From Bacteroidales bacterium (GTDB lineage: Bacteria; Bacteroidota; Bacteroidia; Bacteroidales; Paludibacteraceae): DNA of 48,749 nt. Position 1 is the first letter of the stretch. The number at the start of each line of letters is the position of its first letter. The notes under the pieces are model-generated. The model searched no databases and was not told the DNA's origin. It saw only the letters and a program-made list of their open reading frames with translations. Below, piece by piece: positions 1 to 48,749 of the stretch. The stretch is taken from NCBI GenBank assembly GCA_012519425.1, contig JAAYQF010000126.1, positions 1 to 48,749 on the forward strand, read 5' to 3'. A program made the position numbers and the translations under genes.

Positions 1-119
1 GCCCGCTTCGCTCGAAAAATTAGCGCTCGAACAGCTAAATCGTCCAAACTCGCAACTTCGTTGCTCAAACAAGGACGATTCTTAACGCTGTTCTCACTTA
101 TTTTTCGGCTCACCGGACG
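1..119. repeat. Long imperfect palindrome (dispersed intergenic repeat, copy A)
   Basis: Positions 1-45 and 73-119 are imperfect inverted arms. The best-matched parts are AATCGTCC against GGACGATT, GAACAGC against GCTGTTC, and CGAAAAAT against ATTTTTCG. The loop holds a smaller hairpin (GCAAC TTC GTTGC). The left arm is nearly identical, in inverted orientation, to 36377-36434, so this is a repeat family present at least twice here. It may begin before the window. No ORF in it looks real. Confidence 0.7.
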
Positions 120-190
120 AGGTCGGTCATTACCCAACACATAAAATCCTGCAAACTAATTAATTGTTTAACTATTTAGACTTCAAAAAG

Positions 191-565
191 ATGGTAACAA
201 TCAAAAAAGATATTAATGAAAAACTTTATCAAACTGCTCTGTTAAGAATAGATGAGTTGCTACATGAAGTTACAGATGAGACACCTGTATCCGATAAAAG
301 AGCCATCGAATTATCTTTGATGTCTGATATAGTCATGGCTTATGAGGAGAAACATTTCCCTATTGCATCATCTCCTTTGGCTGACGTGATGAAAATAGCA
401 TTGGAAGAAAAAAACATATCTCAAAAAGCCTTGGCAGAACGTATTGGCGTATCTCCATCTCGGATAAGCGAATACTTAAGCGGGAAAGCTGAGCCTACAT
501 TAAAAATCGCCCGCGCCATCAGTAAGGAACTGAAGATTGCGCCGGCGATTGTATTGGGAGTATAA
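191..565 (+). CDS. HigA-like XRE-family helix-turn-helix protein, possible orphan antitoxin
   Basis: A 124-residue protein. The N-terminal ~65 residues are a helical region like that of HigA antitoxins. The C-terminal ~55 residues are an XRE/Cro helix-turn-helix (ISQKALAERIGVSPSRISEYLSGKAEPTLK). The ATG at 191 is chosen over an upstream TTG at 164. HigA usually follows a HigB toxin gene, but the space upstream is filled by a palindromic repeat with no toxin ORF, so the partner is either lost or lies outside the window. It is convergent with ahcY, 7 bases apart. The fold is clear; the antitoxin role is inferred from family resemblance. It could instead be a simple chromosomal repressor. Confidence 0.75.
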   Translation: MVTIKKDINEKLYQTALLRIDELLHEVTDETPVSDKRAIELSLMSDIVMAYEEKHFPIASSPLADVMKIALEEKNISQKALAERIGVSPSRISEYLSGKAEPTLKIARAISKELKIAPAIVLGV

Positions 566-572
566 AAGAAGC

Positions 573-1994
573 TTAGTATCTGTAATGCTCCGGCTTGTAC
601 GGACCATCCACCTCAACACCAATATAAGCCGCTTGTTCGGGAGTGAGTTTGGTTAATTTAACGCCCAATTGTTCCAGGTGCAGGCGTGCAACTTCCTCAT
701 CCAAATGTTTGGGCAAGCGATACACGTCAATGGGATAATCCTTGGTATGCAGTTCAATTTGAGCCAAAGTCTGGTTGGTAAACGAATTACTCATCACAAA
801 AGAGGGATGACCGGTCGCACAACCCAAATTCACCAGACGACCATCTGCCAGTAAAATAATGCTGTTCCCTGTAGGAAAAGTATATTTATCCACTTGCGGT
901 TTAATATTCACCCTTTTTATCCCGGGATATTTTTTCAATTTTTCTACCTGAATTTCATTGTCGAAATGACCAATATTGCACACGATGGAACCATCATTCA
1001 TTTTGGCCATGTGCTCAATGCGTATCACATCCTTATTGCCGGTAGTGGTCACAAAGACATTGCCCTCGCTGAGGGCGTCCTCAACCGTGCAAACTTCAAA
1101 ACCTTCCATGGCTGCCTGTAAAGCACAGATGGGATCAATTTCGGTAACCAATACCCGCGAACCATATGCACGCATAGATTTGGCTGAACCTTTACCCACG
1201 TCACCATAACCACAAACCACCACCACTTTACCGGCGAGCATCACGTCTGTAGCACGCTTGATGCCGTCAGCCAAAGATTCGCGACAGCCGTATAAATTAT
1301 CGAACTTAGATTTGGTTACAGAATCGTTGACATTGAAAGCCGGAAATAATAATTTACCCTGCTCCATCATTTGATAAAGGCGATGAACACCCGTTGTGGT
1401 CTCTTCAGAAACTCCACGAATTTCTTTCACCATTTCCTTCCATATACCCTTGCGCTCCATCAAAACCCTTTTCAGGATGGCGTAAAGTTCTCTTTCATCT
1501 TCACCCTCAGCTTCTTTATTGAGTACTTCGGCATTTTCTTCAGCAGCTACTCCCATATGCAACATCAGCGTAGCATCTCCACCATCATCCACTATCAAAG
1601 TAGGACCCTGATCTTTACCAAAAGAAAGCGCTTGCAGGGTACACCACCAATATTCCTCTAAGGTTTCTCCTTTCCATGCAAACACAGGAATACCGGCTTT
1701 TGCAATGGCTGCTGCCGCGTGATCCTGAGTAGAATAGATATTACAACTGCACCAGCGCACCTCTGCACCCAATTCAACCAAAGTCTCAATCAAAACAGCA
1801 GTCTGGATGGTCATATGCAAAGAACCCATGATGCGAGCACCTTTCAAAGGTTTCTTTTTGCCAAAACGAGCGCGCAAGGACATCAGTCCCGGCATTTCTT
1901 TTTCAGCTAATTCTATTTCTTTCCTGCCATAATCAGCCAAGGAAACATCGGCTACTCGATAGGGTAAATCACTGAACAATACGTTAGTAGTCAT
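573..1994 (-). CDS. ahcY: Adenosylhomocysteinase (S-adenosyl-L-homocysteine hydrolase)
   Basis: It reversibly splits S-adenosylhomocysteine into homocysteine and adenosine in the cytosol, recycling the by-product of SAM-dependent methylation. The ~473-residue length is normal for the family. Visible hallmarks are the substrate/NAD region [11 protein letters not shown] (about residues 223-233), the Rossmann glycine motif GYGDVGKG (about 262-269) and the conserved C-terminus KPEHYRY, whose Lys and Tyr complete the NAD site of the neighbouring subunit. The ATG at 1994 is preferred to a TTG two codons upstream. A TAACTTTG promoter box lies upstream on the minus strand. The gene stands alone and is convergent with the XRE regulator. 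Confidence 0.98.
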
Positions 1995-2043
1995 GAACAA
2001 AAGGATTAAAAATATTTTAAAACTGCTTAATATAAGCCGGACG

Positions 2044-2051
2044 CAAAGTTA
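2044..2051 (-). promoter_or_regulatory. Predicted -7 promoter box for ahcY
   Basis: The minus strand reads TAACTTTG, matching the Bacteroidota sigma-ABfr -7 consensus TAnnTTTG about 50 bases upstream of the ahcY ATG. No well-spaced -33 TTTG is seen. Confidence 0.55.
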
Positions 2052-2080
2052 CGAATAATATCAAACAAATTAAATTTATT

Positions 2081-2088
2081 TATCTTTG
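2081..2088 (+). promoter_or_regulatory. Predicted -7 promoter box for the TatD-like gene
   Basis: TATCTTTG matches TAnnTTTG. It ends 15 bases before the ATG at 2104, so the transcript leader would be only about 5-10 bases. Confidence 0.6.
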
Positions 2089-2103
2089 CTTTTTACTTAC
2101 TCC

Positions 2104-2727
2104 ATGTTCATTGATGTACACACACATAAAATCAATTCTGACGATATTCCCATCATATACAATGTCAGGATAAACGATGATGCGGTATCATTACCACATG
2201 GTCAGCACATTTATTTTTCGGCCGGCATACATCCCTGGGATGCTGAAAAAGTACGTTCAGTGTGGTACGACAACATGACAATCATGTTGAATTACAAGCA
2301 GGTGATAGCTGTGGGAGAATGCGGTTTGGATAAGCATACATCTGTCTCTCCTGAAAAACAACTTGAAATATTCGAAAAACACATCCATCTTTCGGAGACA
2401 AATCAATTACCATTGCTCATTCATTGTGTAGGATTCAGCCATGAAATTATCCGTCTTCATCAATATTTTAAACCCAAACAAGCCTGGATTATACATGGTT
2501 TCAGGGGAAAACCCGAATTAGCATTACAGTTTTTGAAAGAAGACATTTATTTATCTTTTGGAGAAAAATTCAATGTAGAATCCGTAAAGATCACTCCTCT
2601 AAACAGGCTATTGATAGAAACTGATGAAAGCCAAACATCCATTAAAGATTTGTATCAACGCATCGCAGAGATCAAAGAATGTGATGTGAGAAAATTAAAA
2701 GCAGCGAATGATTTGTTTGGGATTTAA
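2104..2727 (+). CDS. TatD-family metal-dependent hydrolase (putative DNase)
   Basis: A ~207-residue amidohydrolase-fold protein. It shows the TatD motif series: metal-binding DVHTHK at the N-terminus, AGIHPWD, the metal-bridging glutamate in GECGLDK, HCVG, IIHGFRG, and the catalytic aspartate region LLIETDES near the C-terminus. Family members are Mg-dependent nucleases acting on DNA or tRNA, or have unknown substrates. It is shorter than E. coli TatD (~260 residues), as is common for Bacteroidota members. The ATG at 2104 directly precedes FIDVHTH, and a promoter box overlaps any earlier start. Confidence 0.85.
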   Translation: MFIDVHTHKINSDDIPIIYNVRINDDAVSLPHGQHIYFSAGIHPWDAEKVRSVWYDNMTIMLNYKQVIAVGECGLDKHTSVSPEKQLEIFEKHIHLSETNQLPLLIHCVGFSHEIIRLHQYFKPKQAWIIHGFRGKPELALQFLKEDIYLSFGEKFNVESVKITPLNRLLIETDESQTSIKDLYQRIAEIKECDVRKLKAANDLFGI

Positions 2728-2800
2728 GGCCTAGGCTAATGCACCATATTAATTGAACTCCGTCCTTCCGTATCGATATCCCTTAGTTAGAAAAAACCAT

Positions 2801-2808
2801 TACCTTTG
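2801..2808 (+). promoter_or_regulatory. Predicted -7 promoter box for the S41 peptidase gene
   Basis: TACCTTTG fits TAnnTTTG and ends 21 bases before the ATG at 2830. This also argues against translation starting further upstream. Confidence 0.6.
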
Positions 2809-2829
2809 TCATTCAATAATTTTTATAAA

Positions 2830-4479
2830 ATGAAAAGAGTTTTTCTATTCGCTTGTGTTATATTCAGCTCCGTAGCTGCCTTTTCGCAACTTCGGCTCAC
2901 TGCCGACATATTAAAATTAAACAATGTATTCAGTGCCATTACCAATCTTTATGTAGATTCCGTGGATGAAAAGAAATTGGTTGAAACGGCAATTGTTGCT
3001 GCTTTGAAGGATTTGGATCCTCATTCTTCGTATATCCCGAAAGAAGAGGTTGAGAAAACAAATGAACCTCTGGAAGGAAGTTTTGAAGGGGTGGGCATAC
3101 AATTTCAGATTTTCAATGATACCATATTGGTAGTGCAAACCATAACCGGCACGCCGGCCGAAAAGGTGGGAGTCAAACCGGGTGACAGAATTGTGTATAT
3201 AGATGGAGAATTGATAGCCGGACAGAAAATACAAAATTCAGATGTAACAAAACGATTGCGGGGAAAGAAAGGCTCAGAGGTAGAAGTAAAAATTTTGCGC
3301 CGCGGTGTGCCGGAATTAATCCTGTTTAAAATCATACGCGATAAAATACCGGTTAACAGCATTGATGCATCTTACATGATTGATGAGGAAATCGGTTACA
3401 TTAAAATCAACAATTTTGGCAGCAAGACCATTGATGAATATAAAGCCGCATTTTTTGCTTTGAAAAAAGAGGGCATGAAACATTTAATTTTAAATCTTCA
3501 AGGTAACGGAGGTGGTTACCTCAATGCGGCCATCGAACTGGCAGATGAGTTTTTGAGCCGGGATAAATTGATTGTATATACGGAAGGCTTAAGGCAAAGG
3601 CGCATGACTTCTACCGCAACGGCTATTGGAGGATTTGAACAGGGAAAGTTGATTATTTTGGTAGATGAATATTCCGCTTCAGCCAGTGAAATCGTTTCAG
3701 GTGCCGTACAAGATTGGGACCGGGGAATAATTGTGGGCAGACGGACGTTCGGTAAAGGGCTGGTACAACGCCAAATTCCTTTGTCTGACGGATCTATGCT
3801 GCGTTTAACAACATCGCGCTATTATACACCCAGTGGCAGATCCATTCAAAAACCCTACAATGATGGCGTAGAAAAGTACAGAAAAGATCTGGCAGACAGG
3901 TATGAACATGGTGAGATGCAGCATATTGATTCCATTCATTTTTCTGATTCACTTAAATACACAACCAATGTATTAAAAAGGACAGTCTATGGTGGGGGCG
4001 GTATCATGCCTGATGTATTTGTTCCTTTAGACACAACCCGCTTTACTGATTTCCACAGAAAGATTGTAGCGCAAGGCGTCATGAATAAAATTGTAGTTGA
4101 ATATATTGACAGAAACAGAAACAGCTTGAAAAGGAAATACCGTGATTTTGAGCAGTATAAAAATACATTCTCCATAGGTACGGATTTTTTGGATCAAATA
4201 AAAGAAATGGCTGAACAAGAGGGAATAGTGTATGATGAAGAACAATACAATCGATCAAAAGACTTGATCAGCTTACAGTTAAAAGCCCTTATTGCACGTG
4301 ATATTTGGTCAATGAACGAATATTATCGCATCATGGATGCAGAAAATGAGGCATTGCAACGAGCCGTACATATCCTCCGAAATCCTGATGAATACAGTCA
4401 GATCCTAAGCAAGAATTTGGAACACGAAACTCTAGTTTCAGAATTTGCACCTCATGAACCCGGACCTCGGAACCCATAA
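2830..4479 (+). CDS. S41-family C-terminal processing peptidase with PDZ domain
   Basis: A ~549-residue protein with an N-terminal signal peptide (MKRVFLFACVIFSSVAAFSQ). An N-terminal helical part is followed by a PDZ domain (region GVGIQFQIFNDT to VKILRRG) and an S41 catalytic domain. The catalytic serine lies in YSASASEIVSG and the lysine in RTFGKGLVQ, which together form the Ser-Lys dyad of CtpA/Tsp enzymes. It probably trims or degrades periplasmic proteins. The last dozen codons run into a low-complexity spacer (…EPGPRNP), so the native C-terminus may have been extended by that repeat. pnuC follows 21 bases later on the same strand. The product is certain; no specific substrate can be named. 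Confidence 0.92.
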   Translation: MKRVFLFACVIFSSVAAFSQLRLTADILKLNNVFSAITNLYVDSVDEKKLVETAIVAALKDLDPHSSYIPKEEVEKTNEPLEGSFEGVGIQFQIFNDTILVVQTITGTPAEKVGVKPGDRIVYIDGELIAGQKIQNSDVTKRLRGKKGSEVEVKILRRGVPELILFKIIRDKIPVNSIDASYMIDEEIGYIKINNFGSKTIDEYKAAFFALKKEGMKHLILNLQGNGGGYLNAAIELADEFLSRDKLIVYTEGLRQRRMTSTATAIGGFEQGKLIILVDEYSASASEIVSGAVQDWDRGIIVGRRTFGKGLVQRQIPLSDGSMLRLTTSRYYTPSGRSIQKPYNDGVEKYRKDLADRYEHGEMQHIDSIHFSDSLKYTTNVLKRTVYGGGGIMPDVFVPLDTTRFTDFHRKIVAQGVMNKIVVEYIDRNRNSLKRKYRDFEQYKNTFSIGTDFLDQIKEMAEQEGIVYDEEQYNRSKDLISLQLKALIARDIWSMNEYYRIMDAENEALQRAVHILRNPDEYSQILSKNLEHETLVSEFAPHEPGPRNP

Positions 4480-4500
4480 CTCGGAACTCATATCCAAATC

Positions 4501-5094
4501 ATGCTCCTTTATCTTTCCCAACACCTCATCGAAATTACCGGTACCCTGCTCAGTTTGGTGTACCTCTATCTTTCCATTCAGCAAAGGATCAGCCTTTGGA
4601 TTTTTGGATTTTTAAGTTCCGCATTATACATCGTGGTCTTCTTTCAAAGTAAGTTCTATGCTGATATGTCTTTGCAGGTTTATTATTTAGTAGTAAGCGT
4701 ATATGGATGGATCAGTTGGAAGAAAGGCAAAGCTGATACGGGAGAAGATCTGCCTGTTCGAAAAACAACCATGCATCAGGGCATCATGCTTACATCCCTG
4801 ACAATTGCCGTCTTTTTTATCTACTATTACATTCTGACTGTCTTTACTGATTCTCCGGTACCTATTGGAGATTCATTTACCACCGCCCTCAGCATCACTG
4901 CTACCTGGATGCTTGCCAAAAAAATGATAGAACATTGGTTTGTTTGGATTGTTGTAGACACCGTCGCTGTGGGGCTGTACATATACAGAGGACTTTATCC
5001 AACCGCTTTTTTATTTGTCGTTTATTCCGTCATGGCAATAGTCGGCTGGATACAGTGGAAAAAATCTTTGGATACACAAAAGTTAATAATGTAA
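4501..5094 (+). CDS. pnuC: PnuC-like nicotinamide/vitamin precursor transporter
   Basis: A 197-residue inner-membrane protein of the PnuC family, which carry nicotinamide riboside or related vitamins by facilitated diffusion. About seven hydrophobic segments are visible. Typical motifs are WIFGFLSSALYIVVFFQSKFYADMSLQ with the following YGW(I)SWKKG, and a late WIVVDTVAVGLY with a terminal WIQWKKS. Some Bacteroidota relatives (PnuT) sit behind TPP riboswitches and take thiamine; no such riboswitch is seen here. The gene follows the S41 peptidase by 21 bases across a GGAACTC-type spacer and may be co-transcribed with it. Confidence 0.88.
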   Translation: MLLYLSQHLIEITGTLLSLVYLYLSIQQRISLWIFGFLSSALYIVVFFQSKFYADMSLQVYYLVVSVYGWISWKKGKADTGEDLPVRKTTMHQGIMLTSLTIAVFFIYYYILTVFTDSPVPIGDSFTTALSITATWMLAKKMIEHWFVWIVVDTVAVGLYIYRGLYPTAFLFVVYSVMAIVGWIQWKKSLDTQKLIM

Positions 5095-5134
5095 AATAAT
5101 TAGAGAAATTTTTCTCCAATCAGAACTATAATTG

Positions 5135-5142
5135 TACTTTTG
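5135..5142 (+). promoter_or_regulatory. Predicted -7 promoter box for mdh
   Basis: TACTTTTG matches TAnnTTTG. The inferred start near 5149 leaves a leader of ~165 bases before the mdh ATG, much longer than other leaders in this window. Confidence 0.55.
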
Positions 5143-5209
5143 CGAGTCTTTTTTAAAGCATAAACAAACCTTACGAGTTTCTATCTTGTTCGGTCATGTA
5201 TTAATTCAG

Positions 5210-5227
5210 TTATGATCACAGTCATAA
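5210..5227. promoter_or_regulatory. Small perfect palindrome in the mdh leader
   Basis: TTATGA, a 6-base spacer and TCATAA form a perfect inverted repeat inside the long mdh leader. It could be an operator or a small RNA hairpin. The function is not established from sequence. Confidence 0.35.
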
Positions 5228-5315
5228 ATCAACATCGAGCATTATAAGCAAGTCGGGTGCGTACAAAGCTTCAATACTAATTAAATACTAAAATTAAAAT
5301 TCAAACTTAATTTCT

Positions 5316-6257
5316 ATGTCTAAAGTAACTGTAATAGGTGCCGGAAATGTTGGTTCAACATGTGCAAGCGTATTGGCTGTAAATGAAGTAGCAGATAAAA
5401 TAGTATTACTTGATGTAAAAGAAGGCATTTCTGAAGGAAAAGCCCTTGATATCATGCAGGCTTCCACATTGTTGGGATTTAACTCTACGCTGATAGGAAG
5501 TTCGAACGATTATACGCTTACCGCTGATTCTGACGTAGCCGTAATTACCTCAGGTATTCCCCGGAAGCCCGGTATGACCCGGGAGGAATTGATTGGTGTA
5601 AATGCCAATATCGTAAATTCGGTTGTAGAAAATGTTTTGAAATATTCTCCGGATGCTGTTTTGGTCATAATCAGTAATCCAATGGATACCATGACCCATC
5701 TTACATTGAAAAGTACCGGTTTGCCTAACAACAGGGTGATCGGCATGGGTGGTGCTTTGGATAGTGCTCGTTTCAGGTTTTATTTAAGTAAGGCGCTGGA
5801 TGCACAGCCCAACGAAATACAAGGTACTGTTATTGGCGGTCATGGTGACACAACTATGATTCCTCTAACACGTTATGCCTCTTATAAAGGCCGTCCGATT
5901 TCTGAGATTTTAGACAAGGAAACAATGGACAAAGTGGTTGCTGACACCATGGTGGGTGGTGCAACATTGACCAAATTGATTGGTACATCCGCCTGGTATG
6001 CTCCGGGAGCATCAGTTGCCTATGTGGTAAAGTCTATTTTACGTGACCAGAAAAAAGTGATCACTTGCTCTGTTGCATTGGAAGGAGAATATGGCCAGAA
6101 GGATATCTGCATAGGCGTCCCCGTGGTTGTAGGACGAAGGGGAGTAGAACAAATCCTTGATTATAAGTTAAATGAAGAAGAAATGGATTTGTTTTTAAAA
6201 AGCTGTAATGCTGTAAGAGCAACGAATAATGTACTGAAAGATCTGGGACTACTATAA
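5316..6257 (+). CDS. mdh: Malate dehydrogenase (LDH-like type)
   Basis: A 313-residue NAD-dependent malate dehydrogenase interconverting malate and oxaloacetate. The Rossmann motif GAGNVG is at residues 8-13 and Asp34 follows, as expected for NAD specificity. The active-site loop RKPGMTR carries Arg83 and Arg89, the substrate arginine is Arg152 in LDSARFR, and the catalytic histidine is His176 in GGHGDTT. The first loop arginine of RKPGM marks malate rather than lactate preference. The gene is monocistronic: it has its own promoter and long leader, and a strong intrinsic terminator follows. Confidence 0.97.
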   Translation: MSKVTVIGAGNVGSTCASVLAVNEVADKIVLLDVKEGISEGKALDIMQASTLLGFNSTLIGSSNDYTLTADSDVAVITSGIPRKPGMTREELIGVNANIVNSVVENVLKYSPDAVLVIISNPMDTMTHLTLKSTGLPNNRVIGMGGALDSARFRFYLSKALDAQPNEIQGTVIGGHGDTTMIPLTRYASYKGRPISEILDKETMDKVVADTMVGGATLTKLIGTSAWYAPGASVAYVVKSILRDQKKVITCSVALEGEYGQKDICIGVPVVVGRRGVEQILDYKLNEEEMDLFLKSCNAVRATNNVLKDLGLL

Positions 6258-6267
6258 GTTTATGATC

Positions 6268-6290
6268 GGTGACTCCTTGCCGGAATCACC
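6268..6290 (+). terminator. Auxiliary stem-loop after mdh
   Basis: GGTGACTCC and GGAATCACC pair over 9 positions with one mismatch around a 5-base loop, just after the mdh stop. No T-run follows, so it is more likely a 3'-end stabilising or processing hairpin than a terminator itself. Confidence 0.4.
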
Positions 6291-6313
6291 AGTGCTTAAC
6301 ACAATAATATATT

Positions 6314-6347
6314 GAGACGCAAGATTTTGCCTTGCGTCTCTCTTTTT
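6314..6347 (+). terminator. Rho-independent terminator of mdh
   Basis: GAGACGCAAG and CTTGCGTCTC form a perfect 10-bp stem with a 7-base loop. It is followed at once by TCTTTTTG. Confidence 0.9.
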
Positions 6348-6420
6348 GTAAAAGCCTTTGCCTGTGAAATCTTTCTTGATCCAATCCGACATCCTGATAT
6401 TCAGTATCCAAAAAATCCAT

Positions 6421-6428
6421 TATCTTTG
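6421..6428 (+). promoter_or_regulatory. Predicted -7 promoter box for the outer-membrane barrel gene
   Basis: TATCTTTG matches TAnnTTTG, 42 bases upstream of the ATG at 6471. It lies within a longer open frame that begins inside the mdh terminator, which shows that the longer frame is not the gene. Confidence 0.6.
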
Positions 6429-6470
6429 GGCTTTATTTCTTCAATCATCATTCAAATAAAATTGAAAATT

Positions 6471-7745
6471 ATGAGGACTAAAGCCCTTATTTTGAGCTTA
6501 ATATTCTGCTCATTGACCATTTTCTCCCAAGAAAAAATAAAAACCGGTTTTGGCTTTGGAGCCATTCCGGCCGTTTCTTTTGACTCTGACCTGGGTTTTC
6601 AATATGGAGCCATCGTGAATTTATTTCATTATGGAGATGGATCACGTTATCCCAAATACGATCATTCTTTGTATTTAGAATGGTCACGCTATACCAAAGG
6701 CACCGGAATCAATCGCATCATGTACGATTCCGAAAAGTTGATCCCCAACATCAAGACTACAGTAGATGTGACTTATTTTACCGATCAGATGCTGTCTTTT
6801 TATGGTTTCAACGGCTATCAGTCCGTTTATGATGAAAATCAATCCCGCCTTTTTAACAGCATGGAGCGCAATATGTTCCGTGCCAAAGCTGACGTACAAG
6901 GAAACTTCGGATCGTCAAAATTCGGTTGGGTGGGAGGATATTCTTTTTATCATTTTGATATGGACTCAGTGAATATCGATAAGTTGGGTTTGGATGCTGA
7001 GCCCGGCGGTTCACTCTATCAACGTTATGTTAAACATGGAGTTATAGGTGCTGACGAAGCTAATGGGGGGTATATCAATTACTTAAAAATCGGCTTAAAA
7101 TATGACTCCCGTGATCAACAGGCATTCGCGTCCCAGGGCATTTGGACAGAAGCAGTAATCCAATCTGCCCCGGGATTTATCAATCCGTTTCCCCATACCA
7201 AGTTTGCATTGATACACCGCCAATACTTCCCCATCATCAAAAATGATATGGTATTCGCATACAGATTGACTTATCAGGCTACCGTAGGAAAAAGCAAAGT
7301 ACCATATTATGCACAACCTCTTTTGATAACAAGCTTCCTGACTGCTGCCGAAAATCAAGGTTTAGGTGGTAAAAGATCGCTCAGGGGTGTTATGCGCAAC
7401 AGGGTGATAGGTAATGATATCACCTTTGGTAATTTTGAGTTCAGGTATAAGTTTTTCAAATTTTCACTTTTTAATCAAAACTTTTATTTGGGTACCAATG
7501 TATTTTTCGACAGTGGAGTTATATTGAGACCTATCGCTATCGAAGGTTTTGACATTATGACACAAGAAGTTAAAGATGAATTGATGCTGACAGATTATAA
7601 AGCCGGGAAATTTCACAACTCGGCGGGTATAGGCTTAAAAATTGGCTGGAACGAAAACTTTATTATTTCCGTTGACCATGGTCGTTCTCTGAACAGAGAA
7701 GATGGTGTTGCAGGTACTTATGTCAACCTGAATTATATGTTCTGA
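6471..7745 (+). CDS. BamA/TamA-like outer-membrane beta-barrel protein without POTRA domains
   Basis: A 424-residue protein. It has a signal peptide (MRTKALILSLIFCSLTIFSQ), then alternating beta-strand sequence rich in aromatic residues, and a C-terminal aromatic residue (NLNYMF), as in outer-membrane barrels. GGKRSLRGVMRNRVIG resembles the conserved loop of the Omp85/surface-antigen (D15) family. There is no room for POTRA domains, so it is a barrel-only member of unknown cargo. The ATG at 6471 follows a promoter box and opens the signal peptide. Its stop overlaps the start of the glycosyltransferase (TGATG), which suggests translational coupling. Confidence 0.78.
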   Translation: MRTKALILSLIFCSLTIFSQEKIKTGFGFGAIPAVSFDSDLGFQYGAIVNLFHYGDGSRYPKYDHSLYLEWSRYTKGTGINRIMYDSEKLIPNIKTTVDVTYFTDQMLSFYGFNGYQSVYDENQSRLFNSMERNMFRAKADVQGNFGSSKFGWVGGYSFYHFDMDSVNIDKLGLDAEPGGSLYQRYVKHGVIGADEANGGYINYLKIGLKYDSRDQQAFASQGIWTEAVIQSAPGFINPFPHTKFALIHRQYFPIIKNDMVFAYRLTYQATVGKSKVPYYAQPLLITSFLTAAENQGLGGKRSLRGVMRNRVIGNDITFGNFEFRYKFFKFSLFNQNFYLGTNVFFDSGVILRPIAIEGFDIMTQEVKDELMLTDYKAGKFHNSAGIGLKIGWNENFIISVDHGRSLNREDGVAGTYVNLNYMF

Positions 7746-8857
7746 TGCTGAGCACAACGGCTTTTTTATCTTTTGCGCTGACCATTTTTTACCTTTTGCT
7801 GGTTTTTACCCTGATCAGGGGTTGGCATCGTGTTCCTGATCTTGTGGGTAAAACCGAACTTAAAAAAGAGGAAAAGGCAATTTTACCGAAACCATCCCTA
7901 GTCATCTGTTGCAAAAATGAAGAACAAAATCTTCCAACCTTGATTGAAGCCCTACGCAATCAGACACATCAGGATTTTGAGCTGATTTGGGTCAATGATC
8001 ATTCTACAGACAATACCCTGCCTATATTGCAAAATTCATTGAGCTTATTTGCAAAAGCACAACTTATTCAATCTCCCAAACCCGGAAAGAAACAGGCACA
8101 ACGAGCGGGGGTATTGGCTGCTGCCAACGACTTTATCATTACCACGGATGCCGACTGCGTACCTCATCCCCGGTGGATAGAGACCCTGGTGGAATTTCAA
8201 CACAAGCAGCAAGCAGATTTGATCATTGCTCCCGTAAGATTTAATGGCGGAAATTCATTCTTTGCCAAACTACAACAATTGGAGTTTGCCACCTTGGTTG
8301 GTTCAGGTTTGGCTGCTGCCGGTAATGAGAGACCGATTTTTTGCAATGCTGCAAATATGGCTTTCAACAAAGAAAGTTGGTTAAAAAGTCAAGCAGATTT
8401 ACGCGCGGAAGAGATATCCGGTGATGATGTTTTTTTGTTACATGCCATTAAAAAAAGAAAAGGCAAAATCACACCTTTACTTTCACCTGATGCATTCGTG
8501 GCAACCACTCCGAATTCAAACTTGAAAGCCTTTGTACGCCAACGTACCAGATGGGCTTCCAAAGCTGTCAAATATACAGATTGTGACAGCATTGTAACGG
8601 GCCTGGCTGTAGGTGCCATGAATGCCTTACTGTTGGTGCTGTTTTTTATGGGAATATTTTACAAAGAAATTTGGAACTTGTGGGGGTCCGTTTTCCTGAT
8701 CAAATTTTTTGTGGATTATATCTTCCTCTTGAAAATTAAAGATTTTTTCCGGCTAAAACTCAGTTTTGGAATGACACTTTCATTATCCCTATTTTATCCG
8801 CTTTATGTAGGAGCAGTAGGTATAAGGTCTATTTTCAGAAACAAAAACGACTGGTGA
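7745..8857 (+). CDS. Membrane-bound family 2 glycosyltransferase
   Basis: A 370-residue protein with an N-terminal membrane segment (residues ~5-25), a GT-A domain and two or three C-terminal membrane segments. Motifs are VICCKNEEQNLP, the nucleotide-sugar region VNDHSTDNT, the metal-binding DADC (a DxD), the acceptor-side EEISGDDVFLL and the RQRTRWASK (QxxRW-like) motif of processive GT2 enzymes such as cellulose or hyaluronan synthases. It probably transfers sugar from a nucleotide donor to an envelope lipid or glycan at the inner membrane. The start overlaps the stop of the upstream barrel gene by one base. It is convergent with the Rieske-like gene, 5 bases away. Confidence 0.88.
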   Translation: MLSTTAFLSFALTIFYLLLVFTLIRGWHRVPDLVGKTELKKEEKAILPKPSLVICCKNEEQNLPTLIEALRNQTHQDFELIWVNDHSTDNTLPILQNSLSLFAKAQLIQSPKPGKKQAQRAGVLAAANDFIITTDADCVPHPRWIETLVEFQHKQQADLIIAPVRFNGGNSFFAKLQQLEFATLVGSGLAAAGNERPIFCNAANMAFNKESWLKSQADLRAEEISGDDVFLLHAIKKRKGKITPLLSPDAFVATTPNSNLKAFVRQRTRWASKAVKYTDCDSIVTGLAVGAMNALLLVLFFMGIFYKEIWNLWGSVFLIKFFVDYIFLLKIKDFFRLKLSFGMTLSLSLFYPLYVGAVGIRSIFRNKNDW

Positions 8858-8862
8858 CTACC

Positions 8863-9336
8863 TTAATTGGTCACACGCAACAGGTCGCCTTGCAGCATAG
8901 TTTTGTATCGCTTCAGACCTTCTTTGGAAGGTCCTTCTACGGGATGCCCAACTCCAAAACTGATATCATAAACACTGCTGCAACTATCGCACACCAATTG
9001 TCCCAAACCATTGGGTTTCACTTTAACAGATGATAATGCTTCATGTGGACAAGCCAAATCGAAAGCACAGTACTCACCTTCAAAATTAGTATACACGATT
9101 ACCCCTCCATAACCAATTCTATCTGTCAGCTCTTTTCCCATCCTGGGTTTTTCAAACAACACATACGAATTGTTATTGTTTTTAAGTGTGGTATTATAGG
9201 GTGCCAATCGTAAATCTATATCTAAGAATACAGGATAGTCAGGAATGGAAGATACGTAATTACCCTCACATCCCATCAGTAAAATCATGCATGTAAAAGA
9301 TATAAAAATTTTACACTTTGCTGCTAAACACTTCAT
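8863..9336 (-). CDS. Rieske-like lipoprotein with an altered cluster motif
   Basis: A 157-residue lipoprotein. The signal peptide ends in LLMGC, with Cys ~23 as the lipid anchor. The C-terminal half has a Rieske-type arrangement, LACPHEA then LVCDSCSSVYDISFGVGHPVEGPSKEGL. The first ligand pair is C-x-H as usual, but the second is C-x2-C where Rieske proteins have C-x2-H. The G-x-P-x-x-GP region after the second motif is retained. It probably sits on the periplasmic side of a membrane; electron transfer is possible but the partner is unknown. The ATG overlaps the stop of the aldo/keto reductase gene (ATGA). Confidence 0.72.
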   Translation of the reverse strand: MKCLAAKCKIFISFTCMILLMGCEGNYVSSIPDYPVFLDIDLRLAPYNTTLKNNNNSYVLFEKPRMGKELTDRIGYGGVIVYTNFEGEYCAFDLACPHEALSSVKVKPNGLGQLVCDSCSSVYDISFGVGHPVEGPSKEGLKRYKTMLQGDLLRVTN

Positions 9337-10337
9337 CCCGATATTGTTGAAATTTGCTGTAATTCCTCCGTAGAAAAATCAACATTTTTCAAAGATTGAA
9401 TATTATCGGCAAGCTGTTTCAAAGAGCTTGCACCAACAATCACCGAGGTAACCGCAGGATGAAGCAGGCACCAACTCAGTGCCATTTGTGCCAGGGTTTG
9501 CCCTCTCTTTTTGGCCATAGCATTGAGAAGAGCTGCTTTCTCTATAATTTCAGGAGTGATCTGTGATCTTCGAAGAAAACCGTGGGATAGTGCAGCACGG
9601 GAGTTTTGGGGAATGCCCTGCAAATACCTGTCACTTAAAATACCTTGTTCCAAAGGAGAATAACCGATAAATCCCAATCCCTCTTTTTGTATCAAGGGAA
9701 AAATTGAATCCTCAATTTTTCTCGTCAAGATATTGTATTTCCCCTGATACAACAGGCAAGGCGTACCATTTTCCCGTAATAATTCGATGGCTCGTTTGGT
9801 TTTATCTTCAGGATATTTGGAGATACCGATATACAAAGCTTTTCCTTGCTTCACGATATCGGATAATGCCCCCATCGTTTCTTCCAAAGGTGTGTTTGGG
9901 TCATACCGATGTGAATAAAAAATATCCACATAATCCAGTTGCATACGTTTCAGGCTTTGATTGATGCTGGCTATCAGGTATTTTCTTGATCCTCCGTCAC
10001 CATACGGACCATCCCACATTGCATGTCCGGCTTTTGTGCTGATAATTAATTCATCACGATAGGCAGCAAAATCACTCTGCATCACTTTTCCGAAATTTCG
10101 CTCGGCGCTACCAAAAGGAGTTCCATAATTATTTGCCAAATCGAAATGTGTGATACCATGGTCGAAAGCGAAACGTAACATACGCACTGCTTCGCGGGGA
10201 TCGTCGACGTCTCCGAAGTTGTGCCATAATCCCAATGAGATCACAGGCAATTGCAGACCACTACAACCGCAATACCTGTAAGGCACAGCACCACCGTTAT
10301 AACGTTGCTTATTAGGTGTGTACGGCTGTTCCGACAT
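9333..10337 (-). CDS. Aldo/keto reductase, YghZ/GPR-like
   Basis: A 334-residue NADPH-dependent aldo/keto reductase with a TIM-barrel. The catalytic tetrad is visible as Asp in THFDLANNYG, Tyr in the same motif, Lys in IISTKAGH and His in IFYSHRYD. The N-terminus (RYCGCSGLQLPVISLGLWHNFGD) and overall sequence resemble E. coli YghZ, an L-glyceraldehyde-3-phosphate/methylglyoxal reductase. C-terminal SVIVGASS binds the cofactor phosphate. It is cytosolic and may detoxify reactive aldehydes. It is coupled by a 4-base overlap to the Rieske-like lipoprotein downstream and follows lemA by 14 bases. Confidence 0.92.
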   Translation of the reverse strand: MSEQPYTPNKQRYNGGAVPYRYCGCSGLQLPVISLGLWHNFGDVDDPREAVRMLRFAFDHGITHFDLANNYGTPFGSAERNFGKVMQSDFAAYRDELIISTKAGHAMWDGPYGDGGSRKYLIASINQSLKRMQLDYVDIFYSHRYDPNTPLEETMGALSDIVKQGKALYIGISKYPEDKTKRAIELLRENGTPCLLYQGKYNILTRKIEDSIFPLIQKEGLGFIGYSPLEQGILSDRYLQGIPQNSRAALSHGFLRRSQITPEIIEKAALLNAMAKKRGQTLAQMALSWCLLHPAVTSVIVGASSLKQLADNIQSLKNVDFSTEELQQISTISG

Positions 10338-10351
10338 AATTAGCTCAGGAC

Positions 10352-10942
10352 TTAAAATTCTACAGTTGGAGCTTTTTCGCTGCCTGCCTCAGCTTCAAAA
10401 TATGCTTTCCGCTCAAAACCAAACATAGACGCAATGATATTGGTCGGGAAACGACGAATCTTAGCATTGAAGTTCTTACTTACTTCATTAAACCTTGTTC
10501 TTTCGGTAGAAATTCTGTTCTCAGTTCCTTCCAGTTGCACTTGCAGCTCCCTAAAATTCTCATTGGCCTTCAGGTCCGGGTAGTTTTCCGTGATCATCAG
10601 CAATCTACCTAATGCCGAACTTAATTCACCCTGTGCAGCCTGGAATTCCTGCAGTTTCTCAGGAGTAAGGTTGTCCGGGTCCACAGTCACTTGCGTAGCA
10701 CGTGCCCTGGCTGAAACCACGTTTTCCAAAGTTGTACTTTCATGTGCAGCGTAGCCCTTAACTGTTGCCACTAAATTAGGAATTAAATCAGCACGACGCT
10801 GATACTGATTTTCAACGTTGCTCCATTGCTTACCTACATTTTCCTCCAGGCCTACTAAGCTGTTGTAAGTACTGATAGCTGCAAACACCAAAATAACCAA
10901 TACGGCTACAATGGATAATGTAATGATGGTTTTCTTTTTCAT
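10352..10942 (-). CDS. lemA: LemA family protein
   Basis: A 196-residue protein with an N-terminal membrane anchor (residues ~5-25). A long helical domain carries the family landmarks YNSLVGLEENVGKQWSNVENQYQRRADLIPNLV, ENYPDLKANENF and the RFPTNIIASMFGF segment. LemA proteins are often encoded next to TPM-domain proteins, as here with the gene upstream, and are thought to act at the envelope; no biochemical role can be given. A tandem-repeat spacer of about 130 bases separates it from the TPM gene. The ATG gives a standard short cytosolic tail before the membrane helix. Confidence 0.93.
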   Translation of the reverse strand: MKKKTIITLSIVAVLVILVFAAISTYNSLVGLEENVGKQWSNVENQYQRRADLIPNLVATVKGYAAHESTTLENVVSARARATQVTVDPDNLTPEKLQEFQAAQGELSSALGRLLMITENYPDLKANENFRELQVQLEGTENRISTERTRFNEVSKNFNAKIRRFPTNIIASMFGFERKAYFEAEAGSEKAPTVEF

Positions 10943-10945
10943 AAA

Positions 10946-11076
10946 TGTTTAATGTTTAATGTGTAATGTTTAATTGTTTAACTGTTGAATCGTTGAATTG
11001 TTGAATCGTTTAATTGTTTAATTGTTTAACTGTCCCGGAACTCGTTACCCCGGAACCCGGACCGCGGAACACGGCC
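10946..11076. repeat. Low-complexity tandem spacer between lemA and the TPM gene
   Basis: On the plus strand this is a run of 7-8-base units of the type GTTTAAT(T), GTTGAATC and GTTTAACT. It then changes to CGGAACnC-type units (CCCGGAACTC, CCCCGGAACCCGG, CGCGGAAC). The array fills the whole gap between two co-directional genes. Similar but not identical arrays lie at 4455-4498, 15232-15278 and 45801-45906. Confidence 0.8.
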
Positions 11077-12438
11077 TCACCATCTTCCGGTGGCTCCTCC
11101 TCCGCCCGACATGCCGCCGCCAAAGCTGCCACCGCTAAATCCACCGCCGCTTCCAAATCCTCCGCGACCACTGAAGATACTTCCGGCAGCTGAACCTGCA
11201 GCGATATGACCGCCCCTTGATATCCTTGGCAGATTATTGTTTTTATGATCTTCATGTCCACAGAACTGACATTTATAAGTCAGGCGCTCTGTTCCTCCAT
11301 GTATAAAAGTTGGTGCTACCATCACCGTCCTCTTATGCAGGGTAAAAGCTTTGGTTTTACAACTTGGACATTCAGCATACACACTTGGTTTATCCAAAGT
11401 AAAAATTGCCTCATTACCACAATCTTTACATACAAAAACATCATAATCAACCGCATGGAGCTGCTCCTCAAACTGTTGCGAAACACTTAAATATTCATCT
11501 TCCTTTTTCTCCGAAAGGATGCGCATGGTCCCATCACAAGTATTACACGGAATAGGCTGGCGACGGATCTTCCACATCATAATTTTGGAATATAGGTTTG
11601 CCGGAAAAGTAACTACCGGAACGCCAAGTAGAAACAATAGAAAAACGGGATTTTCGACGAATAAAATAATCAATACAAAAGCGATAGCAGGAATGCCGAT
11701 ATTCAACATCAGCAAGATACTTTTCTTTTCATTTCTGAGTGCCTTGTATTTACTGATGTTTGTGGGCAGCAAATCGTTGTTTTTGATTTTCTTAATGGCT
11801 GAAGCAATCCATACAAAGGAAATCAGGATAATGATCAGATAGATGGCTATAATAATGGGCAACACTACGCCCCATGCAATTTCTTTTTTGGCTTCTTCAA
11901 ATTTCTCTTCCCCTAAAACAGAAACAACATGCTCGATGCCTTTGACAAATCCTTCATCATAATTACCGGTTTTAAAATAGGGAAACATGCTCTGATGCTG
12001 GATGCGGGAGGCCAATGCATCCGGTAAAACCCCCTCTATACCGTATCCGGTCTCAAAACGAATGGCACGCTGATCTTCAACAAACAGTATCAACAAACCA
12101 TTGTTGTCTTTTTCCTTTCCTATTCCCCACTTTGCAAATAAATCAGTCGCAAACAATTCAATATTTTCATCCCCAATTGATTCAACCAATACCACAGCGA
12201 CTTCCGTGAGCGTGGAGTCTTCAAGTGCCTGCAACATATGATTCAGCTGCCTGACCGTTGCGGTACCAATAATATTATCCGGATTGCTCACGTGACTGTG
12301 TTGATCAATTACTTTGGGATTAGGGATATTGTCCAGGTTGTAAACAGAACCAAAAGCTTGCAGAGAAAGAAAAAGCAGACAACCCGGCAAGCAGCGTACA
12401 AGATCGATTTTAAATAATTTAGCTTTCAAGACATTCAA
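11077..12438 (-). CDS. TPM-domain membrane protein with zinc-ribbon and glycine-rich tail
   Basis: A ~453-residue protein. A signal peptide is followed by a TPM (TLP18.3/Psb32/MOLO-1) domain at about residues 40-170 (containing ALEDSTLTEVAVVLVES and GIEGVLPDALASRI). Membrane segments follow near 190-215 and 240-285, then paired cysteine knots (CNTCDG, CKDCGNE, CPSCKTK, CQFCGHE) and a Gly/Ser-rich tail ending GRW. It resembles YgcG-type proteins paired with LemA. No ATG precedes the signal peptide. The TTG at 12438 overlaps the FKBP stop (TTGA), so a coupled TTG start is inferred. The zinc-ribbon cysteines would lie on the cytosolic or loop side; binding is inferred. Confidence 0.82.
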   Translation of the reverse strand: MNVLKAKLFKIDLVRCLPGCLLFLSLQAFGSVYNLDNIPNPKVIDQHSHVSNPDNIIGTATVRQLNHMLQALEDSTLTEVAVVLVESIGDENIELFATDLFAKWGIGKEKDNNGLLILFVEDQRAIRFETGYGIEGVLPDALASRIQHQSMFPYFKTGNYDEGFVKGIEHVVSVLGEEKFEEAKKEIAWGVVLPIIIAIYLIIILISFVWIASAIKKIKNNDLLPTNISKYKALRNEKKSILLMLNIGIPAIAFVLIILFVENPVFLLFLLGVPVVTFPANLYSKIMMWKIRRQPIPCNTCDGTMRILSEKKEDEYLSVSQQFEEQLHAVDYDVFVCKDCGNEAIFTLDKPSVYAECPSCKTKAFTLHKRTVMVAPTFIHGGTERLTYKCQFCGHEDHKNNNLPRISRGGHIAAGSAAGSIFSGRGGFGSGGGFSGGSFGGGMSGGGGATGRW

Positions 12439-12944
12439 TAATTATCTGTTTTTATTAATTCTATATCAAACTTCAACACGGAGTGAGGAGGTACAAGGCC
12501 TTGACTTTTTTTACCATAAGCTAACTCAGCAGGTACATAGAAGATAAAATGCCATCCATCACGCATCAGCGGCAGCCCTTCCTGCCAACCCCTGATAGAC
12601 TGTTCCAAATACATATAAGTATCTTCTTTTGCATCAAAAACCCTCCCCGAAATAAGTTGCCCTTTGTACGAAACCCTGATCCTGCTGGTGGGATGCGGTC
12701 TGGTATATTTATATTCGTTGCTGTATATCACATGATAACACAAACCACTTTCAGTCACGAAAAAGTTGGAATCATTTTTATGAATCTCTTTAAACTCCTC
12801 AAGCCATTGTTCATTCATAATTTTCCAATCGGCATATTTTTCTTCCTCACAAGCAGAGACTAAGACCACAGAAAATAGTATGAAACCAAAAATTATCAGT
12901 TTGTTTGTTAGTTTGCTCATCATATTGTTTGCAAGATATTTCAT
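12435..12944 (-). CDS. FKBP-type peptidyl-prolyl isomerase lipoprotein
   Basis: A ~169-residue protein with a lipoprotein signal (…VVLVSAC, Cys ~32). The FKBP fold runs from about residue 70 to the end: RIRVSYKGQLISGRVFDAK, IRGWQEGLPLMRDGWHFIFYVPAELAYGKK and VLKFDIELI. These are the usual substrate-cleft segments of FkpA/FklB proteins, with W in IRGWQEGL and Y in ELAYG. It is probably a periplasmic folding helper anchored to a membrane. Its ATG overlaps the stop of the lutB-like gene (ATGA) and its stop overlaps the TPM start. ATG codons at residues 8-9 are alternative starts giving a tighter lipoprotein signal. Confidence 0.9.
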   Translation of the reverse strand: MKYLANNMMSKLTNKLIIFGFILFSVVLVSACEEEKYADWKIMNEQWLEEFKEIHKNDSNFFVTESGLCYHVIYSNEYKYTRPHPTSRIRVSYKGQLISGRVFDAKEDTYMYLEQSIRGWQEGLPLMRDGWHFIFYVPAELAYGKKSQGLVPPHSVLKFDIELIKTDNY

Positions 12945-14326
12945 TGTTTTTTATTCCCTTTTCTCATCTTGACTGAAAAAGATTTTTTTACAAAATCCGG
13001 CATCTTTCGCTGAGGCCCCCATCCTAAATAATTAAGGGGCAAAGTTACAATATTTTTTACACTTGAAGGAATGAAGTCCATTGTTTTCCGATTCGAACTG
13101 ACGAAACCAAATCCTTTAACTGCCACTTTCTCCGCCAAGGGTTGCAGACCTTGTTCTACACTTTTTCGACGATTTTCGAGTAACAGGTCGGTAAGCGGAA
13201 TCCGAACGGGACAAACTTTATTACAGGCCCCACAAAGGGTGGATGCAAAGCTCAGGTGAGAAAAATCTTTAAAGCCTTTTAAAAATGGAGTCAAAACGGA
13301 ACCGATGGGACCACTGTAAGTGGCATGATAGGCGTGACCGCCAATGGTTTTGTAAACCGGACATGCATTCAGGCATGCTCCACAACGAATACAGGCAAGT
13401 GATTGATAGGCTTTATCGTCCTGATACACGCTTGTGCGACCATTGTCCAACAAAATTATGTACATCTTTTCCGGACCGTCTGTTTCAGATGATTTACGAG
13501 GACCGGTAAAAATGGTATTGTAAACCGTCATTTGCTGACCGGTTCCGTGCACCGCCAATAAAGGATAAAACAAGGCAAGCTGGCTCATTTTCGGGATGAT
13601 CTTCTCCATACCGGCAACCACAATGTGAACTTTCGGGAAAGCAGTTGACATCAACGCATTACCTTCATTTTCAGTTACGGAAACACCCCCAATATCAGCT
13701 ATTAAGAAGTTAGCACCCGTAACACCAATATCAGCCTGTAAGTATTTGCTTCTCAATAAAGAACGGGCAAAAGCGGCTATCTCCTCGGGAGTGCCCGAAA
13801 CCGGCAAGCCGAATTTCTCATGAAACAAGCGGGCAATATCTTCCTTCGATTTATGCATGGCAGGCGTAACAATATGGTAAGGCTTTTCTCCGGCGACCTG
13901 CACGATAAATTCCCCTAAATCTGTCTCTATAGATTCACAACCGACTGAAGCAGCAATTTTATTAAATTCAATTTCTTCCGTGGTCATCGACTTACTCTTT
14001 ACAATGAGCTTAGCGTCATGTTTTTTTATGATTTCGGTGATAAATCGCTGCGCCTCCCGGGCATCTTGCGCCCACAAAACTTCCGTGCCGTTCGACAGAC
14101 AGTTTTTCTCAAAAGTTAACAGATACTCACTCCAATGCTGTAGTACATCTTTTTTGATGGCTGCCGCTTGTTCTCTGGCATATTCGATGTCTTTATAACG
14201 CGACATGCCTGCCCTTACGGCTCGATTGTATTGTGTTATATTGAAATGAATGGTGTTCCGGTGCTTCCTGTTGAAAGCGATATCTTTTGCTGCCTTGATA
14301 AAATTTTTAGCTTCCCGCGGAACCAT
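12941..14326 (-). CDS. lutB: LutB/YkgF-like iron-sulfur protein (LUD domain)
   Basis: A 461-residue cytosolic protein. An N-terminal LUD domain is followed by two 4Fe-4S motifs, CIRCGACLNACPVYK and TLCGACNKVCPVRIP, with HGTGQQM and GPIGSVLTP between or before them. This is the layout of LutB, the electron-carrying subunit of the LutABC L-lactate dehydrogenase complex. No lutA or lutC is adjacent, so partners must lie elsewhere or the protein serves another oxidase. It overlaps the FKBP gene by 4 bases and starts 13 bases after the coiled-coil gene stop. Confidence 0.9.
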   Translation of the reverse strand: MVPREAKNFIKAAKDIAFNRKHRNTIHFNITQYNRAVRAGMSRYKDIEYAREQAAAIKKDVLQHWSEYLLTFEKNCLSNGTEVLWAQDAREAQRFITEIIKKHDAKLIVKSKSMTTEEIEFNKIAASVGCESIETDLGEFIVQVAGEKPYHIVTPAMHKSKEDIARLFHEKFGLPVSGTPEEIAAFARSLLRSKYLQADIGVTGANFLIADIGGVSVTENEGNALMSTAFPKVHIVVAGMEKIIPKMSQLALFYPLLAVHGTGQQMTVYNTIFTGPRKSSETDGPEKMYIILLDNGRTSVYQDDKAYQSLACIRCGACLNACPVYKTIGGHAYHATYSGPIGSVLTPFLKGFKDFSHLSFASTLCGACNKVCPVRIPLTDLLLENRRKSVEQGLQPLAEKVAVKGFGFVSSNRKTMDFIPSSVKNIVTLPLNYLGWGPQRKMPDFVKKSFSVKMRKGNKKQ

Positions 14327-14339
14327 GGTATCAATGATG

Positions 14340-15230
14340 TTATTTTTTCAGAAGAAAGGTGTAACTACCTATAATATTACCATCAGTAAAAAAATCGATG
14401 CGATAGGTGCCCGGATAAAGAATTTCTTCTACTTTCCAGTAAATAACATCGCTCAAGGCTTCACCTCCATATTCATATTCTTTTTTAGCAGAATAGCCTA
14501 TCATGCCGTTTTCAAAGCTGAACACATTGTTGATGTCTTTGGTCAGCAACTCTCCGTCGGGTCGGGTAATCCTGATATACATGACTTTAGATCCGGGTTC
14601 TGCGGTGATGTTTTTCGCTATCGTATAATCAAATTGCAAATGGGCAATGCGACCGAAAATTCCGGTTTTCCTGTTTCTATCATTTAAAGTGATAACGTTA
14701 AAATCAACTACTTCTAGTTTTGAAGCCCTTGTAACCACTTCATGCAAATCTTCTCTTTCCCTCGATAATAGCTCGACTTCCTGGGAAGAAGCCTCATATT
14801 TTAACCTAATCTCCTTGTTTTCTTGTTTGAGTTGTATGTTTTCAGTATTCAGGGAATCAATTTGAGCCACCAGATGCATCATGACTTTCCTTATAGAAGC
14901 GAGTTCATCTTTCAATTCTTTTATCCTCCGGGCATTGGTGGCGCGGGTATTACGCAGCTCTTCCAACAACTCGCGAACACGTTCTTTTTCTGTTTCCAAT
15001 TCTTTCAATAATGAATCATTGCGAACAGTCGTAGTATAACCATCAAATTGATAGGTCAGATCCATGTATTCTTCTTCTACACGTTCTTTTTCCTGATCCA
15101 TAATTTCAGTAACAGATTCAAGTTCCAACTCTTTCTGCCTGGCATCATTGTATAAGTACAATACAACACCGATCAACGCAACAACCAGTAAAATAAGGAT
15201 AATATAAATCAGATTTTTAGATTTGAACAT
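14340..15230 (-). CDS. Membrane-anchored coiled-coil protein of unknown function
   Basis: A 296-residue protein. One N-terminal membrane helix (residues ~8-27) is followed by a long charged coiled coil (~30-170, full of E/K/R/L heptads). A compact C-terminal domain (~175-296) contains repeated beta-strand-like sequence such as KVMYIRITRPDGELL and GTYRIDFFTDGNIIGSYTF. It is likely a bitopic envelope protein whose C-terminal domain sits in the periplasm. I do not recognise a named family. It lies in the murF-lutB run, directly downstream of murF across a GTTAGTA-type tandem spacer. Confidence 0.75.
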   Translation of the reverse strand: MFKSKNLIYIILILLVVALIGVVLYLYNDARQKELELESVTEIMDQEKERVEEEYMDLTYQFDGYTTTVRNDSLLKELETEKERVRELLEELRNTRATNARRIKELKDELASIRKVMMHLVAQIDSLNTENIQLKQENKEIRLKYEASSQEVELLSREREDLHEVVTRASKLEVVDFNVITLNDRNRKTGIFGRIAHLQFDYTIAKNITAEPGSKVMYIRITRPDGELLTKDINNVFSFENGMIGYSAKKEYEYGGEALSDVIYWKVEEILYPGTYRIDFFTDGNIIGSYTFLLKK

Positions 15231-15231
15231 G

Positions 15232-15278
15232 AGTTAGTAGTTAGTAGATAGTAGTTAGTAGTTGGTAGTTAGTAGTTT
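15232..15278. repeat. GTTAGTA-type tandem spacer
   Basis: About six to seven degenerate copies of the 7-mer GTTAGTA fill the gap between the coiled-coil gene and murF. The same unit recurs at 45815-45850. Confidence 0.85.
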
Positions 15279-16574
15279 TTATAAAAGTGTAATAATTTTT
15301 TCCAATTGAATGCCCCTGGAGCCTTTGATCAATATGATTTGATTTTCGGGCTTTTCTTCTAAAAGAAACACACAGAGTTTATCCACGTCATCAAAAGTGC
15401 GATAAGTGTGTTGAGTTTTTTTGAATGTACTTCCGACCAAATAAACGGATTGGAATCCTTTTTCTTTTATCAGGTCCACTATCTTTTGATGTTCAGATAC
15501 TGCGTGTTCTCCAAGTTCCAGCATATCTCCCAAAATTAACAGTTTATTGTCATGTTTCAGTTGCCTGATATTCAAAATAGCAGCCTCCATGCTGGTGGGA
15601 TTCGCATTATAAGCATCTATGATCAGTTTGTTTTTACCCGTTTCGAAGAATTGAGAGCGATTGTTTTGGGGAACAAAAACCTCAATTCCTTGCTTTATCT
15701 GTGAGTTCTTTAGCCCAAAGAAATGCCCGATAGCCACAGCAGCCAACACATTTTCAGCATTGTAAGTTCCAACCAGGTGTGTGACAATTTCAAAAGTGCT
15801 GCCCGTTTGGCATTGCATGGTTAAATACGGATCGCCGGAAACGATTTTACCTGTAATAATGGACAAATCAGGATGACTCTTTATGCTGTATGCAATTTGC
15901 TTATCGGAAGGAAGTCCCGCACCGACAGCCATTTCTTGCAAATAATCCAAATCGCTGTTGATAAAGACCCCCATGCCGTTGGACGCAATATGCGCATATA
16001 GTTCCGCCTTGGCTTTCATCACTCCCCCGAAAGAGCCAAAGCCCTCTAAATGAGCCTTTCCTACATTGGTAATAATGCCAAAATCTGGTTGTGCAATTTC
16101 ACACAATTGTCTTATTTCTCCCGGATGATTGGCACCCATTTCAATAACGGCCAACTGATGTTGGTTGGTAAGCTGTAAAAGTGTCAAAGGCACACCGATG
16201 TGGTTGTTCAAATTTCCCGGGGTAGCATGTACCCGGTATTTCTCTTTTAAGACAGCTGTGATCAGTTCTTTGGTCGTTGTTTTTCCATTTGAACCAGTGA
16301 TACCGATAATTTTCACTCCTAATCGCTTCCTATGCGTGGCAGCCAATTCTTGCAAAGAGCACAACACATCTTCCACGAGAATATAGCGATCGTCAAGAGC
16401 ATATTCAGCTTCATCAACAACAGCAAAGGAACAACCTCTCTCAAGCGCTTCGGCAGCAAAAGCATTCGCGTTGTATTTTTCTCCCCTCAGGGCAAAAAAC
16501 ACAGAGCCGACGGGACAATTTCTGCTATCGGTTGTTACAACAGGATGTTTAAGAAAAATATCGTAGAGGTTCAT
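15279..16574 (-). CDS. murF: UDP-N-acetylmuramoyl-tripeptide--D-alanyl-D-alanine ligase
   Basis: A ~431-residue Mur ligase that adds D-Ala-D-Ala to the UDP-MurNAc-tripeptide in peptidoglycan synthesis. The three Mur domains are visible: an N-terminal substrate domain (TTDSRNCPVGSVFFALRG), an ATPase with P-loop GITGSNGKTTTKE, the EMGANHPGEI and NVGKAHLEGFG motifs, and the C-terminal domain with DAYNANPTSM and LGDMLELG. DAYNANP(T/A)SM is the MurF hallmark. The ATG at 16574 is chosen because the longer frame overlaps the upstream barrel gene and lacks conservation. It starts 17 bases after that gene's stop. Confidence 0.96.
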   Translation of the reverse strand: MNLYDIFLKHPVVTTDSRNCPVGSVFFALRGEKYNANAFAAEALERGCSFAVVDEAEYALDDRYILVEDVLCSLQELAATHRKRLGVKIIGITGSNGKTTTKELITAVLKEKYRVHATPGNLNNHIGVPLTLLQLTNQHQLAVIEMGANHPGEIRQLCEIAQPDFGIITNVGKAHLEGFGSFGGVMKAKAELYAHIASNGMGVFINSDLDYLQEMAVGAGLPSDKQIAYSIKSHPDLSIITGKIVSGDPYLTMQCQTGSTFEIVTHLVGTYNAENVLAAVAIGHFFGLKNSQIKQGIEVFVPQNNRSQFFETGKNKLIIDAYNANPTSMEAAILNIRQLKHDNKLLILGDMLELGEHAVSEHQKIVDLIKEKGFQSVYLVGSTFKKTQHTYRTFDDVDKLCVFLLEEKPENQIILIKGSRGIQLEKIITLL

Positions 16575-16591
16575 ACGATCGTAATTTGTTT

Positions 16592-17284
16592 TTATTTGTT
16601 CTGTGGAACTTGCAAGCTGAATTGATATCCGAAAGACACGTACCAATTACCTTGTCGCACATAGTCAACTTTACTTTTATCAAGGTTATTGATGCCCCAA
16701 TCGTAACCACCTTTGAGCATAAATTGCCGCCATTGCACACCACCGCCTGCACCCAATTGAAAGTTGATACGATGCAAACCTGATTTTAAACCGATGCGGT
16801 TATTATCCGGTTTATACATGCTGCTTTTTCCGGAAATGATATGGGGATACACAGCAGGATCATCCAAATAGGAAATGGTCTTTTGATTTTGAATCAATCC
16901 GATTTGAAAATTGGGACCCAAAAAGCCAAATATCTTGAAGTCTTTAAACAAAGGCTGGTTATATACCAGGCGCAAAGGTACTTCCATTGCGTGGCTCCAA
17001 CTTCTGTAAATTATACTATCAAAAACACTCTCGTATCCCTGAACTTTTTTTGAGTATCCGATGTTGTAATACAAACCCGTTTGCACGGCAAAATTGTATT
17101 TCAAATCGAAATCCGTTGAAGCGCCGATGCGAACCGCATCAAAATAAGTTTCACTGGTTGCCTTGCCTAATCTTTTGGGATTGAAGTATCCGCCTTCTAA
17201 CATGATTTTTTGTGCATTCAGTCCACACAAAGCCGCAACAGAAAGAAGCAGAATAACAATCGGTAATTTAAATCTCATTTTCAT
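16592..17284 (-). CDS. Outer-membrane beta-barrel protein (PorT-like fold)
   Basis: A 230-residue protein. A signal peptide (cleavage near GLNAQ) is followed by about eight predicted beta strands and aromatic-rich alternation throughout, ending in a strand (NWYVSFGYQFSLQV). This is the small barrel type annotated in Bacteroidota as 'outer membrane beta-barrel protein', the group to which the type IX secretion component PorT belongs. Identity with PorT itself is not shown. It is the first gene of the minus-strand run ending at 8863, with a TATCTTTG promoter box just upstream. A second ATG two codons in is an alternative start. Confidence 0.75.
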   Translation of the reverse strand: MKMRFKLPIVILLLSVAALCGLNAQKIMLEGGYFNPKRLGKATSETYFDAVRIGASTDFDLKYNFAVQTGLYYNIGYSKKVQGYESVFDSIIYRSWSHAMEVPLRLVYNQPLFKDFKIFGFLGPNFQIGLIQNQKTISYLDDPAVYPHIISGKSSMYKPDNNRIGLKSGLHRINFQLGAGGGVQWRQFMLKGGYDWGINNLDKSKVDYVRQGNWYVSFGYQFSLQVPQNK

Positions 17285-17312
17285 TGAAGATTAATTGTAT
17301 CATTTTGGAGCA

Positions 17313-17320
17313 CAAAGATA
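17313..17320 (-). promoter_or_regulatory. Predicted -7 promoter box for the barrel-murF operon
   Basis: The minus strand reads TATCTTTG, 29 bases upstream of the ATG at 17284. It would drive the long minus-strand gene run. Confidence 0.6.
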
Positions 17321-17405
17321 GATTTTTTACTTGGGTTTACATGGATTTTTTAATGAAAGTTGAGAATTCCGGCATAGTTCCCATGTGATAATCAGAAAAA
17401 ATTTG

Positions 17406-17413
17406 TTACTTTG
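17406..17413 (+). promoter_or_regulatory. Weak candidate -7 box for rmuC
   Basis: TTACTTTG differs from TAnnTTTG at one fixed position. It lies about 70 bases upstream of the rmuC ATG in the divergent intergenic region. Confidence 0.35.
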
Positions 17414-17483
17414 CGAGGTTGTATATTCAACTATAAAAACAATAAGGTGCCTTAGGTTAAATTCATTACACATCCATGCCATC

Positions 17484-18860
17484 ATGAACATTGTATTAGT
17501 TATTATCGGTATTGCAGCAGGTTTGATAATAGGATATCTGCTTGCAAAAAATCTGGTTTCACGTGCTGTTCTGACTGAAAAAAATAACTATGCTGATTTA
17601 GATAAAGAATTTGCTGCTTTGAGAGCCCGAACCGAGAATGAAATCAGCAATCTCGAAAAACAGCTTGATGAAAAGCAGAACGAGTTGGATGCCCTTTTGG
17701 ATAAAATAGATGTAAAAGATAAATTACTGAGTGCGCAAAACGTAAAAACTACCGAGAAAGAGGCCGAGGTCAAGGCATTACAAGAAAAGCTGGCTACCCT
17801 GAAAGAGGAAGTTGACAAGATAGGGGAAAAATACGCCGCCGAATTTAAAAACCTTGCCAACGAAATTTTGGAAGATAAGTCACAGCGTTTTACCCAACGT
17901 AACAAAGAAAATTTAGAAGCCCTTTTAAAACCTTTGGATGAAAACATCAGGGAATTTAAGAAAACCGTAACGGAAGTGTACGACAAAGAATCCAAAGAGC
18001 GCTTTTCCCTTGGCAATGAGGTTAAAAAACTGGCCGATTTGAATCAGCAGATGAGCGAAGAAGCCCGCAATCTGACAAAAGCGTTGAAAGGAGACAGCAA
18101 AACACAGGGCGACTGGGGCGAGATGATATTAGAGTCCATTTTAGAAAAATCCGGATTGCGGAAAGACGAAGAATATTTCATACAAAAAGAGCTTAAGGAT
18201 GAAGAAGGTAAACCTTTACGCTCAAGTTCTGAAAATAAAAAAATGCGTCCGGACGCAGTTATCAAGTATCCTGATAATCGCACTGTAATTATAGACTCCA
18301 AAGTTTCTCTGAATGCGTTCACGAGATACATCAATGCTCCCGACCCGGAGGTTCAGCAAAAAGAATTGGATGCCCATGTGGCTGCGATTAAAAATCATAT
18401 CATCACCTTGAGTGCCAAAGGATACGACGATTACGAACGATCACTCGACTTTGTGATGATGTTCATTCCGAGCGAACCTGCCTATATTGCAGCCATGCAA
18501 GGCGACAAAGACTTATGGTCATTTGCCTACGACAAAAGGATTTTGCTGATGAACCCCACGAACTTAATCACTTCACTGAAGTTAATTTCAGATTTGTGGA
18601 AAAGAGAATATCAAAACCGAAATGCCCTGGCTATTGCTGAAAGAGGCGCATTACTATATGATAAATTTGCAGGATTTGTCGATAACATGAAAGACATAGG
18701 TAAGAAATTAAATCAAGCGACAGAATCCTATACAGCAGCTTTCGGTCAACTTGCAACCGGACGCGGAAATCTGATGCGTCAGGCAGAGGAACTCAGAGAG
18801 TTGGGTATAAAGCCAAGGAAAAGTTTACCTATAGGCGACTTTGAAGAAGGAGAAAATTGA
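17484..18860 (+). CDS. rmuC: DNA recombination protein RmuC homologue
   Basis: A 458-residue protein. It has an N-terminal membrane helix (MNIVLVIIGIAAGLIIGYLLA), a long coiled coil (~35-150) and the RmuC nuclease-like domain. That domain contains GDSKTQGDWGEMILESILEKSGL, RPDAVIKYPDNRTVIIDSKVSL and VMMFIPSEPAYIAA, which include the D-x(n)-D-x-K type residues of the PD-(D/E)XK fold. RmuC limits inversion between short inverted repeats in E. coli, a point of interest given the palindromic repeats in this window. The ATG at 17484 begins the membrane helix; the longer frame upstream crosses the promoter region. Confidence 0.95.
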   Translation: MNIVLVIIGIAAGLIIGYLLAKNLVSRAVLTEKNNYADLDKEFAALRARTENEISNLEKQLDEKQNELDALLDKIDVKDKLLSAQNVKTTEKEAEVKALQEKLATLKEEVDKIGEKYAAEFKNLANEILEDKSQRFTQRNKENLEALLKPLDENIREFKKTVTEVYDKESKERFSLGNEVKKLADLNQQMSEEARNLTKALKGDSKTQGDWGEMILESILEKSGLRKDEEYFIQKELKDEEGKPLRSSSENKKMRPDAVIKYPDNRTVIIDSKVSLNAFTRYINAPDPEVQQKELDAHVAAIKNHIITLSAKGYDDYERSLDFVMMFIPSEPAYIAAMQGDKDLWSFAYDKRILLMNPTNLITSLKLISDLWKREYQNRNALAIAERGALLYDKFAGFVDNMKDIGKKLNQATESYTAAFGQLATGRGNLMRQAEELRELGIKPRKSLPIGDFEEGEN

Positions 18861-18920
18861 ATATTTGTTTTGAGACAGTCCCTATTATATTAATTGTATT
18901 ACACATTTAAAAAAAACATT

Positions 18921-19232
18921 ATGGATCAAAAAAAACCCACACAGCTTAATGTTGAATTAAGCCCTGAAATTGCAGAAGGCATTTACTCCAATCTTGCCAT
19001 CATATCCCATTCAAGTTCAGAATTTGTAATTGATTTTGTCAGAATTATGCCCGGAACACCCAAGGCAAATGTTAAATCACGCATTATTTTAACCCCTGAG
19101 CATACCAAAAGGCTCTTATTTGCTTTGCAGGAAAACATATCCAAGTATGAAGCCCAGAACGGCAAGATAAAAATTTCCGAATCTCAGATGATGCCACCCA
19201 TTCCAATGGGATTTGGAGGGGGAGAAGCTTAA
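18921..19232 (+). CDS. DUF3467 family protein
   Basis: A 103-residue protein matching the DUF3467 pattern: LNVELSPEIAEGIYSNLAIISHSSSEFVIDFVRIMPG, then VKSRIILTPEHTKRLLFALQENISKYE. The family is small, cytosolic and widespread in Bacteroidota with no known function; the fold is predicted to be mostly beta with a C-terminal helix. The ATG at 18921 is the first after the A-rich leader. The gene lies 60 bases after rmuC and 73 bases before yceD. Confidence 0.88.
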   Translation: MDQKKPTQLNVELSPEIAEGIYSNLAIISHSSSEFVIDFVRIMPGTPKANVKSRIILTPEHTKRLLFALQENISKYEAQNGKIKISESQMMPPIPMGFGGGEA

Positions 19233-19270
19233 TATTTTGTATATTAGTTTTCTGTTTGCTATTTTTTGTG

Positions 19271-19278
19271 TATTTTTG
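19271..19278 (+). promoter_or_regulatory. Predicted -7 promoter box for yceD-rpmF-fabH
   Basis: TATTTTTG matches TAnnTTTG and ends 27 bases before the ATG at 19306. It would separate this operon from the DUF3467 gene. Confidence 0.5.
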
Positions 19279-19305
19279 CACGGTTTTTTAAAATCAGAAA
19301 AAACT

Positions 19306-19905
19306 ATGTCAAAGTTTGGACAATATAACATTAATCTGAAGGAAATTGCAGACGACAAAGTTCAAATTTTCAAGTACAATTTAGATGATGATTTTTTTGC
19401 CAAAATCGATAGTGTTGAGGTAAAAAAAGGCAATGTCCGGGCAAATGTTCACGTCCAAAAAAGACTATCGACCTATGAGTTGACGTTCAAGCTGGATGGT
19501 TTTATCAAGCTTCCCTGTGACAGGTGTTTGGATGACATGGACCAGCACATCAAATACGAAGAAACAATTCATGCTAAATTCGGGAGTGAATTTGCAGAAG
19601 AAAATGATACCGTCATTGTTCCCGAAGCAGAAGGAAGTATTAACATCGCCTGGTTTTTATATGAATTCATCATTTTGAACATACCCATCAAGCACGTACA
19701 TGCTCCGGGAGAATGCAACAAAAGCATGATTGATAAACTGAGACGCCATATGATCCGTCACAAAGATGACACTGAAGACGAAGCTCTGTTCGAAGATGAG
19801 GGTAGCGATGATCATGATTTTGAAAATGACTCAATAATCGAAGAAGATACACAAACCGACCCCAGGTGGGAAAGTTTAAAACATATAAATTTTGAGAACA
19901 ATTAA
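19306..19905 (+). CDS. YceD/DUF177 family protein
   Basis: A 199-residue protein of the DUF177 (YceD) family. It has the signature CxRC-type motif LPCDRCLDDMDQHI near residue 70 and a very acidic C-terminal tail (DDTEDEALFEDEGSDDHD). YceD genes nearly always precede rpmF and are linked to 23S rRNA/50S biogenesis. Here rpmF follows by 13 bases, then fabH, the usual order. The ATG at 19306 follows a promoter box; the longer open frame upstream encodes a spurious hydrophobic stretch. Confidence 0.9.
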   Translation: MSKFGQYNINLKEIADDKVQIFKYNLDDDFFAKIDSVEVKKGNVRANVHVQKRLSTYELTFKLDGFIKLPCDRCLDDMDQHIKYEETIHAKFGSEFAEENDTVIVPEAEGSINIAWFLYEFIILNIPIKHVHAPGECNKSMIDKLRRHMIRHKDDTEDEALFEDEGSDDHDFENDSIIEEDTQTDPRWESLKHINFENN

Positions 19906-19918
19906 TTAAAACATAAAA

Positions 19919-20104
19919 ATGGCACATCCTAAAAGAAGACAATCGAAAACCCGCACAGCCAAGAGAAGGACTCATTATAAAGCAAAAGCTCCAACACTTG
20001 CTGTTTGTTCTAACTGTGGTGCGGCCCATATCTATCACACCGTATGTGGTGAATGTGGTTACTACAGAGGTAAGTTAGCAGTTGAAAAAACTATTACTGT
20101 TTAA
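19919..20104 (+). CDS. rpmF: 50S ribosomal protein L32
   Basis: A 61-residue L32. It has the basic N-terminus [20 protein letters not shown] and a zinc-ribbon with Cys30, Cys33, Cys43 and Cys46 (CSNCG and CGECGYYRG). The four cysteines mark the zinc-binding version of L32. It sits between yceD and fabH, 2 bases before the fabH ATG, as part of a ribosome/fatty-acid synthesis operon. plsX, often found in this cluster, is absent. Confidence 0.98.
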
Positions 20105-20106
20105 GT

Positions 20107-21099
20107 ATGTCAAAAAAGATTCATGCAGTTATCACCGGTGTAGGCGGATATGTTCCGGAGTATATTCTGGACAATCAGGAGCTTAGCACCATGATGGACA
20201 CGAGTGATGAGTGGATCACTACACGTGTCGGCATCAAGGAACGCAGAATTCTAAAACAAGAAAATACCGGAACCTCCTATATGGCTGTTAAGGCAGCGGA
20301 AAATTTGTTTGAAAAAACCGGTACCAAGCCGGAGGAAATTGATCTGATCTTAATGGCTACCTCCACGCCGGATTACATCTTTCCTTCCTGTGCATCGGTC
20401 GTAGCCGACAAATTAGGGATTAAAAATGCACTTGCTTTTGATTTGCAGGCCGCATGTTCGGGCTTTATTGTGGGACTGACAAGCTCTGCCGCCTTTATCG
20501 AATCCGGACGATATAAAAAAGTATTGGTATTTGGTGCTGAAAAGATGTCGTCCATTACCAATTATGAAGACAGAACCACTGCCCCACTGTTTGGTGATGG
20601 TGCGGGTGTAGTTTTGGTTGAACCTACTCAGGAAGAGTTAGGCGTGATGGATTCTATGATTTTCACTGACGGAGCAGGAGGTAAGCATCTGTTTCAAAAA
20701 GCAGGAGGATCGGTAAACCCTGCTTCTCATGAAACGGTAGACCGCCGGGAGCATTCAGTTTATCAGGAAGGTCAGGTGGTATTTAAACATGCCGTAATAG
20801 GCATGGCCGGCGTATCCGAAGACATCATGAAGAAAAACAATTTAACATCTGAAGATGTTAATTGGTTGATCCCTCATCAGGCCAACCTTCGCATCATTGA
20901 TGCAGTGGTCAACAGAACAGGTGTGGATTACGACAGGGTCATCATCAATATTCAAAAATACGGAAACACATCAGCTGCTACTATTCCTATCTGCATGTGG
21001 GAATCCGAAGAAAAATTCAAAAAAGGAGATAACATCATCCTAACAGCTTTTGGTGCCGGATTTACCTGGGGCGCCGTATGGTTGAAGTGGGGATATTAG
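20107..21099 (+). CDS. fabH: 3-oxoacyl-ACP synthase III
   Basis: A 330-residue KAS III that condenses acetyl-CoA with malonyl-ACP to start fatty acid synthesis. The catalytic triad is clear: Cys117 in DLQAACSGF, His257 in IPHQANLRI and Asn287 in [10 protein letters not shown]. The C-terminal GAGFTWGA is also typical. It ends the yceD-rpmF operon. The first 300 bases downstream carry no gene but do carry a candidate structured RNA. Confidence 0.97.
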
Positions 21100-21187
21100 A
21101 AATATTTTCTTGCTTACTAATTTTCCTAACTTTGTATTTTATTAACTTTTTTATCATTTATTTGCCTTGGCCAATTGAGTTTTTCCA

Positions 21188-21195
21188 TACCTTTG
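21188..21195 (+). promoter_or_regulatory. Predicted -7 box in the fabH-repeat protein gap
   Basis: TACCTTTG matches TAnnTTTG, with a TTTG at 21161-21164 upstream (23-base spacing, slightly long). A second box, TAACTTTG, lies at 21127-21134. The nearest downstream object is the candidate RNA at 21202-21400; the next ORF is 400 bases away. Confidence 0.5.
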
Positions 21196-21201
21196 AGTGT
21201 T

Positions 21202-21400
21202 CTATGCTAGATAAGTTGACTTACGAATACACTTTACCCTCATACTGGTCAGGCTGATACTTACCGAGGCACTTCGGCAGGGATGAGAACAGTGTCCACC
21301 CCACCGTTTAACAAATTTTTATATTTTATTAAAAGAAATAGCACCAAGCGGCTTGAAATTTTGTACGAATAGAGACAAAGTTTCAGGCCGTTTGTATTTA
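21202..21400 (+). ncRNA. Candidate structured non-coding RNA
   Basis: A gene-free stretch after a promoter box and ending at a very strong hairpin terminator. Nested pairings are visible: ACACT 21229-21233 with AGTGT 21291-21295, CTCAT 21239-21243 with ATGAG 21283-21287, and CCGA 21264-21267 with TCGG 21274-21277. This gives a bulged, extended hairpin. The GC-rich core (…GGTCAGGCTGATAC…, …GAGGCACTTCGGCAGGG…) contrasts with AT-rich flanks. It could be a 6S-like RNA of the kind proposed for Bacteroidales, or a 5' leader element of the gene at 21596. I cannot assign the family from sequence alone. Confidence 0.45.
21346..21399 (+). terminator. Strong hairpin terminator of the candidate RNA
   Basis: The arms 21346-21364 and 21375-21393 pair over 19 of 19 positions (16 Watson-Crick, 3 G-U) around a 10-base loop. 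TTTGTATTT follows. It is the longest unbroken stem in the window. Confidence 0.85.
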
Positions 21401-21430
21401 ATACCAATTGATAACTTTAAAATTTAGAAG

Positions 21431-21490
21431 ACAAAAAGAACAAAGACAAAAAGAACAAAGACAAAAAGAACAAAGACAAAAAGAACAAAG
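21431..21490 (+). repeat. Four perfect copies of a 15-bp tandem repeat
   Basis: The unit ACAAAAAGAACAAAG occurs four times without change, followed by shortened copies to 21504. Read in frame it gives RQKEQ repeats, but no real protein is indicated. A related sequence on the opposite strand lies at 45976-46015. Confidence 0.95.
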
Positions 21491-21595
21491 AACAAAGAGC
21501 AAGGACATTTTATGTTTCACGTGCCTCTTCCTTATTTCAACTCATTGTCTCCAAAGTTCCCCTAAAATATTAAACTTTCAACACAGATAAACATC

Positions 21596-24500
21596 ATGAA
21601 AAAAAATCACAAAATCAGATTCACGCTCGCCATCCTTCTGGCGATGCTATTAGGCACTGCAAATGTGCAGGCAGTAAACTACGATCTTTGGATTGCCGGT
21701 GTACGGGTAACAGACGTCAATAAAGGCGACCTAACAGTTATTAACGGCACTAATGGTCATACGGTAACAGGTGCGATAAGCTACAACTCCACTACCAAAA
21801 CCCTTACGCTTAATGACGCTACTATCTCTGTAACAGGCGATGTCAACGGTATTTGTTCCGGTATTAATGGGCTGGAAATTGAAGTTGTGGGTGATAATAA
21901 TAAGATAACTGCCAACGGTTGGGCAGCAATACATATTGCACAACCCGGTACTATTATGGGTAGCGGCACACTAAGTACAAGCAACGCTGCGGCGAATAAC
22001 TGTGCGATATTTGTTTTAGATGCTCCTCTCACTATCAAAGACTGTACTTTAAGTGCTACAGCAGACGGACGTGGTATTATGGGTAACAGTGGCAGTAGCA
22101 GCGAAATACTCAACATCAACAATGCTACAGTAAAAGCTAAAGGCACAAACATAGGTTCTATTATGAACTTCAACAGTATAAACCTTACCGCTTGCTCTCC
22201 CGTCTCGCCTGTGGGTGCTAAAGTAACCGGTGGCAGTATAACGGATGCCGATAACAATATCCTAAAAACGGAAGTAAAGATAGCACCGACTGCTTCCTAC
22301 AATCTCCATATTTGTGGTGTACAGGTAACAGGTGCAAACAAGGATGACCTAAGCGTTATTAATGGCGTAGAGGGTACGGTAACTTACAATTCCAACACTA
22401 ACACCCTTAAGCTCGAAGATGCTAATATCGCTGTAACAGGCGGTGTTAATGGCATTCTTTCCAATATTGACGGGCTAAAAATAGAAGTAGTCGGCACCAA
22501 TAATAATGTAAGTAGCAACGGTTGGGCGGCAATACAATTTAATAAACCGGCTACTATTATGGGTAGCGGCACACTAAGTACAAGCAATGCTGCGGCGAAT
22601 AACTATGCAATATTTGTTTTAAACACTTCGCTTACCATCAAAGACTGTACTTTAAGTGCTACAGGTGGCAAACGTGGTATTACAGGTCACAGTGGCAGCG
22701 AAACACTCATCATTAATAATGCTACCGTAAAAGCTACAGGCACCGGTGAGGGTTCTATTACCGGTTTCAATAGTATAACCCTTACCGGCTGTTCTCCTGT
22801 CTCGCCTGAGGGTGCAAAAGTAACCGGTGGCAGTATAACGAATGACGGTGGCACTGTTCTAACTACGGAAGTAGAGATAGCTCGGACTGCTTCCTACGGT
22901 CTTGTTATTTGTGGCGTGCAAGTAACGGGGCTTAACAAGGATGATTTAAAAGGTATCCCCGGAGTAACCGGAACCTCAGTTACTTATAATCCCTACACCA
23001 AAACCCTTAGGTTAGAAGACGCTACTATCGCTGTAACAACCGCTGTCAACGGTATTGGGTCTTATATCGAAGGGTTAAAAATAGAGCTTGTGGGTAATAA
23101 TAATACCATAACCGCCAGCACCAACGCTTATTCTGTAATAGTATTATATAACTCTACTACTATATTAGGGGGCGGTAAACTTACTATAACCAACAATACT
23201 AACTATGCTTGCCTATGGACTCAGAATAAACCGCTCACTATCGAAAACTGCACACTAAATACTACAGGTGGCAATGTAGCCATTGGAAGCAACGGTAGCG
23301 GACCGCTTACATTCAATAATGCTACCGTAACAGTTGCAACTGCAAGCACCGGTTTAATCAAAGACTTCGGTAGTATAAGCTTTAACGGCTGCTCTATTTT
23401 TTCTCCTGACGGAGCAAAAGTAACCGGCGGTAAAGTAACGGATGCAAGTGGCAACACTGTCATTACAGAGGAAGTAACAATAAAATTTGTTTCTTATAAC
23501 CTTCAGATTGCCGGGGTACAGGTAACGGATGCCAATAAAAATGACCTAAGTACCGGTAACCCCTGCGTAACGGAAGGTGCGATAAGCTATAACTCCGATA
23601 CCAAAACCCTTACGCTTGATAATGTCACTATCTCAACAACAGGCAAGGTTAACGGCATTCGTTCCGCTCTTAATGGGCTGAAAATAAATCTTGTGGGTGA
23701 TAATAATATAGCTGCCGACAATTGGTGTGCTATTCATATTGAACAACCCGGTACTATTATGGGTAGCGGTACGCTAAGTGCAAGCAACTCCAAAGCTGAT
23801 GACTTAGCAATATTTGTTTATAACACTTCGCTCACCATCCAAGACTGTACGGTAAGTGCCACTGGAAACGGACGAGGTATTGCAGGTTACAATAACGGCG
23901 GAACACTCACCATCAACAATGCTACCGTAACAGCCACAGGCACAAACGTAGGTTCTATTACTCACTTCAGCAGTATAACCCTCACCGGCTGCTTTATTTC
24001 CGAGCCTGCCGGTGCACAGCCAACAGGCGGTTCCGTATGTAAATCGGGTAATGTCGTCACGGAAACAGTAAAGATAATACCGATTGTAAACTACGACCTA
24101 TGGATTGGTGGTGTGCAGGTAACAAATGCCAACTGTGACGACCTAAGCGTTATTTCCGGTGTAAGCGGAACCGTAACCTACGATCACGGCACCCAAACCC
24201 TTACGCTTAATAACGCCTCTATCTCTGTAACAGGTGAAGTCAACGGAATTCTTTCCGATATTGCCGGGCTGAAAATAGAAGTTGTGGACAATAATACGGT
24301 ACAAAGCGATAATTTGGCGGCAATACAATTTAATCAATCCGCTTCTATTACGGGCGGCGGTACGCTAAGTGTAAGCAGCGGTACAAATAGCGATGCAATA
24401 TTTGCTAGCGCCGGCGCTTCGCTTACTATTCAAGGCTGTACAGTAAACGCTACAGCCGGCAAACGCGGTATTACAGGTAGCAGTAGCACCGAAACACTCA

Positions 24501-26149
24501 CTATCAACAATGCCACCGTAACGGCTACAGGCACCAACGAGGGTTCTATTACCGGCTTCAATAGTATAACTCTTACCGCCTGCTCTGTATTCTCTCCTGA
24601 CGGGGCAAAAGTAACCGGCGGCAAAATAACGGCTGCAGATGGCAGCACTGTCATTACAGCGGAAGTAACGATAAAAAATGTTACTTATCAGCTTCGGATT
24701 GGTGGTGTATGGGTAACGGATGCCAATAAAAATGACCTAAGTACCGGTAACCCCTGCGTAACGGCAGGTGCGATAAGCTACAACTCCGACACCAAAACCC
24801 TTACGCTTAATAATGCCGCTATTAGCGAACTTACCGGCAATTATCACAAAAGAAATTGGTCTTATATTGAAGGATTAACTGTAGTAGTTCTGGGTAATAA
24901 CACAATAACCAACAACGGATGGTCAACAATAGAATTTGCGGGTTCTACTACTATTTTAGGTGGCGGTACGCTCACTGTAACCAATCAGAAAAATGACAAA
25001 GCGATCAATGCTTACAATAGTATGCTTACTATCAAAAACTGTACGGTAAATACTATAAGTGCAGGAGGAGGCATTATCGGTACTTCTAATAACACTCTTA
25101 CCATTGATAATGCTACCGTAACAGCTACAGGCACAAGTCAAGGTTCTATTTCCGGCTTTGCCGATATAACCCTTACCGACTGCTTTATTTCCGAGCCTGC
25201 GGGGGCAGTCGCAACCAAAGGAGCAGATACTTTTTTTGCCGTACGTGATGGAGCAGGTACTATCATTACCGAAACAGTAAAGATAATACCGATTGTAAAC
25301 TACAACCTGTGGATTGGTGGCACGCAGGTAACAAATGCCAACTGTGGCGACCTAAGCGTTATTGACGGTGTAAGCGGAACTGTAACCTACGATTCCGGTA
25401 CGCAAACTCTTACGCTTAATGACGCTACTATCTCTGTAACAGGCGAGGTCAACGGCATTCGTTCCGCTCTCAATGGGCTAAAAATAAATGTTGTGGGTAG
25501 TAATACTATAACTGCCAACGGTTGGTGTGCTGTTCATATTGAACAACCCGGTACTATTATGGGTAGCGGTACGCTAACTACAAGCAACACTTATACTAAT
25601 GAATATGCGATGTTTGTTCATAATGGAGCTTCGCTCACCATCCAAGACTGTACTCTAAGCGCCACTGCTCTAGGACGTGGTATTGCAGGTTCTCTTGGCA
25701 CCGAAACACTTATTATCAACAATGCTACCGTAACGGCTACAGGTACCAACGTGGGTTCTATTACCGAATTTTCCGATATAACTCTTGTCGGCTGCTTTAT
25801 TTCCGAGCCTGCTGATGCAGCGTTTGACCCCGAGAATAGGGCTATTTGTAGTAGCGGTACTATCGTTAAAACTCAAGTTAATATAGAGAAAGACATAGAT
25901 ACGGGCACTTATAAACTCAGCACCCACGGCCTTAGCCTCTATCCCAATCCTGTAAATGACATCCTGCATATACGGGCAGAAAAAGCGGTTACCGCCATAC
26001 GTATCTATGATATAAACGGCACCGCCGTAGCCCAAAACATGGGTGAAAACATAAGCGAAATCAAGCTCGCCCATCTGCCTGCCGGTATCTATATGGTGAG
26101 AGTAGAAACAGGGGAAGGGGTTAATACGATGAGGATTATTAAACAATAA
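21596..26149 (+). CDS. Large secreted protein: seven ~200-residue repeats and a T9SS type A sorting domain
   Basis: A 1517-residue protein. The signal peptide is residues 1-26 (cleavage after VQA). Seven homologous units begin at about residues 29, 235, 434, 634, 833, 1031 and 1236, each opening with a Y-x-L-x-I-x-G-V-x-V-T-like strand and NxxDLS. Each then carries TLTLxxAxI, GLxIxxVGxN, IxGxGTLS, LTIxxCTxxAT and LTIxNATVxATG strands. The regular short strands suggest a beta-solenoid surface fold. The C-terminal ~72 residues (LSLYPNPVND to MRIIKQ) are a type IX secretion sorting domain, which directs export across the outer membrane and attachment to the surface. Function is unknown; adhesin or glycan contact is a guess. 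A perfect terminator follows. Confidence 0.93.
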   Translation: MKKNHKIRFTLAILLAMLLGTANVQAVNYDLWIAGVRVTDVNKGDLTVINGTNGHTVTGAISYNSTTKTLTLNDATISVTGDVNGICSGINGLEIEVVGDNNKITANGWAAIHIAQPGTIMGSGTLSTSNAAANNCAIFVLDAPLTIKDCTLSATADGRGIMGNSGSSSEILNINNATVKAKGTNIGSIMNFNSINLTACSPVSPVGAKVTGGSITDADNNILKTEVKIAPTASYNLHICGVQVTGANKDDLSVINGVEGTVTYNSNTNTLKLEDANIAVTGGVNGILSNIDGLKIEVVGTNNNVSSNGWAAIQFNKPATIMGSGTLSTSNAAANNYAIFVLNTSLTIKDCTLSATGGKRGITGHSGSETLIINNATVKATGTGEGSITGFNSITLTGCSPVSPEGAKVTGGSITNDGGTVLTTEVEIARTASYGLVICGVQVTGLNKDDLKGIPGVTGTSVTYNPYTKTLRLEDATIAVTTAVNGIGSYIEGLKIELVGNNNTITASTNAYSVIVLYNSTTILGGGKLTITNNTNYACLWTQNKPLTIENCTLNTTGGNVAIGSNGSGPLTFNNATVTVATASTGLIKDFGSISFNGCSIFSPDGAKVTGGKVTDASGNTVITEEVTIKFVSYNLQIAGVQVTDANKNDLSTGNPCVTEGAISYNSDTKTLTLDNVTISTTGKVNGIRSALNGLKINLVGDNNIAADNWCAIHIEQPGTIMGSGTLSASNSKADDLAIFVYNTSLTIQDCTVSATGNGRGIAGYNNGGTLTINNATVTATGTNVGSITHFSSITLTGCFISEPAGAQPTGGSVCKSGNVVTETVKIIPIVNYDLWIGGVQVTNANCDDLSVISGVSGTVTYDHGTQTLTLNNASISVTGEVNGILSDIAGLKIEVVDNNTVQSDNLAAIQFNQSASITGGGTLSVSSGTNSDAIFASAGASLTIQGCTVNATAGKRGITGSSSTETLTINNATVTATGTNEGSITGFNSITLTACSVFSPDGAKVTGGKITAADGSTVITAEVTIKNVTYQLRIGGVWVTDANKNDLSTGNPCVTAGAISYNSDTKTLTLNNAAISELTGNYHKRNWSYIEGLTVVVLGNNTITNNGWSTIEFAGSTTILGGGTLTVTNQKNDKAINAYNSMLTIKNCTVNTISAGGGIIGTSNNTLTIDNATVTATGTSQGSISGFADITLTDCFISEPAGAVATKGADTFFAVRDGAGTIITETVKIIPIVNYNLWIGGTQVTNANCGDLSVIDGVSGTVTYDSGTQTLTLNDATISVTGEVNGIRSALNGLKINVVGSNTITANGWCAVHIEQPGTIMGSGTLTTSNTYTNEYAMFVHNGASLTIQDCTLSATALGRGIAGSLGTETLIINNATVTATGTNVGSITEFSDITLVGCFISEPADAAFDPENRAICSSGTIVKTQVNIEKDIDTGTYKLSTHGLSLYPNPVNDILHIRAEKAVTAIRIYDINGTAVAQNMGENISEIKLAHLPAGIYMVRVETGEGVNTMRIIKQ

Positions 26150-26209
26150 TACCATTCACAACAAACGTCGCGAAAGCCGTTAGTATCAATTCTAATAAAT
26201 TCAAGGAAC

Positions 26210-26256
26210 ATAATCCGCAAATTTGATTGAATTTGCGGATTATTTGCTTTTATCCT
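26210..26256 (+). terminator. Rho-independent terminator of the repeat-protein gene
   Basis: ATAATCCGCAAATT and AATTTGCGGATTAT form a perfect 14-bp stem with a 6-base loop (26210-26243). A T-rich tract follows. Confidence 0.85.
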
Positions 26257-26280
26257 TTTTTCAAACAACCCACTCTTCCC

Positions 26281-26310
26281 AAAGTCCCCCCTTGGGGGAT
26301 TTAGGGGGCT
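26281..26310. repeat. C/G-block palindromic repeat
   Basis: TCCCCC TT GGGGGA-type pairing is followed by TTTAGGGGGC. It lies just after the TonB receptor stop (minus strand) and could end that transcript. Such CCCCC/GGGGG repeats look like dispersed intergenic elements; a related hairpin lies at 28817-28836. Confidence 0.5.
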
Positions 26311-26342
26311 TATCTTTTCGTCTTTGTTCTTTATTCTACTTC

Positions 26343-28754
26343 CTACCTACTCAAATTTACAGATACTCCCACATAATACATTGCTCCGTAGACAGGTGCG
26401 TACATAAAGGCGGCATCGTCTAAATACTTTTCGTCTTGCACATAGTTGAAAAGGTTTTTGACTCCCGCGTAAAGACGCACAATATCGAATGACTTAGACA
26501 CACTCGCATTAAACGTCATATAAGGTTTGGTTTCTTTGATTTTAGAATTTTCCTCCGTTTCGCTCAAATAATCGATATACATTTTACCCTGATACAATCC
26601 GTTCACGGTAAAATTCCATGAACCGGGCGTATATTCTACCTTCACACTTCCGCTCGTTGTAGGGAATCGGGGAATATATTTGCTGATATCGGCAAATTGA
26701 GTTTCTTTCCAATCCTCGCGGATGTTTTTGTATGCTCCGTGATTCAAAGTGAAATCTGCCCCTACATTCAAATTGCGAACAGGATTAACCAAAACGGTCA
26801 GCTCAGCACCTTTTACCGTTGCGTCGTCCACATTATTCCACTGATAAGTGTAACCCAATGCTTTCACTTGATCATCGGCATCGGCAAAGTCTATTTTATT
26901 CTTCAAATAGGTATAAAACAGATTGGCACTTACTTGAAACTTGTGTCCGTAATAATCTGCCGAGATATTGGCACTGCGAGAAGTTTCGGCTTCCAAGTCC
27001 GATGACTTCCACACACGGGGCGAACCGCTGCACAAATGCAAATCTTCCGAAAATCCGTAAGGAGCGCGAAATCCTGTTCCGGCATTTGCCCGCAACACCC
27101 AATGTTTCCCGAGATTGTATTTAATTGCCAGGCGGGGATTGACACTTGTTTCAGCGAAATCCGTTTTGGGAAAATCCTGATCAAATACTTTCTTGTCGGA
27201 GCTGTACTTTTCGCCCGACTTATGATAATCCACCCGCACGCCCGGCACCACGACCAAATCATCGGTTACATGCCACTCATCCTGAATAAATGCACCTATT
27301 TCATTGGCCCCCTTACGAGCAGTTGATTTATAAGCCTCGCCCAAATACTCACTTGACTCATCTACGACCACGTAAAGCCCCGACTCGTTCAGCCGGGAAA
27401 TATAGTTCTGCACGCCAAACAGTAAATGATGGTTGCTTAATTTTGTTCCAAATGTGACAGTGGAAACCAATGAGTTTTCAATAGCTAAATAGGGACGCAT
27501 ATCTTCCACATTAGGCGACTCACCTTCATGCGTATCCATGTAATCGCCCAAAAATGAATCATTGGTAGCATTTCGATTATGATTGATGTAAGTGTTGGTA
27601 AAATTCAAGGTGGAATTTTCTCCGAACAGTTTATTGTAAGCCGCCTCCACTTCGTAGCGGTCTGTGGTGATGTTTTCAGTGCCTTCTGTAAACGGATTTT
27701 TATATTGGTCGTTTGTGATCACCCCGCCTTCGCGATTCTCGTTGATGGCCTTCCCTCGCAACACGAGTTTGTCTTTCCCGAAAAACGGATTATCGATAAA
27801 CAGATTCAGTCCCATATTGTGTAGCTTTGACGCCACCCTATCCGAAATTCCATCTTTTTTAAATACCTCTTTTCGGGTAGTTCCTTCGCCGGTTTCATCA
27901 ATAACGCCGTGATCAATTTTTTGTGCATATGCACTTATCCCAATATTGCCTTGCGAGTTCCGCATCGATGCCGATACATTATAAACACGGGTGTTGTGAT
28001 TACCAAACTGTAGATCAGCAGAGACATAAGGGATTGTTGATGGCTCTTTTGCAATGATGTTGATGGCTCCGGCAATGGCACTGCTGCCATATAAAGCAGA
28101 TCCCGCACCTTTTACTACTTCGATACGATCTACATCACCCGTACCGATCTGTTCCAATCCGTACACACTCGCCAATCCAGAATAAACAGGTTGTCCGTTA
28201 ATAAGCACTTGCGTGTGTTCGGAACTTAATCCTTGCATCCGTACCATCGTGAAATTACAAAACTGACATTGATTTTCCACCCGGATACCAGGCACACCCT
28301 CTAAGGCTTCAAATACATTCCACGCGTTTTTATTTTTAAGTGCCTGCGACGTAACTACTTCAGTACGCACAGGAACACTTTTTACATAGTGCGGTGTACG
28401 TGTGCCGGTTATTACCACTTGTCCCAGGTTAAAAACGTCTTCTTCCAGCTCAAAATAAACTTCGGTACCCTTTCCTTCATGCATCTCCACCTCTATTTCC
28501 TGCGATTTATAACCCAGAGTTTGAGCTACGATTATTTGTTTACCAACGGGTAAGTGTACCAATTTAAAGTGCCCCGTTCCGTCAGTAGTAGTAGCGAGCG
28601 TTGTGTTTTTTACCATGATAGTTACATACGACAAGTGTTTTTGAGTTTCTTTGTCGATAACGTGTCCGAAAAGCATTGCATCGGTTTTCGCTGATTGCGA
28701 AAACAGTTCCACGAAGCAAAGCAACACAATAATCAATAGATAATTCCTTTTCAT
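26343..28754 (-). CDS. TonB-dependent outer-membrane receptor with CxxC plug motif
   Basis: An 803-residue receptor. It has a signal peptide, then a carboxypeptidase-regulatory-like beta domain (FGHVIDKETQKHLSYVTIMVKNT…), a plug domain and a ~22-strand barrel. The plug holds NQCQFCNFTMVRMQGLSS, with two cysteines three residues apart, and the standard VEVVKGAGSALYGSSAIAGAINI stretch. The barrel ends in VGVSVNLSR. It takes up an unknown ligand; no SusD partner is adjacent, so iron/haem, cobalamin or another metal complex is more likely than glycans. It has its own promoter box and follows a hemerythrin/LuxR gene pair on the same strand, which may regulate it. Confidence 0.92.
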   Translation of the reverse strand: MKRNYLLIIVLLCFVELFSQSAKTDAMLFGHVIDKETQKHLSYVTIMVKNTTLATTTDGTGHFKLVHLPVGKQIIVAQTLGYKSQEIEVEMHEGKGTEVYFELEEDVFNLGQVVITGTRTPHYVKSVPVRTEVVTSQALKNKNAWNVFEALEGVPGIRVENQCQFCNFTMVRMQGLSSEHTQVLINGQPVYSGLASVYGLEQIGTGDVDRIEVVKGAGSALYGSSAIAGAINIIAKEPSTIPYVSADLQFGNHNTRVYNVSASMRNSQGNIGISAYAQKIDHGVIDETGEGTTRKEVFKKDGISDRVASKLHNMGLNLFIDNPFFGKDKLVLRGKAINENREGGVITNDQYKNPFTEGTENITTDRYEVEAAYNKLFGENSTLNFTNTYINHNRNATNDSFLGDYMDTHEGESPNVEDMRPYLAIENSLVSTVTFGTKLSNHHLLFGVQNYISRLNESGLYVVVDESSEYLGEAYKSTARKGANEIGAFIQDEWHVTDDLVVVPGVRVDYHKSGEKYSSDKKVFDQDFPKTDFAETSVNPRLAIKYNLGKHWVLRANAGTGFRAPYGFSEDLHLCSGSPRVWKSSDLEAETSRSANISADYYGHKFQVSANLFYTYLKNKIDFADADDQVKALGYTYQWNNVDDATVKGAELTVLVNPVRNLNVGADFTLNHGAYKNIREDWKETQFADISKYIPRFPTTSGSVKVEYTPGSWNFTVNGLYQGKMYIDYLSETEENSKIKETKPYMTFNASVSKSFDIVRLYAGVKNLFNYVQDEKYLDDAAFMYAPVYGAMYYVGVSVNLSR

Positions 28755-28787
28755 TTTTAGTTTGAGTTTTTATTTATTTTGAAGTCG

Positions 28788-28795
28788 CAAAGATA
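28788..28795 (-). promoter_or_regulatory. Predicted -7 promoter box for the TonB receptor
   Basis: The minus strand reads TATCTTTG, 34 bases before the receptor ATG. Confidence 0.6.
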
Positions 28796-28816
28796 CAGTG
28801 AATACAAAACAACTCC

Positions 28817-28836
28817 AATCCCCAAAATGGGGGATT
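28817..28836. terminator. Hairpin between the LuxR gene and the TonB receptor
   Basis: AATCCCC and GGGGATT pair over 7 bp around a short A-rich loop. It lies after the LuxR stop and before the receptor promoter on the minus strand, so it could separate the two transcripts. The T-run lies on the plus side, so orientation is uncertain. Confidence 0.45.
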
Positions 28837-28895
28837 TTTAACAAAAAAATAACTAGAAGTAGGGATGTTTTATGGTGTCCTTAGTTGAATATTTA

Positions 28896-29507
28896 TCACG
28901 AAAAATCGTCGATAGAGATTATCTCTTTGGAGATGGCATAAATGGTAAGTCCCGATTGACTACGGATGCCCGTTTTGGCGGTAATGTTTTTCCTGTGCGT
29001 TGCTACCGTGTGGATGCTGATATTGAGTGATTCGGCAATTTCCTTGTTAGAGAGCCCGTTCACTATTCCGGTAAGCACTTCTATTTCACGCTCCGAAAGG
29101 CTGTCATCATCGGTTTTGGTTTGATGAGCAAAAGGTTGCTTTTCAAAAAGTTTAGAGATGGTTTGAATAATTTGCTCTTCCGGATCGTACAACGAAAAAG
29201 AAGCATCAAACAAACCATTCATATTAGGCATATGCATATAATCCATCCCCACGACATGAATATTCGGATGAATTTTTCGTATTTTTTTTACTTCCTTTTC
29301 CCTGTTCAGAAACTGCATTGAGTTGGCAATAAGTATATGGGGAGTTTTAGTTTCAAACAATTCAAAAAACTCGTCAAGCGTATCACAGTGATCTATTTTA
29401 CAGTTGATTTCTGAATGGAACAAAACACCATATAATCCTTCCGATATGATTTTGGATGCTTCTAAAATCACAATATGCTGTCGGGTTTGTTGCAAGATTT
29501 TATTCAT
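28896..29507 (-). CDS. LuxR/NarL-type regulator with a degenerate receiver domain
   Basis: A ~203-residue protein. The N-terminal ~115 residues have the receiver-domain fold, but the phospho-acceptor aspartate is replaced (HILIANSMQ, Ala61/Asn62 at the usual position) and only one acidic residue remains in the pocket (VILEAS). The C-terminal 65 residues are a clear LuxR helix-turn-helix (LSEREIEVLTGIVNGLSNKEIAESLNISIHTVATHRKNI). It probably works without phosphorylation. The ATG at 29507 overlaps the end of the hemerythrin gene by 8 bases, so the two are translated together, and the hemerythrin protein may be its signal input. Confidence 0.88.
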   Translation of the reverse strand: MNKILQQTRQHIVILEASKIISEGLYGVLFHSEINCKIDHCDTLDEFFELFETKTPHILIANSMQFLNREKEVKKIRKIHPNIHVVGMDYMHMPNMNGLFDASFSLYDPEEQIIQTISKLFEKQPFAHQTKTDDDSLSEREIEVLTGIVNGLSNKEIAESLNISIHTVATHRKNITAKTGIRSQSGLTIYAISKEIISIDDFS

Positions 29508-30210
29508 TTTCAATTCCGATTCCGGCAGGGATTAATATGGTTTCTTCAATCAGCGAATGAATATACAAGTCATATTCAAGTTCGTAAAGCGCAAACAACA
29601 ATTGTCTGCGGAGCATCCAATCATCACTGATTTTTAAATGCTTAAGTAGCAGATTTTTTAAGTCTTTAAGCTTTAATTCAATATCAGTGTGATGTTCGCT
29701 GTATTTATCCGATGAATAATTGGAGGAAGCAGCAGTGTTTTCTTTGTTTTCAAGCAAGGCTATAAAATAGGGAAAAGCAATGGTGTCCTCATAATTCAAA
29801 TGTTCCAAAACCTCCGCAAAGTACTCATCAAAAAACCGTTCTAACAGTTTTAATTCTTTGTCAGGATGGTTCTGTTTCAGTTGAAAAATAAAGTTTCTTA
29901 TCTGCGGATATTTATCTGAACGATAGTATACGTGTGAATTTTTCAAAAAAACAATAACCCGAAGCAGGTCTTTTTTAGAAAAAGAGGTATTATTCGCCAC
30001 CCTTACCCCGCTATATAGATTTGTAATTCCGATAAATAAATTCTCACTGATGTCATATTCCCTGCACAACTGGGCAATGGTCGAATCTCCCACTCTAAAA
30101 TCTATCTCAAAATGCTGTAACATAAGCAAAAGCAAATGATTCTCTTCCAACAAATGAATCATCTTCATCTCGGAATTAATGCGGTATTTTGAATGATAAT
30201 ACATATTCAT
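29500..30210 (-). CDS. RIC/YtfE-like hemerythrin-domain protein
   Basis: A ~236-residue cytosolic protein. The N-terminal segment (LQHFEIDFRVGDSTIAQLCREYDIS) resembles the DUF542 domain of ScdA/YtfE di-iron repair proteins but lacks its double cysteine. The rest is a hemerythrin-like four-helix bundle with His/Glu candidates in HVYYRSDKYP, EHLNYEDTIAFPYF, YSEHHTDIE and YIHSLIEETILIP. A di-iron site sensing O2, NO or iron is likely. The ATG at 30210 is preferred because a TATCTTTG promoter box lies just upstream and overlaps the longer frame; ATG codons at 30204 and 30168 are alternatives. It overlaps the LuxR gene. Confidence 0.82.
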   Translation of the reverse strand: MNMYYHSKYRINSEMKMIHLLEENHLLLLMLQHFEIDFRVGDSTIAQLCREYDISENLFIGITNLYSGVRVANNTSFSKKDLLRVIVFLKNSHVYYRSDKYPQIRNFIFQLKQNHPDKELKLLERFFDEYFAEVLEHLNYEDTIAFPYFIALLENKENTAASSNYSSDKYSEHHTDIELKLKDLKNLLLKHLKISDDWMLRRQLLFALYELEYDLYIHSLIEETILIPAGIGIENE

Positions 30211-30228
30211 TTTGAAATTAAAACAGTA

Positions 30229-30236
30229 CAAAGATA
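30229..30236 (-). promoter_or_regulatory. Predicted -7 promoter box for the hemerythrin-LuxR operon
   Basis: The minus strand reads TATCTTTG, 18 bases before the chosen ATG at 30210. It rules out a start further upstream. Confidence 0.6.
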
Positions 30237-30302
30237 CACTTATTATTTAGAATAATTCTTGTTAGCGGGCGAAAACGAATGGAATGGAATGGATCGACCA
30301 CA

Positions 30303-30333
30303 AAAAAATAGGGGCGACCACAAGGGTCGCCCC
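30303..30333 (-). terminator. Terminator hairpin after pfp
   Basis: GGGGCGACC and GGTCGCCCC (30311-30333) pair over 9 bp. On the minus strand the stem is followed by TATTTTTTTG, so it fits a rho-independent terminator 40 bases after the pfp stop. The same GGGGCGACC palindrome type looks like a dispersed repeat. Confidence 0.75.
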
Positions 30334-30373
30334 AACAACGAGGGTTTCGTCCCAACGTATAGATTAAATTGAA

Positions 30374-32029
30374 TTACAGTCCTTTCTCTAATTGTAGCGT
30401 TTTAGTCGGCTGGTCACAAACTTCAGTCGGACCAAAATATTGAATCGGTCCCGGATAAATATAGCTCATATTTTCGTCAGCCCACTTCTGACGGTGCTTG
30501 GCAAAGAATTGGAAAGGTGCACCATCCAGTTTCACCAATGCTTTTTGAATCACCGGCTTCATCTGTCCATGGCGTCTCTCCATATTCATCATCATCGTAA
30601 TCGGCACACCACCGGCTATCCATTCATCAGCAGGCGCAGTAGTATTTCGTACAGAAGCCATATACCCCGTTTTACCTTCTGCAATCAAAACGGCTGCGGT
30701 ATAACCCAATGAATAAGTATAATTCGCATCAAAATTAGATGGGATGGCGCAACGACCTTCATATCCGAAGAAATGACTGATAGTAGCAAATTTACCTTTA
30801 TATTCACCCGTGGCTTTCAGATGAGCCAATTTTTTTGCAACCATCTCTATCAGCAGCTTTTCCGTCTCAATCAATGAAACTTGCACATTCCCGTGCGGGT
30901 CTCTGTCGTATGTAAGTTGACGAGCAATACCTTTAGGTAGATCACGATAAACCTGTGAACTTTCAGGAGAAAGGGTCCCTTTAATATACTGGCGTCTTTC
31001 GTCGTCAGTTCCCAACGCATTATAATCGTTATTATGGGCCAATAAATCATTCAATTCGGAAACAAGTTTCCTCATAGCGGGAATAAACTCTATCAATCCT
31101 TCAGGAATCAGGATGGTTCCAAAATTTAATCCGTGTTCTGCGCGGTGTACGATAACTTCAACTATATCGTCCACAATGTCTGACAAAGTCATATTTTTAG
31201 CTGCAACCTCTTCGGAAACTATACAAATATTCGGCTGACTTTGGAGAGCACATTCAAGGGTAATGTGTGAAGCTGAACGTCCCATCAAACGGATAAAATG
31301 CCAATATTTTTTAGCTGAACTGGCATCACGTTGAATATTCCCGATAAGCTCCGAATAAACTTTACATGCTGTATCAAAACCAAAAGATGCTTCAATCATC
31401 TCATTTTTCAGGTCGCCGTCGATAGTTTTGGGACATCCGATGACCTGGATAGGGATGTTGTGTTGTTTATAATACTCAGCAAGCACACAAGCGTTGGTAT
31501 TGGAGTCATCACCACCGATAATAACGATGGCATTGATGTTCATCTTTTTGCATATCTCTGCTCCTTTCTCAAACTGCCATTCCTCTTCCAATTTGGTACG
31601 TCCGGATCCAATGATGTCAAATCCTCCTGTATTTCGATATTCGTCAACTATTTCTTTGGTCAGTTCTATATACTTGTGATCAACCAGACCACTTGGTCCG
31701 CCCAAAAAACCGTATAATTTATTTTCCGGATTCAATTTTTTCAACCCGTCGAATATACCCGCAATCACATTATGACCACCCGGTGCCTGGCCGCCGGATA
31801 ATATCACACCTGCATTTTTAACCGGATATTTTTTTGTATCTCCCGGTTCAAACTTAATCAGCGGCATTCCGTAGGTATTTGGAAACAAAGCCTTGATATC
31901 TTCCTGATCATCTACAGACTGTGTTGCTGCACCTTCTTTCAGAATTACATTTCCTTTCAAAGATGAAGGTAATTTAGGTTGATAAGATGCCCTCGCAATT
32001 TGCAAAGGACTTTTAATCATTGGTTTCAT
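30374..32029 (-). CDS. pfp: PPi-dependent 6-phosphofructokinase
   Basis: A ~551-residue long-type PPi-PFK that phosphorylates fructose 6-phosphate with pyrophosphate, reversibly, in glycolysis/gluconeogenesis. Motifs are [32 protein letters not shown] (the second Asp in place of Gly favours PPi), [11 protein letters not shown] with the PPi-binding lysine, and [12 protein letters not shown]. The ATG at 32029 gives the usual length and N-terminus; a promoter box 51 bases upstream excludes the longer frame. It has a terminator of its own and is transcribed divergently from glnN. Confidence 0.95.
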
Positions 32030-32079
32030 TGTAATACTTTTATTAAAATTTGGTTTCTGACTTTTTGCAAAAGCAGGGG

Positions 32080-32087
32080 CAAATTTA
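32080..32087 (-). promoter_or_regulatory. Predicted -7 promoter box for pfp
   Basis: The minus strand reads TAAATTTG, matching TAnnTTTG, about 50 bases before the ATG at 32029. Confidence 0.5.
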
Positions 32088-32208
32088 CGAAATAAATTGT
32101 AATTGCTATAATTTTTTAAATGATTCATCGGGAGGTCAATTCTTTCTATCTAAAGAGTTGGTTCAGTGATAATTTAAAACGAATAGATAAGTATTGATTT
32201 TTTTCTTG

Positions 32209-32216
32209 TAAATTTG
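32209..32216 (+). promoter_or_regulatory. Predicted -7 promoter box for glnN
   Basis: TAAATTTG matches TAnnTTTG and lies 58 bases before the glnN ATG. Confidence 0.5.
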
Positions 32217-32273
32217 CGGTTTAATGTTCTGATCAGGTCAAACATACTATTGTTGTCAAATTAATTTTCAATT

Positions 32274-34469
32274 ATGTCATCACTTCGTTTTAAAGCTGTT
32301 GAAGAAGCACACAAGAAGAAAGCAATTGCTGTTGAAGCACCTTCTGCACTCCCCTCCGAATACTTTGGTTGCAACGTATTCAATCGTTCTACCATGTCAC
32401 AATATCTCTCCAAAGAAGCTTTAATGGCAGTGCAGGATGCAGTGGACAACGAAGTACCTTTGGACAGAAGTGTGGCTGATGAAGTGGCTGCCGGTATGAA
32501 GCGTTGGGCAATCGAAAAAGGTGCAACACATTATACACACTGGTTTCAGCCATTGACAGACGGAACTGCTGAAAAACATGATTCTTTCATAGATTATATC
32601 AACGGACCGGGAGAAAAAATCATAGAAACTTTTCCGGGCAAACTGCTGGCACAGCAAGAGCCGGATGCTTCCTCCTTTCCGAGCGGAGGCATCAGAAGCA
32701 CCTTCGAGGCACGTGGATACACAGCCTGGGACCCGTCTTCACCGGCTTTTATCTATGATGACACCCTGGTCATTCCCACCATATTTATTTCATACACAGG
32801 CGAATCCTTGGATATGAAAGCTCCCTTATTGAAAGCATTGCATGCAATCAATGAGGCAGCAACGGCAGTCTGCAAGTATTTCGACCCCAAGGTAAAACGG
32901 GTAACTTCCTATTTGGGTTGGGAACAGGAGTATTTTTTGGTTGATGAAGGCTTGTACGCTACCCGACCGGATTTGGCATTGACCGGCAGAACTTTGATCG
33001 GACATGAATCTGCTAAAAATCAGCAGTTGGAAGACCATTATTTTGGGGCTGTCCCCACGCGGGTGGTTGCCTATATGAAAGATTTGGAATTTGTGGCTTA
33101 TAAATATGGTATTCCGCTAAAGACCAGGCACAATGAAGTGGCACCCAATCAATTTGAACTGGCTCCGCTACACGGAGAAGCCAATCTTTCCAACGACCAA
33201 AACCTGCTCGTCATGTCCTTGATGAAAAAGGTAGCTCGCCGTCATGGATTTCGCTTGTTGTTACACGAAAAACCCTATGCCGGCATCAATGGATCGGGCA
33301 AGCACAATAACTGGTCGCTGGGGACAGACACAGGCGTAGGCTTGCTGACCCCGGGAAAAACACCGGCTGAAAATCTTCAGTTCATTACTTTTCTAGTCAA
33401 CACCCTGATGGCTGTCCACAAGCACAATGGCTTGTTACGGGCTTCCATCACAACTGCCAACAATGCTCACCGACTTGGAGCCAATGAAGCACCACCATCC
33501 ATCATGTCTGTTTTTCTTGGTTCTCATATTTCCGATGTACTGGATAAAATAGAAATCAGCACTTCTGAAGAAGCCATCGTGATGCACGACAAAAAGATAT
33601 TGAAACTCGATATCCCGCATATCCCGGAGGTATTGTTGGACAATACCGACAGAAACCGAACTTCTCCTTTTGCCTTTACAGGAAACAGATTTGAGTTGAG
33701 AGGAGTGGGCTCATCAGCCAATTGTGCCTCTTCTTTAATTGTATTGAACAGTATAGTAGCGGCACAGTTGAAAGAATTTAAGACGGAAGTGGATGAGAAA
33801 ATTGCAAACGGCTTGTCAAAAGAGCAAGCAATTTTTGAAGTCATCAAGTCTTACATCAAAATCTCCAAACCCATTCGCTTTGATGGCAATGGTTATAGTG
33901 AAGAATGGAAGGCAGAAGCTTTGAAGCGCGGTTTGGATTGCGAAAGCAGTATTCCGGAGATTTACAAAAGATACACCTCACCCGAATCCATAGAAATGTT
34001 TAAAACGGTAGGTGTTCTTTCAGAAAAAGAATTGTACGCCCGCAATGAAGTTAAATGGGATATTTACGCCAAAAAAATACAAATCGAAGCCCGCGTATTG
34101 GGTGATATTTGCTTGAACCACATCATCCCCGTGGTAACGAAATATCAATCTTTACTATTGGATAATGTAGTAAAGATGTTTAAAGTGTATCCCGCTGAAC
34201 AGGCCGAAAAGCTTTCTTCCATGAACAAAACCTTGGTGGAAGAAATTGCTGAGCGCATATGCACCATCAAAAACAATGTGGATGCTATGACTCAGGCACG
34301 TAAGGCCGCTCATCAATTATCGGGAGAATACGAAAAAGCCAAAGCCTATCACGATACGGTTTTCCCCTATTTTGATAAAATCCGCTATGATGTGGATAAG
34401 TTGGAGTTGATTGTGGATAATCAGATGTGGACTTTACCAAAGTACAGAGAGTTGTTGTTTATACGATAA
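32274..34469 (+). CDS. glnN: Glutamine synthetase type III
   Basis: A 731-residue GSIII, the large form typical of Bacteroidales, which makes glutamine from glutamate, ammonia and ATP. Motifs are the N-terminal NVFNRSTMSQYLSKEA, GWEQEYFLVD, NEVAPNQFELAP, INGSGKHNNWSLGT, ANNAHRLGANEAPPS and NRTSPFAFTGNRFELRG. It forms dodecamers in known relatives. It has its own promoter box in the divergent pfp-glnN gap. It is followed 32 bases later by a 2-hydroxyacid-dehydrogenase-like gene that could be co-transcribed. An open frame starting inside its 3' end is not the true start of that next gene. Confidence 0.97.
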   Translation: MSSLRFKAVEEAHKKKAIAVEAPSALPSEYFGCNVFNRSTMSQYLSKEALMAVQDAVDNEVPLDRSVADEVAAGMKRWAIEKGATHYTHWFQPLTDGTAEKHDSFIDYINGPGEKIIETFPGKLLAQQEPDASSFPSGGIRSTFEARGYTAWDPSSPAFIYDDTLVIPTIFISYTGESLDMKAPLLKALHAINEAATAVCKYFDPKVKRVTSYLGWEQEYFLVDEGLYATRPDLALTGRTLIGHESAKNQQLEDHYFGAVPTRVVAYMKDLEFVAYKYGIPLKTRHNEVAPNQFELAPLHGEANLSNDQNLLVMSLMKKVARRHGFRLLLHEKPYAGINGSGKHNNWSLGTDTGVGLLTPGKTPAENLQFITFLVNTLMAVHKHNGLLRASITTANNAHRLGANEAPPSIMSVFLGSHISDVLDKIEISTSEEAIVMHDKKILKLDIPHIPEVLLDNTDRNRTSPFAFTGNRFELRGVGSSANCASSLIVLNSIVAAQLKEFKTEVDEKIANGLSKEQAIFEVIKSYIKISKPIRFDGNGYSEEWKAEALKRGLDCESSIPEIYKRYTSPESIEMFKTVGVLSEKELYARNEVKWDIYAKKIQIEARVLGDICLNHIIPVVTKYQSLLLDNVVKMFKVYPAEQAEKLSSMNKTLVEEIAERICTIKNNVDAMTQARKAAHQLSGEYEKAKAYHDTVFPYFDKIRYDVDKLELIVDNQMWTLPKYRELLFIR

Positions 34470-34501
34470 GAAATTTACCTTTTGCACCAAAATTAAGACA
34501 G

Positions 34502-35395
34502 ATGTTTAAAAAATTAGTAGCCATTGAGCCTGTCGGGCTAATCCCTTCGGCTGAAAAAGAACTTAAAAAATTCACGCATGAATTGATCATGTACGATGAC
34601 ATTCCAAAGGACGATGATGAAGTAGCTGCACGCATTGGAGATGCGGACGGAGTTTTGCTGAGTTACACCTCACGCATTACCCGGTCTGCTTTAGAGAAAT
34701 GTCCACAAGTTAAATACATCGGCATGTGTTGTTCGCTATATTCTCCCGAAAGTGCGAATGTGGATATACATTTTGCCAATTCCAGAGGCATTACGGTAAC
34801 GGGCATACGCGACTACGGTGATGAAGGAGTAGTGGAATATGTCGTCAGTGAATTGGTTCGTTGTTTTCATGGCTTTGAGCAAGAGGCATGGGACGGCATC
34901 CCCCGGGAAATAACAGGCTTGAAAGCAGGCATCATCGGATTGGGAAAGTCAGGTGGCATGATTGCCGATGCCTTGCATTTTTTCGGAGCTGACATCGCCT
35001 ATTTCTCACGGTCGGAAAAACCGGATGCTGCTAAAAAAGGATATCAATTTATGCCTTTAAGGGAACTTCTTAAAACTTGTGAGGTTGTGTGCTGCTGTCT
35101 GAATAAGAATACTGTGTTGCTTTATGAAGAAGAATTTGCATGCTTTGGAAACAAAAAAATTCTTTTCAATACCGGTTTATCTCCTGCCTGGGAAGAAAAA
35201 CCATTTATAAATTGGCTAAATGACTCGGATAATTTGGTGTATTGTGATACCGTAGGAGCTTTAGGAGGGGAACATTTACTCAACCATCCGGGAGTCAGGT
35301 GCATGCAAGTATCAACCGGTCGCACGCAACAAGCTTTTGTTCGTTTGAGTGAAAAGGTATTGGCTAACCTGACGGCCTATTTCGAAAACAAATAG
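34502..35395 (+). CDS. D-2-hydroxyacid dehydrogenase-like protein lacking the usual catalytic residues
   Basis: A 297-residue protein with the two-domain D-isomer 2-hydroxyacid dehydrogenase fold. The NAD-binding GLGKSGGMIADALHFFGADIAYFSR segment, the preceding GDEGVVEYVVSELV helix and CLNKNTVLL are seen. The catalytic arginine motif (usually NTxRG) reads FNTGLSPAW, and the usual C-terminal TPH histidine is not evident (region DTVGALGGEHLLNHPGV). Activity on a classical 2-hydroxyacid is therefore doubtful. The ATG at 34502 is used because the longer frame overlaps glnN. It probably belongs to the glnN transcript and is convergent with nadX. Confidence 0.78.
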   Translation: MFKKLVAIEPVGLIPSAEKELKKFTHELIMYDDIPKDDDEVAARIGDADGVLLSYTSRITRSALEKCPQVKYIGMCCSLYSPESANVDIHFANSRGITVTGIRDYGDEGVVEYVVSELVRCFHGFEQEAWDGIPREITGLKAGIIGLGKSGGMIADALHFFGADIAYFSRSEKPDAAKKGYQFMPLRELLKTCEVVCCCLNKNTVLLYEEEFACFGNKKILFNTGLSPAWEEKPFINWLNDSDNLVYCDTVGALGGEHLLNHPGVRCMQVSTGRTQQAFVRLSEKVLANLTAYFENK

Positions 35396-35426
35396 GTCCA
35401 AAAACAAATGACTATATACTTATGGA

Positions 35427-35457
35427 GTATCTCCCATCAAAAAACAATGGGAGATAC
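35427..35457. terminator. Hairpin between convergent genes
   Basis: GTATCTCCCAT and ATGGGAGATAC form a perfect 11-bp stem with a 9-base loop. It overlaps the last codons of nadX and lies 31 bases after the dehydrogenase-like gene, so it may end transcription from either side. Neither side has a strong T-run. Confidence 0.55.
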
Positions 35458-36225
35458 AATATTTTGAAGTGTGGCTACAATTGACCATGCAGCGATAGCG
35501 GGCGTTGCACTATATACATCTACTACAGCGTGAACCTCATCATTTTTGATTTCAACCCGCTGGGTATCTCCCACAAAATTGGGCGTCGACTGCATAGTGA
35601 CCTGCATATTATCGGTCCCTACTGATGCAATGGATGCTGCTACTGCAACATTCAACCCGGTCGGAAAAGTACGTATGGCTTCATTGGCATTGCCTGAAAA
35701 CACAATATGTTTTTTCGTTTCAATAATTGGGTCATACACCGAAGAATTTCTCAACCGATCGTGTCCCTTTTCATTGAAGAAGTTAGCTGTGGCATTTCCC
35801 ATCAATGCAGCAGTTCGTAATACATCAAATCCACCGGTAGCTCCGGAAGCAATGTAAACACGGGTTCCACTTTCATTTCCGACTCTTTTCACTTCTGTCA
35901 TAAAATCCTGATCAGCAAAAGCACCCACCGAAATACATACTATAGAAGTTCCATTTTTTAAAGTTGGGATGGCAACTTCCTGCATTCCTGAGGGAGATGC
36001 CATTTCAATTAAAAAATCTGGTTTTAAAGCTAACATTGCATCTAAAGAAGGATAAGCATTACATGCATTTCCGGCTTTTCGGAACCTGTCGGCCAAACGT
36101 TCGGAGCTTGGCACAGACTGAGAATACACTCCAACAAATTCAAACTCGGGAAGCAATCCCCTGATTGCGGCATCTGCAACGATATTGGCAAGATATCCGC
36201 TACCTACAACTACTACTTTTTTCAT
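35437..36225 (-). CDS. nadX: L-aspartate dehydrogenase-like protein
   Basis: A 262-residue protein. The N-terminal Rossmann fold is VVVVGSGYLANIVADAA, and the DUF108 aspartate dehydrogenase C-terminal domain contains IASGATGGFDVLRTA and FPTGLNVAVAASIAS(V)G. Family members oxidise aspartate to iminoaspartate, feeding NAD synthesis, or reduce oxaloacetate with ammonia. The proximity to glnN fits a nitrogen role but does not prove it. The ATG at 36225 directly follows a TATCTTTG box, so the message may be leaderless; an upstream extension in the same frame runs into a repeat element and is not coding. Confidence 0.8.
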   Translation of the reverse strand: MKKVVVVGSGYLANIVADAAIRGLLPEFEFVGVYSQSVPSSERLADRFRKAGNACNAYPSLDAMLALKPDFLIEMASPSGMQEVAIPTLKNGTSIVCISVGAFADQDFMTEVKRVGNESGTRVYIASGATGGFDVLRTAALMGNATANFFNEKGHDRLRNSSVYDPIIETKKHIVFSGNANEAIRTFPTGLNVAVAASIASVGTDNMQVTMQSTPNFVGDTQRVEIKNDEVHAVVDVYSATPAIAAWSIVATLQNIVSPIVF

Positions 36226-36230
36226 ACATG

Positions 36231-36238
36231 CAAAGATA
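36231..36238 (-). promoter_or_regulatory. Predicted -7 promoter box abutting the nadX start codon
   Basis: The minus strand reads TATCTTTG, with only 5 bases between its end and the ATG. The expected start site falls at or next to the start codon. Confidence 0.6.
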
Positions 36239-36290
36239 ATATTATTCGTTTGGAAGGCAAAAGACAGTGTCTTATATTGTTCAACTGCTG

Positions 36291-36349
36291 TACTTCGACC
36301 TTGCTCAGTAACCACGCTGCTTTCGATGGTTGCTGAGCCTGTCGAAGCA
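36291..36349. repeat. REP-like imperfect palindrome
   Basis: The arms at 36291-36314 and 36327-36349 (CTTCGAC…GCTCAG…AACCA against TGGTTGCTGAG…GTCGAAG) pair with a few mismatches around a 12-base loop. This is the shape and wording of extragenic REP elements handled by TnpA-REP transposases. Confidence 0.65.
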
Positions 36350-36376
36350 CGGGTTAAGTCACACATCACGTACAGG

Positions 36377-36477
36377 GTTGCGAGTCTGGATGATTTAGCT
36401 GTTCGGGCGCTAATTTTTCGAGCAAAGCGGGCACAGTCTTGATTTTTTTGCTTCGTTTTTTTGTATCAAGACAAAAA
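36377..36477. repeat. Dispersed intergenic repeat, copy B
   Basis: 36377-36434, read on the minus strand, is nearly identical to positions 1-57 (GCCCGCTTyGCTCGAAAAAT, TAGCGCyCGAACAGCTAAAT). On this copy it is joined to a region with inverted ends CTTGAT and ATCAAG (36438-36470). It lies between fabI and nadX and holds no gene. It may carry the fabI transcript end. Confidence 0.75.
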
Positions 36478-36494
36478 ATGAAGTCAATCAGATT

Positions 36495-37352
36495 TTATCC
36501 ATAAATAACATTGCCGTCTTCATCCTTGATACCTTCAAAACTTTTGATGTATTGCTCCATCGCCCTGTAGCTCATACCCATGCTTGAATAACCACCATCA
36601 TGAAAGAGGTTTTGCATGGTCACTTTCTTCGTCAAGTCGCTGAATAAAGTAATGCAATAGTCTGCACACTCAGCAGCGGTTGCATTTCCGAGAGGCGACA
36701 TACGTTCAGAAAAGTCCATAAGGCTGTCAAATCCTTTGATACCGCTTCCGGCAGTAGTAAGGGTCGGCGATTGTGATATCGTATTGATGCGTACACTGCG
36801 CTTGCGACCGTAGATATATCCAAAACTTCTGGCGATAGACTCCAACATAGCTTTGGCATCTGCCATATCGTTGTAACCATACATGGTACGATGAGCGGCA
36901 CCGTACGTCAAAGCCACTACCGATCCCCATTCATTAATAGCATCTTTTTTATAAGCTACCTGCAACATTTTATGAAAAGAAATGGCAGAAATATCTAAAG
37001 TTTGGTTGAGCATATGGTAATCTAAATCATCGTAAGTACGTTTTTTACGCACGTTGGGAGACATGCCGATAGAATGTAACATAAAATCAATTTTGCCTCC
37101 CATGGCTTGCATGGATTCATCAAAAACTTGCTCCAACTCTTCAACTTTGGTTGCATCCGCAGGAATCAGCTTCGCATTGAGCTTTTCTGCCAACTCTTCC
37201 GTATTGCCCATGCGGATAGCGAAAGGCGTATTCGACAAACTAACGGTAGCACCTTCTTCAACACATCTCTCTGCCACTTTCCAGGCGATAGACATATCAT
37301 TCAACGCACCAAAAATAATCCCTTTTTTACCTTTTAATAAATTATGACTCAT
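36495..37352 (-). CDS. fabI: Enoyl-ACP reductase (FabI type)
   Basis: A 285-residue NADH-dependent reductase for the last step of fatty acid elongation. It is an SDR fold with the cofactor motif GIIFGALNDMSIAWKVAERC, HSIGMSP, and the catalytic pair Tyr160 and Lys167 in YGYNDMADAKAML (Y-x6-K), with Tyr150 as the second FabI tyrosine. The substrate loop region is SPTLTTAGSGIKGF. It has its own promoter and is separated from the DAHP synthase gene by 135 bases. Target of triclosan-type inhibitors in other bacteria. Confidence 0.96.
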   Translation of the reverse strand: MSHNLLKGKKGIIFGALNDMSIAWKVAERCVEEGATVSLSNTPFAIRMGNTEELAEKLNAKLIPADATKVEELEQVFDESMQAMGGKIDFMLHSIGMSPNVRKKRTYDDLDYHMLNQTLDISAISFHKMLQVAYKKDAINEWGSVVALTYGAAHRTMYGYNDMADAKAMLESIARSFGYIYGRKRSVRINTISQSPTLTTAGSGIKGFDSLMDFSERMSPLGNATAAECADYCITLFSDLTKKVTMQNLFHDGGYSSMGMSYRAMEQYIKSFEGIKDEDGNVIYG

Positions 37353-37447
37353 ATGTTTTACTATTTATGCCTTCTGCATAAGCCTTATCTTGCTGTTTTT
37401 TTAGTTTTGAAGACAGCTTCATTTATGCAAAATGACAAATTTCGGCA

Positions 37448-37478
37448 CAAAAGTATACAAAATGTGCAAAACTGACAA
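37448..37478 (-). promoter_or_regulatory. Predicted promoter of fabI with -33 and -7 boxes
   Basis: On the minus strand TTG at 37478-37476 is followed after 20 bases by TACTTTTG (37455-37448), matching the Bacteroidota TTTG-N19/21-TAnnTTTG pattern. The start of transcription would be ~90 bases before the fabI ATG. Confidence 0.6.
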
Positions 37479-37487
37479 TTTATTTGC

Positions 37488-38552
37488 TCATAATTTATTC
37501 ATTATTTCCATTTGATGACGGACAGACTCTTCGTGGATAGCCATCAAAACGGTTTTTATAAAATCTCCTTTCATACCCATTTGTTCAGCTTGTGCTATTC
37601 TGTTCTGAATGATTTCGTCGTAGCGCTGTTCTTGCAGAATAGCCATATTATGTTCCTTTTTATACTGTCCTATTTCTTCAGAAATGCGCATTCTGCGAGC
37701 TAAAAGTTCTAGTAAATGATTATCGCACTCGTCAATTTGACGACGTAGGGCCGTTAAACTTTCAGTGGTTTGATGCGTATCACGAATGACCAGGGCATTT
37801 AGAATCGAATTCAACATTTCAGGTGTAACCTGTTGTTTGGTATCGCTCCATGCTTTATCCGGGTTTGGGTGAGTTTCCACAATCAAACCATCAAAATTTA
37901 AGTCCATGGCCTGCTGTGAAATCGGTCCCACCAACTCCCTTTTCCCACCAATATGACTAGGGTCACAAAGAATGGGTACTTCAGGCATTAACCTACGTAA
38001 CTCAATAGGAATATGCCAAAAAGGCAAATTGCGATAGATTTTTTCATCATAACTACTGAATCCACGATGGATAGCGGCAATTTTTCGTACACCTGCATTA
38101 TAAATACGTTCCAAGGCTCCTATCCATAAATCCAAATCGGGATTGACCGGATTTTTGATGAGCACGGGAATATCCGTTCCCTCCAATGCATCGGCTATTT
38201 CCTGAACTGCAAAGGGATTGGCAGTAGTACGTGCTCCTATCCACAAAATATCTACACCAGCAGCTAAAGCATCATGTACATGCCTGGTATTGGCAACTTC
38301 CGTAGCTACATACATACCCAATTTTTCCTTGACTCTTTTTAGCCAGAGTAATCCCTCTTTCCCAACACCTTCAAAACTTCCGGGTTTTGTTCGGGGTTTC
38401 CAAATCCCCGCCCTGAAAATCCTGATGCCAAATCCATGCAGCTGACGGGCAGTTTCCATTACCTGCTCTTCCGTCTCGGCTGAACAAGGACCGGCAATTA
38501 CCAAAGGACGGCCGGGAACCATACCAGGGAGTAAAATTGATTGTAATTCCAT
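37488..38552 (-). CDS. Bifunctional DAHP synthase / chorismate mutase
   Basis: A 354-residue fusion. Residues ~1-260 form a type I-beta (AroG/KDO8P-like) DAHP synthase with VIAGPCSAETEEQ, RAGIWKPRTKPGSFEGVG, GARTTANPFAVQE, KNPVNPDL, AAIHRGFS and DPSHIGGKR. Residues ~265-350 form an AroQ chorismate mutase (LTALRRQIDECDNHLLELLARRMRISEEIGQYK). The two activities open the shikimate path and lead to prephenate, so the mutase domain may sense phenylalanine or tyrosine. A ~359-base gap lies upstream, containing a possible small ORF but no clear promoter box. Confidence 0.95.
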   Translation of the reverse strand: MELQSILLPGMVPGRPLVIAGPCSAETEEQVMETARQLHGFGIRIFRAGIWKPRTKPGSFEGVGKEGLLWLKRVKEKLGMYVATEVANTRHVHDALAAGVDILWIGARTTANPFAVQEIADALEGTDIPVLIKNPVNPDLDLWIGALERIYNAGVRKIAAIHRGFSSYDEKIYRNLPFWHIPIELRRLMPEVPILCDPSHIGGKRELVGPISQQAMDLNFDGLIVETHPNPDKAWSDTKQQVTPEMLNSILNALVIRDTHQTTESLTALRRQIDECDNHLLELLARRMRISEEIGQYKKEHNMAILQEQRYDEIIQNRIAQAEQMGMKGDFIKTVLMAIHEESVRHQMEIMNKL

Positions 38553-38575
38553 ATCGTTATAAGTTTTGCTTCTTT

Positions 38576-38671
38576 CTAATAATTTCCTGAGAGGAAAATT
38601 TTTTGAGTTGAAGCATCCAAATCTCCTGAAGAACTTTTAGAACAGCTCATTATTTTATTATATAACTTCAT
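38576..38671 (-). CDS. Possible 31-residue small ORF
   Basis: ATG at 38671, TAG at 38576. The peptide begins MKLYNKIMSCSKSSSGDLDA and ends KIFLSGNY. It lies 24 bases upstream of the DAHP synthase ATG and 240 bases after the HlyD-like gene on the same strand. An imperfect stem (AATTTTCCT/AGGAAATT) covers its last codons. It has Tyr and Phe codons but not the runs expected of an attenuator leader, and no GG leader. It may be a leader peptide of the aromatic gene, a small secreted peptide, or chance. The surrounding 38553-38911 holds nothing else I can support. Confidence 0.3.
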   Translation of the reverse strand: MKLYNKIMSCSKSSSGDLDASTQKIFLSGNY

Positions 38672-38911
38672 TTTAATCTTTTTAATATGCGTTGATCCAA
38701 CAAAAATGTGCTTACAACAATTTTGTGATAGGCTCAAAAAAGTTGAAAACACATCAGTTTTTCCCGTTCTTTTTAATTGGTATCAAGTACAGACAGACAG
38801 GACCCCTGTATTTTTTCATCAAAGTTTCATCAGATTTTGAGCAAAAGTTCATCAAGAAATGACAAAAAAATTGCTATTTCTGCGAAGATTTAACATTATT
38901 TAACAGATAAA

Positions 38912-39496
38912 TCAGATGGATTTTTTCAAAAAAGGCAGTATTCTCTCCATCAAACTTCGATTATCCGTTATAATTTCAACTATACCGGGTGTCCTTTCAT
39001 TCAAAAATATTATTTTATGACTGTTCGTTGTTAAATTTTTTACGATTTGCACTTCAACTAAATAATAATTTCCGTCTGGTATATATTCAATTGTATGCGT
39101 TAAACCTTGTAACGTTCCAAATTCCAGGTATGGATAGGCATCTAATTTAATATTTACTTTTTGTCCGGGCTTGATTTTTCCGGCTCTTGCTGACGGCACC
39201 TCAGCATACACCATTATTTGATCTTGCTTGAATTCATCCGCATCCGGTAACTGCTGTGTTTCCGTAACAATCAATTCTCCGGTAATGATATCAGGATATT
39301 CAAAGAAAAAGCTACCAACAATCAGAATTAACAAAACTCCACAAATCACTGATGTTCCGTACCTTATCAGTGATTTAGGCGGACGGGCAAGAATTTCCTG
39401 TACTTCCCGACTGCGTAATTCTATGCTCCCTTCTTCCATCTTCTTCGAAGATGTATCGGTTGATTGTTTTGGTAAATCCCTGTGTTTGTGGGTCAT
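38912..39496 (-). CDS. Internally truncated HlyD-type membrane fusion protein
   Basis: A 194-residue protein. The N-terminus (RSREVQEILARPPKSLIRYGTSVICGV) and membrane helix (SVICGVLLILIVGSFFF) followed by YPDIITGELIVTE match HlyD adaptors of peptidase-type exporters. The C-terminal part (IMVYAEVPSARAGKIKPGQKVNIKLDAYPYLEFGTLQG to RSLMERILPF) matches their beta-barrel domain. The lipoyl and coiled-coil middle, about 200-250 residues in normal relatives of ~420, is missing, and no remnant lies in the flanks. The reading frame is intact across the junction. It is 71 bases downstream of the ABC gene. It could still brace the exporter but should not reach an outer-membrane channel. Confidence 0.78.
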   Translation of the reverse strand: MTHKHRDLPKQSTDTSSKKMEEGSIELRSREVQEILARPPKSLIRYGTSVICGVLLILIVGSFFFEYPDIITGELIVTETQQLPDADEFKQDQIMVYAEVPSARAGKIKPGQKVNIKLDAYPYLEFGTLQGLTHTIEYIPDGNYYLVEVQIVKNLTTNSHKIIFLNERTPGIVEIITDNRSLMERILPFLKKSI

Positions 39497-39567
39497 ATCA
39501 TCTATTTTTACCTTTTACACTGTTTGCTTTTCATCTCCTTTATTCAGTCATTTTATAAGTAACAATC

Positions 39568-41298
39568 CTACAATTCCAATTGATTCTTAACCAAATGATA
39601 ATAAGTTCCTTTCTTTTTAGTGAGTGATGCATGGTCTCCAATTTCCACAATTTCACCATTGTCTAATACCACTATTTGATCGGCATTCTTTACTGTACTT
39701 AATCTGTGGGCAATGACTACAGATGTTCTTCCTTCAAAGAATTGCTCCAAATGATTCATGATAACTTTCTCATTCTGTGTATCCAAAGCATTGGTAGCTT
39801 CATCAAAGAACAAGTAAGCCGGATGCTTGTAAACCGCTCTGGCAATTAGGATACGCTGCTTCTGTCCCTGACTGATCGCATAGCCGTCGGAACCGATTTT
39901 GGTGTCATATTTCGAAGATAAGGATTCGACAAACTCTCTGATATTAGCTATGTTAACAGCACGAAGCAATTTTGTTTTGTCGATTTCCTCCTCTCCGGGT
40001 GCAATATTTCCGGCAATGCTGTCTGTAAAAATAAAACCATCCTGCATCACCACACCACATTTTTTTCGCCATTCCCGATAATTGTATGCCGACAGATCCT
40101 TGTCACCCAGCAAGATTTCACCATGTTGAGGTTGATAAAAGCCAAGCAGCAGCTTCAGTAGTGTAGTTTTTCCGCTTCCACTCAACCCCACTATGGCAGT
40201 CTGTTTCCCTGCCGGAATATGTAAATTAATATTTTTCAATACCGGTTTTCCCACTGATGTTGTATCGTATGCGAAACTCATATTATGGATGTGAATATCC
40301 TGATGATCAGGTATTTCATTTATCAGAGGGACAGAGGCATTTTCACCTTCTGCAGGTTTGTCATGCACCTCGCTCAACCTTTCCATACTCAGTTTAGCAT
40401 CTTGTGATTCACGGTAAAAATGGATCAGATGGTCGATAGGACTGTTTAGCTGTCCAAGGATATACTGCACTGACAACATCATCCCCAAAGTCATTTGTCC
40501 ATCTATGACAAACTTGGCTACCAATGCCGTGATGATCACGTTTTTAGTCTGGTTGATAAAGATTGCACCTGAATCCTGGTACTGACTGAGCGCCAAGCCT
40601 TTGATGCGCAACTTAAAAAGCCTGGCTTGAATGCGCTCCCACTCCCATCTTTTTTGTTGCTCACATGCATTCAATTTGATTTCCTGCATACCTGTAATCA
40701 ACTGAATAACATTACTTTGATTAGCAGCCTGTTGTGCGAAATTTTTATGATCCAGGGTAGCACGTTTGTCCATAAACAAACTCACCCAGCTAAAATACAA
40801 AACACTCCCAACGACAAAAATCAAAAAAACCGTCACATTGTAAAACAGCAAAATCAATGTGAATATAACGATATTAAACATGCTAAAAAGCACGTTAAGC
40901 GTGGAGTTTGTCAAATAATCCTGTATGCGCGTATGGTCGCCCATGCGTTGCATTAAATCGCCGGTCATTTTTTTGTCAAAATAACCCATAGGCAAGCGCA
41001 TCAACTTAGCCAGGTAGTCGGAAATCAAGGAGATATTGACTCGCGTACCGATGTGTAGCAATATCCAACCCCTGATGAATTCTACGGTTGAAGCACTAAA
41101 AATCAGCACTAATTGAGCGATGAGTACTAAATAGATGTAATGAATATCCTGTGCCGATATACCAAAATCGACAATGGACTGCGTAAGAAAAGGTAATAGA
41201 AGCTGTAACAGACTGCCAAAGAACAGCCCCAGAAACAATTGAAATATTAGCTTTCTATAAGGTTTTAGATAGGAAAAGAGGAAAGAGAGTCCGCGGGC
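39568..41298 (-). CDS. ABC exporter membrane and ATPase domains (3' part of a peptidase-containing ABC transporter)
   Basis: About 576 codons. A six-helix transmembrane domain (LFLGLFFGSLLQLLLPFLTQSIVDFGI onward) is followed by an ATPase with Walker A GLSGSGKTTLLK, signature ISQGQKQRILIARA, Walker B AYLFFDEATNALD and the H-loop in VIAHRLSTV. There is no ATG ahead of the first membrane helix; a TTG at 41238 is the only late start and would remove part of the linker. The frame opens directly at the A-run in which the C39 gene ends out of register. A -1 shift there fuses peptidase and exporter into ~734 residues, the normal length. Its likely substrates are the GG peptides upstream. Confidence 0.88.
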   Translation of the reverse strand, partial: ARGLSFLFSYLKPYRKLIFQLFLGLFFGSLLQLLLPFLTQSIVDFGISAQDIHYIYLVLIAQLVLIFSASTVEFIRGWILLHIGTRVNISLISDYLAKLMRLPMGYFDKKMTGDLMQRMGDHTRIQDYLTNSTLNVLFSMFNIVIFTLILLFYNVTVFLIFVVGSVLYFSWVSLFMDKRATLDHKNFAQQAANQSNVIQLITGMQEIKLNACEQQKRWEWERIQARLFKLRIKGLALSQYQDSGAIFINQTKNVIITALVAKFVIDGQMTLGMMLSVQYILGQLNSPIDHLIHFYRESQDAKLSMERLSEVHDKPAEGENASVPLINEIPDHQDIHIHNMSFAYDTTSVGKPVLKNINLHIPAGKQTAIVGLSGSGKTTLLKLLLGFYQPQHGEILLGDKDLSAYNYREWRKKCGVVMQDGFIFTDSIAGNIAPGEEEIDKTKLLRAVNIANIREFVESLSSKYDTKIGSDGYAISQGQKQRILIARAVYKHPAYLFFDEATNALDTQNEKVIMNHLEQFFEGRTSVVIAHRLSTVKNADQIVVLDNGEIVEIGDHASLTKKKGTYYHLVKNQLEL

Positions 41299-41771
41299 TT
41301 TTTTTTTTCGGCATCCTTCTGATCATAAAAATCAGGCATTGGCTCCAATAGTAACGCGATTCCTACGTCAGCCCCATCCTTACGGGTACTGAGCCAAGAC
41401 CGGCAAAATTCTTCTTTGGTGTATTTAAGCTTTTCCGCGCCGGGGTCGGCTACATACACATAATCTTCCCCCTTGACAGTTTTAATGTCGTAGACCACCA
41501 CAAAATGCTGTTGGTTCCAATAGACAATGCATGGCAGGGGAGCTTTGTTTTTCAACTCTTCAAACCCCACATATACACCCAAGGTGCGAAACCCCAGGTT
41601 GCTGGCTGCTTCACTGATACCCAACAGAGAAACGCCTCCCCGGGTAAAATGAGATTTTTCGCGCAACTCCTCCAACGAAAAACGCTTACCATAATGGGCT
41701 GCAATCATACGCAAACAAGTGGGACCGCAATCCATCTGATCATGCTGATGGTAAAAAGGAAATTTTGCCAT
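41265..41771 (-). CDS. C39-family leader peptidase (5' part of a peptidase-containing ABC transporter)
   Basis: 168 residues as read; the C39 domain is residues 1-~140. Catalytic residues are Gln9, Cys15 (QMDCGPTCL), His89 (QQHFVVVYDI) and Asp109 (YVADPG), all intact. Such domains cut double-glycine leaders during export. After residue ~155 the frame runs through A10 into an unrelated tail (PADSLSSFPI) and stops, whereas the -1 frame continues into the conserved linker GLSFLFSYLKPYRKLIFQ and the exporter. So either this is half of a split gene, or it yields both a free peptidase and a fusion. Identical GG-peptide genes lie just upstream. Confidence 0.92.
   Translation of the reverse strand: MAKFPFYHQHDQMDCGPTCLRMIAAHYGKRFSLEELREKSHFTRGGVSLLGISEAASNLGFRTLGVYVGFEELKNKAPLPCIVYWNQQHFVVVYDIKTVKGEDYVYVADPGAEKLKYTKEEFCRSWLSTRKDGADVGIALLLEPMPDFYDQKDAEKKKPADSLSSFPI
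41296..41309 (-). other. Slippery A-run at the C39/ABC junction
   Basis: The minus strand reads G followed by ten A and GCC. In the peptidase frame the codons are GAA AAA AAA AAG, which contains the classic -1 heptamer A AAA AAG. Slipping one base back makes the next codons GCC CGC GGA CTC, the exporter frame. A purine-rich AGAAGGA lies ~10 bases upstream, as in the dnaX signal. The same result would follow from polymerase slippage, length variation of the run, or a sequencing error. Confidence 0.8.
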
Positions 41772-41785
41772 GTGGTAGTAATAAA

Positions 41786-41805
41786 CTTGCAGGTGTTACT
41801 GCAAG
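41786..41805 (-). promoter_or_regulatory. Hairpin between the peptide genes and the peptidase/exporter genes
   Basis: CTTGCAG and CTGCAAG form a perfect 7-bp stem with a 6-base loop in the ~107-base gap before the C39 start. On the minus strand TTTATTAC follows, which makes a weak terminator possible. It could lower exporter expression relative to the peptides or protect the peptide mRNA 3' end. Confidence 0.5.
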
Positions 41806-41878
41806 AAAACTTCAGTGGGTAATTTGAATGAATTCTTTATTATCAGGTCGTTTTAAATCCTGACAGGCTTCAAGAGCT

Positions 41879-42004
41879 TTATTTTACTTTAATTCTTACT
41901 TTCTTTCCGTTCGGAAAAGTAATTATTATATAGTAACCACCTCTTGTTTCATTCATTTGTTCAGCGGTCATTGACCTAAAGTTGTTTTCATTAATAGTTT
42001 TCAT
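41879..42004 (-). CDS. Double-glycine leader peptide precursor, copy 1
   Basis: 41 residues, too short for usual gene calling. The leader is residues 1-23, beginning MKTINENNF and ending TAEQMNETRGG, with the GG at 22-23 and the spaced hydrophobic residues (F9, M12, M17) typical of C39 substrates. The predicted mature core is 18 residues, YYIIITFPNGKKVRIKVK. It has no cysteine, charge about +6, and two strands flanking a PNGK turn, so a beta-hairpin is likely. The first gene of the C39-ABC-HlyD cassette lies 108 bases downstream. Product identical to copy 2. Role as bacteriocin or signal is inferred. Confidence 0.85.
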   Translation of the reverse strand: MKTINENNFRSMTAEQMNETRGGYYIIITFPNGKKVRIKVK

Positions 42005-42065
42005 AATCGTAAAATTTTGCTTGGAATTAAATATTAATTTCTGACTTGTAATGTAGTATTCAGTA

Positions 42066-42191
42066 TTACTTTACTTTAATTCTTACTTTCTTTCCGTTCG
42101 GAAAAGTAATAATAATATAATAACCACCTCTTGTTTCATTCATTTGCTCAGCAGTCATTGATCTGAAGTTGTTTTCGTTAATAGTTTTCAT
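42066..42191 (-). CDS. Double-glycine leader peptide precursor, copy 2
   Basis: 41 residues, amino-acid identical to copy 1 but different at nine codons (5, 9, 10, 13, 15, 24, 26, 27 and 41), all synonymous. Such a pattern indicates selection on the peptide. An in-frame ATG 15 codons upstream is rejected because copy 1 lacks it while sharing the rest of the leader region. The copies are 187 bases apart, start to start. This copy is closest to the divergent histidine kinase gene and probably to the cassette promoter, which I could not locate with confidence. Confidence 0.85.
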   Translation of the reverse strand: MKTINENNFRSMTAEQMNETRGGYYIIITFPNGKKVRIKVK

Positions 42192-42342
42192 AATTGTAAA
42201 TTTTACTTGGATTAAACATTTATTAATTTCTGACATGCAATGTTAATGATTTTCACTTGATTAAAAATGCTCAAAAATTCACCAATACTTTCTTAGCTGT
42301 CGCAAATGGGAAAGATTTGATGAAATTTTGACAGAAATAGTT

Positions 42343-42350
42343 TATCTTTG
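42343..42350 (+). promoter_or_regulatory. Predicted -7 promoter box for the kinase-regulator pair
   Basis: TATCTTTG matches TAnnTTTG, 43 bases before the histidine kinase ATG. It lies in the 202-base divergent region shared with the peptide genes. Confidence 0.6.
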
Positions 42351-42393
42351 TAAGACGATTCAGATATCGTGCATTTTTTTAGTACAAAAACAC

Positions 42394-43737
42394 ATGTCCA
42401 CGTCCACCAAAACCATATCCTACATTGCCATAGTTTCCATAATATTGATTTTATGTGCGCAAGCTTATTTGGTTTATGATTATTTTCAAACAGTGCGACT
42501 TGCACTGATACGAGAATCGGATACCATTTTAAAAGAAGCGTTCAGAGCTGATTTAAACCAAAGAAATACCAATCTTGATATTATGCCTGATGAAAACGAG
42601 AATATTGACCCCACCGATGATGCTGAATTCGTTGATTTTGATTTGAGCGAGGGTTCTGAAGATGAAGAAAGCATTTTAAACAAACTTGATATCATCATGC
42701 ATATCTATATAAGTAATTTTATTCCAATTGACTTACAAAAATTAGATAGCATCACCAATCAAATCCTCCATGAAAGAAATATTACTTCTGAATTTGTCAT
42801 TCAATTAATAGCGCCTGAAGATCAAACAGTAGTAGCAAGCTCAAAAAAGCTGTCCAAATCGTCAATTTTTCTTATTCCATCCCAGCTTTATCCCCTGGAT
42901 TTTGAAAACAAAGAAGCATTGAAATTGATTTTAATCAACCCCTTTTCTGAAATCATCAAGCGTATGGGTCTAATGTTATTGGGTTCCATCATTTTTTCCA
43001 TCATCGCCTTATTGGCTTTCAGATTCTTATTCCTCACACTTTCCAAACAGAAAAAATTAGTAAGATTCAAAAACGAATTTTTAAGCAATATCGCCCATGA
43101 ATTAAAGCGTCCGGTAGCCAGTCTGACTGTCAATCTGGACGGACTTCAAGACCCTGACATCTTTGACAATACAGGCATGCGTGACATGATGCTGCACAAT
43201 TCCCTCAACGCACTTACTGAAATGAATGGCACCATCAGCATGTTGGTTGGACTAGCCCGGGAAGAAGAAGGATTGCTTGTTCTGAACAAACAGCCTGTCA
43301 ATTTGGTTGACATCATCATAGACCTGAAGAATCGCTTTGTATCTTCTCCTGCCAAGCGTGTCAGCATCCACACTGACTTTGAATCTGAAGCGATTATAGT
43401 TCAGGGTGACAGCATCATGCTTACTCAATGTTTTGCAAATTTGATCGATAATGCCATCAAATATTCGGACGGAGATGCCACCGTCAATATCAGCGTCCAT
43501 ATGAACAAGTCAAATGTTATTTTGGCATTCGAAGATAAAGGCATGGGAATTCCTGCTGACAAAATTGAACATATCTTTGAAAAATATTCACGTGTTGATG
43601 ACCATTCCAAAGTTTCGGGATTTGGTATAGGACTAAATTATGTAAAAACCATCATAGAAAAACATGGTGGTTCAATCAGTGTCAGCAGTGAAATCCACGT
43701 TGGATCAACCTTTAAAGTATTATTACCCTGTAAATAA
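42394..43737 (+). CDS. Membrane histidine kinase
   Basis: 447 residues. Transmembrane helix 1 is near residues 8-28 (SYIAIVSIILILCAQAYLVY). A periplasmic sensor of ~175 residues, very acidic near 65-95, is followed by transmembrane helix 2 at ~208-228, then a phospho-acceptor domain with His235 in NIAHELKRPVASL and a HATPase domain with the N-box NLIDNAIKYSDG, G1 DKGMGIPADK and G2 GFGIGLNYV. No HAMP is evident. The ATG at 42394 is the first after the promoter box. The stop is 3 codons before the response regulator. Divergent from the peptide cassette, so it may sense the peptide or envelope effects of it; unproven. Confidence 0.9.
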   Translation: MSTSTKTISYIAIVSIILILCAQAYLVYDYFQTVRLALIRESDTILKEAFRADLNQRNTNLDIMPDENENIDPTDDAEFVDFDLSEGSEDEESILNKLDIIMHIYISNFIPIDLQKLDSITNQILHERNITSEFVIQLIAPEDQTVVASSKKLSKSSIFLIPSQLYPLDFENKEALKLILINPFSEIIKRMGLMLLGSIIFSIIALLAFRFLFLTLSKQKKLVRFKNEFLSNIAHELKRPVASLTVNLDGLQDPDIFDNTGMRDMMLHNSLNALTEMNGTISMLVGLAREEEGLLVLNKQPVNLVDIIIDLKNRFVSSPAKRVSIHTDFESEAIIVQGDSIMLTQCFANLIDNAIKYSDGDATVNISVHMNKSNVILAFEDKGMGIPADKIEHIFEKYSRVDDHSKVSGFGIGLNYVKTIIEKHGGSISVSSEIHVGSTFKVLLPCK

Positions 43738-43743
43738 ATCGGT

Positions 43744-44445
43744 ATGAAGAAAATATTAGTCGTAGAAGATGATGTAAATTTAGGAACTGCTTTAATTGGC
43801 TTCCTTGAGATGCAAAAACACGAGGTGAATTATGTTAGTAACGGAGATGAAGCAGTATCGGAATTTCAGCGTTTTCAACCTGATCTGGTAACGCTTGATG
43901 TGGTTCTGAACTGTAGCGTAGATGGCTTTGAAATTGCGAGGCAGATCAGGCAAATCAGTGATGTGCCCATTATTTTTACGACCTCACGGGATGGCAACGA
44001 AGATTATGAAACAGGTTTCGGCATTGCAAACAGCGATTATGTTAGAAAACCATATCGCTTGGTTGAATTATTATTACGTATCAACAAGATGATTGAAGTC
44101 GAAACACTTTCATCCGCCGCTGATAATCATTTCCGCATCGGTCGTTTTCAATTCTTTCCCGATGAACAATCATTAAAATTCAGCAAAGGTGATATTCATT
44201 TAAGTCCTATTGATTCTTCGGTATTGAATTTACTTTGCCGAAACAAAGGAAAATTTGTACCACGCGAAGAAATCATCAGGTTGGTGTGGCAAGTTGAAGA
44301 CACACAATCGAAGGAAACAGCTTTGTATAATTCCATATCAAGACTGAAGAAATATCTTTTCAACGACGAACAGGTGAAAATTGAAAATAAAATCAGATTG
44401 GGGATCAGAATCAGGGATTTGAATGACAAAAGCACAAAAGAATAA
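43744..44445 (+). CDS. OmpR/PhoB-type response regulator
   Basis: 233 residues. The receiver has the acidic pair Glu8/Asp9-10 (VVEDD), phospho-acceptor Asp52 (VTLDVVLN), Thr79/80 (FTTSRDG) and Lys102 (VRKPYR), all intact. The C-terminal winged helix binds DNA (LSPIDSSVLNLLCRNKGKFVPREEIIRLVW…SISRLKKYL). It resembles the RprY-type regulators of Bacteroidales. It follows the kinase by 6 bases and is surely its partner. It ends 3 bases before the convergent DUF4302 gene. Confidence 0.93.
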   Translation: MKKILVVEDDVNLGTALIGFLEMQKHEVNYVSNGDEAVSEFQRFQPDLVTLDVVLNCSVDGFEIARQIRQISDVPIIFTTSRDGNEDYETGFGIANSDYVRKPYRLVELLLRINKMIEVETLSSAADNHFRIGRFQFFPDEQSLKFSKGDIHLSPIDSSVLNLLCRNKGKFVPREEIIRLVWQVEDTQSKETALYNSISRLKKYLFNDEQVKIENKIRLGIRIRDLNDKSTKE

Positions 44446-44448
44446 AAA

Positions 44449-45783
44449 TTAATTTTTGACCTGTCTTTCCAATTGGAAAAAAGAAGTGTAGTCATTCAGG
44501 TTTTCAAATTTTATCAACCACGGATTTAATTTTGAGCCCGTACTCAATTCAAAATCAGCAGTAAGAACTGATACTACCAATTCATCCACACCATCTATTT
44601 CATTATAAAACTTTAAGCCGTTGTTGTCCCCTGAATTGGCATAGCTAATGGATAAGACATCTTGTTCATCAAATGCCATATTTAAATTCAAAGACCCTTT
44701 TACTTTTTTATTTTCTTTCAAATAGCTGATCACTAACACAAAAGAATTTGCATTTGTACTATATTCCAAATTCAAAGCAAGCTGTTCACCTTCATACGCA
44801 GTTAATACAGCGCTGGAAATTCTGTTGTACAAGTTTTTAAATTCATTACCTGAAAGTTCAGAAGCAAATCGCCAGGAAAATTCTTTGGGATTATTTTGAA
44901 TAAATTCAGCAAGATCGTTGGTACAGCGGATGGCATAGTCAGGATGCTCCACGCTGACCAATCTGGTTTTTGTCAGATTCAACTCAAAGTTCCTGAACAC
45001 AACACCGTTTAGTTCAATTGGCTGATAGAATTGAATACCAGTAGGAGTTACTATAAAAGGAACTTTTTGAGATTCCTTATCGGTTTTTTTAATTTCAAAC
45101 ACATGAAATCTCCCCTTATAAATTCGATAAAACACATCATCAACCTTTAAGGTCAACATAGGCACATCCATGTGAAAGAGCATCTTGTCCATGTCACCCA
45201 GCTCATCTAAATAAGTCTGCCATTGGATTTCGGGTGCTAATTTGGTCATGGTAATTTCAGCACCATATTTTTTGCCTTTCAACCACACCGTATCTTCCAC
45301 TGCTTCCTTGATGATAAATTCATAATCACCCTGCCAGCCGTAACCAATAAGATATCCCTCCTCATGTGGATCAAGTATTTCCGGATGCTCAGGATTAGAA
45401 AACACGTGCAGCACCTGATTGAAAGTATTGAAAGTGAGCACCGGACCGTTGTCAGCAATAACCTCATACAAGGAACTATCCTGCTCATAGGTAGCATTTT
45501 TCGTCAATAAACTTCTTGAAGCGATGGTGACTAAGCCGGAAGCATCAAACTTCATCAACAAAGTATAGCCTCCTCCTTGTGTATTGGCATAATACTCCAT
45601 TTTCCACCCATTTTCAGCCGATATCAACACATCCTCATACGTACTCATTGCCTGATTCAAACGCTCAGCCGGAGAATTTGGAAAGATATCAATTTCCTCC
45701 TTCCGGCAACCTGTAAAAAGGAATAAGATGCTTAATAGCAGCAAGATGCTTGGTTTGTTTGATATTTTATTGTTTTTTTTCAA
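44449..45783 (-). CDS. DUF4302 lipoprotein
   Basis: 444 residues. Signal peptide with lipobox FLFTGC (Cys26). The sequence fits DUF4302: PAERLNQAMSTYEDVLISAENGWKMEYYANTQGGGYTLLMKFDASG near the N-terminus, then a beta-rich body. Members lie on the cell surface or periplasm in Bacteroidota uptake loci beside SusC/SusD and an HExxH lipoprotein, exactly the order here (minus strand: SusC, SusD, metallopeptidase, DUF4302). Role unknown, presumably binding or handling of a peptide-like nutrient. A 237-base spacer with repeats separates it from the metallopeptidase. Confidence 0.88.
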   Translation of the reverse strand: MKKNNKISNKPSILLLLSILFLFTGCRKEEIDIFPNSPAERLNQAMSTYEDVLISAENGWKMEYYANTQGGGYTLLMKFDASGLVTIASRSLLTKNATYEQDSSLYEVIADNGPVLTFNTFNQVLHVFSNPEHPEILDPHEEGYLIGYGWQGDYEFIIKEAVEDTVWLKGKKYGAEITMTKLAPEIQWQTYLDELGDMDKMLFHMDVPMLTLKVDDVFYRIYKGRFHVFEIKKTDKESQKVPFIVTPTGIQFYQPIELNGVVFRNFELNLTKTRLVSVEHPDYAIRCTNDLAEFIQNNPKEFSWRFASELSGNEFKNLYNRISSAVLTAYEGEQLALNLEYSTNANSFVLVISYLKENKKVKGSLNLNMAFDEQDVLSISYANSGDNNGLKFYNEIDGVDELVVSVLTADFELSTGSKLNPWLIKFENLNDYTSFFQLERQVKN

Positions 45784-45800
45784 AATTACGAGTATTTATG

Positions 45801-46015
45801 GAAGTTAATGAAGTTAGTAGTTAGTAGTTAGTAGTTAGTAGTTAGTAGTTATGAAGTTAAAGAAGTTAAAGAAGTTAGAGAAGTTAGAGAAGTTAAGAAG
45901 TTAGAATTTTAAACCACAAAAAGCACAAAAGAAATTTCATCACTCACTATTCACCATCCACCAATCACTAATTCATCTTTTGTCTTTGTTCTTTTGTCTT
46001 TGCTCTTTGTTCTTA
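45801..46015. repeat. Composite low-complexity spacer
   Basis: GTTAGTA-type 7-mers (45815-45850) are followed by GAAGTTAAA/GAAGTTAGA 9-mers (to 45906), then CACTATTCACCATCCACC-like units near 45945-45970 and a TTTGTCTTTGTTC-type block (45976-46015). The last is the reverse complement of the 15-mer family at 21431. It fills the gap between two lipoprotein genes. Confidence 0.85.
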
Positions 46016-46020
46016 GTTTT

Positions 46021-46935
46021 TTACATCTCATTCTGCCTCCTCATAATCTCATCTCTCAGCTCATCAATATCAATATTCCAGGAGTCTCGCAGCCATTTCT
46101 TGACAATTTCCAGTTTTTGCAAGATCAATGCTTTTCCATCGATGCCGTCATCCGGTAATTCATCACCATTATAATCCAATCCCGGATTGGCTGCCATGGT
46201 TAATATCTCATTCCACTGCGCGTCTGTTTTTACCAAATAATTGGCAATAATTTCGACAAAATCTTCACGATTCTGGCTGCCAGCATAAGGCGAAACAAAA
46301 CCCATACTTGCAGCTTCAGAAGCGGTGCGATACTGCCATCCGAGCGGATTATACTTCCCTTGTGAGATCAATCCAAATTCCACAGGGTAATTTCTTTTCT
46401 GATGCAGGATATGCGCAAACTCATGGTGCATGGTCTTGAAATAATATTCATTCATTTTATCTACATCCGTAGAATCCAACTCATTGCAGCGGAATAAGGT
46501 CACTTTCAAACCGCCCTCAGCAGTTCCCAACAACATGGTACCCGACATGGGATTATAAGCAGGTGATCCAATCAGATGAATGATGCGGGGACCATTTTCT
46601 TTCAGAAATTCCGGTCCGACCACCGTACTATACACATCAAACCATAAATACTTGACCAATCGCGCCATTTCCCGGGCTTTTTCAAAAGAGACCGGCACCA
46701 AATTATAACTCATATCCGAACCCACATCCTCCATCCTGTATCTGAAATCTACGTTGTAAGGTTTCAGATAATTTTCATCCAACCAGGAATCAAAGGCATA
46801 ACTTGCTGCACTTTCATCCACCTGATCTTCTATGTCGAAAATGCTGGCAGTGAAATGTTCATCATCGGCACAAGTCCACAAGAGCATTGCGATAAACGAA
46901 AGAGCAATATATTTGATAAAAGCTTTGATATTCAT
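46021..46935 (-). CDS. SusCD-associated zinc metallopeptidase lipoprotein
   Basis: 304 residues. Lipoprotein signal with Cys22 (MLLWTC). The zinc motif MHHEFAHILHQ contains HExxH; the downstream residues TASEAASMGFVSPYAGSQNREDFVEIIANY may supply the third ligand, as in the substrate-import-associated zinc metallohydrolase family. Outer-membrane or surface-facing location is likely. Its position between SusD and DUF4302 suggests it trims peptide or protein substrate for import. It begins 21 bases after the SusD stop. Confidence 0.9.
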   Translation of the reverse strand: MNIKAFIKYIALSFIAMLLWTCADDEHFTASIFDIEDQVDESAASYAFDSWLDENYLKPYNVDFRYRMEDVGSDMSYNLVPVSFEKAREMARLVKYLWFDVYSTVVGPEFLKENGPRIIHLIGSPAYNPMSGTMLLGTAEGGLKVTLFRCNELDSTDVDKMNEYYFKTMHHEFAHILHQKRNYPVEFGLISQGKYNPLGWQYRTASEAASMGFVSPYAGSQNREDFVEIIANYLVKTDAQWNEILTMAANPGLDYNGDELPDDGIDGKALILQKLEIVKKWLRDSWNIDIDELRDEIMRRQNEM

Positions 46936-46956
46936 TATAATTCTACATTGAAAATC

Positions 46957-48537
46957 TTAGTTCTTAAATTTTTCATACATTTCCGATGATTGTGCATCCA
47001 TCGTTCTTGGATTGGATTCCATGCCGGCACTGATCACCTCTTGCGGCAATTGAATGGCACGCCGTTCATCATCGAATGACAGTTGTTGAAGACCTTTTCC
47101 ATCAATATTATGCGTAATCTCGATGCCATAGCGTTTGATATCAAACCACCTGTATCCGTCGAACATGGTTTCTATTCGTCTGAAATGCAATACGCAATGG
47201 ATCAAAGGCAATTGCTCAGGAGTTATTTTAAACTGATTGCTCATTTTAGCGTTTCTCAAACCCTTAACAAACAATATATTATGGGGCCTATAGAAATTAT
47301 TAATGACGTCTAAGGTCAATTCTTCCGGGGCTAAATGCGAACTGTTCCACACCTGCAAATCGGCAACGGCTTCATTGATACGATCCAGATAAATCAGAGC
47401 TTCTGCCCGGCACAACAAGGTCTCTTCCGCTGTAAACTCTGCACGAACAATGTGCGTAAAGCCAATACCGGCGACCTTGTCCGTATATTCAAACATTTCA
47501 GATGCTTTTGGGAAGAAAACACCATAATCCTGTTGCACACTGATATACAGTTTTCCGTCAAATGCAGGAAGAACTGTTGACCAGGTTGGACCACTTCCAT
47601 AAGTCGAACCAAACATGGCATCATAATTATGTCCGTATCGCTTTCCGTAAATTCTGCCAAACAAAGAACTTGTGGGCAACAGTAAAAAATTGGCTGCCTG
47701 GTTGACGCTGACATAATCATAGATAATAGCATCAATATTATCATAATCAACATCCCATCTTCTCATCAAGTTAGTGGGATTGGTACCCAATACTTTATCG
47801 GCATACTTCACCACTTTCTGATAATCTCTTTTATACAAATAAAAACGGGCAGCAAAGGCATTGGCTGCTTTTGTATTAAAATGATATTTGGGAACTGTAT
47901 AATGATGGTCGGAGATCAATGCCAAACCTGCCTCCAGATCTTCTTCAATTTTCGCATAGACCTCTTGTACCGATTCACGTTTGTAATCAGCACTTACAAC
48001 AGTTTCCGACTGTGTTACATAGGGAACGCCGGGATCTACCTGACTACGTTCTTCATCTTTATAAGCCTGAGCAAAAATATTGACCAAAATAAAATGGCTG
48101 TAGGCGCGACATAAAAGTGCTTCTCCCTTTTGTGCCGACAAATCCAGGCTTGCATCCTGTTCCGTTAGTTCAGCTATGGCTTCTAAAGCCTGATTGGCGG
48201 TAGCAATGGCGGCATAACAACTTTCCCAAACAAAAGACGGACTGTCTTGACGCGTGGAAGAAGTCACCGGTTCCCATGCAAAAATCTCATCGTGCATGCG
48301 TTCGTAAGCAGATAGTTGTACCGGCAAAATAGCATTGTTGTCCACAAAATTATCCGAGCTTAGTTCCGCCAAAACCGCATAATTAGCTCCGGGGTAAGCT
48401 GACACCAGCAATTGATTGATTTTCTTTTCCGTGTCAATCTGTGTTCTGTTGTCGGGCAGCGTATCCAGAAACTGCTCACAGGAAGCAAAGCCAATGCTCA
48501 GTACCACTAACAACAATATGTATATTTTCCACTTCAT
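46957..48537 (-). CDS. SusD/RagB-type nutrient-binding outer-membrane lipoprotein
   Basis: 526 residues. Lipoprotein signal MKWKIYILLLVVLSIGFASC (Cys20). N-terminal SusD-like region (FLDTLPDNRTQIDTEKKINQLLVSAYPGANYAVLAELSSDNF), tetratricopeptide-like helices (GEALLCRAYSHFILVNIFAQAY; AANAFAARFYLYKRDYQKVVKYAD) and the C-terminal RRIETMFDGYRWFDIKRYG signature. It binds substrate as a lid on the SusC barrel whose gene lies directly upstream. With the HExxH and DUF4302 lipoproteins the ligand is more likely peptide-derived than a glycan. Confidence 0.95.
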   Translation of the reverse strand: MKWKIYILLLVVLSIGFASCEQFLDTLPDNRTQIDTEKKINQLLVSAYPGANYAVLAELSSDNFVDNNAILPVQLSAYERMHDEIFAWEPVTSSTRQDSPSFVWESCYAAIATANQALEAIAELTEQDASLDLSAQKGEALLCRAYSHFILVNIFAQAYKDEERSQVDPGVPYVTQSETVVSADYKRESVQEVYAKIEEDLEAGLALISDHHYTVPKYHFNTKAANAFAARFYLYKRDYQKVVKYADKVLGTNPTNLMRRWDVDYDNIDAIIYDYVSVNQAANFLLLPTSSLFGRIYGKRYGHNYDAMFGSTYGSGPTWSTVLPAFDGKLYISVQQDYGVFFPKASEMFEYTDKVAGIGFTHIVRAEFTAEETLLCRAEALIYLDRINEAVADLQVWNSSHLAPEELTLDVINNFYRPHNILFVKGLRNAKMSNQFKITPEQLPLIHCVLHFRRIETMFDGYRWFDIKRYGIEITHNIDGKGLQQLSFDDERRAIQLPQEVISAGMESNPRTMDAQSSEMYEKFKN

Positions 48538-48552
48538 CTTAATACTCTTTCA

Positions 48553-48749
48553 TTATAACCCGAACCGCAAAGTAAAGGTCAACTGTTTGGGCATGGGAGT
48601 GGCCACACCTCCGCTGTTGAAAAACTCAGGGTCCTGTCCGTTCAATTTTCTATCGGCATACAAAAGCAACAGATTGGTAGCCTGCAACTTGACTTGTGCG
48701 TTTTGCACACTTAGCAAACTTATCCAACTTTTGGGTAAATCATAAGCCA
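48553..48749 (-). CDS. SusC/RagA-type TonB receptor, C-terminal end only
   Basis: The last ~65 codons are in the window; the gene continues past its edge. The peptide includes LQATNLLLLYADRKLNG, GQDPEFFNSGGVATP and the terminal MPKQLTFTLRFGL, the standard last strands of SusC-type barrels, which end in an aromatic-rich strand. It precedes SusD by 15 bases on the same strand, forming the usual SusC-SusD pair. Confidence 0.93.
   Translation of the reverse strand, partial: AYDLPKSWISLLSVQNAQVKLQATNLLLLYADRKLNGQDPEFFNSGGVATPMPKQLTFTLRFGL

Follow-up and report, generated by a model that had tools for sequence, protein, structure and literature searches.

Does the short peptide encoded between an exporter and a two-component pair in a Paludibacter genome (G000) act as a toxin or as a signal? 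We analysed a contig of 48,749 nucleotides from this genome, here called the window, together with relatives from the genus and from the order Bacteroidales. Quorum sensing by peptides that act through two-component kinases is known chiefly from Gram-positive bacteria. We consider it probable that the locus is a peptide autoinduction circuit, in which an exported hairpin peptide signals for the activation of its own gene. A C39 peptidase domain would cut the 41-aa precursor after GG, and the attached ABC transporter would pump the peptide from the cytoplasm, releasing an 18-residue beta-hairpin. This hairpin would be sensed by the extracytoplasmic domain of a divergent two-helix kinase. The OmpR/PhoB-type regulator would then raise expression of the module by binding tandem repeats of 11 bp that precede the precursor gene and, in three relatives, the kinase gene and an HNH gene as well. 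Such a peptide-kinase-box module across several Bacteroidales families would give the order a tractable peptide signal, with a predicted ligand, receptor and DNA site. We found no published description of it in a partial collection of open-licence literature.

Two peptide genes and a predicted hairpin core

The precursor is encoded twice on the minus strand, at 42066..42191, nearest to the two-component pair, and at 41879..42004. As the first-pass annotation had read them, both genes have 41 codons and specify a leader, MKTINENNFRSMTAEQMNETRGG, that ends in RGG, followed by the core YYIIITFPNGKKVRIKVK of 18 residues without Cys; unmodified, this core would have an average mass of about 2180.7 Da. 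The two proteins are identical, while 9 of the 123 coding bases differ, all nine of them synonymously. Only 19% of random single changes in this ORF are synonymous, which gives a probability of about 4e-7 for nine out of nine. On this pattern of substitution, both peptide copies are under constraint. In an AlphaFold2 model of the precursor the core forms a beta-hairpin with strands at residues 23-29 and 35-40 (pLDDT 74 and 80 for the strand blocks, 63.6 for the whole model), in agreement with the strand-turn-strand proposed earlier. No Pfam or NCBIfam family matched the precursor over its cut-off, in keeping with the initial impression of an undescribed peptide export system.

Within the genus, a GG ORF is conserved together with C39-ABC in 7 of 48 genomes (G000, G005, G028, G069, G033, G029 and G068), with an HNH gene intervening in three of the seven. 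Conservation of the 41-codon ORFs beside C39-ABC genes was one of the checks that the first-pass annotation had set for its proposal, and the outcome did not refute it. Across the order, a precursor search at E <= 0.01 matched 7 of 393 genomes, the window's own included. The matches in G287, G314, G288 and G128 were discounted, as they fall within larger frames (530-791 aa). The G121 match covers the leader part only, in frames of 39 and 29 aa, and that of G417 lies in a frame of 64 aa.

A frame break in the exporter and a shortened adaptor

A GG-peptide export cassette had been annotated on the peptide strand, with C39, ABC and HlyD-type genes as separate units. The cassette as such is supported by domain matches above their cut-offs, namely a C39 peptidase domain (41265..41771, minus strand; PF03412, 115.8 bits), ABC_membrane plus ABC_tran (39568..41298, minus strand; 576 codons in the -1 frame) and an HlyD-type adaptor. 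The division of C39 and ABC into two genes is not supported. A single ORF of 727-754 aa covers both in 17 of the 18 loci read, the exception being G005, the nearest species. The genus has 29 C39 matches, of which 23 fall in open frames of 709-763 aa; the six shorter frames measure 176 aa in the window, 186 aa in G005, and 86, 314, 439 and 592 aa elsewhere. The C39 domain of the window begins a peptidase-containing ABC transporter (PCAT) that is split: the C39, membrane and ATPase domains are all present but divided by a -1 frame break. Residues C15, H89 and D109 of the C39 domain, which we take to be the catalytic Cys, His and Asp, are invariant in all seven sequences compared.

The break lies at a tract of ten adenines (A10; 41299..41308, minus strand); no other A or T run in the window exceeds 8. 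The 0 frame reads GAA AAA AAA AAG there and ends after the tract with a product of 168 aa. A one-base gap at A10 splits C39-ABC in the window and in G005, and no start codon precedes a TTG at 41238, 20 codons into the ABC frame. Strong purifying selection acts on both halves (dN/dS about 0.03; 0.026 for the ABC half between the window and G005). Frameshifting of the dnaX type, by -1, uses the heptamer A AAA AAG; as in dnaX, the tract holds this heptamer in the right frame, with the purine-rich AGAAGGA upstream. An in-frame slippery heptamer, a common break and selection on both frames, as expected of a programmed -1 frameshift, are thus present, in two species only. Unlike in dnaX, no stimulatory RNA structure beyond chance was found 3' of A10 (z -0.36, -0.09 and 0.35). 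Since the A tract is longer than that of dnaX, transcriptional slippage is as likely at this site. By either route, slippage at A10 may produce the full transporter.

For the split exporter only, a reading without recoding has, in our estimate, slightly less than an even chance. A10 would then be an on/off switch for phase variation, or a base would be missing in both assemblies. Homopolymers of ten are the kind of tract prone to vary, the assemblies of G000 (142 contigs) and G005 are both drafts, and the lack of RNA structure past the tract fits this reading as well. Yet A10 is identical in length and place in two species at a dS of about 0.5, with the dnaX heptamer in the right frame. Moreover, the 12 0-frame codons past the tract carry three nonsynonymous and no synonymous changes between the window and G005, a pattern suggestive of constraint on the -1 frame alone.

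The adaptor gene (38912..39496, minus strand; 194 aa) matches HlyD_3 with 26.0 bits at a cut-off of 22.2. The protein, annotated earlier as a "mini-HlyD", is an adaptor minus the lipoyl and alpha-hairpin region, and so lacks the lipoyl domain and alpha-helical hairpin for docking to an outer-membrane factor. In adaptors of this type it is the hairpin that extends to the outer-membrane channel. G033, G068, G018 and G022 have about 250 residues that G000, G005, G028, G069 and G029 lack; on a tree that used transporter parts only, the region was apparently lost twice in the genus. No common small ORF was seen 3' of the adaptor gene among G000, G005, G069 and G028. A recoded exporter and a hairpin-less adaptor would be separate oddities of Gram-negative peptide export. 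They also allow a narrower version of the autoinduction circuit, possible but on balance doubtful, in which the hairpin is delivered to the periplasm only and the kinase reads it there. The adaptor would have lost, twice, the part that reaches the outer-membrane channel, and the window lineage would make the exporter in two forms, a free C39 peptidase and, via A10 slippage, the full transporter. A kinase that reads the peptide in the periplasm would therefore report the cell's own secretion state and not the population. If true, this would be a so far undescribed family of Bacteroidales peptide autoinduction systems.

Linkage of the peptide to the kinase and to 11-bp repeats

Divergent from the same gap as the peptide genes, as had been annotated, are a sensor histidine kinase (42394..43737, plus strand), with two predicted membrane helices flanking an alpha/beta domain, and an OmpR/PhoB-type response regulator (43744..44445, plus strand). 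Their domains (HisKA and HATPase_c; Response_reg and Trans_reg_C) all scored above cut-offs. We defined the kinase family as the 26 of 37 distinct matches with E <= 4e-37; the boundary, at the gap between 4e-37 and 2e-17, was our own choice. Eight weaker matches (E >= 2e-17) were assigned to a group of other kinases, and L198, L200 and L202, strong matches cut by contig ends, were omitted. A divergent GG ORF of fitting size lies within 1 kb of 18 of the 26 family kinases, at a background of 0.028 GG ORFs per kb and strand (59 such ORFs over 1,054,233 bp, a figure that includes true members). When alignment seeds and kinases first detected via the peptide are set aside, 6 of the remaining 14 have such an ORF (P about 1e-6). 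The other kinase subfamilies have it in 4 of 21 cases. That group was topped up by further searches to 24 rows, of which 21 were counted (L205 and L228 have too little upstream DNA, and L210 equals L219); it excludes the cut L229 and L230 and repeats of kinases already in the set.

The linkage of peptide and kinase recurs in other Bacteroidales families, in G037 (three copies), G266, G402 and G180. In G019, G018, G062 and G022 both occur without a C39-ABC gene in the 3-4 kb examined. Independence from the exporter is less clear in G063 and G017, because a C39 gene lies on the peptide's contig about 6.4 and 4.3 kb away, respectively. Eight of the 26 family loci have no intact GG ORF. The kinase-regulator pair is thus the peptide's steadiest partner, rather than the exporter that had been taken to define it.

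Distances between cores follow those between sensors even when kinase-domain distances are controlled for (partial r 0.417, permutation p 0.0005, n=17), a correlation from which common ancestry is not fully removed; the corresponding value for core and kinase distances given the sensor is 0.097 (n=17). This Mantel test omitted L195 (partial kinase) and L199, L213 and L252 (other type). Against the PDB, the best match of the sensor-domain model had E = 0.12, short of the 0.001 threshold; the weak matches include sensor domains of CzcS, CusS and other kinases, and no family was assigned.

Tandem 11-bp direct repeats precede the peptide genes. In 18 upstream regions, partly from close relatives, the mean period-11 score was 5.44, compared with 3.10 (sd 0.18) in shuffles (z = 13), while periods 7-10 and 12-16 were flat (z from -1.9 to 0.7); the register picked for L181 is poor. 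The third repeat lies 37 or 26 bases, that is one repeat apart, from a TAnnATTG element in 10 of the 18 regions and 28-29 bases from it in four regions of the window's clade. L201, L208 and L209 have no such element, and L209 also has no matrix match. Arrays mostly at a fixed phase to a promoter-like element are as expected for the box of an OmpR/PhoB-type regulator, which we predict them to be. A matrix was built on the peptide-side boxes, so that kinase-side, HNH-side and no-peptide loci only are out of sample. In G033, G029 and G068 it placed boxes ahead of the kinase gene as well as ahead of the HNH gene. Of the 8 family loci that lack an intact peptide ORF, 7 also carry a box, G064 (L196) being the exception. 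The null scan gave 4 matches scoring 14 or more in 424,364 bp.

The predicted box is strong in relatives and degenerate in the window, where it would occupy 42263..42295 (minus strand; TAAGAAAGTAT TGGTGAATTTT TGAGCATTTTT), followed by TAACATTG at 42238-42245 (minus strand). Its period does not stand out and is not significant alone, and the best matrix score in the window (8.4) falls away from the box and marks no credible site. A promoter-like stretch before the kinase gene (42316..42350, plus strand), TTTG ... TATCTTTG, resembles the Bacteroidales -33/-7 consensus. A further degenerate 11-bp array lies 3' of the adaptor gene (38811..38863, minus strand), and its counterparts in G028 and G069 are strong.

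Toxin or signal: comparison with known systems

That the hairpin is an antibacterial peptide, a class II-like bacteriocin whose production is controlled by a kinase-regulator pair sensing another cue, appears unlikely to us. A GG leader, a peptidase-transporter and an adaptor are what bacteriocin loci usually carry, genes for bacteriocins may likewise be kinase-linked and autoregulated, and the window core is strongly basic, with a net charge of about +4.8. This positive charge is, however, not conserved among the 17 cores compared. Moreover, the interval between peptides and exporter holds no gene in the window, G005, G028 or G069, and the kinase stays with the peptide at loci without an exporter in the stretch examined. 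Bacteroidetocins are likewise GG-leader peptides of Bacteroidales, and are toxins, but their core, of 42 residues, contains four Cys, a thiol oxidoreductase occurs in the region, and the group is defined by a core 35-50 residues long that includes two or more Cys (PMC6671954). The window core falls outside this definition, and the 17 cores compared, at 14-19 residues, are far shorter than the 42 described there (PMC6671954). In Bacteroidales RiPP clusters, PCATs occur with GG precursors, and one of nine clusters is said to have a kinase and regulator (PMC10352776). Those RiPP clusters carry modifying enzymes; in the window none had been noticed nearby, and the ORFs of 36000-47000 show none by family name where tested. 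Among putative bacteriocin clusters of gut Bacteroides, one is listed as unmodified and another pairs HlyD, ABC, a GG peptide and C39; the C39 clusters described have radical SAM genes, unlike the window, and the excerpt used mentions no kinase pair for Bacteroides (PMC4573289). Between signal and bacteriocin, which the first-pass annotation had not decided, we favour a signal because the two-component pair is a steadier partner of the peptide than the exporter.

Very unlikely is an envelope-stress type system, in which the kinase monitors the envelope and the hairpin, once exported, targets the envelope of the producing cell instead of being a signal: the hairpin-less adaptor suggests periplasmic release and boxes are common to the peptide and kinase promoters in three relatives, but core divergence would not be expected to track sensor divergence if the two do not touch, and kinase and box persist in several genomes in which the peptide ORF is decayed or missing.

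The autoinduction circuit that we favour has its closest model in the ComCDE/BlpC-type pheromone systems of streptococci, which combine a GG peptide, a peptidase-containing ABC exporter with accessory protein, an adjacent two-component pair and autoinduction. The window likewise has a GG-leader peptide, a peptidase-containing ABC exporter, an adaptor and an adjacent kinase-regulator pair, and a GG peptide gene adjoins kinase and regulator here and at 18 of the 26 family kinases. The ComC and BlpC family models did not match the window precursor, and relatives' precursors stayed below the cut-offs (15.1 and 12.8 bits for two against ComC, cut-off 20.4; 12.9 for one against BlpC, cut-off 70). 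In ComCDE the regulator ComE is of the LytTR type and ComD is a multi-helix kinase, a combination that the window does not have. Its kinase is instead a two-helix HisKA/HATPase_c protein with an extracytoplasmic domain and its regulator an OmpR/PhoB-type protein with Trans_reg_C, and the locus further differs from ComCDE in its predicted beta-hairpin core, its Gram-negative host and its divergent layout.

Peptide genes and their kinase partner

The window is one of 142 contigs of a 2.39-Mb genome (G000), and its near relatives are Bacteroidetes bacterium ADurb.Bin174 (G005) and five Paludibacter sp. genomes (G028, G069, G033, G029 and G068). Two 41-codon ORFs on its minus strand, at 41879-42004 and 42066-42191, encode the same protein. 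The copies differ at nine bases and all nine differences are synonymous, while just 19% of random single changes in this ORF would be (P about 4e-7); selection has acted on both copies as coding sequence. No family of Pfam or NCBIfam reached its cut-off with the precursor. AlphaFold2, applied to nine precursors, predicted a beta-hairpin core with strands at residues 23-29 and 35-40 (block pLDDT 74 and 80); the leader was poorly predicted and the whole model reached just 63.6. The cores share a first strand, a turn that contains G (usually as DG or NG) and a second strand, and their charge is not conserved.

We searched for relatives of the window's kinase with its sensor part as query. At E <= 1e-10 they occur in 23 of the 48 genus genomes and 7 of the 393 Bacteroidales genomes, the window's own included. 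The kinase family was defined as the 26 matches with E <= 4e-37, those cut by a contig end being left out; members beyond the genus are found in G037 (three copies), G266, G402 and G180. We counted as a linked peptide gene any ORF that starts with ATG, has a fitting length, carries GG at the fitting place and lies no more than 1 kb away on the other strand. Such a divergent GG ORF accompanies 18 of the 26 kinases, against a background of 59 in 1,054,233 bp of 80 other loci, a density of 0.028 per kb and strand that includes the true members. Of the 26 kinases, eight served as seeds and the peptide first led us to four others; among the remaining 14, six have a GG ORF (P about 1e-6). No C39-ABC gene was present within the 3-4 kb examined near peptide or kinase in G019, G018, G062 and G022, and a C39 gene lies on the peptide's contig in G063 (about 6.4 kb off) and G017 (about 4.3 kb off). 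Judged from gene neighbourhoods, the kinase rather than the exporter is the peptide's steadier partner. Core distances correlated with sensor distances once kinase-domain distances were removed (partial r 0.417, p 0.0005, n = 17); core versus kinase distances given sensor yielded 0.097 (n = 17).

Since a divergent GG ORF also stands beside 4 of the 21 distinct kinases from other subfamilies (L199, L203, L213, L252), the layout may extend past this family. At L252 and G402:C9:484006-492610, a single stretch contains three related kinases, of which one has a GG ORF divergent to it (core IWYLVRREDGSIGLVFRRD); this trio, too, may reflect the layout reaching other kinase subfamilies.

11-bp direct repeats upstream of peptide genes

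Regulators of the PhoB type bind direct repeats 11 bp long. We scored repetition in the DNA upstream of the peptide gene at 18 loci, some of them closely related. Period 11 gave 5.44, compared with 3.10 (sd 0.18) for dinucleotide shuffles in 40 rounds (z = 13.0), and the scores for periods 7-10 and 12-16 were flat (z = -1.9 to 0.7). The repeated unit resembles T(G/T)AGAACTTTG. Counted from the third repeat, a TAnnATTG element follows at 37 bases in 7 loci, at 26 bases (one repeat less) in 3 loci, and at 28-29 bases in the window's own clade of four loci. Among the 18 upstream regions the element is missing in L201, L208 and L209, and L181 is badly registered in the box alignment.

A matrix built from the peptide-upstream boxes had 4 hits at 14 or above in the null set (424,364 bp) and no hit in 8 loci with kinases of other types. 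In G033, G029 and G068 it also found sites upstream of the kinase gene and of an HNH-domain ORF of 145-153 aa (PF01844; 30.3 bits in the copy tested). In three relatives (L060:5154-5591, L061:4786-5223, L062:1618-2079) this ORF separates the peptide from the exporter, each time with its own 11-bp box upstream, which suggests that the circuit can acquire further targets.

Divergent boxes were likewise detected by the matrix in 7 of the 8 family loci that have no intact peptide ORF. In G002, for example, the leader has decayed (MKRVKKDAACFKEL, then stop), and in G015 the core has no GG; others of these loci showed no fitting ORF. L185, L190 and L194 retain kinase and box beside a peptide gene that is decayed or lacks GG, and they are possibly receivers without their own signal.

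In the window, the box was placed at 42263-42295 by alignment with G005, G028 and G069. It is not significant alone, either by period score or by matrix scan. In G069 and G028, arrays of 11-bp repeats also occur downstream of the adaptor gene (L098:3178-3232, L099:10782-10837; scores 26.7), and a degenerate array occupies this position in the window (38811-38863) and in G005.

Exporter frame and adaptor length

The first-pass annotation had taken C39 and ABC for separate genes. This does not hold in relatives: a single ORF of 727-754 aa was present in 17 of 18 loci read, the 18th being G005, and the genus has 29 C39 matches, of which 23 lie inside open frames of 709-763 aa. The split in the window and G005 comes from a frame break. 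The C39 frame stops after 168 codons, the first start codon of the transporter frame is a TTG 20 codons in, and alignment with G028 and G069 places a gap of one base at a tract of ten A (A10); no other run of A or T in the window exceeds 8. A decayed pseudogene is unlike what we observed, since dN/dS between window and G005 is low both 5' of the tract (0.032; dS 0.57) and in the transporter frame (0.026; dS 0.53), and the 12 0-frame codons past the tract carry three nonsynonymous and no synonymous changes. In the 0 frame the tract reads GAA AAA AAA AAG and contains A AAA AAG, the heptamer of dnaX; RNA structure downstream did not exceed chance. The break may thus reflect either transcriptional or ribosomal slippage, a base absent from both assemblies, or a tract variable in the population.

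HlyD-type adaptors of 171-194 aa were found in G000, G005, G028, G069 and G029; of the 7 loci with peptide and exporter together, 5 have this short form. These adaptors retain the membrane helix and barrel part and lack about 250 residues of lipoyl and hairpin region, which are present in G033, G068, G018 and G022. In a tree of the transporter parts, G000, G005, G028 and G069 form one clade (93/93, slightly below the tool's firm-support mark), away from G029, which groups with G033 and G068 (100/100). This topology points to two losses of the region. As the adaptor hairpin docks TolC in known systems, its absence may mean that the peptide is released into the periplasm. G063 has a shortened adaptor of a second kind (227 aa) beside its PCAT (L063:2477-3160).

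Proposed circuit and neighbouring genes

A positive feedback circuit is the most likely account of the module. We observed its parts directly, along with how they are conserved and the boxes that relatives carry. We infer that the peptide would be cut and exported, that the kinase would sense the exported peptide, and that the regulator would bind the 11-bp boxes and act with positive sign, raising peptide transcription. The window's own box, not significant alone, counts against this account as far as the window goes. The main rival is that the peptide is a regulated bacteriocin.

In working logic the module resembles the ComCDE/BlpC systems of streptococci, though by family model, kinase type and regulator type it does not belong to them; unlike bacteroidetocins, its core has no Cys and 18 residues. 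The parts are already known, because PCAT-GG pairs of Bacteroidales have been published, with a kinase-regulator pair noted in one of nine clusters (PMC10352776). The new point is the module as a whole, of which a literature search of partial, open-licence coverage found no published description.

In L082, L083, L084, L087 and L012, where the exporter is not adjacent, the peptide is followed downstream by a protein of 233-265 aa, which recurs in two types (INLAQLSTKDLAALSQR... and NFSLFPSEELYSFSKK...); for one of these proteins, a segment of 161 aa matched NCBIfam models below cut-off only. Adjoining the module in the window, 44449-48537 carries DUF4302, Peptidase_Mx1 and SusD-like_3 genes, a cluster of nutrient-uptake type.
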